Shown here: piece by piece, positions 1-40,196 of the stretch
Layout of the letters: the number at the start of each line of letters is the position of its first letter
Position numbering within the stretch: position 1 is the first letter of the stretch
Assembly: GCA_014695325.1 (NCBI GenBank)
Contig: JACJNZ010000064.1
Coordinates: 1 to 40,196, forward strand
DNA: 40,196 bases
From: Cyanobacteria bacterium FACHB-502
GTDB lineage: Bacteria; Cyanobacteriota; Cyanobacteriia; Elainellales; Elainellaceae
Direction: 5' to 3'
Made by a program: the position numbers and the translations under genes
The notes under the pieces: model-generated
What the model saw: the letters and a program-made list of their open reading frames with translations, nothing else
What the model was told of the DNA's origin: nothing
Database searches by the model: none

Positions 1-145
1 ACGGCATTAATTGCTTTGCGACGCAGGTCGTCACCATAAGGGGAAGGCATAGGCACTTCTAGACGCTGGTTTTCCCCTAGCCTAGCGTTCTAACCTAATC
101 GCGTAAAGCTATAGCTCATGGTGTAGCCTTAGTAGAAAGTAAAGT

Positions 146-1048
146 ATGGATACATTCTCTCAAAGATTTGGGTTTATACCTAGAAAAGATATTATGCAAA
201 TTGAGTCAATGGATGATGATGATTTGCGTAACAGTCTGTGGAATGTTTTGGTTCTATCCTTCTGGAAGAAGCTGGAAGGGTATTCTCAAATAGATTACGA
301 TGAAAAAGAATCAAACAATTATCATCATGTTGAAAGAGACAACGTAAGGTTTTTGGTTAAAAATTTATGGTTTTCTCATTTCAAGAAAACATTTGATGAG
401 TTGTCGGGATTTTGGGAATTTGACTATAGGTTTATGAAGAAAAAGTTTTTTCAGTATCAGTGGTTTGAGGTATACGACTTCTTGGAGTTCATTGCAAGAA
501 GTTATACAAATCATTCTACATTGGAAAGCTTTATCCATCTCTGCAATTTTGTACTTGAACGCGAGTTTTCCGGCTATCGTTTTGTTGGCTCTACAATTAC
601 ACCGATAACCTCAGAAACAGAGATCAAGATAATAGAAGAAGCTTTAACAAGCGAGGACAGATTTATTCCAGTATCAAATCATATCAAAACGGCGGTGATT
701 TGCTTATCAAATAAAGAAAATCCCGACTATAGAAATTCTATAAAAGAATCTATTAGTGCTGTGGAATCAATCTGCTGTCTGATCTCTGATGACAATAAAG
801 CAACATTGGGGAAAGCTCTAAAGGCAATAGGAAAAGAACAGAAGGTTGATTTGCATCCTGCCTTAGGCGGAGCTTTCAGCCAGCTGTATGGTTATACAAA
901 CGATGCAAATGGTATACGCCATGCCTTACTAGACGAATCCAATCTTGATTTTGAAGATGCTAAGTTTATGCTTGTATCTTGCTCTGCTTTCATTAACTAC
1001 CTCAAGGGAAAAGCTATAAAAGCAGGAATTGATTTTAGTAAGCAGTGA
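146..1048 (+). CDS. AbiJ-like abortive-infection protein
   Basis: A 300-residue protein. The N-terminus (Gly-Phe-x-Pro-x-Lys-Asp-Ile, then Asp-Leu-Arg-Asn-x-Leu-Trp-Asn-Val-Leu at about 27-36) matches my recollection of the AbiJ N-terminal domain (NTD4). The C-terminus (His-Pro-Ala-Leu at about 238, Gly-Ile-Arg-His-Ala at about 258, Ala-Lys-Phe-Met-Leu-Val-Ser-Cys-Ser-Ala-Phe near 276) matches the HEPN-like tail of the same proteins. Family members act in abortive phage infection, possibly through HEPN ribonuclease activity; neither is shown here. The gene is more AT-rich than its neighbours and stands alone, facing the VWA gene across a hairpin, which suggests horizontal transfer. The ATG at 146 is the first in frame; no strong ribosome binding site is visible. 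Family assignment is fairly sure, mechanism is not. Confidence 0.7.
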   Translation: MDTFSQRFGFIPRKDIMQIESMDDDDLRNSLWNVLVLSFWKKLEGYSQIDYDEKESNNYHHVERDNVRFLVKNLWFSHFKKTFDELSGFWEFDYRFMKKKFFQYQWFEVYDFLEFIARSYTNHSTLESFIHLCNFVLEREFSGYRFVGSTITPITSETEIKIIEEALTSEDRFIPVSNHIKTAVICLSNKENPDYRNSIKESISAVESICCLISDDNKATLGKALKAIGKEQKVDLHPALGGAFSQLYGYTNDANGIRHALLDESNLDFEDAKFMLVSCSAFINYLKGKAIKAGIDFSKQ

Positions 1049-1110
1049 AGAATATCAGTAGGTTGAGTTCTTCAATCTAACAGAAATTTAAAGTAAATTA
1101 TAGATTTTAT

Positions 1111-1140
1111 TAGGTGCATTAGTAATAAACAATGCACCTA
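1111..1140. terminator. Perfect 10-bp stem between convergent genes
   Basis: TAGGTGCATT and AATGCACCTA form a perfect inverted repeat around a 10-base loop, between the ends of the AbiJ-like gene and the VWA gene. The position suits a bidirectional terminator. There is no long T-run on either side, so strong intrinsic termination is uncertain. Confidence 0.5.
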
Positions 1141-1150
1141 TGATTTGAGA

Positions 1151-3494
<2,344 letters not shown>

Positions 3495-3702
3495 CGCTAG
3501 GTGCGCCCACAAAGCCTCTTGACTACACAAACGATTTAGGACTGCTATATGCTAAGATTAAGTTTCGCAATTTACGTCCGGTCTGTTATTGCGTATTGGA
3601 ACTTGTTTATTCGAGGCATCCATAAAAACAACTAACTATTGCTCTTAGGCTGGTCCCAGCATTCTATTGGGGATAGGGGCACAACCAGGAGCGATCTAAT
3701 CT

Positions 3703-4995
3703 ATGACATTTCATACCCTCGGTCTTTCGACCGAATTGCTGCGTGCTGTTAATGATGAAGGCTACACCACAGCAACACCGATCCAGCAGCAGACAATCCC
3801 GGCGATTTTGCAGGGACACGATATTTTTGCCAGTGCCCAGACAGGAACGGGTAAAACCGCCAGCTTTACGCTGCCATTACTACAACGCCTCAACCTTTCA
3901 TCCCCCGAAAAAAGTTATCGCCACCCGCGTGCTCTCATCCTGACCCCAACCCGTGAACTATCAGCCCAAGTCGGTGATAGCGTCACAACCTATGGCAAAT
4001 ATCTGACTCTTAAGTCAGCGATCGTTTATGGGGGTGTTGGCTTTGTGCCGCAAGTGCAAGCGTTGAAACGGGGCGTGGATATTGTAGTCGCAACTCCCGG
4101 ACGATTATTGGATCACCTGGCGCAGAAAACCATTGATCTGTCCCAGATTGAAATCGTAGTGCTGGATGAGTGCGATCGCATGTTAGATATGGGATTCATC
4201 CACGACATTCGCAAAATTCTGGCAAAATTACCCGTTTCTCGACAGACGTTAATGTTTTCTGCCACCTTTTCGCCCGCGATCCGGCAACTGGCTGACACAT
4301 TGCTCAATCAGCCAGTTCAGATTGAAGTCGCCCCTCGCAACACAGCGGCAGAACAAGTTGAACAGATTGTGCATCCAGTGGATCGCGATCGTAAGCGAGA
4401 ATTACTGTCTCATCTGATTGGCTTTAATAATTGGAAACAGGTTTTGGTCTTTACCCGCACCAAACACGGGGCGAACCGATTGGCGGAGCAACTGGCTCAA
4501 GATGGGCTGAAAGCGACTGCGATTCATGGCAATAAAACCCAGTCTGCCCGTACTCGTGCTCTGAATGACTTTAAACAAGGGAAGGTGCGCGTCCTCGTTG
4601 CCACCGATGTCGCCTCCCGGGGGTTAGACATTGATCAACTGCCTCACGTGGTGAACTTTGAACTACCGAACGTGCCTGAAGACTACGTGCATCGGATTGG
4701 TCGGACGGGGCGCGCGGGTCATGCCGGACGGGCAATTTCTCTGGTCTCTAAAGATGAAAACTCCCTTTTGCAAGGGATTGAGCAGCTATTAAAGCGCAAA
4801 CTAACAACAGATGTCATTCTGGGATACGAGCCAACGGCTTCTTCTCAGTTACAGGCAAAAGGGCAACCTGACCAACAGCGATCTAAAAAACGTCGAGGTG
4901 GACAGCGCCAAACTCATTCTGCTTCATCTCCTTACCGTGGAAAAAATTCCACTGCTACTGGAAATCGCTCACGTAAACAGCCTCGCCCAGTTTAA
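3703..4995 (+). CDS. rhlE: DEAD-box ATP-dependent RNA helicase, RhlE type
   Basis: A 430-residue RNA helicase with the two RecA-like cores in order: Q motif (Thr-Pro-Ile-Gln-Gln-Gln), Walker A AQTGTGKT near 45-52, PTREL, TPGR, motif II at 155-158, SAT, then ARGLD-type Ser-Arg-Gly-Leu-Asp and HRIGRTGR. The sequence around [18 protein letters not shown] and AIHGNK is typical of RhlE. A basic Lys/Arg-rich tail of about 50 residues follows, expected to bind RNA. Motif II reads Asp-Glu-Cys-Asp instead of Asp-Glu-Ala-Asp. AGGAG sits about 9 bases before the ATG. The roughly 200-base leader (3501-3702) contains no gene; cold control is known for cyanobacterial helicases but not shown here. Confidence 0.9.
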
Positions 4996-5237
4996 GGTAC
5001 CCATCTCGAGGGAATGGTTGTATTGGAGTATTTGCAGTAGCAGTGGATTGATTAGGCATGATCGCTGTCTCCACCCGCCCTTGGTAGAAAACAAACTTTG
5101 GGCTGTGGCTTATCCACGAGTCCAAGAAATGTATTGATCCAGAAGAGGATTATCGGGTTCCATTGAGAAACCATCGCCACCCATTGCCACAATATGCCTC
5201 TCCACAAGAGACGCAGACATTTGGCTCTTACCTCAAT

Positions 5238-5384
5238 TGCTACAATTGCCGATCTTTCAGTTCCCAGTCTTTCCGCTTGTCGAAGAACAGGCATCGCTAC
5301 AGCAAGCAATGCTATTTATGTAAGGATTGTGCCAAGCCGTTTCTAGGGCATACGGATTGGGAAAATTATGGGGGCAAATTGTGA
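5238..5384 (+). pseudogene. Possible IS1-type InsA zinc-finger fragment
   Basis: A short open stretch encodes Cys-Tyr-Asn-Cys, then Lys-Asn-Arg-His-Arg-Tyr-Ser-Lys-Gln-Cys-Tyr-Leu-Cys-Lys-Asp-Cys. This is the double Cys-x2-Cys pattern found at the N-terminus of IS1-type InsA and related transposases. Nothing else of a transposase follows, so at best it is a remnant. The segment 4996-5237 before it shows no recognisable gene. Confidence 0.35.
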
Positions 5385-5394
5385 AATGAACCAG

Positions 5395-5515
5395 ATGTCC
5401 AAACTCCTGTGCGAGATGCCAAAGGTTGAAATTCATACTCATCTAATTGGCACGGCAGATGCAGAAACCATTTATAAAATTGCTCAGCGCAACCGGGTGG
5501 CGCTGCCAGTAGCAA
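5395..5515 (+). pseudogene. Adenosine deaminase, first ~40 codons only
   Basis: The start MSKLLCEMPKVEIHTHLIGT carries the His-x-His zinc motif (His-Thr-His) that opens adenosine or adenine deaminases, followed by Ala-Glu-Thr-Ile-Tyr-Lys-Ile-Ala. Homology stops at about 5510, where a xanthine dehydrogenase reading frame begins in another phase. The remaining 300 or so residues of the deaminase are absent, so the fragment cannot be active. An upstream in-frame ATG at 5368 is also possible. It looks like the scar of a deletion joining two purine-metabolism genes. Confidence 0.6.
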
Positions 5516-5887
5516 GTCACCCGTTGGGTTTCAGTGATGGACATTGGACGGGTCATGAATGCCAAAGCTGCAGCCAGCCAAGTGCGAGGCAGCGTGATCA
5601 TGGACATTGGAGAAGCATTGATGGAAGAATGCCGGATTGATCCCAACACAGGTTATCCCGTGGCGTATGACCTGGCAACGTACCACTATCCTGCTTATGC
5701 CGATATTCCTCGCATTGACGTAGCCTTTGTAGGGCAACCAGATTTGACGTTTAATCCCCTGGGTGTGCGGGGAGTTGGTGAGGTGGGCATTACCGGAGTT
5801 GCTGCGGCTGTTGCGAATGCAATTTACCACGCAACAGGCAAACGATTCCGCAATTTACCAATCACTCCTGACAAGTTGATGGCGTAG
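5516..5887 (+). pseudogene. Xanthine dehydrogenase-family molybdopterin subunit, C-terminal ~120 codons
   Basis: The frame from about 5516 reads Val-Thr-Arg-Trp-Val-Ser-Val-Met-Asp-Ile-Gly-Arg-Val-Met-Asn, then NPLGVRGVGEVGITGVAAAV and the closing Leu-Pro-Ile-Thr-Pro-Asp-Lys. These are the C-terminal signatures of molybdenum-hydroxylase large subunits, including the conserved Gly-Val-Gly-Glu segment. A TAG lies just before the homology in this frame and the first 600 or more residues are missing, so it is a truncated remnant. The following xdhC and mocA-like genes are the usual helpers of this enzyme, which supports the identity. Confidence 0.75.
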
Positions 5888-5890
5888 TCC

Positions 5891-7045
5891 TATGAATTAC
5901 AGCGAATCCTACAAGCATTTGAACAGATTCAAAACAATGGAAAACGCGCAGTTCTGGCAACTGTTGTACGAACAAGCGGTTCAGTTTACCGCAGACCGGG
6001 TGCCCGAATGCTGCTGACTGAGGACGGTGAGATGACCAGTGCCATCAGTGGTAGCTGCCTGGAAGCAGATATCTTAGAACGATCGCGCTCCCTCTTCTCC
6101 ACTGACAGTGATCCTATCCTGGTACGATACGACACTACTTCCAATGATGACATTTTGTTTGGGTTTGGTTTAGGGTGCAATGGCATTGTGGATGTTTTGC
6201 TCGAATCATTGAACGGTGCTGTAATCAGTCAAATGTTATTCGTAGAAGATTGTTTGATGATGCAACAAATGGGCGCGATCGCCACAATCTTTTCTATCGA
6301 TAACGTGCCAGATGTCAAAGTGGGCGATCGGTTAATGATGAAGTTTAATGCTCCAGTTATCAACCAAATAACCAATTTAGATGTTACTCAAAGAATTGCA
6401 ACTGATGTGCAAAAATCACTCATTGAACAACAATCTTGTGTACAGTCCTACGCTCTATCTACTGGACGAATTGATGTATTGATAGAAGTGATTCATCCAC
6501 CTGTTCCATTGTTGATCTTTGGGGCTGGATATGACGCGATTCCCGTAGTGCAGTTTGCGAAACAATTAGGCTGGCACGTTACAGTAATTGATCATCGCCC
6601 CGAACAACTGACCCACGATCGCTTTCCCCTTGCCGATCAACTCCTCTATTGCATCCCAGATCCGCCGAATGCCTATCATCATCTGCTAACGCCTCAAACC
6701 ATCGCGATTGTGATGACTCATCGGTATCTCACTGATCTGGCGTTTCTCAAAACTCTAATTCCAGCTCAACTCCGCTATTTAGGAATATTAGGTCCGAAGC
6801 GGCGAATGCAAAAATTATGGGAAGACTTGGCTGAACACGGTGTTAACCCAAGTTCCGAACATATGCAGCAACTTTATAACCCAATCGGATTAGACATCGG
6901 AGCCGAAACACCTGAAGAAATCGCCCTCTCCATTGTGGCGGAAATTCAAGCGGTACTGAGTGAGCGTTCTGGTCGTCATCTGCGCGATCGCGTGGGTTCC
7001 ATCCATTCTTCTCCAGAACTGCCATGTCTAGAGTTGGTATCCTGA
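5891..7045 (+). pseudogene. xdhC: XdhC/CoxI-family molybdenum-cofactor insertion protein with lost start codon
   Basis: XdhC-type proteins receive and sulfurate the molybdenum cofactor and load it into xanthine dehydrogenase. Homology starts at 5891 (Tyr-Glu-Leu-Gln-Arg-Ile-Leu-Gln-Ala-Phe) and runs in one frame through Ser-Gly-Ser-Val-Tyr-Arg-Arg-Pro-Gly-Ala-Arg, GSCLEADI, a Rossmann segment LLIFGAGYDAIPVVQFAKQL and ILGPKRRM. No ATG, GTG or TTG occurs in this frame until the ATG at 6008, which would drop 39 codons, including most of the conserved N-terminal domain. An ATG at 5892 is one base out of frame, so a small indel probably destroyed the start. The C-terminus overlaps the next gene by 22 bases. 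It could still make a shortened protein of 345 residues. Confidence 0.75.
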
Positions 7046-7614
7046 TTCTTGCTGCCGGAGCCTCTAACCGTTTAGGGCAACCGAAACAACTTCTAGCCTA
7101 CAAAGGCAAGCCATTGATTCGACAAATGGCAGAGGTGGCGATTCAGACTGGTTGCCAGCCTATTGGGATAGTTTTGGGAGCATATGCCGAGACAATTGTT
7201 CCACACCTAGCAAATCTGGACATCCAAATTATTTACAACGAACAATGGGAATCAGGAATAGCAAGTTCAATTCGGTATGGGTTGGAGATGGTGGCGATCG
7301 CCCCTAAACTAGATGCGATCGTTCTCATGGTCTGTGATCAACCATTTGTTTCTTCCGACTTAATTCACCAATTGATTAATAAGCACCGGACGACAAATGT
7401 CCCGATCGTGGCTTCTGAGTATGGGGAAATTTTGGGTATTCCAGCCCTATTTCATAAAGCGTTATTTCTAGAACTTAAGACGCTTCAAGGAGATGTGGGG
7501 GCTAAGTTCATCATCCGCCAGTATCGCTCCCGCGTTTTAAGCATTCCGTTCGTGGAAGGAGCCATTGATTTAGATGTCCCTCAAGACCTGAAAATTCTTT
7601 CATCACTCGCTTAG
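7024..7614 (+). CDS. mocA: MocA/MobA-family molybdenum-cofactor nucleotidyltransferase
   Basis: A 196-residue GT-A fold nucleotidyltransferase. It begins Ile-Leu-Ile-Leu-Ala-Ala-Gly-Ala-Ser-Asn-Arg-Leu-Gly-Gln-Pro-Lys-Gln-Leu, the nucleotide-binding signature of MocA (molybdopterin cytidylyltransferase) proteins, with Val-Cys-Asp-Gln-Pro-Phe near 112 for metal binding. These enzymes add CMP or GMP to the molybdenum cofactor for hydroxylases. It overlaps xdhC by 22 bases, indicating translational coupling in a former xdh operon. The gene itself is intact although its client enzyme is destroyed here. The exact nucleotide cannot be told from the sequence alone. Confidence 0.85.
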   Translation: MSRVGILILAAGASNRLGQPKQLLAYKGKPLIRQMAEVAIQTGCQPIGIVLGAYAETIVPHLANLDIQIIYNEQWESGIASSIRYGLEMVAIAPKLDAIVLMVCDQPFVSSDLIHQLINKHRTTNVPIVASEYGEILGIPALFHKALFLELKTLQGDVGAKFIIRQYRSRVLSIPFVEGAIDLDVPQDLKILSSLA

Positions 7615-7647
7615 AACCCTACTGGGGGATTTCAAGAAAATAGGGTT
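7615..7647 (+). terminator. Hairpin after mocA
   Basis: AACCCTA directly after the mocA stop codon pairs with TAGGGTT at 7641-7647 across a 19-base loop. It may end transcription of the xdhC-mocA unit; there is no T-run. Confidence 0.35.
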
Positions 7648-7745
7648 GCAGCATTATGGATGAAGCTCAATGAGGAATTACCTCAGCGGGAGCACTACAT
7701 CGTATCGCTCAACATATCTGGAATTTGGAAAGGATGGCTGAAATA

Positions 7746-8186
7746 ATGCACACAACTTGGGACTCCACCAAACAAATTCTCCGCACTCGCATTTCAGGCA
7801 GACTGCATCAGGAGCAGGTTGAAGCATGGGAGCGAAGCCTGGAGCAAGTGAGCCGTCAGATTCCTAAACACCTCAACTTTACGATGCTGATTGACATTCA
7901 AGGTTACGAAGTGAGTGAGCAGGACAAAGTAGTTCACCAACAGCAGCGAATCGTCATACCCACATTTTTAGCAAAACATGGTTTTGAAGTTGGATTTTTT
8001 CGGCTCTTTGAAGTTCAAAATACCATTCCTCCGAATCCCGATCGCGCCCGTTGTATTGCAGCCGCTCACGTTCATCATGATTGCAACAAAATGGCACTCT
8101 ACAATCAAAATCTTGGGCGATCGAATGAACGCTTCTTTTGCCAGCTTTCCGAAGCTGAAGCATGGCTCCATGAAGAAATTTTTTGA
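7746..8186 (+). CDS. Hypothetical protein, SpoIIAA/STAS-like
   Basis: About 146 residues of unknown function. The pattern of a short strand (Lys-Gln-Ile-Leu-Arg-Thr-Arg-Ile-Ser-Gly-Arg-Leu), a helix rich in Glu and Gln, then a strand Phe-Thr-Met-Leu-Ile-Asp-Ile is reminiscent of SpoIIAA-like (STAS) small proteins, and the C-terminal helix Ser-Glu-Ala-Glu-Ala-Trp-Leu is typical of that group. There are no catalytic motifs. The start at 7746 is chosen because AAAGGA lies about 12 bases upstream; ATG 7734 or TTG 7725 are alternatives. It ends 8 bases before the broken SDR gene, so the two were probably cotranscribed. Confidence 0.5.
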   Translation: MHTTWDSTKQILRTRISGRLHQEQVEAWERSLEQVSRQIPKHLNFTMLIDIQGYEVSEQDKVVHQQQRIVIPTFLAKHGFEVGFFRLFEVQNTIPPNPDRARCIAAAHVHHDCNKMALYNQNLGRSNERFFCQLSEAEAWLHEEIF

Positions 8187-8194
8187 AGTGATCT

Positions 8195-8970
8195 ATGAAT
8201 TTACCAACTTTTGAAGATCGCGTTGTTCTAGTGACAGGCGGTAGCTCAGGCATTGGGCGATCGACTGTATTAGCGTTTGTCAAGCAGGGTGCATCTGTCG
8301 TTTTTGCATCTCGTGGAGTCGAGGCAGGTATGGCATTACAGACAGAGATCAACCAATCTGGAGGTAAGGCGTTGTATATACAGGCGGATATGGCGGACCC
8401 TGCCGACATTGAAGCACTGACAACAAAAACGATTCAAGCGTATGGTCGCATCGATCACGCTGTTAACAACGCTGCTGCCAACGTACCACTGACTCCGACT
8501 GCCGAACTAACGGAATCCGAAGCAGACTATAGCCTGCTGTTAATTTGAAGGGCGTGTGGCTGTGTATGAAATACCAGCTTCAGCAAATGGTACAACAGAG
8601 AAATGGCACGATCGTCAATGTAGCCTCTGTAAACGGATTAAGCGGTACACCAATTGGTTCTCTATACACCGCGAGCAAGCATGGCGTAGTCGGACTCACA
8701 CGCTCAACTGCATTGGAATATATTCGTCAGGGCATTCGCATTAACACCGTTTGTCCTGGGTTAGTGCATACTCCACGACTAGAGCGTCGTTGGGCAGAGT
8801 TGTCACCAGAACAGCGATCGCAGTCTATGCAAAAATTAGCCGATTCCATTCCCATCGGTCGATTTGCCCAACCTGAGGAAATTGCTGCTGCCATTCTCTG
8901 GTTATCTTCAACTCAAGCATCCTACATTGTGGGTCAGGCGATCGTCATTGATGGTGGGTTGACTGTATAG
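8195..8970 (+). pseudogene. SDR-family oxidoreductase, single frameshift
   Basis: A short-chain dehydrogenase of about 258 codons split in two frames. The first part carries Thr-Gly-Gly-Ser-Ser-Gly-Ile-Gly (cofactor loop) and Val-Asn-Asn-Ala-Ala. After Leu-Leu at about 8540 the frame ends in TGA, while the second part continues from Asn-Leu-Lys-Gly-Val-Trp-Leu-Cys-Met-Lys through Ser-Val-Asn-Gly, the catalytic Tyr-Thr-Ala-Ser-Lys and the usual Ile-Asp-Gly-Gly end. One missing base near 8540 explains the break. All catalytic residues remain, so the damage is recent or is a sequence error. The substrate is unknown. Confidence 0.8.
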
Positions 8971-9033
8971 GGGAATTATCCTAGCTATGCATGTCCTAAA
9001 TAGCTTTATTTGTAAGGCTTTCAGTGTCTACAA

Positions 9034-10141
<1,108 letters not shown>

Positions 10142-10450
10142 TGTTTTTTCTCCTTCAGTCCTTTGCTGAACAAAGTTTAAAGCCATTAGGTGCGAAGGTC
10201 ATGGACTATAACCATTTGTTGCTTTCACTGAAGTAACGGTATGTAGCGACAATCATCACTACACCATATCGGGCGGCGGCTATCAGAAGGATGATGCAAT
10301 TGCAAAAACACTGTCGCTAAATTGCCTCCAAACGAGTAGCATCCACGCTTACTTCCTCTGCAAGTCGCTATTGCTATCGTCAAATTTGTGCTTTTGTGTG
10401 ATTGCCCCATCAAAATGCGATCGCCCTCAGCCTAACCACTAACTCTCTCC
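10142..10450. other. Intergenic stretch without recognisable gene
   Basis: About 300 bases between the tautomerase and a broken SDR gene. I see only the tautomerase ribosome binding site and scattered HIP1-like GCGATCG motifs, with no protein homology or strong hairpin. Confidence 0.5.
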
Positions 10451-11194
10451 TTACCAAGGCTGCGTAGTTGGACCAATCGTAAATTCATTTACGTTGGTGT
10501 CTTCTGGCTGGTCAATCGCAAACGCTATAACATTGGCAACGCGATCGGGTGAGATGCCATATTGCTCATACAGCTTGGTCATTTTTTCAGCCGCATCCTG
10601 GTCAGTAATCTGACCTAACAACTCCGTGTTAATTGCCGCGGGATAAAGGGCCGCAGTCCGAATGTTAGTCCCTTCCTAGGCAGACTCCATAGGGAGAACT
10701 TCTATGAAATCGCGGACAAACCATTTCGTTCCACCGTAGATCGCACCCCCTGGATAAGCTTTTAATCCAGCCACCGATGACGTTGTGATCACATGCCCAG
10801 ATTTTTGGCTAACAAACGTTGGTAACACCGCAGCGACACCCTTGAGGACACCCTTAATATTGACATCCACCGTTTGATTCCATTCCTCCGTTTTCAATGC
10901 AGAAAATGGAGCAGTGGGCATGATGCCCGCGTTCAAGAAAATCACATCGACACGACCAAATGTTTCTTGGGCAAGCTCAACGATCGCCGCGTTATCCGAT
11001 GGGTTCACCACATCCATCACTTGATAAACGGCTTGTCCGCCAACTTTTTGAATTTCATCAACGAGTTGTCTCAGTTGATTCCCGCGTCATGCGCCCAGTA
11101 CAACTTTCGCGCCTTTGCTTGCAAGCAATTTTGCAGTTGCTTCACCAATCCCTGAAGATGCACCGGTAATAATCACAACTTTGTCTTTAATCAT
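10451..11194 (-). pseudogene. SDR-family oxidoreductase with two in-frame nonsense codons
   Basis: The full 248-codon length is readable in one frame from ATG 11194: Thr-Gly-Ala-Ser-Ser-Gly-Ile-Gly cofactor loop, Leu-Asn-Ala-Gly, Thr-Ser-Ser-Val-Ala-Gly, catalytic Tyr-Gly-Gly-Thr-Lys and the closing Asn-Glu-Phe-Thr-Ile-Gly-Pro-Thr. Two stops interrupt it: TGA at 11089-11087, where homologues have Arg (CGA), and TAG near 10682-10680, where Gln or Glu would be expected. The first fits a single C-to-T change and the second would if the ancestral codon was CAG. No indel is needed. The family is usually an NADP-dependent oxidoreductase of unknown substrate. Confidence 0.8.
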
Positions 11195-11270
11195 CCTATT
11201 TCCTCTCTTTGTTGAGTCACTATTGAGTTCTACCTAATAGACTCATCAATCAGCCGAGGTTTCACCTCGT

Positions 11271-12332
11271 TTATTCCGATTTAAGCGATGCCATATCAAT
11301 GACAAAGCGGTACTTCACATCAGACTTGAGCAGGCGATCGTAGGCTTCGTTGACTTTCTGGATCGGGATGACTTCGATATCGGCAGTAATATTGTGTTCA
11401 CCGCAAAAGTCGAGCATTTCCTGGGTTTCGGCGATGCCACCGATCATAGAGCCAGAAAGACTACGGCGACCCATGATCAGGCTGAATGCGGCGACATCCA
11501 GTGGCTTTTCTGGTGCGCCAACCAGAGTAATGTTGCCGTCGAGCCGGAGCAGGTTGAGATAGGCGTTGATGTCGTGTTTGGCAGAGACAGTATCGAGAAT
11601 GAAATCGAAGCTGCCAGCGTGTTTCTGCATCTCGTCAGCATTGCGGGAAACGACCACTTCATCGGCACCGAGGCGCAACGCGTCTTCTTTCTTGTCGGGG
11701 GACGTGGTGAAGACAACAACGTGCGCTCCCATCGCATGAGCCAGCTTCACACCCATGTGTCCCAAGCCGCCCAGACCGACCACGCCGGCTTTCTTACCCT
11801 CTGTGACGCCCCAATGACGGAGTGGCGAATACGTGGTGATGCCTGCACACAGGAGCGGCGCAACTCCAGCCAGCTCAAGGTTGTCAGGAACGTGCAGCAC
11901 AAAGCGTTGATCAACAACAATGCTATTGGAATAGCCACCATAGGTAACTGGAGCAGTCTTGTGCTTGTCTGGAGAGTTGTAGGTGAAGATTGCATTTTGG
12001 CAAAACTGCTCAAAGCCAGCCTTGCAATTGGGACAGTGCCCATCTGAATCGACCATACAGCCAACTCCCACGACATCACCGGACTTGAATTTAGTGACTG
12101 CCGAGCCAACCTCAGTGACCCGTCCGACAATCTCATGCCCCGGAACGATCGGATAAGTCGTGGACATAAAATCGCTCCACTCGTCCCGCACTGAATGAAC
12201 ATCGGAGTGACAGATGCCGCAGAAGAGAATTTCAATTTGTACGTCCTGTTCGGTGGGATCGCGCCGTGCAATCGTGTCGGAGGCTAATGGCGATGCGGCA
12301 CTGGCAGCGGAGTAAGCTTTGGTGTTGTACAT
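11271..12332 (-). CDS. Zinc-dependent alcohol dehydrogenase, YahK/cinnamyl-alcohol type
   Basis: A 353-residue, full-length medium-chain dehydrogenase. The catalytic zinc ligands are in Cys-Gly-Ile-Cys-His-Ser-Asp-Val-His (Cys41) and Gly-His-Glu (His66, Glu67); four structural-zinc cysteines occur at about 92, 100, 103 and 111; a Rossmann Gly-Leu-Gly-Gly-Leu-Gly lies near 190. It resembles E. coli YahK, an NADPH-dependent aldehyde reductase. AGGAG is about 9 bases before the ATG. It sits in the minus-strand redox group with an SDR and an aldo/keto reductase, suggesting reduction of toxic or small aldehydes. It is intact among broken neighbours. Confidence 0.9.
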   Translation of the reverse strand: MYNTKAYSAASAASPLASDTIARRDPTEQDVQIEILFCGICHSDVHSVRDEWSDFMSTTYPIVPGHEIVGRVTEVGSAVTKFKSGDVVGVGCMVDSDGHCPNCKAGFEQFCQNAIFTYNSPDKHKTAPVTYGGYSNSIVVDQRFVLHVPDNLELAGVAPLLCAGITTYSPLRHWGVTEGKKAGVVGLGGLGHMGVKLAHAMGAHVVVFTTSPDKKEDALRLGADEVVVSRNADEMQKHAGSFDFILDTVSAKHDINAYLNLLRLDGNITLVGAPEKPLDVAAFSLIMGRRSLSGSMIGGIAETQEMLDFCGEHNITADIEVIPIQKVNEAYDRLLKSDVKYRFVIDMASLKSE

Positions 12333-12344
12333 GAATCAATGCTC

Positions 12345-12450
12345 CTAGTTGTTTATTTTTGGTATATGGTACTGTTCATCGCTGACTTCGAGTACCGCCT
12401 GCGGGGCGATCTGAGTCATGCCGTTAGCGGTGGTGAATGGTGACAATGTT
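12345..12450 (-). pseudogene. Cupin C-terminal remnant
   Basis: Read on the minus strand this short stretch gives Thr-Thr-Ala-Asn-Gly-Met-Thr-Gln-Ile-Ala, then Val-Ser-Asp-Glu-Gln-Tyr. That parallels the end of the cupin at 17812-18314 (Thr-Thr-Ala-Met-Thr-His-Ile-Ala and Val-Ser-Asp-Glu-Gln-Tyr). The rest of the cupin is absent. It lies just upstream of the alcohol dehydrogenase start and now overlaps its leader. Confidence 0.55.
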
Positions 12451-12489
12451 TTTTGTCATGCGGTTAAGGGTCGATCGGGTTGGCGGCCA

Positions 12490-13266
12490 TTACTGCACCG
12501 TTTGACCACCGTCGATGACCATCGCGTGTCCAACCATGAAGGCAGCCGCATCCGAACATAGCCAAACCACTGCCGCAGCAATCTCCTCAGGCTTGCCCAT
12601 CCGGCCAATCGGCTCCTCCGCAATGACCTGCGCTCGCCCTTCGTTTGTGCCGCCCGTGAAGCGACCCATCATGGGGGTATCGATGTAGCCGGGACAGACG
12701 GCGTTGATGTGGATGTTCTGCGCGGCGTAGTCGAGGGCTGCCGCCTTGGTGAGACCAATCACCCCATGCTTCGCGGCAGTGTACGCGGGACTGCCCTTGA
12801 TGCCAATGATTCCTGCCCCCGATGAGGTGTTGACGATCGCGCCACCGCCCTGTTTAAGGATCAGCGGGATCTCGTGCTTCATGCACAGGAAAACACCGCG
12901 CAGGTTGATGTCGATGATCCGATTCCACTCCTCTTCCTCGTATTCCGCAGTCGGAGCCGGATTTCTCGGCTCAATGCCTGCATTGTTAAAGGCGAAGTCC
13001 AGCCGCCCGAAAGCCTCAACGGTTTTGTCCAGAGCCGCCTTTACGTCCTCGCTTCGTGTTACGTCGCACTGGACAGCAATTGCCTGTCCACCCTGGTCTT
13101 CGATCAGGCGTACCATTTCTTGATTACCCTGTTCTGAAATGTCAGCAGCTACGACCTTAGCACCTTCACGAGCAAACGCCAGCGCCGCCTCGCGACCAAT
13201 GCCACTTGCTGCTCCGGTAACAAACGCAACTTTTCCTGTGAAGTTTCCATTCTTGTTCGTCGTCAT
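12490..13266 (-). CDS. SDR-family oxidoreductase, glucose-1-dehydrogenase-like
   Basis: A 258-residue classical short-chain dehydrogenase, intact. The cofactor loop Thr-Gly-Ala-Ala-Ser-Gly-Ile-Gly spans 17-24, Asn-Asn-Ala-Gly is at about 94-97, the catalytic Ser is in Asn-Thr-Ser-Ser-Gly (about 149), and Tyr162-x3-Lys166 completes the active site. The end Met-Val-Ile-Asp-Gly-Gly is standard. AGGAG precedes the ATG at 13266. The closest groups are FabG or glucose-dehydrogenase-like SDRs; the substrate cannot be deduced. It is oriented with the alcohol dehydrogenase and aldo/keto reductase genes. Confidence 0.88.
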   Translation of the reverse strand: MTTNKNGNFTGKVAFVTGAASGIGREAALAFAREGAKVVAADISEQGNQEMVRLIEDQGGQAIAVQCDVTRSEDVKAALDKTVEAFGRLDFAFNNAGIEPRNPAPTAEYEEEEWNRIIDINLRGVFLCMKHEIPLILKQGGGAIVNTSSGAGIIGIKGSPAYTAAKHGVIGLTKAAALDYAAQNIHINAVCPGYIDTPMMGRFTGGTNEGRAQVIAEEPIGRMGKPEEIAAAVVWLCSDAAAFMVGHAMVIDGGQTVQ

Positions 13267-13290
13267 TATTTTTCTCCTTTAATTTTTCAC

Positions 13291-13356
13291 CTAACAATCA
13301 CCTAACCTGCTCCTCGCGCCTGTAATAACGGCTTTTTCTTTGGTGTTGTTGCTCAT
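13291..13356 (-). pseudogene. Minute SDR N-terminal remnant
   Basis: A 21-codon frame begins at ATG 13356 after an AAGGAGA site and reads Lys-Ala-Val-Ile-Thr-Gly-Ala-Arg-Ser-Arg-Leu-Gly, a recognisable SDR cofactor-loop start, then stops. It looks like the residue of a further SDR gene deleted between this point and the intact SDR, whose start lies 24 bases downstream. Confidence 0.45.
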
Positions 13357-13365
13357 TATTTCTCC

Positions 13366-14983
13366 TTACTCGGCATCGGATTCCTGTAAACCGATCTCCC
13401 GAACTTTGAATTCTTCCACGTCGGTCAACAAGAGATACTTTCTGATCAACTCTTCGTCAAACTCGGCACGGCGATTCATTTTGTTCAAGAGATTTCGTCG
13501 TTGCTCCAGCACTTCCAGGTAAATGGATTGATAGCCTTTTAGTGAGTTTTGCCAGACAAAATTTGATTCTTCGAGTTGGCGATCGAAAAACTTCAGATCG
13601 ATTTCGAGCTTCGAGAACAAATTATCCAAATGTTCGTTTCGTGCGCGCTCTCCACTATATTTTTCTTCCAGGAAGCGAAGCGAAGCCAGCGCTAATTTCT
13701 TTTGAATGATAATTTCCTGCTTTTGTTCAGGGATGAGAGTAAACCTATCCTTGGGTTTACTTTGTGGACCAGCCAGGGAAGCGTTAATCCTTGAAAAACC
13801 AGGGTGATTAGAATAACGACAAACGTGATAAAGAGAATGAGGTCACGATAGGGAAACGGTTGTCCTGCTTGAGTGAGGATCGGGACGGAAAGTGCAGATG
13901 CCAGCGATACCACGCCGCGCATTCCTGTCCAGCCGAAAATCAGGGGACCTTGCCATCCCGGATTCGGGTCTGACACCGTGATAAAACGGCTCATGACTCT
14001 CATCAAAACCGACGTTCCAAAGGTGCAAAGCAGCCTGGTGACGATCAGTACGAAAGTGATGATCAAGCCGTACCAAACGGCACTGCCGAAACTAATCTCT
14101 CCGGGCTGCCGAGTGACAAACGGCAATTCGAGTCCGATGAGCAAAAAAATCAACCCGTTTAAGACAAGACCAGATTCGTCCATACATTTAAGCCTTCAAC
14201 CCGGCTCCGGTAACTCAGCAGGCTATTGCGCTTGCTGGATAAGAACAGTCCACCACTGACGACCGCTAGCACGCCCGAAACATTAAAGTGTTCGGCAAAA
14301 TAATACATGCAGTAGGGTGCGACTAGTGTTAAAACAATCTCGATGCTGGATGTTGTGGGCAATAAACGGCGAATGCCGTAGAAAATCAACCCGACAATGA
14401 GTCCGATCAAGATTCCCATTAAAATAACGAGAACGAAGTTGACGGCTGCCTCTTGAAAATGGAACTGTCCGGTGAGGACTGCCGCCAACGCAAAGCGAAA
14501 CACAATCAGCGACGAGGCATCGTTGAGCAAGCTTTCGCCTTCGACAATGCTCACCAGCGATTTCGGCACGTTGACCCGCTGCATGATCGTCGTTGCGGAA
14601 ACAGCATCAGGCGGTGAGATAATGCCACCCAAAAGAAAGCCCAGCGCTAACGTAAAACCGGGAATCAACGCACTGGAGACCACTGCGATCACGCATGACG
14701 TTAAGATGACGATCGGAAACGCAAACCCGATGATTAGCCCTCGCCATTTCCAGAATTCTTTCCACGAGACTTGCCATGCCACTTCATAGAGCAGGGGTGG
14801 AAGAAAAATCAGGAAAACCAGTTCCGGGTTGATGGTGATATTTGAAAACGGAGCGATGAAACTTAGCGCGAGCCCGCCCAATACGAGCACGATCGGGTAA
14901 GCCAGTCGCAGTTTATCAGCGATCATGACCAGTCCAAGAATGATCAGGATGAGGCAAACATATTGAATGAAAATGCCTTGCAT
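13366..14983 (-). pseudogene. CPA1-type Na+/H+ antiporter, two frameshifts
   Basis: A membrane antiporter of about 530 codons in three frames. Part one (from ATG 14983) holds many hydrophobic helices with Phe-Leu-Pro-Pro-Leu-Leu-Tyr-Glu and the conserved Ile-Ser-Pro-Pro-Asp-Ala-Val and Glu-Gly-Glu-Ser-Leu-Leu-Asn-Asp motifs of the ion site. The frame breaks near 14165 (Val-Phe-Val-Leu-Asn-Gly expected; one T missing). Part two carries Asn-Gly-Leu-Ile-Phe-Leu-Leu-Ile-Gly-Leu-Glu and Gly-Met-Arg-Gly-Val-Val-Ser-Leu-Ala. It breaks again near 13745 (one A missing), and part three is the cytoplasmic tail. Both lesions lie in short homopolymers, so sequence error should be considered. If real, no antiporter is made. 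Confidence 0.85.
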
Positions 14984-15185
14984 GAAACGAATTTTGCAGA
15001 GAAGTGAAGGTTTACGGACATGATATGCGGTTATTCTTTGGTGTAGACCCGATCGTCGAAATTTCTAAACTGCTATTTCCAAGTTTTCGTTTTTGCATGA
15101 TTCCTCAGTTAAGGGGAATTAGAAGCCCTGCTATCGTTCGTTGTTAAACGCCGTGTGAGCCAGATCAAACGGGAGCGCAGTGATT

Positions 15186-16064
<879 letters not shown>

Positions 16065-16076
16065 TTAAATGAGCTA

Positions 16077-17180
16077 TCATTCAACCTGCGACCGACTGAG
16101 GTGCTGATTGAAAAAGGAGGCAAGCTTGTCCCAAGGAATAAGGTTCACTCGATCGTACAAATCGACATGTCCCGCGTTTGGAACAATGTAGAGTTCCTTT
16201 GGTTCGGCGGCGCGTTGATAGGCATCTTCGCTGAACTCCCTGGAATGGGCATTGTCACCCGTGATGAACAGCATGGGACGGGGCGAAATCGTCTCAATAT
16301 CATTGAACGGGTAGAAGTTCAGGAATTTGACGTTGCTGGTCAGCGTCGGATGGGTTGTCAGTTGCGGCGACGAACCTTCGGGGGTGTATTCGCCCCTGGG
16401 AGTGCGGTAGAAGTCATAAAACTCACGCTCAATCGCGGTAGAGTTTTCATTCAGTTCATGCACCGTGCCGCTAGTGTATTGGGTTTCGCCGCCCGTGAAC
16501 TCTGCATAGCGTTGTTCAGCCGCCGCTGCGATCGCTTGCTGCCTCTGTTCGAGGGTCGCAGAATGTCTCAGCCCGTTGCGGTTGGCTGCACCCATGTCAT
16601 ACATGCTGACCGTCGCGATCGCCTTCATGCGCGGGTCAATCTTGGCGGCGCTGATAACGAAGCTACCGCTGCCGCAAATCCCAAGAACGCCAATTCGATC
16701 TCTGTCAACGAGGGACTGGGTGCCCAGAAAATCGACCGCAGCACTGAAATCTTCAGCATAAATATCCGGTGCAACAACGTTGCGGGGCTGCCCTTCACTC
16801 TTGCCCCAGAAGGATAAATCAAGGGACAAGGTGATGAATCCTTGCTCAGCCAGCTTTTGGGCATACAGATTCGAGCTTTGTTCTTTGACTGCGCCCATTG
16901 GGTGCCCGACAATGATTGTTGGATGATTGGTGTTCTGATCCAAGTCTTTGGGAATGAAGAGATTCCCAACAGCCTGCATGTTGTATTGGTTTCTGAATGT
17001 AACTCTTTGCATCGTCACCTGGTCGCTTTGATAGAAATTGTCTGCTCCCTCGACCACAGCAGACTGCTGCACGGGTGTTTGGGAAGCCTCACGCGAGATG
17101 TAGGTTCTGTCGATCGCAAATGCTGCTGTTGTACAGATCGCACTCATCAAGAGAGTTGGTATTAGAACACGATGTTTCAT
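16077..17180 (-). CDS. Secreted alpha/beta hydrolase, YcjY/dienelactone-hydrolase type
   Basis: A 367-residue protein with a clear signal peptide (basic start, hydrophobic Leu-Ile-Pro-Thr-Leu-Leu-Met-Ser-Ala, Ala-Phe-Ala cleavage region near 22). The hydrolase domain has the strand-loop His-Pro-Met-Gly and the nucleophile elbow Gly-Ile-Cys-Gly-Ser-Gly near 168-173; dienelactone hydrolases use Cys in this place. A late Asn-Ala-Gly-His-Val-Asp-Leu-Tyr supplies the likely catalytic His. It probably acts in the periplasm or outside the cell on an ester or lactone. It is intact and lies in the minus-strand group controlled, I infer, by the AraC regulator. Confidence 0.82.
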   Translation of the reverse strand: MKHRVLIPTLLMSAICTTAAFAIDRTYISREASQTPVQQSAVVEGADNFYQSDQVTMQRVTFRNQYNMQAVGNLFIPKDLDQNTNHPTIIVGHPMGAVKEQSSNLYAQKLAEQGFITLSLDLSFWGKSEGQPRNVVAPDIYAEDFSAAVDFLGTQSLVDRDRIGVLGICGSGSFVISAAKIDPRMKAIATVSMYDMGAANRNGLRHSATLEQRQQAIAAAAEQRYAEFTGGETQYTSGTVHELNENSTAIEREFYDFYRTPRGEYTPEGSSPQLTTHPTLTSNVKFLNFYPFNDIETISPRPMLFITGDNAHSREFSEDAYQRAAEPKELYIVPNAGHVDLYDRVNLIPWDKLASFFNQHLSRSQVE

Positions 17181-17261
17181 GACTTTCTTTGTAAGTTTGG
17201 GTTGATCTAATGGGTTTACTTCGGTTCAATCGTCGCAAGCCGCTTCCTTGCTGTATCCGCT

Positions 17262-17764
17262 TTACTGCGATCGCAACTCGATCGTCACTTCTACAGAACC
17301 AGGCACATTCAATGCCTCGATGTCACCGTCAATTTTTCCGAGGATGACGAGTCCGTTTGAGTATCCAAAATCGTTGTAATACATCGCCAAATTTCCCCAG
17401 GGAGCGTAATACGCGATATCTCCAACCGCAGGATCACTACCCGAAGGGGCATCTTCTGTTGATAATCGTCTTGGCAAATCACTAACTTTTTCGGTGTTCG
17501 CGTGGTCTTCTAAAGTCAGCGTTAATGGCAGCAGGGAAATAAAATCCTGAGTGGTTTTGCTATCAATCAACGTAGCTGTCACAACTTCGTTTCTGACCCT
17601 GATGTTGATCTTCATCCTGTTTGCCTGCTCGGTTGATAGTTCAGTTGGTGTCTCTGACGGTATTTCCGACGGTATTTCTGACGAGGTGCTGCGGGTGATA
17701 CTGTTGTCGGCACGGCAAGCTGAGGAACCAAAGACATTGCCAGGGCAAGGAGCAAAATTAGCAT
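17262..17764 (-). pseudogene. Secreted cyclophilin-like-fold protein, frameshift after signal peptide
   Basis: The domain (Met-Lys-Ile-Asn-Ile-Arg-Val-Arg at 17615 to 17262, 117 codons) matches the cyclophilin-like fold family often called Cyclophil_like2, with Gly-Asp-Ile-Ala-Tyr-Tyr-Ala-Pro-Trp-Gly-Asn-Leu. Upstream, in another frame, ATG 17764 begins Leu-Ile-Leu-Leu-Leu-Ala-Leu-Ala-Met-Ser-Leu, a signal peptide. A Ser/Pro/Glu-rich linker (repeated Ser-Glu-Ile-Pro) is in frame with the domain but not with the signal. One missing base near 17690 separates them. The domain could still be made without export. Function of the family is unknown. Confidence 0.7.
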
Positions 17765-17811
17765 TCGCTTCTGAGCGTTTTTCCCTCTGTCAGGGGGGGA
17801 TCTCAAAAACA

Positions 17812-18314
17812 TCAGGATCTCCCCTCATACTGCTCGTCGCTGACCTGTTCCATCCAGTTCCCAGGGCTGCCGTTGAGCGCCTCCTGGATAGCGATGTGAG
17901 TCATGGCTGTGGTAGCTGTGGCTCCATGCCAATGTTTTACACGGGGCAGAATCCGGACGACGTCACCAGGTCTGATTTCCTGAATTTGACTACCCCACTG
18001 CTGAATCCAGCCAATTCCAGCCGTCACAATCAAGGCCTGCCCCAGAGGATGGGTGTGCCATGTGGTTCGGGCACCAGGCTCGAAGGTGACACTTGCGCCA
18101 AACGTGCGTGACGGATTCATGCGCTGGAAAAAGAGGATTGATGCGTACAGAACCCGTGAAATAGTCAGATGAGCCTTCAGTAGAAGACTGCTAACCATTC
18201 CGCGTGATTTCTACACTCTGTGGGCGATCGCCCAATGAAACTTGGGTATGACCTGCCTGTGCAAACCCCAAAGCTAAATAAGGATGCAATGACAGGTATC
18301 GTGAGCCGTTTCAT
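17812..18314 (-). pseudogene. Secreted cupin-domain protein, multiple lesions
   Basis: The C-terminal part reads as a cupin: [16 protein letters not shown], Arg-Pro-Gly-Asp-Val-Val and His-Trp-His-Gly-Ala, the two metal-binding motifs. Following homology upstream, the frame shifts near 18118 (an extra base before Pro-Ser-Arg-Thr), then meets an in-frame TAG near 18198 within Thr-Arg-Asn-Gly, then shifts again near 18280 inside a signal peptide starting at ATG 18314, which has GGAGG upstream. At least three lesions make it a clear pseudogene. Relatives are small secreted cupins often found next to AraC regulators and reductases. Confidence 0.75.
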
Positions 18315-18527
18315 TTTCGTTCCTCCATGTTTGTGCAACGCCCATGCAAAACTTTCCCACAGCAGCCTGCTGTGGATTGGATGATGCTTCCTATGCGATC
18401 GCTTCTCACAATCGCTCCAATCAACCTGCGTATTCCCTTTGATAAAAGTCCAGACGATTACAAGCAGTTGGAATCGTTTTTCATTGCTTTAACCTCATTC
18501 TAGGCATCCTGAAAGGCAAGCAATAGG

Positions 18528-18553
18528 ATGATTGTCTAGAATGATTGTACAAT
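18528..18553 (+). promoter_or_regulatory. Tandem repeat, candidate AraC-type operator
   Basis: ATGATTGTCTAGA is followed directly by ATGATTGTACAAT: two 13-bp direct repeats about 115 bases before the AraC gene and 215 before the divergent cupin. AraC-family proteins bind such direct repeats. The rest of the gap 18315-18668 shows no gene. Confidence 0.45.
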
Positions 18554-18668
18554 CCTGCAAACTTGCACCAGCTTCCATCAAGTCACGCTAGATTTTATAC
18601 AGGCTTAGCTGCCAAACCCTTTTCTACACCTTGATGTGTGCATAAATCGATTGGAACAGGCACAAGAA

Positions 18669-19640
18669 ATGAACGCGACAAGAACGAGTGAAAAGCCCGG
18701 TAGAGCGTTGATAGACGACCCACAGGCAAAGCGTGAGAAAGACCGAGCGCAAGCTAACCGAGAGGAACTGACCGAGCGAATTGCACGGACGGTTAGTCAC
18801 GATGGCGTGATTGAACCACTGAAAGGATTGCACGTCTATCGCACCTCCTACCCTTCAGAGTGCTTGCACAGTGTCTCGATTCCGTCCTTCTGTGTCATTG
18901 CTCAGGGCAGCAAAGAGGTGTTGTTGGGAAGCGATCGCTATCAGTACGATCCGATGCATTATTTGTTGGGAACGGTCGAACTGCCGATTGCCAGCCGAAT
19001 TCTGGAAGCATCTCTAGAGAAACCATTTCTGAGCCTTCGTCTCGATCTCGACCCCACTCTGGTTGGTTCAGTCATGGTGGAGGCAGGCTATCCCTCCGCC
19101 CAAAGGGGTACCAGTGTCAAAGCGATCGATGTCAGTCCACTGGATGCGAATCTGCTGGATGCGACGGTGCGGTTTGTCAGACTTCTCGATTCTCCGGCTG
19201 AAGCCCATGTGCTGGCACCCCTGATTAAACGGGAAATTATCTACCGATTGTTGATGGGAGCGCAAGGCGAGCGGCTGCGTCAGATTGCCGTTCTGGGTGG
19301 CTACACGCACCACATTGCCAGAGCCGTCGATCGCCTTAGGAAAAACTTTAACCAACCGCTTCGGATTGAGGATATTGCCCACGAGCTTGGCATGAGTGTC
19401 TCAGGCTTTCACCATCATTTCAAATCGGTCACAGCGATGAGTCCCTTGCAGTTTCAGAAACAACTGCGGCTCCAAGAGGCTCGCCGTCTGATGCTGGGGC
19501 AAAACCTGGATGCAACTAGTGCGGCGTACCAAGTGGGGTATGACGATCCTTCACACTTCAACCGGGAGTATAAGCGGCAGTTTGGAGCACCACCCATGCG
19601 GGATGTGGAGCGGCTACGGGAAGTCGCAAAAATTGGTTGA
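18669..19640 (+). CDS. AraC-family transcriptional regulator
   Basis: About 323 residues: an N-terminal AraC_N-type sensing domain (Gly-Leu-His-Val-Tyr-Arg-Thr, Val-Ile-Ala-Gln-Gly-Ser-Lys, Leu-Leu-Gly-Thr-Val-Glu-Leu-Pro) and a C-terminal double helix-turn-helix (Leu-Arg-Ile-Glu-Asp-Ile-Ala-His-Glu-Leu-Gly-Met-Ser, then Ala-Ala-Tyr-Gln-Val-Gly-Tyr-Asp-Asp-Pro-Ser-His-Phe). This layout is shared with YqhC, which activates aldehyde-reductase genes in enterobacteria. It is divergent from the cupin, hydrolase and reductase genes and is the obvious candidate to control them. ATG 18669 is chosen; a GTG start at 18636 would add 11 residues. The gene is intact. Confidence 0.88.
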   Translation: MNATRTSEKPGRALIDDPQAKREKDRAQANREELTERIARTVSHDGVIEPLKGLHVYRTSYPSECLHSVSIPSFCVIAQGSKEVLLGSDRYQYDPMHYLLGTVELPIASRILEASLEKPFLSLRLDLDPTLVGSVMVEAGYPSAQRGTSVKAIDVSPLDANLLDATVRFVRLLDSPAEAHVLAPLIKREIIYRLLMGAQGERLRQIAVLGGYTHHIARAVDRLRKNFNQPLRIEDIAHELGMSVSGFHHHFKSVTAMSPLQFQKQLRLQEARRLMLGQNLDATSAAYQVGYDDPSHFNREYKRQFGAPPMRDVERLREVAKIG

Positions 19641-19805
19641 TGATCGACACCCGCTCATTGTGCATCCAGGTAATTGCCGTGCACTGGAAGCTGTGAGTGC
19701 TGGCTCCCTCAATCCCTAATCGCTTGAAGGCTGCCCGCAAAATCGCATCGTAGATACCAAACAAGGCTCGATCGCGCTGGGTTACTAATCCTTCTAAAAG
19801 AGACT
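19637..19805 (-). pseudogene. Tyrosine recombinase fragment
   Basis: On the minus strand this stretch reads Phe-Gly-Ile-Tyr-Asp-Ala-Ile-Leu-Arg-Ala-Ala-Phe-Lys-Arg-Leu-Gly-Ile, then Ser-Thr-His-Ser-Phe and Thr-Ala-Ile-Thr-Trp-Met-His-Asn. It resembles the catalytic His-x-x-Arg region of phage-type integrases, although the Arg of the box appears as Cys. The remainder is missing on both sides, and the fragment starts exactly at the AraC stop codon. It is a relic of a mobile element. Confidence 0.6.
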
Positions 19806-19901
19806 CTTAAGGAGACGATCGCATTTGTATCTCTCGGCATGAAAGTCATCTAAGCGTAAGCCTAAACCCCACATACAAGGAGGTTTCGGAAAAATAAAAT
19901 T

Positions 19902-20254
19902 CGCGCCATCAATTTGAAGACACTGGAGAGCATAAATTTCTGCTTGAAAATGGCTTACCGTTATCAGCTAAGATTTACCGTTCCGTTAAGCCTGAAAGCC
20001 CTATGTAGCAGGAGTTTTAGCGATCAAAAATCCGTGCTACGAACTTGAAAGCCCTTAGAGGCTTAAGTTGCCGTAGCTAAAGAATTTATTGTCGTAGAAT
20101 AAAAATTTGGCGCCACGAATTTGATAGTGATATCTGGTAAGCTCTAAAAGACTCTAATATGGTAAAAATGACGAAATCTTTACCGTAAAAGGATTCCACA
20201 CTTTACGATGTCGCGCCATGAATTTGAAAGCCGCGCCATTTTTTATGAAAACGT
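19902..20254 (+). repeat. Repeat array 2: candidate right end of a second Tn7-like transposon
   Basis: Units near CGCGCCAYGAATTTGAAAGC begin at about 19902, 20033, 20109 and 20212, with a divergent copy at 20232 abutting the previous one. The array ends in CGTACA at 20254 (TGTACG on the other strand). Unit distances from this edge are about 352, 221, 145, 42 and 22 bases, nearly the same as in array 1. The WD40 gene to the right is cut at this edge. The stretch 19806-19901 contains nothing else. TnsB-site interpretation is inference. Confidence 0.6.
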
Positions 20255-21040
20255 ACAATCGGTAAGGGTATAGGTTGACCGTTGAGATGCTGCATCGGTC
20301 AGAGTGATGACACCGTGCTTAGTGATAGTCGTTGTCATATTATTCTGGCGGTGTAAGACGGGGCGTTGGTCATACTTCGCCTGTTTGAGGGTTGTTGGTT
20401 CTTGTCCGGTTCTCAAATCACAAATCTTGATCATCATGCAACATCGATCGCGGTCTTGGCCGGCACTGACCAGGAGTTGGTGATTAGGACTAAAGACGAT
20501 CGCAGAAATTGCGTGTGCATGTCCCCGCAATGTTTGGATCCACTCAACTTGTGTTGTAGCCTCCTCTACGACTTGTACTGGGTCTGGAACGGAGCTGATT
20601 CTGGAATGTTACGGGGAGTTCCCAAAAGGCGGATGGCACGATTTTGATCGCTAGTGATTAACGTCTGCCCATCAGGCGTAAACGCGATCGTAGAGACGAG
20701 GTAACGATTACTGAACCAATTGTGATGAGTAGGGTTTGCTGACTGGGTCAGAGTATAGATGTTCTGTCCAGTTGCTACGTCCCAAAATGTCTGGGGTGTT
20801 TCTGCTGACGAGGCTTGTCCAAAAATACCAGTCGCTAAAGTTTTGCTATCAGGACTAAACACGAGGGCTGAAATGCGATCGCTGGAATTACTCAAGTTCA
20901 ATGTATGAACAACTTCGCCTGTGGCAACCATCCATAGCTTGACCTCTGGTTCTGAATGGGCACTGGTTGCGAACCATTGTCCATCCGGGCTGATTGCCAA
21001 CGCGATTGCTTCGCTGCAATGTCCCGGAACCCGCCGTACC
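20243..21040 (-). pseudogene. WD40-repeat protein, truncated and frameshifted
   Basis: At least four WD40-type blades are visible: Ala-Ile-Ser-Pro-Asp-Gly-Gln-Trp-Phe-Ala, Ala-Leu-Val-Phe-Ser-Pro-Asp-Ser-Lys-Thr-Leu-Ala, Ala-Phe-Thr-Pro-Asp-Gly-Gln-Thr-Leu-Ile and Arg-Gly-His-Ala-His-Ala-Ile-Ser-Ala-Ile-Val-Phe-Ser-Pro. The frame shifts once near 20595. The 5' end is missing beyond about 21040 (the frame begins inside a blade), and the 3' end runs into the terminus of repeat array 2, which supplies the TAA stop at 20243. WD40 proteins are protein-interaction scaffolds and common in cyanobacteria. This copy is dead. Confidence 0.8.
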
Positions 21041-21101
21041 GTGTGTCATCCTACATTAAGGCGGGCGAGACCAAGTCGCAATCAGGGCTGCTAGGGAAAA
21101 G

Positions 21102-22043
21102 TTAACTTCTTAGCACCGGGCTATATTCTAGGGCAGCGCGATCCCAATGTCCTAAATCCGCTGCTGCTTCGTAAGTGCTTTGCAAAAATAACAGCACCAT
21201 TGCATCTGAATTGCTTGCCTGCCTTACTGCTTCATAGGGCAAGATAAACTCTTGCATTTCTGGACTAAAGAATGCCTCCTGAGGTTGCACTGAGTAGTCT
21301 TTGAACCCTTCGGGGGCGGGATAGGCGTAGGCGTAGAATAACGCTTCGATCGCGCCTTTGCCAAACCAGAATCCACAACTGCTCACCTCATGGGAGTAAG
21401 CCTCTCGCGTCACCCAATCTGCCATTCCTGGAACACCACCGGGATGTTCCGGCGCACGTCGCCCGGAGAATCGTGTCACTGCCAAATCAAAGCTACCCCA
21501 GAAGAAATGGACTGGGCTACACTTCCCCGCATAACGAGCGCGGAAAAGGGTTAGGAGCCGATCGCACTGTACCAGAATTCGCCAAAATCGTTGGGCACAT
21601 TCTGCATCATAAGCCGCGTGTTCGTGATCCTGCTCAAAGGGAATCGGATCGGTTATTTCCTGGGGTACTGTCCAAATCTGTACCTCAATTCCAATCTCCT
21701 TGAGAGTCCTCATGACAGCTTGATAAAAATCAGCAACAGAGCGAGGAAAGAGTTCAACCGTTTTGGTAATCCCATCACTCGTTTCAATCAATGAATGATG
21801 ATTGAGAAAATCAAAAGTGAGCTGAAAGGTGCGGGTCCCATAAGGAATCGCTGAAGTGGTCAGCCCCCGTGGCGTAACGTACAGAGTCGAATGCCACCAA
21901 TGGTTCACTTTGGGAGCAAGAGACAACCGAATCTTGCCAATAATTTGTGTCCATAGATGAAGGGTTGTATTAGTATCTTGCCAAGCTGCGACGGGCAACG
22001 ATGGCCAGATGTCAGTCAATGGAGATGGCATGGGTGTAGCCAT
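21102..22043 (-). CDS. DUF5996-family protein
   Basis: A 313-residue soluble protein of unknown function, complete. Recognisable family blocks are Trp-Pro-Ser-Leu-Pro-Val-Ala-Ala-Trp-x-Asp-Thr near the start, Asn-His-Trp-Trp-His-Ser-Thr-Leu-Tyr-Val-Thr-Pro-Arg-Gly-Leu, Pro-Val-His-Phe-Phe-Trp-Gly-Ser-Phe-Asp-Leu-Ala-Val-Thr-Arg-Phe-Ser-Gly-Arg and His-Glu-Val-Ser-Ser-Cys-Gly-Phe-Trp. The rows of conserved His and Trp hint at a binding or enzymatic pocket. GAGG lies about 8 bases before ATG 22043; an ATG at 22082 would add 13 residues. Its neighbours give no functional clue. Confidence 0.8.
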   Translation of the reverse strand: MATPMPSPLTDIWPSLPVAAWQDTNTTLHLWTQIIGKIRLSLAPKVNHWWHSTLYVTPRGLTTSAIPYGTRTFQLTFDFLNHHSLIETSDGITKTVELFPRSVADFYQAVMRTLKEIGIEVQIWTVPQEITDPIPFEQDHEHAAYDAECAQRFWRILVQCDRLLTLFRARYAGKCSPVHFFWGSFDLAVTRFSGRRAPEHPGGVPGMADWVTREAYSHEVSSCGFWFGKGAIEALFYAYAYPAPEGFKDYSVQPQEAFFSPEMQEFILPYEAVRQASNSDAMVLLFLQSTYEAAADLGHWDRAALEYSPVLRS

Positions 22044-22127
22044 GATAGAAACCTCTATGCAAATTAAAGGCAGATTCGGCAACCAACGCTAGCGCTATTT
22101 GTATCAAGGATATGTCTTGGGCGGAAG

Positions 22128-22715
22128 CTATCCAATTTTTGGCAACACATCTTGAAAAAGGATCCGCAAAAGTTGCCCGCCTTGAGGACGACTCCAATCT
22201 TGAGCCAGTTTAGCCATCAGCGTGTTGGTTGTGGTCAGCACAACCAACACGCTCCATCCGCCGCCGTGACATCTCCTCAGAAATATCAAAGGGGGAGCCT
22301 GAAGCATCCATCACAGCTTGCACGTTATAGCCCTCTTGACGGGCACTGATGGCAGGATAAACCAGGCACACATCGGTTATCACACCCGCCATAATAATGT
22401 TTTTACGATCGTGACGAATCACAGCTTTCTTAAACCCTGGATCATCCCAGGCATTCACGATTCCGGCTCGTCTAATTCGGGTTTGAAATGCTTCTGGCAA
22501 AATGTCTTGTAATTCTGGCATCAGTGGTCCCTGAAGGTTTTCCTGTTGGCCGCTGGTCAGCACTACCGGAATATTGAAAACTTTCGCTGTTTTTGCCAGA
22601 GCAAGGGTGTTTCGCTTCACAACCTCCAGGGGATATTTTTGATTAACTGCATGGTTCCAACTTGGTGATCAATGAGCAGCATGACTGAGTTCTCAGCCGT
22701 AAAAGAGATGTTCAT
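22128..22715 (-). pseudogene. Isochorismatase-family cysteine hydrolase, two frameshifts
   Basis: Starting at ATG 22715 after AAGGAG, the first frame gives Val-Met-Leu-Leu-Ile-Asp-His-Gln-Val-Gly (catalytic Asp). It breaks near 22630, where one C is missing from a C-run. The middle frame has Ile-Pro-Val-Val-Leu-Thr-Ser-Gly and the nucleophile region Met-Ala-Gly-Val-Ile-Thr-Asp-Val-Cys-Leu. A second shift near 22245 leads to the C-terminus Thr-Thr-Thr-Asn-Thr-Leu-Met-Ala and Gln-Asp-Trp. All catalytic residues are still encoded. Relatives are YcaC-like hydrolases of unknown substrate. Confidence 0.8.
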
Positions 22716-22832
22716 TTTTGGCTCCTTCATTTTGAATACTAGAGGTCGATCGAGAATGATTTCTCAAGCGCTTGGATAGAGCCACTGGTAAAACAATTGC
22801 GTTAGTTGAGGCATTAGCAGATATGTGAGAAT

Positions 22833-23606
22833 CCACACCACAATACCGATCGCAGTACACGGGTAGGGACACCGACAGAAACAGGATTGGCTTTCCATGA
22901 GCGTTGCCTAGAAATTTTGGCAAGCTTGGAAGAAGCGGAGCGATCGATTACCCAGCTTCAAGCAGAACCAAAGAGTAGACTTCGGTTGAATGCTCCCATG
23001 TCTTTTGGCACAATACATCTGGCACCAGCTCTACCGGACTTCTTGATGCAATATCCTGAGCTGGAGGTACAATTGACCCTCAACGATCGCTTTATTGACC
23101 CCATCGAAGAAGGGTTTGATATCACCATCCGCATTGCCAAACCCCAGGAAAGTTTGAGTCTGATTACTCATGTCATTACAACAGCTCAACGGGTTCTATG
23201 TGCCTCCCCAAACTATTTAGAGAGTCGTGGAGTTCCAACCCATCCTCGTGAACTGCAAAATCATTCCTGTTTGCATTATGGGCAGATTGGAGTTGAAGAT
23301 CAGTGGATCTTGAGCGATCCTGATGGTGAGCAATGAGTTTCAGTAACTGGAGTCTTGTGTTCAAATAACAGAGAAGTCCTTCGAGATGCAGCCGTTCGAG
23401 GAATAGGCATTACATTGCTACCCATGTTCATTGTTAGTCATGAATTACAACAGGGACTGCTACAACTCGTTCTGCCTAAGTATCATCCATCAGAACTTTC
23501 AATTTCTGCCATTTATCCCGTCAGTCGCTATTTATCAACAAAGGTGTATTTGCTGGTTGATTTTCTTCAGGAAGGATTTGGTAATCAGCCTGATTGGAAG
23601 CCGTAG
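22833..23606 (+). pseudogene. LysR-family regulator lacking its DNA-binding end, with internal TGA
   Basis: The frame becomes recognisable at Thr-Asp-Arg-Ser-Thr-Arg and [12 protein letters not shown], the linker that follows the helix-turn-helix in LysR proteins. The preceding 50 or so residues are gone. The substrate-binding domain ([10 protein letters not shown], Phe-Asp-Ile-Thr-Ile-Arg-Ile) continues to TGA at 23334-23336, where Arg is expected, then resumes in the same frame (Val-Ser-Val-Thr-Gly, Glu-Val-Leu-Arg-Asp-Ala-Ala) to 23606. It cannot regulate. It once probably controlled the divergent isochorismatase-like gene. Confidence 0.8.
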
Positions 23607-23648
23607 CCCAGACAGGATATTTTGGAGTACTGGCCAAAGGAGGCATTC

Positions 23649-24553
23649 ATGAGTACAGGGCAAATAGCAGGTGCGATCGGAACACCCGCTTCTGAGATTG
23701 AAATTGATGCCTCCCTCGTTCACTCTCTTCTAGCAGCACAGTATCCTGACCTGGCACATTTGCCGCTCCATTCGGTCGGTGCAGGTTGGGATAATGCCAT
23801 GTTCCGATTGGGTAATCAGCTATGCGTCCGGCTTCCTCGTCGCAAGATTGCTACCACTCTTATTGAACATGAGCAAGCCTGGCTCCCACAATTATCCACT
23901 CTTCCCATTCCGATTCCAATTCCTTACAGATTAGGCATCTAGGACAAGACTACCCCTGGAAATGGAGTATTTTGCCCTGGCTAGCAGGGGTAGCGGCAGA
24001 TCAGCAAGAACCGAACTACGACTAGACACAGCGGTTTGCGGCTTTTTTGCGATTGCTTCATGTTCCTGCACCACCCAATACACCATCTAACCCATTTAGA
24101 GGTGTACCGTTGCATCAGCGAGCCACTTCTGTTAAGGAACGAATGCAGCGGTTAGAACAGAAAACAAATCTGATCACTCCAGATATCAAACACATTTGGA
24201 ATCAAGCATTAGATGCACCAATGGATGTTGAAGCAACCTGGATACATAGCGATCTCCATCCCTGTAATGTGTTAGTTGAGGCTGGTGTGATTACAGGCAT
24301 TATTGATTGGGGAGACATTACAGCAGGCGATCGCGCAGCCGATTTGGCGGCAATCTGGATGCTCTTTTCCGATGTAAAAGTGCGTCAACAGGCGATTGCA
24401 GCCTATGCCAACGCTTCTGAAGCAACCCTGGAACGCGCTAGAGGATGGGCAGTGTTCTTTGATGCCATGCTACTGGATACAGGATTAGTCGATAACCCGC
24501 GGTTTGCTGCGATCGGAGAGAAGACATTGCGACTTATTACTGAGGATGTTTAA
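23649..24553 (+). pseudogene. Aminoglycoside-phosphotransferase-family kinase, frameshift and stop
   Basis: A kinase-fold protein of about 300 codons starting at ATG 23649 with GGAGG upstream. The N-lobe has Ala-Gly-Trp-Asp-Asn-Ala-Met-Phe-Arg-Leu-Gly and Leu-Cys-Val-Arg-Leu-Pro-Arg-Arg. A one-base shift near 23940 follows Tyr-Arg-Leu-Gly, and a TAG near 24023 interrupts the middle segment. The C-lobe is whole: Trp-Ile-His-Ser-Asp-Leu-His-Pro-Cys-Asn-Val-Leu (catalytic loop) and Ile-Ile-Asp-Trp-Gly-Asp (metal). Family members phosphorylate aminoglycosides, macrolides or metabolites; this group is probably metabolic. It is inactive as it stands. Confidence 0.8.
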
Positions 24554-24554
24554 A

Positions 24555-25136
24555 TCATTCATCCTGCTGACAGGCATCTAGAAGATTGTTTAGCTCTGTC
24601 AATACTCGAAGTGGATTTTTACCCCGCAAAGGAGCCGCAATTACGGCTTCATAAGGATTTCTGCCCATCTGTCGAACTGCCTGAACCGCTGCCTGCTGAG
24701 ATAAGCCTCGTCCAACTACCAGCCATGCAGTTAGAATCTGTCCCGTTCGTCCAATTCCTCCCGAACAATGAACGACTGTTTTACGCTGACATTGATCTGA
24801 CGCTAGGAGAAACGGCAAAATCGTGTGCTGAAGAGTTGTACGATCGCAAATCTCAAAGTCCGCAATCGCTGCCCAACAAACATTTTTAATTCCAAAGGCT
24901 TGTTTGTAGTAGCCCAACAAATCTGGGTAGCGAACAAGCTGGTCTTTGTCTAATAGACAGCAAACACGCTGAATCCCTTTACCTTTCATGAACGAGATCC
25001 AGGATTGGATTTGTACGTCTGTATATCCTGGTCTGGATGCTCCAAAAACAATGGATTCAGTTGAACAAGCCGCAGCAAATTTATACACAGTTCTGTTGAT
25101 CTTCAGGTGATGATCTAATTCTAGATAACCAAGCAA
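24555..25136 (-). CDS. Dual-specificity protein phosphatase
   Basis: A 193-residue phosphatase with the Cys-x5-Arg signature His-Cys-Ser-Gly-Gly-Ile-Gly-Arg-Thr-Gly (Cys124, Arg130), the phosphate-binding loop of tyrosine and dual-specificity phosphatases. The preceding Ala-Ile-Ala-Asp-Phe-Glu (Asp93) is the likely general-acid loop. No signal or membrane segment is seen, so it is cytosolic. It lies 14 bases upstream of nothing else on its strand except the Coq4-like gene (gap 14 bases), so the two probably form an operon. The substrate may be phosphoprotein, phosphoinositide or RNA 5' phosphate. The gene is intact. Confidence 0.85.
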   Translation of the reverse strand: MLGYLELDHHLKINRTVYKFAAACSTESIVFGASRPGYTDVQIQSWISFMKGKGIQRVCCLLDKDQLVRYPDLLGYYKQAFGIKNVCWAAIADFEICDRTTLQHTILPFLLASDQCQRKTVVHCSGGIGRTGQILTAWLVVGRGLSQQAAVQAVRQMGRNPYEAVIAAPLRGKNPLRVLTELNNLLDACQQDE

Positions 25137-25150
25137 TGACTATAATTTGC

Positions 25151-25639
25151 TTATTTGAAGAACGGTAGCAAGTCATACTCCTGACGAATATCCAGGAGAG
25201 ATCGATCCATCAACGGTTCAAAATTCAGAAAAGGTAACAGCTTCTGGCGATTTCGAGTTTTAAACCAAATCGGAATTAATTCTAGAACCACTCCAGGAAG
25301 TACTTTCAGAATTGAGCCATACAGCCAAAGAGTTCCCTTTTTTTTGATCATATCTTCGTACATCACATCAACAGCAGGGGAGTTTTTCATCTTGAGATAG
25401 GTCTGAAACGTACATTCACTCGTCCACCAAAACAAAGGAAGGATTTTCAATTCATCAAGCATTCCTGTGTCACAACCGTAGATGACATGACCCACATCAT
25501 GGGCACGGAGAATTTTGGCAAAGTCTGAGGGTTGGGTTGCCGGATCGGTGATGTGGGGGTTGAGAGCATAATACTCTGCAAGTCCTTCTCGCAAGGTTTG
25601 GGTACTGTTTTTATCGATGTAGCGAGGACGTCGTTGCAT
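25151..25639 (-). CDS. Coq4-like protein
   Basis: A 162-residue protein carrying His47-Asp48-x2-His51-x11-Glu63, exactly the His-Asp-x2-His-x11-Glu zinc signature of Coq4. In mitochondria Coq4 organises the ubiquinone biosynthesis complex and has been linked to decarboxylation and hydroxylation of the ring. Cyanobacteria make plastoquinone, so the role here is open. A C-terminal hydrophobic stretch (Val-Leu-Pro-Gly-Val-Val-Leu-Glu-Leu-Ile-Pro-Ile-Trp) may sit at the membrane. It is the first gene of a likely two-gene operon with the phosphatase and is divergent from a TetR regulator, with a palindrome between them. Confidence 0.65.
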   Translation of the reverse strand: MQRRPRYIDKNSTQTLREGLAEYYALNPHITDPATQPSDFAKILRAHDVGHVIYGCDTGMLDELKILPLFWWTSECTFQTYLKMKNSPAVDVMYEDMIKKKGTLWLYGSILKVLPGVVLELIPIWFKTRNRQKLLPFLNFEPLMDRSLLDIRQEYDLLPFFK

Positions 25640-25647
25640 AACTATTT

Positions 25648-25665
25648 CGATACGAAACTGTATCG
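25648..25665. promoter_or_regulatory. TetR operator palindrome
   Basis: CGATAC and GTATCG form a perfect inverted repeat around a 6-base spacer, in the 44-base gap between the divergent Coq4-like and TetR genes. TATAAT at 25671-25676, just before the TetR ATG, is a good -10 box. Binding here would repress both genes. Confidence 0.7.
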
Positions 25666-25683
25666 TAAACTATAATAACATCT

Positions 25684-26268
25684 ATGGCAGATCCCAATAA
25701 AAAATCACCTGGAAGACCTCGGAGTGCCGAGTCGCATCAGGCAATGCTGCAAGCGACCTTAGAGTTGCTGGCAGAGGTTGGTTTTGAAGCGATGAGTATT
25801 GAGGCGATCGCTACTCGTGCAGGAGTTGGCAAAACCACCATTTATCGGCGCTACAACAGCAAAGCAGAATTGGTGGCAGATGCGATCGAGAGTATTCGAG
25901 AAGAGATTGTCATCCCTGACACCGGGAGCCTTTGGGGTGATATGGATGCCTTGATTCAAAATGCAGCCCAGATCTCGCTTAATCCTTTAGGAAGGCAAAC
26001 GGTTGCCATGATTATTAGCAGTGCGTCAAGCAATGCTGAATTTGCTCAAATCTATTGGACAAAATACTTGCATCCCCGCCGAGAAGCATTTGCTGTTGTC
26101 CTGGAGCGAGCAAAGGCAAGACAGGAGGTGAAGCCTGATTTAGATCCAGGGTTAGTTTTTGACACCATGAGCAGCATCATGCTCTATGTCATGATATTCC
26201 AACCTACTTCTGACTCCTGGGAAACTTATGTGCGCCATGCTTTGGAACTTGTCCTCAAACAAATCTGA
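25684..26268 (+). CDS. TetR/AcrR-family transcriptional regulator
   Basis: A 194-residue regulator. The N-terminal helix-turn-helix is clear: Leu-Glu-Leu-Leu-Ala-Glu-Val-Gly-Phe-Glu-Ala-Met-Ser-Ile-Glu-Ala-Ile-Ala-x-Arg-Ala-Gly-Val-Gly-Lys-Thr-Thr-Ile-Tyr-Arg-Arg-Tyr (about 26-58), preceded by the basic Pro-Gly-Arg-Pro-Arg arm. The C-terminal ligand domain resembles the TetR_C_11 or AefR-like group. It is divergent from the Coq4-like gene and lies beside an ideal palindromic operator, so it probably represses itself and the Coq4-like and phosphatase genes until a ligand binds. The gene is intact. Confidence 0.9.
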   Translation: MADPNKKSPGRPRSAESHQAMLQATLELLAEVGFEAMSIEAIATRAGVGKTTIYRRYNSKAELVADAIESIREEIVIPDTGSLWGDMDALIQNAAQISLNPLGRQTVAMIISSASSNAEFAQIYWTKYLHPRREAFAVVLERAKARQEVKPDLDPGLVFDTMSSIMLYVMIFQPTSDSWETYVRHALELVLKQI

Positions 26269-26306
26269 TATTCATAACGCAACCTATGCTTTTGTCCGCT
26301 TGTTTT

Positions 26307-27208
26307 TATAGAACCCATTTGAGATCTATGCACTTGCTAACCGCTTGAGCATTAATCAGATAAAAAACAGGTTGAGCTTTGCTCTGGCATGGTCAAGCGT
26401 TCGCTCAAAATTCTTAACCAGACTCTTGCACCGCTCCATCCAGGCATTCGACCGTTCTACTACCCACCGAGTCGCCATAGGGACAAATCCTGTTTTCCCC
26501 TGGGCTGCCTTTTGTGCCTTGGTTGGCTTCAGAGCCAGTTCAAAGCGAATCTTGGTCATCATCTGTGGTAAATTTGCTGCAAGGCAGCAATGAGCTTGTC
26601 GGGGTGATATCCGTGGTCAAGCAAGATTGTAATCTTAGGAATGTTAACGGGTTTAATCCGAAAGTAATCGAGATTACGGCTCAATAGTTCAATTAACCCT
26701 TGGGCATCTGAAACATTGGCTTTAGTGCATTAGGTGAAGCAGGGAAACCCCAAAGTATCAATGGCAAGATGACGTTTAATGCCATTGGTGCACTTGTAGT
26801 GACAAAATTCCTTGGGACAATGCTTGCGTTGCAAGTGTTTTTGACAGCTCGCGAGTCAATCATGAGTAAACGTGTCCATTTCAGTTTTTTTACGTTGGCT
26901 CGGACTTGTCCATGCAGTGTTGCCAAGATGCGCTCAAGCACCCCATCAGAGCGCCATTGTTTGTCGTGCCAGAAAACCGTGGAATAAGGCGGTAAGTCTT
27001 TGGGCAAGTCACACCAATTGCAGCCGTCTTTGAGTGGATAGAAGATGCCATCGAGGATTTGCCGTTTGCTCCACTTCGGTGGCCGCGTTTTCTTCTTCTG
27101 AGGTAACAAGGGTTCGATGAGTTCCCACTCTTTGTCAGTTAAGCTGCTGGAGTATGGCATTTATTTTCCAGCTTAGCTCGCCATCAAAGATCCAAGATGG
27201 GTTCTATA
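26307..27208 (-). mobile_element. Degenerate IS5-type insertion sequence
   Basis: The ends form a long inverted repeat: TATAGAACCCAT then TTGAGATCTATG on the left (26307), and the complement of TATAGAACCCAT then CTTGGATCTTTG on the right (ending 27208). The element is about 0.9 kb. The outer TATA may include the target site. The transposase is broken, so it cannot move on its own. Confidence 0.75.
26356..27160 (-). pseudogene. IS5-family transposase, several frame breaks
   Basis: The N-terminal part (ATG 27160) is typical: Leu-Thr-Asp-Lys-Glu-Trp-Glu-Leu-Ile-Glu-Pro-Leu-Leu-Pro, then Ile-Phe-Tyr-Pro-Leu-Lys-Asp-Gly-Cys-Asn-Trp-Cys-Asp-Leu-Pro and Ile-Asp-Ser-Arg-Ala. After about 26830 homology moves to another frame (Asn-Gly-Ile-Lys-Arg-His-Leu-Ala-Ile-Asp-Thr-Leu-Gly), meets stops near 26727 and 26565, and ends with the C-terminal Arg-Trp-Val-Val-Glu-Arg-Ser-Asn-Ala-Trp-Met-Glu-Arg-Cys block. 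Some IS5 groups use one programmed frameshift, but several stops here show decay. Confidence 0.8.
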
Positions 27209-27218
27209 AAGGAACGAC

Positions 27219-30200
27219 TTATTTCTGAAGAAGAGATGAGGTTGGAATACTCAGTCCTGTCAATTTCCTTCTGCTGACAGGAACCTCTAGGAAGCCGCGA
27301 TCGATGAAATAGTTAAAGTACGTTTGCAGGAGTGAATCAGACAGGACAGGACAGGAAATATCGCTCTCGGCAAGTGCTTGAAGGGTTTGTTGACAGTTAA
27401 AATCAGGCTTAAAGGATTGTTGATAGAGTTCCAGAATGGTGAGGGAGTGCTCTGACCAGGGTTTGAGGAAGAAAGGACGGAGCGGGTAGAGCGGATTATT
27501 CTGGCAGAGCGTCAGCTGCTTAATTTCAGCCTGCCAATTGCGATAAGACAATCGCTGGAGCGAATAGCCAAACGATCGCATCCAATCAAACAAATCATTC
27601 CAGGGTAGAGACTGGGGATTCATCAGGTGAAAGGTTTGATTTAGTTGGGTAGATTGCAGGGACAGATGGGCGATCGCTCCGCTCACATAATCAACCGGAG
27701 ATAAATCGAGCAGCAACTCCAGATCGGGCGCACTTCCCATCTGAATACAGCCCTTGAAAATGCGGCACATAAAATCATCGGTGTACCAGCTTCCCCGGCG
27801 GCTATGTCCCGAAATGAGCGGCGATCGATAAATGTTTACCGGAATACCCCGATCGCGGGCGGCAAGTACCAGTTGTTCAGCTACCCATTTGCTCTGGGAA
27901 TAGCCCATAAAGATACTTTCACTATGTTTGGGTCGATCGGTCTCTGTGACTACCTTTCCGGCGTAGATGAGTGATTCGTAGGCAGCTACCGTGGAAACAT
28001 AGTGAACGGGTTTCACCTGACCTCGACTTGCCAGCCGCAACACTTCCTGGGTGCCCAGCACGTTACTGGCCTTCAGTTCAGAATAGGCGTAGACAAAATT
28101 CAGGTAGGCGGCACTGTGGTAAATTGAATCGAATAAATCCGCGTAGGCAATAAATTGATCTTCCGTCCAGCCAAAGTACGGTTTTTCCAGATCGCCCAGA
28201 ATTGGCACGATGCGATCGCTGTACTGCCCATGCCAGATACCGTAACCCTCCAGGTTCTTAATAATTCGCGCTTTGCCCTGCTCCGGATTGCTGGCTCGTA
28301 CCAGGCAGTATATCTGCGCTTGAGTTTGCTGTAGCAAATCGTTCAGCAGAAATGCGCCTAGAAATCCAGTGGCTCCAGTGAGGAAAATCGCCTTTGGATG
28401 AGCAACATCGGTCAATATACTGTTGATTGCCCAAATAGCAGGCTGAATGCTGGGATCGAGTGCTGCCTCGGCTTGCAGGTCGAGCGATGAAGTTCCTGGT
28501 GCAGAATTTTGAACTTCTGTGGCTAAATACTCTGCTAGGGCAGCGATCGTGGGAATTTGCCAGAGCAGACTGCTGTCTAAAATCGCAGGCAAACTTAGCT
28601 CGTTTTCCATAGCCTGAATAAATTCCTGTACGGTGACGGAATCCAGCCCATAGTTTAACGGCGATTCCTCTGGCAAAACGGCTTCAGCCCTAAATCCCAG
28701 ACGTTCGCCAATCCAGCGCTGTATCCACGCCTGAATCGATGCCATAGTTTCGCTGGCTTGGGGTTTCGGCTCATCGAGCAGTCTTTCAGGCTGTGATACC
28801 GGATGAATTGCAGGAGGATTCATCTCCTTCTGAAGCAGGGGGTCGCGATCGCGATTTTCACCAGCCATCATCTGTTCCGTATCTCCAATCGCACTGCTGT
28901 ACTCAGCTGTTAACTGCGTGATTAGATCCACTGACAGAAAGACCGCTTCAGCAGGATTGTTCGTTTCCGCTAATTTTTTTTCAAACTGAAGCTGTGCCCA
29001 GGTTGCGGCTCGGCTAAACTTCGGATTTGAGAGACTGCGCCAGCGGCTTACGCTCCACAAAACTGCCCAAGTTGTCAGCTCACCTACAAGTCCCGATGCC
29101 CACTGTGCTTTGGTCATGCGATCGTCTAGATTGGATCGGCTCTGATAACGGTGATGGATTTGTTCTGCCGCCAATTGTAGTTGTTCAGCAATATCATCTC
29201 CCTGAAATTCCCGCAGGAATTGCAGCAGATCTGTCAACTGATTCATCACCCGTGAACCCAGGAAATAATTTAACGCTTCGGTTGGTCCTTCTAAAATTCG
29301 CAGAATCCGCGCGTCGCGTAGGAGTTGAGGGGCAATATTGGTTTCGATATAGCCTCGACCTCCCAAAATCTGTACGAGCTGGTCGGTTGCCTGCCAGAAG
29401 AACTCAGTAGCAGCAGTCTTACAAACGGTGTAGGCTTCAACAGGAACCGTCATACCCGTATCTAGCCGTTCTGCGATCGTAGAAACTAACGCTTCGGTTG
29501 CCGCGATCGCTGCCGTCAAGTCATTGAGACGCATCAGCGTCACAGAATTTTCTAGCAGTCTGCCGGAGGAAATCGTTCGGCGATCGGCGTAGCGCATCAT
29601 CAGCTGGGCGCAGCGTTTCATGCCGCCAATGCAGTTTGCTGCAATGCTAAGTCGTCCGTACATCATGGCATCCTGCGCCACAGTCATTCCTGCACCTGCC
29701 GTTCCTAGCAATTGCCCCGCCTCCACGGGCACGCCTTCCAGAAACACAGTATTCTGTACCATGCCTCGCATTCCCATCGTGAGGGCTTCCGGTCCCTGCC
29801 GCAGTCCAGGTACGTTTTGACGGAGGGTAAAGGCACTCATACCAATTGTTTTGCCCTGATCGTTTTGCTGCTTCACAAACACATTCAGCACACCTGCCCA
29901 AGCAGCAGAACCACTCCAAATCTTTGTCCCATAAAGATGCCAGTGATCGCCTCCCACAGGAATGGCTTGAGCCGCGATCGCCTGAGGATTTGATCCGGCA
30001 CCAGGTTCAGTAATGGCAAACGCACCAAGTTCTCGTCCTGCAGCAAGCATTGGCAGCAGTTCAGCTTTGAGTGCTTTGGAGCCGTAGTGGAGGATGGGAC
30101 GAATTCCCAGCACGTTGTTGAGAGCGGTGAACAGTGCCAGCGTTTGATCGATTGCGCCAATCTGCTCGAAGATGCGAAGCGTGCTGCAATGGCTAAGGGC

Positions 30201-32297
30201 AATGCCGCCATAACTTTCAGGCACCTGCATTCCTAAAAGTCCCTGGTTGCCAAAATCCAGGACGATATAGGGCGGAATCGATCGTCGCTCATCGATCAAC
30301 TGGGAGTTAATGCGCGTTGCATTGTAGTCCCGCAGCCAATGAACTAACTCATCTGCTTTCGCCTGGGTTGGATCATCGCTAGGCGGATTCAGTTGAGCCG
30401 GAGCCGCTGAATTGATGCTGGCCATATGCGGAATGGGCAGTCTCGACTCTGCAATCACTTCCAGTGTCTCTGCCAGGAAACTTGCCCGACAGGCTCGCCG
30501 CTGAATCTTGCCGCTGGAGGTTTTGAGAATACTGCCCGTTTGCAGCAGCAGAATGGCATAGACTTGCAGTTCGTGATGTTCAGCGACCGACTGTCGAATT
30601 TGCCAGAATACCTCCTCGGTGTCGAGGGGCTGACGAGTTGCTGGATCATTACCCGGATCAACCTCCACCTGACGACGATCCTGCCGTCTGCAATCAACTG
30701 AGACAGGCTGCTGCTTCTGCCGTCGAATCCGATAGCGCCGCTCTACCTCTGCTACCACGACCAGCCGTTCTTCCCCTTCGACCTCCACTGAAAATGCTGC
30801 ACTACAGGAAGACCGAATCGAAGGATGGCTTTTTTCAACGGTAGTTTCAATATCTTGCGGATAGTGATTTCGTCCCCGAACGATCACCACATCCTTCAAA
30901 CGACCTGTGATATACAGCTCACCGTTGCGTAAAAAGCCTAAATCTCCGGTGCGTAGAAATGGACCTGCGCCCGTATCTTTTAGATAGGCATGAAACGTTT
31001 CTTCTGTTGCCTGCGGATTTTGCCAGTAGCCTTGGGCAACGCTCGCTCCCGACACCCAAATTTCTCCAATTTCATTCTCCGCACAGCTTGTTAGATGTTC
31101 TGGATGGGCAATGGCAATTTCAGCGTCTAGCCAGGTTCGTCCGCAACCAACGATCGTCCGACTCGGCTGTTCTATCCCGGCTTCAATGACCCGATTCTGC
31201 TCTAACGCCGCTGTTTCTGCATTGCAGTAGATCGGATTCTCGTGAACCAGGCCCCCCGAAATCATGAGTGTTGCTTCTGCCATGCCATAGCAGGGATAGA
31301 AGTACTCTGCCCGAAATCCGCAAGGCTCAAAGGCTGCAATAAATTGGTCAATGGTCGATCGTCGGATGGGTTCAGCGCCGCAATAGGCATTCGTCCAGCT
31401 GCTTAGATCGAGCGATCGCTTCTGATCCTCAGTGATTTTGTGAGTGCATAGCTCGTAGGCAAAATTCGGTGCACCGCTGTGGGTAGCACGATAGCGAGAA
31501 ATGGTTTGCAGCCAGCGAATGGGTTTCTGCAGGAATGCAGTGGGCGGCATGAGAATGCCAAGAATACCGGAATAGATAGGCTGTAATAGCCCTTCAATCA
31601 AACCCATGTCATGGAAATTAGGCAACCAAGTGACGGAAATTCCCTCGTCTGTGATGCCAAACGCCTGTTTCATGTACGCCAGGTTATGGAGCAAATTGTG
31701 ATGGCTAACCATCACCCCTTTAGGATTGCCCGTTGAGCCAGAGGTGTACTGCAAAAAGGCTAAAGTATCAGGCTGTATTGCTGGCACCTGCCATGTTTCA
31801 ATTTTCGCTTTCCCAGTTCGCTCCGGGCTAATTTCATCTGTGGTGATCCATCTCATCGAGGCAAGATCGGGTGCATCCTCAAAGCGTTGTTCAATTCCAG
31901 AAAAAATCGTGCCGGTTGTTAAAACGATCGTGGCTCCAGCGTCCGCGATAATCGTGTTCAAACGATTGATCGATCGATTGGGACGAGGCGGATTAGCAGG
32001 AACGGCAATGATTCCGGCGTACAAACATCCGAAAAAAGCCGCAATAAATTCTAAGCCAGAGGGATAGATAAGCAGAGCGCGATCGCCAAACTGCGAACAG
32101 TTTTGGAGCTGCGTGGCAATCGCTTGCGCTAGGGCATCGAGTTCCTGATAGGTCAGCCGTCCCGTTTCTTCTTCCCCTTCCTGTAGAAAGGCAAACGCGC
32201 ATTGTCGAGGTTGGGTAAGAGCGCGATGTCGCAGCAAATCAATCAGCGTAGAAAACTGCGATTCGTTTTTTTGAGAGGACATAATCTGCTGCGACAT
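27219..32297 (-). CDS. Multidomain FAAL / acyl-CoA dehydrogenase / ACP / thioester reductase
   Basis: A protein of 1692 residues from ATG 32297 (a TTG at 32312 or ATG at 32282 are alternatives). Domains: fatty acyl-AMP ligase (about 1-620; Tyr-Thr-Ser-Gly-Ser-Thr-Gly at 184, the FAAL-type Pro-Pro-Arg-Pro-Asn-Arg-Ser segment and Gly-Arg-x-Lys-Asp); acyl-CoA dehydrogenase (about 650-1090; Ala-Ile-Thr-Glu-Pro-Gly-Ala-Gly-Ser near 765 and Leu-Glu-Gly-Pro-Thr-Glu with likely catalytic Glu1003); acyl carrier domain (Gly-Leu-Asp-Ser, Ser1220); and thioester reductase (Thr-Gly-Ala-Thr-Gly-Phe-Leu-Gly near 1310, Tyr1466-x3-Lys). Predicted action: activate a fatty acid as acyl-AMP, load it on the built-in carrier, possibly make it 2,3-unsaturated, and release it with NADPH as aldehyde or alcohol. 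It is divergent from the plsC-HAD-agpS genes and fully intact. Confidence 0.9.
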   Translation of the reverse strand: MSQQIMSSQKNESQFSTLIDLLRHRALTQPRQCAFAFLQEGEEETGRLTYQELDALAQAIATQLQNCSQFGDRALLIYPSGLEFIAAFFGCLYAGIIAVPANPPRPNRSINRLNTIIADAGATIVLTTGTIFSGIEQRFEDAPDLASMRWITTDEISPERTGKAKIETWQVPAIQPDTLAFLQYTSGSTGNPKGVMVSHHNLLHNLAYMKQAFGITDEGISVTWLPNFHDMGLIEGLLQPIYSGILGILMPPTAFLQKPIRWLQTISRYRATHSGAPNFAYELCTHKITEDQKRSLDLSSWTNAYCGAEPIRRSTIDQFIAAFEPCGFRAEYFYPCYGMAEATLMISGGLVHENPIYCNAETAALEQNRVIEAGIEQPSRTIVGCGRTWLDAEIAIAHPEHLTSCAENEIGEIWVSGASVAQGYWQNPQATEETFHAYLKDTGAGPFLRTGDLGFLRNGELYITGRLKDVVIVRGRNHYPQDIETTVEKSHPSIRSSCSAAFSVEVEGEERLVVVAEVERRYRIRRQKQQPVSVDCRRQDRRQVEVDPGNDPATRQPLDTEEVFWQIRQSVAEHHELQVYAILLLQTGSILKTSSGKIQRRACRASFLAETLEVIAESRLPIPHMASINSAAPAQLNPPSDDPTQAKADELVHWLRDYNATRINSQLIDERRSIPPYIVLDFGNQGLLGMQVPESYGGIALSHCSTLRIFEQIGAIDQTLALFTALNNVLGIRPILHYGSKALKAELLPMLAAGRELGAFAITEPGAGSNPQAIAAQAIPVGGDHWHLYGTKIWSGSAAWAGVLNVFVKQQNDQGKTIGMSAFTLRQNVPGLRQGPEALTMGMRGMVQNTVFLEGVPVEAGQLLGTAGAGMTVAQDAMMYGRLSIAANCIGGMKRCAQLMMRYADRRTISSGRLLENSVTLMRLNDLTAAIAATEALVSTIAERLDTGMTVPVEAYTVCKTAATEFFWQATDQLVQILGGRGYIETNIAPQLLRDARILRILEGPTEALNYFLGSRVMNQLTDLLQFLREFQGDDIAEQLQLAAEQIHHRYQSRSNLDDRMTKAQWASGLVGELTTWAVLWSVSRWRSLSNPKFSRAATWAQLQFEKKLAETNNPAEAVFLSVDLITQLTAEYSSAIGDTEQMMAGENRDRDPLLQKEMNPPAIHPVSQPERLLDEPKPQASETMASIQAWIQRWIGERLGFRAEAVLPEESPLNYGLDSVTVQEFIQAMENELSLPAILDSSLLWQIPTIAALAEYLATEVQNSAPGTSSLDLQAEAALDPSIQPAIWAINSILTDVAHPKAIFLTGATGFLGAFLLNDLLQQTQAQIYCLVRASNPEQGKARIIKNLEGYGIWHGQYSDRIVPILGDLEKPYFGWTEDQFIAYADLFDSIYHSAAYLNFVYAYSELKASNVLGTQEVLRLASRGQVKPVHYVSTVAAYESLIYAGKVVTETDRPKHSESIFMGYSQSKWVAEQLVLAARDRGIPVNIYRSPLISGHSRRGSWYTDDFMCRIFKGCIQMGSAPDLELLLDLSPVDYVSGAIAHLSLQSTQLNQTFHLMNPQSLPWNDLFDWMRSFGYSLQRLSYRNWQAEIKQLTLCQNNPLYPLRPFFLKPWSEHSLTILELYQQSFKPDFNCQQTLQALAESDISCPVLSDSLLQTYFNYFIDRGFLEVPVSRRKLTGLSIPTSSLLQK

Positions 32298-33005
32298 ATT
32301 TTTTGCCGTCAAAACAATAAGCTTTGGAAATAACTTTTCTTGTCATTTCTATAAGCAATAGAAAACCTTAGAAAACTGCTATAACAACAGCTTAGTCAAT
32401 TCAAGATTGAATCTTTTCATCAAGGCTGAAGTTAACAAAGAATACACCGCTTTCTAAGGCGTTACATACCGAACACTGTTACATTAGATACTACCAACAC
32501 CAAACTCGTTATAGTCAATACCTTTGATAAAACCTGTATTTAACGAAACGTATAAAGCAGTTGAGCCCAAATTAGTAGCAAGAACACATTTATAAAGTCC
32601 TCCTATAGTTTTATAGGAAAAAGTACCAATTTCCTAAGTGAAATTGCTGAATTAAATTTTTCATAAAAATTTTTTTGTGGGAAGTTACGCATTCTCCTTT
32701 TTATCTTTTAGTTCATGATGTGACGTGAGAAATTCAGGACTGCTCAGTACAAAATCAGAACCATCCCGAAAGTGACATTCTTTACAAGAACATCAGCATT
32801 TTCCTTGCCAGAAAATTAAACTTCTACAAAAGTTTGAGAAATCTATAATGAGCCTTTTTGATTTTTGGACGGGGTTCAGGGGTGAAACCTCTGCCCTCTG
32901 TTCACAGGCAATTTGCGAACGCTATAGCTTGAATTTATCTGTTGACGATAGTGCTTACCAGTGAAGCCAACCTGAATCTTACGTCAAGCAAAACAAGAGT
33001 GATGA
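32298..33005. promoter_or_regulatory. AT-rich divergent control region of the lipid cluster
   Basis: About 700 bases between the divergent megasynthase and plsC genes, with no protein homology. It must hold both promoters; I cannot place them with confidence. A compact perfect hairpin TCCTATA-GTTT-TATAGGA lies at 32601-32618, and AGGGGT...ACCTCT-type pairing occurs near 32878-32892. Confidence 0.5.
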
Positions 33006-33758
33006 ATGTTAGTTGACTCTGGAAAGAATCTAAACTCATCTCATGGTGGAAGCTTAAGCTCAACCCTCCAGGAGGCCGGATTAAATCTTGTTCAGCAAGG
33101 ACTACAAAGCTGTATTTGGCACAGCGGAAAATTCGTCCTGGAAACTGGCTTTCGGCTCCAATGTCAGGGAAGAGAATATTTGCCAGAACATCAGCCCTAT
33201 ATCATCGCAGCGAACCATGCTAGCCATCTGGACGGTCCAGCAATTATTGCGGCGTATGGCAAACCGCTCACCACAATTTATAGTTTGGCAGCCAGAGATT
33301 ATTTTTTCGATCGCCCCACCAAGCAATGGATTTCCGGCAAACTGCTGAACCTCATTCCCTGTAATCGCGGCAGCTTTTTTCGAGATTGCCTGCCGATCTG
33401 CAAGGAGATCCTGACTCAGAATAAAACCATTCTCATCTTTCCAGAAGGCACCCGATCTGCAACGGGAGAACTGCAAGCTTTTAAGGCTGGTTTTGGTTTT
33501 TTGGCGTTAAAGCTTGGCGTTCCCATCGTACCTGCCTACATTGCGGGTAGCTATCAGGCTTTACCCAAAGGGCAACGCTTTCCGCGCAGATGTTCCATTA
33601 ATGTCACTTTTGGGAAACTTCTGGGTATCGAATCGTATCCGGTCGGGGAGGGGCGAGCCAGCAACCGACAACTTTATCAGAAAATTGCTGATGATGTGCG
33701 TTCTGCGATCGTGAATTTACAGGAGCAGCGTTTTTGCTCATTGGAGAATCTGAATTAA
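33006..33758 (+). CDS. PlsC-family lysophospholipid acyltransferase
   Basis: A 250-residue acyltransferase with the two hallmark motifs: Asn-His71-x4-Asp76 (His-Ala-Ser-His-Leu-Asp) and Phe-Pro-Glu-Gly-Thr-Arg-Ser at 145-151, followed by Val-Pro-Ile-Val-Pro-Ala-Tyr-Ile. Such enzymes transfer acyl chains from acyl-ACP or CoA to glycerol-phosphate lipids at the membrane. In this cluster it may acylate dihydroxyacetone phosphate (as animal GNPAT does to make the AGPS substrate) or acylate the ether lipid product. The HAD gene begins 5 bases after its stop, so the genes are an operon. The start at 33006 could be later; the conserved part begins near residue 45. Confidence 0.88.
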   Translation: MLVDSGKNLNSSHGGSLSSTLQEAGLNLVQQGLQSCIWHSGKFVLETGFRLQCQGREYLPEHQPYIIAANHASHLDGPAIIAAYGKPLTTIYSLAARDYFFDRPTKQWISGKLLNLIPCNRGSFFRDCLPICKEILTQNKTILIFPEGTRSATGELQAFKAGFGFLALKLGVPIVPAYIAGSYQALPKGQRFPRRCSINVTFGKLLGIESYPVGEGRASNRQLYQKIADDVRSAIVNLQEQRFCSLENLN

Positions 33759-33763
33759 CGATC

Positions 33764-34390
33764 ATGGACTCAAAACAGCCTGTCGCAATCTTTGACTTCG
33801 ATGGAACATTGACCAATCAGGATAGCTTCCTGCCTTTTCTGCGCTGGACTCACAGCCAAAAATCGGTTTGGACAGGCTTGTACAGGTGCAGTTCAACAGT
33901 GGTATCGTACCTGTTAGGGCGATGTTCTAATCGGGACATTACTGAAAAACTATTAACCCAGTTTTATCAAGGTTGGTCGAGCGAAACGCTGCAAACGCTG
34001 GCGATTGGATTTGCCCATCAAGACTTACCCAAGCTCATTAACCCTGAAGCGATCGCGCAGTTGAAATGGCATCAGGAACAGGGGCATCAGGTGATTCTAG
34101 TCAGTGCTGCCTTAGAAATTTATCTTCAACCATGGGCTGAAATGATGCACATCGACAAAACCCTGGCGAATCGTTTGGAAATTCATCAGGGAACCATTAC
34201 GGGTAAGTTACAGGAAGAAAATTGCTATGGATTTGAGAAAGAAAAACAGCTCAGGCAGCTTTTGGGCGATCTAAGCCACTACTATCTCTATGCCTATGGT
34301 GACAGTAAAGCCGATCGTCATGTATTGGCGATCGCTGATGAACCGTATTACCGAAAATTCAAGGGTAATCAGCGCATCATGATTCGCTAA
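33764..34390 (+). CDS. HAD-IB family phosphatase
   Basis: A 208-residue hydrolase of the SerB-like HAD subfamily IB. Motif I is Phe-Asp-Phe-Asp-Gly-Thr-Leu-Thr (nucleophile Asp11, acid Asp13), motif II is in Ile-Leu-Val-Ser-Ala, and motif IV is Gly-Asp-Ser-Lys-Ala-Asp (Asp180, Asp184). The start at 33764 is chosen because motif I then lies at the usual distance from the N-terminus; a start at 33734 would overlap plsC. HAD-IB proteins next to PlsC genes are known as lipid or phosphate-ester phosphatases. Here it may dephosphorylate alkyl-DHAP or a phosphatidate-like ether lipid. Confidence 0.85.
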   Translation: MDSKQPVAIFDFDGTLTNQDSFLPFLRWTHSQKSVWTGLYRCSSTVVSYLLGRCSNRDITEKLLTQFYQGWSSETLQTLAIGFAHQDLPKLINPEAIAQLKWHQEQGHQVILVSAALEIYLQPWAEMMHIDKTLANRLEIHQGTITGKLQEENCYGFEKEKQLRQLLGDLSHYYLYAYGDSKADRHVLAIADEPYYRKFKGNQRIMIR

Positions 34391-34456
34391 TAGAAATCAA
34401 TTAGACATAAAGACGAGTTCTATTCATTACAAAACAAATTGATTGGGAAATAGAAA

Positions 34457-36223
34457 ATGGTCAAGCAAGAAACATCTCAAGCGAATCAAACTGACAATAA
34501 ACAGTGGGAACATAAATGGGGCTTTGCGGATACGGAATTTACTGTGAACGACGATCGCTCCGTCACCCTGACCGGAAACCGCTATCCTTTGTGCGGGCTG
34601 AAGCTGCCCGGATTTCTGCCCTACATGGAAAAAGCCCTGGGTGTTGCCATCGATTGGGATAATCCGCGTCAGGAGGTAGTGAATAAGCCGATCGCGCCGC
34701 CGCACCAGAATGAGTCTTTTTGCGCTGAGATTGCGGAACGCTTTCCCTCACGCTGTTTTTCCCAGGAAGATGGGGATCGGCTGCGCCATAGCCATGGATA
34801 TACCATGATCGATGAAACGAATAAGGTGCTGTACGATCGCTTAGAACGAGCAGCGGATATGGTGTTTTACTGTGAATCCGAGAGCGATGTCCAAACCTTA
34901 GTTCAACTTGCAGTCAGGCATAATGTTTGTCTGGTTCCCTATGGTGGGGGCACCAGCGTCAGTGGGGCACTAATTCTGCCTTCTGAAGAGGACCGCATGA
35001 TCGTGGTCGTGGACACCACCCGAATGAATCAGGTTGAATGGATCGATCAAAAGAATGGTCGAGCCTGCGTGCAGGCAGGAATCACTGGCAGGCATTTAGA
35101 AGAAGCCTTGCAAAAGGAAGGATTTACGTCTGGACACGAACCCGACAGCCGCGAATTTTCCACCTTGGGTGGATGGATCGCGACTAACTGTAGCGGCATG
35201 AAAAAGAATCGTTACGGAAACATCGAAGATATTGTTGAAACAATTAATGTTGTCACACCAGCCGGAATTCTGACTCAGCAGTTTCCCAGCCCCCGGTCAT
35301 CCATGGGAATGCAGTTGCAGGACTTATGCTTTGGCAGTGAAGGTAATCTGGGTCTGATTACAAAGGCAGTCATTCGGATTCGTCCGCTGCCCGAGGTCCA
35401 GAAATACGGCTCTCTAATCTTTTCGAACTTCAGCCAGGGTGTTGCTTTTCTTCAGCAGTTGTCTCAGACGAATTTCATTCCTGCCAGCATCCGATTGGTT
35501 GACAACGATCAATTTCAATGGGGACAGTCAATTAAACCGAAACTAACCGGATTTGCGGCATTTGTCGATCGGCTCCAAAAACTCTATCTTTTCAAGGTAT
35601 TAAAGTTTTCTCCGCAAGAGCTTGTTGCTGCAACGCTGCTGATGGAAGGCTCTAAAGAAGAAGTTGCCTATCAAGAAAAGAATATTTATGCCTTAGCCAA
35701 AAAGTATGGTGGGGTTGTAGGCGGATCTTCCAACGGCCAACGGGGCTATCTTCTCACTTATACAATCGCTTACATCGGTCAGTTCATCCTGAAATTCAAC
35801 CTGTTTGGGGAAACATTTGAGACAACCGTTTCGTGGGACAAGATCGAGGCGGTGCGTGAGGCAGTCAGAGAAGAACTCGAATCGCAGCATCAGCAGTTTA
35901 ATCTGCCAGCGAAGCCTTACATCTGCTCTCGCGTGACGCAGGTGTATGCAACAGGCGTTTGTATGTATTTCACGATCCTGCTGTATACCAAGGGGGTTGA
36001 TCACGCACCGGAGGTCTTTAATCAGATTTACGGATCACTCCGGCAAAGAGTCATGGAGCATGGTGGATCAATTTCCCATCATCATGGGGTGGGTAAAATC
36101 CGCAAGAAGTTTATGCAGTCTATTGTTTCACCAACAAGTATTGTGCTGCTGAAAAAGCTGAAGGAAGCCAGCGATCCATTAAATACCTTTGGAATTCGCA
36201 ATAATTTGTTTGGCTTAGATTGA
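34457..36223 (+). CDS. Alkyldihydroxyacetonephosphate synthase (AGPS) homologue, FAD-dependent
   Basis: A 588-residue flavoprotein strikingly like animal AGPS. The order is: an N-terminal block Gly-Asn-Arg-Tyr-Pro-Leu-Cys-Gly-Leu; the FAD loop Tyr-Gly-Gly-Gly-Thr-Ser-Val-Ser (about 162); Gly-His-Glu-Pro-Asp-Ser-x-Glu-Phe-Ser-Thr-x-Gly-Gly-Trp (about 226); Ser-Gly-Met-Lys-Lys-Asn-x-Tyr-Gly-Asn-Ile-Glu-Asp; Pro-Ala-Ser-Ile-Arg-Leu-x-Asp-Asn; Asn-Gly-Gln-Arg-Gly-Tyr-Leu-Leu-Thr-Tyr; and Ser-His-His-His-Gly-Val-Gly-Lys (His541-543). The last two contain residues implicated in AGPS catalysis. AGPS swaps the acyl chain of acyl-DHAP for a fatty alcohol, creating the ether bond. Alternative FAD oxidases (lactate or glycolate type) lack these blocks. 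It lies 66 bases after the HAD gene. Confidence 0.9.
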   Translation: MVKQETSQANQTDNKQWEHKWGFADTEFTVNDDRSVTLTGNRYPLCGLKLPGFLPYMEKALGVAIDWDNPRQEVVNKPIAPPHQNESFCAEIAERFPSRCFSQEDGDRLRHSHGYTMIDETNKVLYDRLERAADMVFYCESESDVQTLVQLAVRHNVCLVPYGGGTSVSGALILPSEEDRMIVVVDTTRMNQVEWIDQKNGRACVQAGITGRHLEEALQKEGFTSGHEPDSREFSTLGGWIATNCSGMKKNRYGNIEDIVETINVVTPAGILTQQFPSPRSSMGMQLQDLCFGSEGNLGLITKAVIRIRPLPEVQKYGSLIFSNFSQGVAFLQQLSQTNFIPASIRLVDNDQFQWGQSIKPKLTGFAAFVDRLQKLYLFKVLKFSPQELVAATLLMEGSKEEVAYQEKNIYALAKKYGGVVGGSSNGQRGYLLTYTIAYIGQFILKFNLFGETFETTVSWDKIEAVREAVREELESQHQQFNLPAKPYICSRVTQVYATGVCMYFTILLYTKGVDHAPEVFNQIYGSLRQRVMEHGGSISHHHGVGKIRKKFMQSIVSPTSIVLLKKLKEASDPLNTFGIRNNLFGLD

Positions 36224-36270
36224 GCTTGATGCAAGCCTTTTCCAGGCTAAGTCTGTACAAAAAACAGAAT

Positions 36271-36309
36271 GCGGGGGCGGAACCTTCTACAAAGGAGCAG
36301 CCCCCTGCC
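36271..36309 (+). terminator. Two-tier hairpin after agpS
   Basis: GGGGGC pairs with GCCCCC, and inside it CCTT pairs with AAGG, in the 154-base gap between the AGPS gene and the aminotransferase. There is no T-run, so it may attenuate, stabilise or process the transcript rather than end it. Confidence 0.45.
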
Positions 36310-36377
36310 GTCTCGTACCTCCTTCCCCTAATTGATGTTCAATGTTCGATCGTTTCATACAGAATTAAACAGTAAAG

Positions 36378-37619
36378 ATGTCGAACCGCTTTTGCTTATA
36401 CCCAAGAATTAATTTAGACATCGGTTTTGCCGACTTGCTTTTTTCCCTTTCCTCTTTGGTCTATCCATTCAAGCAAGAGGAGCCTAAGATTCTTCAGCAA
36501 TTTGCTCAGAATGATAAGCAGGTATTAGTCACTCTATCAGTGAGAACCGCTTTTGATCTGTTATTGCAAGCTTTAGATTTGCCGGAAGGGTCAGAAGTAC
36601 TGATGAGTGCAGTCACTATTCCAGATATGGTGGAGATTGTTAAATCTCACGGTTTGGTTCCAGTTGCAATCAACATTTCTATAGACACACTCGCACCTGA
36701 TATTGATGCATTAGAGCAAAAGATTACTGATAAAACGAAGTTAATTTTAATTGCACATTTATACGGTACAGTTCTAGATTTAACAGCCGTTATTCAAATT
36801 GCAAGAAAGTATAATATTTTGCTGATTGAGGATTGCGCCCAGGCTTTTTGGGGAGACAAGTATTGTGGCGATCGCCAAGCAGATGTCAGCCTATTTAGTT
36901 TTGGACCCATAAAATCCTGTACTGCATTGGGCAGCGCAATTGCCTGTGTAGGCGATCGCGAATTAGCTAACAAAATGCTGGCAATTCAGGCTCAATACCC
37001 CTGCAAAAGCAAGTTCTGGTTTTTCAGAAGAGTTCTTAAATACCTTTTCTTGAAACTACTGACCCTTCCAAGAATATATTTTCTTCTCATGGTAGTAGTC
37101 AATGCTTTGGGCTTTAAGCTTGATGCCATGATTAGCATTCTGCTGCGTAACTTCTCTAAAGGAGATCTCCACAGCAAAATTCGGTATCTTCCTCCCCAGA
37201 AAATGGTTGATCTGTTGTGGCATCGATTGAATAATTATGACAATGAAGCATTCGAGCAACGAGCAAAAAGAGCGCGTTTTGTTCTAGCTCTGTTTTCAGA
37301 CAAAATTAATTATCCTGGCGTACAGGCTACCAATCATTCATTCTGGTTAGTTCCTATATTTGTGGCTAATCCTGTACTTTTGATCAATATCCTTAGAAAT
37401 CATGGCTTTGATGCCACTACAGGCAATACCAGCCTGGTTCATATTGGAAATGATTCGACGCAAAATATACAAAAGAACACATTGCTGGAAAAGCACCTGA
37501 AGCAACAGATTTTATACCTGCCGATTTCCGAATACCTGTCAGAAATAGCACTGATTGATATGGCAGACTTGGTCAGGGAAAACGCATCTCCGACAACTCC
37601 TTTTCTTGATAGGATTTAG
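36378..37619 (+). CDS. DegT/DnrJ/EryC1/StrS-type PLP aminotransferase
   Basis: A 413-residue PLP enzyme. Val-Arg-Thr-Ala-Phe-Asp, Ile-Ala-His-Leu-Tyr-Gly, Ile-Glu-Asp-Cys-Ala-Gln-Ala-Phe-Trp-Gly (PLP pyridine contact) and Phe-Ser-Phe-Gly-Pro-Ile-Lys-Ser (Schiff-base Lys179) match the DegT/StrS fold. Unlike sugar aminotransferases it has a hydrophobic, basic segment (about 212-250: Lys-Tyr-Leu-Phe-Leu-Lys-Leu-Leu then Tyr-Phe-Leu-Leu-Met-Val-Val-Val) that could touch the membrane or bind a lipid substrate. The family aminates keto groups using Glu or Gln. It follows agpS in the same direction after 154 bases, so cotranscription is possible but not certain. The substrate is unknown. Confidence 0.85.
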   Translation: MSNRFCLYPRINLDIGFADLLFSLSSLVYPFKQEEPKILQQFAQNDKQVLVTLSVRTAFDLLLQALDLPEGSEVLMSAVTIPDMVEIVKSHGLVPVAINISIDTLAPDIDALEQKITDKTKLILIAHLYGTVLDLTAVIQIARKYNILLIEDCAQAFWGDKYCGDRQADVSLFSFGPIKSCTALGSAIACVGDRELANKMLAIQAQYPCKSKFWFFRRVLKYLFLKLLTLPRIYFLLMVVVNALGFKLDAMISILLRNFSKGDLHSKIRYLPPQKMVDLLWHRLNNYDNEAFEQRAKRARFVLALFSDKINYPGVQATNHSFWLVPIFVANPVLLINILRNHGFDATTGNTSLVHIGNDSTQNIQKNTLLEKHLKQQILYLPISEYLSEIALIDMADLVRENASPTTPFLDRI

Positions 37620-37979
37620 GGAGCTCAGTTTCACTTTCAACAACGCAATCAGCCTTGAAAATGAGATTTTTGGGTTCGTTCCACTCGATCAACTCTCATA
37701 TTTACACGCCATATTTTTATAATTATCTGAATTAGTGGCTGTGTGACGAACACATTTCTATCTTCGTTGCATCTTAGTTTTGTAGCTTGCCGGAAGGTCA
37801 GCCGATCGCACATCTGTTCATCTGATCCATACACTCGGTATTCCAAAGCTTGGCATTTGGAAGTTCTTATAAATTAGTTCTGGTTCTGAAGGCAGCCTTG
37901 AATTTGCCAGGATCGCAACTGCTAAATTTCTGTATCTTATAGGTTATAAATTGTTAACCCTTATCAGGAAACTAAATTT
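37620..37979. other. Gene-free stretch before the IS1-type element
   Basis: About 360 AT-rich bases downstream of the aminotransferase. I see no protein homology, RNA gene or strong hairpin. Confidence 0.5.
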
Positions 37980-37988
37980 GGTAGTGCG

Positions 37989-38489
37989 TCAAATTAATGT
38001 GGAATAGGTGGCAATGGCGTGCCAACTCCGTGATCGCATTGTTAATCCTGCTCGCTGTGCAGTTGTGGTTTTGAAGCGGCTGTGCTGCCAAATCCAGTTG
38101 AAGTAACTGACGACTAACCGTGTCATCACTTTAGTTTGCTCCCACACCTTGCCAAACTTATTCTGTCGTCGATGCCATCTTCCGGTTTGCTGCCGCAGAA
38201 TTCCATTGGTGCGCTCTAATCGCTGTGTTCTATCCTTGCCAATATGATGTTGGATCTCATCGGGTAAAACCCGTTCGTATCCGCCCCAGTCATCGGTGTT
38301 GAACTGTGTGCATTCGGTCTTTCCTTCGGTGTTGATAACTAATCGCTCAATCAGTTCATCAGTGTGTTTGCCCACGCAAGCAGCGAGAATCAAGCCACTG
38401 GAACAGGCAAGGCTCAAAGCAATCCAACAATCTCCCCGGTTCAATTCCCTGGTTGTGCGTTGCTTCTGTTTTTTGCCACAAATGACCAC
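37989..38489 (-). CDS. insB: IS1-family InsB', expressed by -1 frameshift
   Basis: A 166-residue second frame containing the catalytic domain of the IS1 transposase (Asn-Thr-Asp-Asp-Trp-Gly-Gly-Tyr, then Arg-Leu-Glu-Arg-Thr-Asn-Gly with the catalytic Glu). It is read by slipping back one base on A6C at 38474-38468: the InsA frame Val-Ala-Lys passes to Lys-Gln-Lys-Gln-Arg. A C-terminal tail adds Ser-Arg-Ser-Trp-His. It is intact, so active transposase is plausible. Confidence 0.85.
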   Translation of the reverse strand: MVICGKKQKQRTTRELNRGDCWIALSLACSSGLILAACVGKHTDELIERLVINTEGKTECTQFNTDDWGGYERVLPDEIQHHIGKDRTQRLERTNGILRQQTGRWHRRQNKFGKVWEQTKVMTRLVVSYFNWIWQHSRFKTTTAQRAGLTMRSRSWHAIATYSTLI

Positions 38490-38821
38490 ATTTCATCCGC
38501 ACTGACTTCCTGGGTTTCGACCGCTTGCACCACTTGGTTATGGATCAGTTGTGCTTTTTGACTAGCAGCTCTCACAATGCTCACAACGGTGTTGTAGGCA
38601 AGTCCAACCGTTCGACTAATCCCTCTCAAACTACTGCCTTCGCTGTGGGCTTGTAGAACTTGTCTGATTTGTTCACGGCTGACATGGCGACGGTAATACA
38701 AACTGTCGAACGATTCCGAGAAGGTTTGATGGCAAGCAGGACAGAGATAGCGTTGATGACCGTTAGGCATCTTGCCATGTCGATGGGCTTTGACATAACC
38801 ACACAGAGGGCATTCCATCAC
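38441..38821 (-). CDS. insA: IS1-family InsA
   Basis: A 126-residue first frame of the IS1-type transposase. It has an N-terminal zinc ribbon (Cys-Pro-Leu-Cys, then Cys-Pro-Ala-Cys) and a helix-turn-helix (Leu-Arg-Gly-Ile-Ser-Arg-Thr-Val-Gly-Leu-Ala-Tyr-Asn-Thr-Val) that binds the element ends. Alone, InsA acts as a repressor of transposition in IS1. The slippery heptamer AAAAAAC lies at 38474-38468 near its end, where a -1 shift fuses it to InsB. Confidence 0.88.
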   Translation of the reverse strand: MMECPLCGYVKAHRHGKMPNGHQRYLCPACHQTFSESFDSLYYRRHVSREQIRQVLQAHSEGSSLRGISRTVGLAYNTVVSIVRAASQKAQLIHNQVVQAVETQEVSADEMWSFVAKNRSNAQPGN

Positions 38822-38942
38822 CTGTTTCCAATTGAGCAGCCTCTTTACTCTACCAATCCCACATCATATTGACGCACTACCCTAAATTTGAGCAAGACAG
38901 AATTTTCTGGTAATCATAGCGTTGAGGGTAAAATCATTCTAA

Positions 38943-39275
38943 CGAAATGACACGTAATCCTTCGCCTAATCCGGGAAAGCTTGAAACCGTTTATACACAG
39001 ATGTTTCAGATGCTAATACGATAAAATGACATAGAATCCTTTAGCGATCGCAGAAAACGCTACAGTTCTTTCAGAGCAGGAGTTTCAAGCAACGACCAAC
39101 GGAATGACATTTATTCCTTCGGTAGCCCCACGAAATGACAAGTAATTCTTCAGTGTCGTTTTCTTCAAAAACTGACGACTAAAAAACCTAAAAGTCCTAC
39201 TCTATACAGCTTTGAGGCAAAAATTGATTGTGACATTCATTTCTTCGGTTGTGACACTTACTCCTTCGCTCTACA
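38943..39275 (+). repeat. Repeat array 3: candidate right end of a third Tn7-like transposon
   Basis: Six units close to RTGACANNTAATYCTTCGS begin at about 38943, 39023, 39100, 39131, 39227 and 39249; the last two abut. The array ends in TCTACA at 39275 (TGTAGA on the other strand). Distances of the last three from the edge are about 144, 48 and 26 bases, as in arrays 1 and 2. The TGACA...TAAT...core resembles known TnsB sites of cyanobacterial CRISPR-associated transposons. The IS1-type element lies 60 bases inside it. Confidence 0.6.
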
Positions 39276-39292
39276 TCGTCCAAAACCCTTGA

Positions 39293-39318
39293 TGGATCAT
39301 TGTTCTGGGGATGATCCA
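39293..39318. promoter_or_regulatory. Palindrome before the integrase
   Basis: TGGATCAT and ATGATCCA form a perfect inverted repeat around 10 bases. Just after it, GTCAGGT occurs twice and GGTC-ATATCA-GACC is palindromic (about 39329-39342). They precede the integrase start by about 60 bases and could be its promoter operator or recombinase-binding sites. Confidence 0.4.
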
Positions 39319-39373
39319 GTTTGTGTCAGGTCATATCAGACCGCGTCAGGTTATGCCATAATCTGTCATCGAT

Positions 39374-39931
39374 TTGTACACAGTTTTGTACCCAGTGGAA
39401 ATCGACAAACGGATCAACCAGGCAAACGGAAGACTGAAGGCAGCTCTGATCAAAGTAGCGATCGAGCGGCGTGGCGGAACATTATCTCTGCGGGCAAACC
39501 TGCCAGGGAAGGATGACAGGAAGGCACATCGGCAGAAGATTTCTCTTGGGGTAAAAGCTACCCCAGCAGGACTACAGTATGCGGAACGAAGGGCGCGAGA
39601 ACTAGCTAACGATCTGGATGCTGATCGGTTTGATTGGGCAAACTGGCTCCGTGGTGAAGATGATTCTGACTCAAAATCTACAAGCTGTGCCCAGTGGATA
39701 GAACGATACGAGCAGGCATACTGGAACCGACGCGATCGCAATGGGCAAACTCAAACAACTTGGGACAAAGACTATCGCACAACATTCAACAAGCTCCCAG
39801 CAGAAGAACCGTTATCCCCAGAACTGCTACTTCAGATAATTGAGTCTACACCTGCTGATTCACGCAATCGTAAACGCACAGTGCAAGTGCTGGCACGGCT
39901 GGCAAAGTTTGCAGGGTTGCAAGTTGATTAG
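39374..39931 (+). pseudogene. Tyrosine-type site-specific integrase, N-terminal half, cut by an IS
   Basis: 185 codons matching the N-terminal and core-binding region of cyanobacterial phage-type integrases: Ile-Asn-Gln-Ala-Asn-Gly-Arg-Leu-Lys, Gly-Thr-Leu-Ser-Leu-Arg-Ala, Gln-Lys-Ile-Ser-Leu-Gly and Thr-Trp-Asp-Lys-Asp-Tyr-Arg-Thr-Thr-Phe. The catalytic half (Arg, His-x-x-Arg, Tyr) is missing. The TAG stop at 39929-39931 spans the insertion point of the following element, so the gene was whole before. The listed start is TTG; a GTG at 39395 is an alternative. Confidence 0.8.
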
Positions 39932-40196
39932 AGTTGTCGGGAAATAAGAACAGAGCTAGCCAATGCGACCTTTCAAGTTCTTCCTATGCCGCAGTCAGGT
40001 AGAAGTTCCATAATCCTGCTGCGGTTAGCATAAGGTGATCATCAAACTCCGCTTTTCGATTGCGATAGATAGCGCTCACCGCATTGTAACGCTTGACTCC
40101 AGCAAACGCATTTTCACAGACCACTCGCGATTGACTTAAGGCTCGATTCTCCTCCTTTTGCTGCGGACTCAACTCTCCTCGTTTCGGTTTGCGATG
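39931..40196 (-). mobile_element. IS5-type (ISL2-like) insertion sequence, left part, runs off the window
   Basis: The element begins at about 39931 with GAGTTGTCGGG, just after a TTA that fits the TNA target preference of this group, and continues past the window edge. The other end is not visible, so the duplication cannot be confirmed. Confidence 0.6.
39984..40196 (-). CDS. IS5-family transposase, C-terminal part (partial at window edge)
   Basis: The last 70 or so codons of a DDE transposase; the frame is open to the window edge. His-Arg-Lys-Pro-Lys-Arg-Gly-Glu, then Gln-Lys-Glu-Glu-Asn-Arg-Ala-Leu-Ser-Gln-x-Arg-Val-Val-Cys-Glu-Asn-Ala-Phe-Ala-Gly-Val-Lys-Arg-Tyr carries the catalytic Glu of the C-terminal motif of ISL2-like IS5 transposases, followed by Tyr-Arg-Asn-Arg. 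It is unrelated in sequence to the decayed IS5-type copy at 26.3-27.2 kb. Confidence 0.8.
   Translation of the reverse strand, partial: HRKPKRGELSPQQKEENRALSQSRVVCENAFAGVKRYNAVSAIYRNRKAEFDDHLMLTAAGLWNFYLTAA

Follow-up and report, generated by a model that had tools for sequence, protein, structure and literature searches.

A candidate gene set for AGPS-type ether glycerolipids in a cyanobacterium, flanked by insertion sequence transposase genes

The pathway of ether glycerolipids in animals and Dictyostelium involves GNPAT, FAR1, AGPS and alkyl-DHAP reductase. In myxobacteria, passages of a review describe ElbD as a single protein that combines FAR1-like, acyl-CoA synthetase, ACP and acyltransferase domains, and place the AGPS homologue MXAN_1676 (~42% to human AGPS) beside a FAR1-like/GNPAT-like fusion in the MXAN_1676-1674 operon; many questions are said there to persist on aerobic bacterial ether lipids with AGPS (PMC9131029). 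AGPS homologues were reported in many phyla by MAG surveys, and the phyla listed with AGPS or ElbD matches do not include Cyanobacteria by name in passages of PMC11868695, which also illustrate that the genes need not mean the lipid, as Pontiella carries elbD homologues with no ether lipids detected. Cyanobacterial thylakoids have been described as predominantly composed of MGDG, DGDG, SQDG and PG (PMC5897459). Among the literature matches listed (titles and abstract starts, with most subscription papers outside the scope), none dealt with a cyanobacterial AGPS or ether-lipid pathway.

The window analysed here is one entire contig (C62) of 40,196 bp from a 99.99% complete cyanobacterial genome, and the neighbourhood reading ends at its edges. 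Like the animal and Dictyostelium pathway, it features a full-length AGPS homologue with an acyltransferase and a putative alcohol-forming reductase close by, whereas the alcohol would come from a FAAL-ACAD-ACP-thioester reductase (TR) megasynthase instead of FAR1, the acyltransferase is of the PlsC type, a HAD phosphatase is present and Gly replaces Arg515. What the window shares with the elb system are the functions of acyl ligase, ACP, reductase and acyltransferase, together with HAD (a HAD-type gene, as elbB), but the megasynthase bears an ACAD domain and no acyltransferase, PlsC is separate, AGPS lies inside the cluster, and no elbA/E-like epimerase-type gene is found among the five genes. 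A former comparison with ElbD was right in its list of activities, as judged from passages of PMC9131029, while the architecture differs, and for this reason the window is not regarded as an elb cluster.

ORF coordinates and domain searches recovered all genes where the first-pass annotation had placed them: an intact megasynthase gene divergent from plsC, the HAD-IB phosphatase gene and the AGPS gene, followed by an aminotransferase gene. A 693 bp intergenic region (32313..33005) separates the two arms. Promoter-like matches within 32200-38000 showed no excess (9 versus a shuffle mean of 10.2), promoter and terminator scans gave counts close to those of shuffled sequence, and a tRNA search of the window returned none. 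With a probability of about 0.6, we consider the locus to be IS-flanked, to have probably arrived by horizontal transfer, and to serve the synthesis of a candidate ether glycerolipid of the AGPS (animal-like) type; this is the best reading, and it is supported by members of the set that reappear near AGPS in other cyanobacterial genomes.

The megasynthase (27219..32312, minus strand, 1697 aa) was assigned by Pfam and NCBIfam domains, with AMP-binding at residues 28-430 for the FAAL part, three domains at residues 656-1014 for the ACAD part, the ACP at residues 1196-1263, and NAD_binding_4 at 1311-1547 for the thioester reductase, which scored 345.5 bits with TIGR01746 (cut-off 213.35) and matched MxaA (4u7w) best in the PDB (6.1e-100). 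The motifs LQYTSGSTG, LEGPTE, LDSV, TGATGFLG and YSQSKW were found, and we take their roles to be those expected for the respective domains. From this domain content, the megasynthase is inferred to be the supplier of the fatty alcohol. In the one TR match whose surroundings were read (L078), PKS genes precede and an SDR gene follows, an order that presumably resembles the heterocyst glycolipid (hgl) cluster, and inspection of its ORF list by eye noticed no AGPS, PlsC or HAD. Many TR matches of the window are likewise ~500-aa ORFs of ACP-TR size with 47-52% identity, similar to HglB, which passages of PMC8064123 describe as having ACP and TR domains only and an unexplored activity.

The megasynthase might be unrelated to AGPS, providing glycolipid or wax synthesis with a fatty alcohol or an aldehyde, as a chance neighbour of a plsC-HAD-AGPS operon. 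It is encoded on the opposite strand, and a counterpart of 1731 aa (L076 of genome G025, same architecture by alignment, ACAD 73% to the window's) is adjoined by polysaccharide-type genes in a genome lacking AGPS. Moreover, the ACAD-ACP-TR part was matched at 1e-100 in 66 of 291 class genomes, with whole-length matches only in the window's genome (G000) and G025. Against this, a 1670-aa protein of G889 (L124) with the same architecture by Pfam and an ACAD 71% to the window's is encoded 21 bp before PlsC in a single one-strand run of FAAL-ACAD-ACP-TR, PlsC, AGPS, SDR dehydrogenase, CdsA-like and PssA-like genes, an almost complete phospholipid operon in which neighbouring genes overlap or are separated by no more than 21 bp. 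A similar divergent layout is seen in Dulcicalothrix desertica PCC 7102, with FAAL-ACP-TR divergent from AGPS-HAD and, in addition, a FAAL-ACP-PlsC fusion, and Symploca SIO2E6 ties FAAL-ACP-TR to a following PlsC on another contig. A chance neighbourhood is accordingly very unlikely.

The PlsC-type acyltransferase (33006..33758, plus strand; PF01553, 2.5e-25) contains the motifs NHASHLD (NHx4D) and FPEGTR and is a candidate DHAP (or alkyl-glycerol) acyltransferase. It is 31% identical to two paralogues found in the same genome and 44-53% to PlsC proteins encoded near AGPS or FAAL-TR in six other cyanobacteria (Adonisia, CRU_2_2, Dulcicalothrix, Symploca, G889 and G762). The HAD-IB phosphatase (33764..34390, plus strand; TIGR01490, 146.4 bits, cut-off 98.3) bears the motifs DFDGT and GDSKAD; a TTG start at 33734 is possible, and the ATG at 33764 is more probable. 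It is a candidate alkyl-DHAP or alkyl-G3P phosphatase, with homologues in Adonisia (59%), Dulcicalothrix (48%) and CRU_2_2 (47%), the last fused to an NAD epimerase/reductase domain and located ~17 kb from AGPS.

The 588-aa flavoprotein encoded at 34457..36223 (plus strand) was assigned to the AGPS clade by phmmer, tree and alignments. It matched guinea-pig AGPS with an E-value of 1.5e-157 over residues 16-583 and Dictyostelium AGPS at 5.7e-87, the next family being the lactate dehydrogenase subunit LctD at 2.8e-24, and GlcD-like paralogues of the same genome are only 26-28% identical to it. In a tree with three of these paralogues as outgroups, whose branches lie at the program's length limit and leave the root soft, it fell within a 23-row AGPS side with support of 96/99. 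The tree did not include G588, G762, G889, L027, L028, L111 and the partial L037, and contained only the first piece of L036, whose AGPS is in two frames; the near-root branching order and the position of Parabeggiatoa were set aside. A grouping with lactate or glycolate oxidases, named earlier as the outcome that would speak against the annotation, did not appear, since similarity and tree both place the protein with AGPS. Misannotation of a glycolate or lactate oxidase gene is thereby ruled out.

The earlier wording that the gene has nearly all sequence blocks of AGPS proved exact. Y504 (Tyr578/Y508), R346 (Arg419/R352) and the HHH motif (H541-H543) are kept, and Gly441 replaces guinea-pig Arg515, which corresponds to Dictyostelium Arg447 (R447), a residue reported as important for catalysis in the Dictyostelium enzyme (PMC3509576). 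Arg occupies this position in 27 of the 29 AGPS proteins with a residue there (L027, L028 and L111 were checked separately from the main alignment), the window's copy and that of Parabeggiatoa being the only exceptions. Conserved columns were altered at 7 of 164 positions in the window row versus 1-8 in 18 of 21 other bacterial rows, a count that left out four partial rows, and by this measure the row is without general erosion. Because Arg515/R447 is Gly441, the protein is filed in the AGPS clade and not as a proven alkyl-DHAP synthase (EC 2.5.1.26); it is a candidate ether-bond-forming enzyme.

The missing arginine, shared only with Parabeggiatoa among the 29, also fits an AGPS-clade protein of changed function, which would apply the flavin-adduct chemistry to another keto-ester or nucleophile and yield a specialised lipid natural product instead of a membrane ether lipid. 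An aminotransferase and an ACAD-bearing synthase lie beside AGPS here, the AGPS of Adonisia turfae lies among PKS genes (PlsC-HAD-AGPS flanked by two FAAL-ACP genes, of which one continues into a KS domain and the other adjoins a PKS gene), and PKS-like genes occur on the AGPS contig of CRU_2_2. However, the other tested catalytic positions are kept, the HAD and PlsC partners suit a glycerol-phosphate backbone, and AGPS of Adonisia, CRU_2_2 and Dulcicalothrix retains Arg in partly similar neighbourhoods, so that a changed function is judged unlikely.

AGPS was detected in 4 of 388 genomes of the class (at 1e-40) and in 1 of 60 relatives (at 1e-60), a rarity and patchy spread that fits transfer. 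In other cyanobacteria, partners recur around AGPS, but not all AGPS loci have them. Among the stretches read from 10 cyanobacterial genomes, FAAL was near AGPS in four and HAD within two genes of it in three. In CRU_2_2, PlsC adjoins AGPS, and the same contig carries, 17-25 kb off, genes for ACP and TR as well as an epimerase-HAD fusion. An SDR is linked to AGPS in G889 and G588. None of FAAL, TR, PlsC and HAD was found in the AGPS stretches of G588, Calothrix and G045. FAAL, TR and HAD were seen in 0 of 16 non-cyanobacterial AGPS loci, some with short flanks, five of which showed distant PlsC and ACAD (tblastn matches at AGPS loci were counted from at least 55 bits). By gene content, the window has the HAD-bearing layout, together with Adonisia, Dulcicalothrix and, at distance, CRU_2_2, and this differs from the CdsA-like/PssA-like(/Psd) set of G889, G588, G762 and Calothrix rhizosoleniae.

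The latter set points to ether phosphatidylserine or -ethanolamine. Psd (PF02666) was present in 4 of 9 AGPS-bearing versus 1 of 51 AGPS-free cyanobacterial genomes (one-sided Fisher p=0.0012, only a guide since the genomes are related; G045, with an AGPS fragment, is outside the nine). The matches of Adonisia and G591 are longer (410 and 389 aa) and 30% identical to the G588 Psd, to which those of Calothrix and G762 are 67% and 54% identical; without the two longer ones, the counts become 3 of 9 and 0 of 51. The Psd common to three AGPS-bearing cyanobacteria points to ether-PE in those strains, and the G588-type Psd is missing from the other six of the nine, the window's genome included. A PF02666 search of the window's genome gave no match, and G889 CdsA, G889 PssA and G588 Psd gave none in the window. 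By their domains, the five cluster genes comprise no CdsA, PssA-like or Psd gene, no other headgroup gene and no alkyl-DHAP reductase. Ether-PE in the window's strain is ruled out, as the genome lacks Psd.

The last gene, co-directional with AGPS and 154 bp downstream, encodes a 413-aa DegT/DnrJ/EryC1/StrS PLP aminotransferase (36378..37619, plus strand; Pfam 5.8e-31) and belongs to the cluster by position only; the first-pass annotation had assigned it no role. Its SFGPIKS motif, which we take to be the PLP-lysine site, occurred as SFGxIK[ST] in 14 of 14 homologues read. Homologues at E<=1e-50 were present in 16 of 291 class genomes, the window's included; 14 loci came from the 15 others, and the eight of them read at 12-20 kb contained no FAAL, ACAD, ACP, TR, PlsC, HAD or AGPS match of at least 45 bits. 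No aminotransferase match was found at any other cyanobacterial AGPS locus. The aminotransferase as a conserved AGPS partner is therefore not supported, since it was seen beside AGPS nowhere except in the window. A PlsY-like ORF, recognised by motif only, adjoins the homologue in 6 of the 14 loci, five of them in one genus, which is suggestive of glycerolipids and not more.

IS transposase genes, which had gone unmentioned in the first-pass annotation, flank the cluster on both sides. An IS4/5-family transposase gene (26693..27160, minus strand, 155 aa; PF13340, 1.6e-25) is 58 bp from the megasynthase end, and an IS1-family transposase (InsA-like and DDE ORFs, 37989..38821, minus strand; PF03400, 4.2e-11; PF03811, 8.5e-8) lies 369 bp past the aminotransferase gene. 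Further on, an ORF (39374..39931, plus strand) is similar to the N-terminal region of a protein of integrase-like type encoded beside the split nifK of Dulcicalothrix (L021:14323-15624; 29% over 157 aa, E 7.6e-14), whose own Phage_integrase match is below cut-off (20.4 vs 27.1 bits); it probably lies outside the pathway. No common word of at least 10 bases was found within 120 bases of the two nifK breaks, and a plasmid collection searched for AGPS gave no close match, with two Streptomyces records at 28-31%. The IS genes, the rarity of AGPS in the class and relatives and the loss of one catalytic arginine could also signify a recently acquired or decaying island, unexpressed or non-functional, but the five frames, ~9.5 kb in total, are all open and AGPS shows no general erosion, which makes this highly improbable.

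Reading the locus as an ether-lipid cluster, as first proposed, is strengthened by the AGPS identity and the recurring partners and weakened by the Gly at Arg447/Arg515. Based on homology for all seven steps, the FAAL would activate a free fatty acid and load it onto the megasynthase ACP, the ACAD may put a 2,3 double bond into the ACP-bound chain, and the thioester reductase would free it as a primary alcohol. PlsC would acylate DHAP (or, later, the sn-2 position), the AGPS-clade enzyme would swap the acyl group for the alcohol via a flavin adduct to give 1-O-alkyl-DHAP, and the HAD-IB enzyme would take off the phosphate. The C2 ketone would then either be reduced by a dehydrogenase encoded outside the cluster or receive an amino group through the neighbouring aminotransferase, and the product is possibly an alkyl-glycerol. 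The amination branch, in which the C2 ketone of 1-O-alkyl-DHAP (or its dephosphorylated form) is turned into an amine and HAD dephosphorylation leads to 1-O-alkyl-serinol, is quite unlikely. If true, the product would be a sphingoid-base look-alike with an ether replacing a C-C bond, and Gly441 would reflect an altered substrate. HAD-type clusters would then diverge by ketone treatment, through transamination in the window, a HAD-fused reductase in CRU_2_2 and a zinc dehydrogenase in Dulcicalothrix, and ether phosphatidylethanolamine would be the product of the CdsA/PssA/Psd branch elsewhere in the phylum.

With ether glycerolipids of the AGPS type, and ether-PE in some strains, the phylum would gain an unexpected lipid class, and Dulcicalothrix desertica PCC 7102, Adonisia turfae CCMR0081 and Calothrix rhizosoleniae SC01, the AGPS of which lies in two frames in its assembly, are named strains in which to look for it. 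Such lipids would affect how alkyl-glycerol biomarkers from mats and sediments are interpreted, and would be relevant to how aerobic bacteria build ether lipids via AGPS.

The gene set read by the first-pass annotation is borne out by coordinates and domains: the window is one entire contig of a 6.6-Mb, 99.99% complete cyanobacterial genome, and on it five genes, all with open frames, are bounded by transposase genes of IS4/5 type (26693-27160) and IS1 type (37989-38821). A FAAL-ACAD-ACP-thioester reductase (TR) megasynthase of 1697 aa (27219-32312, minus strand) is divergent from plsC (33006-33758), a HAD-IB phosphatase gene (33764, or 33734, to 34390), a homologue of alkyl-DHAP synthase (AGPS; 34457-36223) and a DegT-type aminotransferase gene (36378-37619), all on the plus strand. 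A sequence check found the expected motifs in the five proteins, and the roles of these motifs are presumed. Elsewhere on the contig are an AbiJ_NTD4-domain protein at its start, possibly of phage-defence type (146-1048), and a 162-aa protein with no match in Pfam or NCBIfam (25151-25639), neighbouring a dual-specificity-phosphatase-like gene and a TetR regulator.

The window AGPS matched the guinea-pig enzyme at 1.5e-157 over residues 16-583 and the Dictyostelium enzyme at 5.7e-87, the next solved family being a lactate dehydrogenase subunit at 2.8e-24, and GlcD-like paralogues in the same genome are 26-28% identical to it. In a 26-row tree with extremely long outgroup branches it fell within AGPS, sister to the copy of Synechococcales CRU_2_2 (support 100/99); the cyanobacterial copies formed no single clade. 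Clustering with lactate or glycolate oxidases, the alternative raised earlier, was seen in neither the tree nor the similarity search, and by sequence the gene belongs to the AGPS clade.

R352, Y508 and R447 of Dictyostelium AGPS are given as catalytically important in a review (PMC3509576). Once PDB-chain numbers, which differ uniformly by three from those of that review, are converted, they align with R419, Y578 and R515 of guinea-pig AGPS and R346, Y504 and G441 of the window protein. The R447 equivalent is Arg in 27 of the 29 AGPS proteins with a residue there, Gly occurring only in the window and Parabeggiatoa. As CRU_2_2, the tree neighbour, keeps Arg, the change to Gly would have two origins in the 26-row tree, an interpretation limited by the unfixed position of Parabeggiatoa. 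The window protein deviates in 7 of 164 strongly conserved columns, the other bacterial rows in 1-8 (18/21) or in 20, 24 and 44 (the remaining three); apart from Gly441, its sequence is not eroded.

In the proposed pathway, FAAL and ACP would load a fatty acid, ACAD might desaturate the loaded chain, and TR, whose best solved relative is MxaA, a four-electron, alcohol-forming reductase, would release it as alcohol. PlsC would plausibly acylate DHAP, after which AGPS would swap acyl for alkyl and HAD would remove phosphate. Since this layout has no SDR, the ketone must be handled by another enzyme, candidates being, in CRU_2_2, the reductase domain of a HAD fusion and, in Dulcicalothrix desertica PCC 7102, a zinc dehydrogenase; in the window the aminotransferase might conceivably take that place. 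An aminotransferase beside AGPS was not seen at any other AGPS locus read, nor AGPS near the aminotransferase homologues read. A PlsY-like ORF, assigned by motif match, adjoins relatives of this aminotransferase in 6 of 14 loci (L040, L041, L043, L045, L046 and L047).

Ten AGPS-bearing cyanobacterial genomes were compared, namely the window's, Adonisia turfae, CRU_2_2, Dulcicalothrix, Calothrix rhizosoleniae, Symploca SIO2E6, G045, G588, G762 and G889. G889 carries FAAL-ACAD-ACP-TR, PlsC, AGPS, SDR, CdsA-like and PssA-like genes on a single strand, neighbours being separated or overlapping by no more than 21 bp, and its ACAD shares 71% identity with the window's. Dulcicalothrix has AGPS-HAD divergent from FAAL-ACP-TR, together with a FAAL-ACP-PlsC fusion, and Adonisia has PlsC-HAD-AGPS flanked on each side by a FAAL-ACP gene, with PKS genes as well. 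PlsC-AGPS lies close to a contig end in G762; in CRU_2_2 a PlsC gene with a broken frame adjoins AGPS, and that contig also carries, at a distance of 17-25 kb, ACP and TR genes and an epimerase-HAD fusion. The Symploca AGPS is interrupted by a contig end, FAAL-ACP-TR followed by PlsC being on a different contig, and in G045 an SDR adjoins an AGPS fragment. In G588 phosphatidylserine decarboxylase (Psd) overlaps AGPS, and a desaturase, an SDR and CdsA-like and PssA-like proteins are encoded a few kb off; FAAL, TR, PlsC and HAD are all absent from the 19 kb at this locus, and none of the four was found in the stretch read at the Calothrix locus. Window included, FAAL is near AGPS in 4/10 genomes and HAD at most two genes away in 3/10; FAAL, TR and HAD matches of at least 55 bits occurred at 0/16 non-cyanobacterial AGPS loci, several with short flanks. 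AGPS partners recur in cyanobacteria, but not at every locus.

Five cyanobacteria have an FA_desaturase-family gene no further than ~9 kb from AGPS (L036:11773-12720, L125:3518-4474, L021:1340-2317, L126:7106-8251 and L009:19187-19870), directly 3' of it in Calothrix; speculatively, the encoded enzymes could modify the alkyl chain, even as vinyl-ether desaturases. The Adonisia neighbourhood also encodes an aldehyde-deformylating-oxygenase-like protein (PF11266; L009:18192-19022). An SDR directly 3' of AGPS in three Acidobacteriota (L019:4605-5402, L025:2077-2784, L035:11761-12609) is a candidate alkyl-DHAP reductase.

Two layouts were distinguished. HAD is near AGPS in the window, Adonisia and Dulcicalothrix, and ~17 kb away in CRU_2_2. 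The second features a PssA-like protein, 66-70% conserved among G889, G588, G762 and Calothrix and accompanied by CdsA-like and SDR genes in the first three; in G762 and Calothrix these genes and AGPS are on separate contigs. The names PssA-like and CdsA-like denote family level rather than equivalence, because the G889 and G588 proteins do not reach the curated score thresholds set for TIGR00473 and PRK11624. Psd (PF02666) occurs in 4/9 AGPS-bearing versus 1/51 AGPS-free genomes, and its G588-like type in 3/9 versus 0/51; the PF02666 search found none in the window's genome. Psd adjoins AGPS in G588, with PssA-like, CdsA-like and SDR genes nearby (L125:3518-11413); away from the AGPS contig, G762 groups SDR, Psd, PssA-like and CdsA-like genes and Calothrix has Psd adjoining PssA-like (L128, L130). 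These three gene sets point to a possible ether-PE pathway, and some cyanobacterial AGPS loci look like near-complete ether-phospholipid pathways.

In Dulcicalothrix, nifK is in two parts (G428:C5:285275-351400; L021, L101, L112), N-terminal at 350114-351400 and C-terminal at 285275-285538, ~64.6 kb apart. Abutting the C-terminal half is a serine recombinase (Resolvase and Recombinase domains). The opposite end is occupied by the ether-lipid cluster, its HAD ending ~37 bp from the nifK break; the stretch looks like a nifK DNA element with the cluster as cargo. Also on this stretch (L101:3229-9078), one protein joins a nucleotidyltransferase domain to a PEP mutase (TIGR02320 score exceeding the cut-off); with another nucleotidyltransferase and a CDP-alcohol phosphatidyltransferase encoded there too, the group suggests a phosphonate-headed lipid. 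A short integrase-like ORF close to the window's contig end (39374-39931) resembles the integrase-like protein adjoining this split nifK.

AGPS is rare in cyanobacteria. At E<=1e-60 only the window's own genome, out of 60 relatives, had it, with a G045 fragment at 2e-46 among the same 60; at E<=1e-40 it was found in 4/388 class genomes, this fragment counted, and in 6/388 genomes from the order of Dulcicalothrix, two draws that may overlap. A narrow named-genome scan with two peptide patterns, beyond which further loci may exist, gave 21 AGPS loci, 16 outside cyanobacteria and the others in Adonisia, Dulcicalothrix, Calothrix, Symploca and CRU_2_2. No earlier report of cyanobacterial AGPS loci was found in the titles and abstract openings searched.

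The proposal of an ether-lipid cluster held in part: AGPS clade placement and the recurrence of partners elsewhere favour it, and Gly at the R447/R515 position, the lack of a headgroup gene in the window cluster and AGPS loci without the partner genes count against it, as does the G025 megasynthase, which occurs in a genome without AGPS. According to PMC11868695, elbD homologues in a genome may also go without detectable ether lipids. For these reasons the probability of an ether-lipid cluster is put at about 0.6, and canonical activity of the window AGPS is held with less confidence. On this reading the cyanobacterial window carries a HAD-type variant of the AGPS ether-lipid pathway, rare and flanked by IS genes, and belongs to a broader group of AGPS loci in cyanobacteria.
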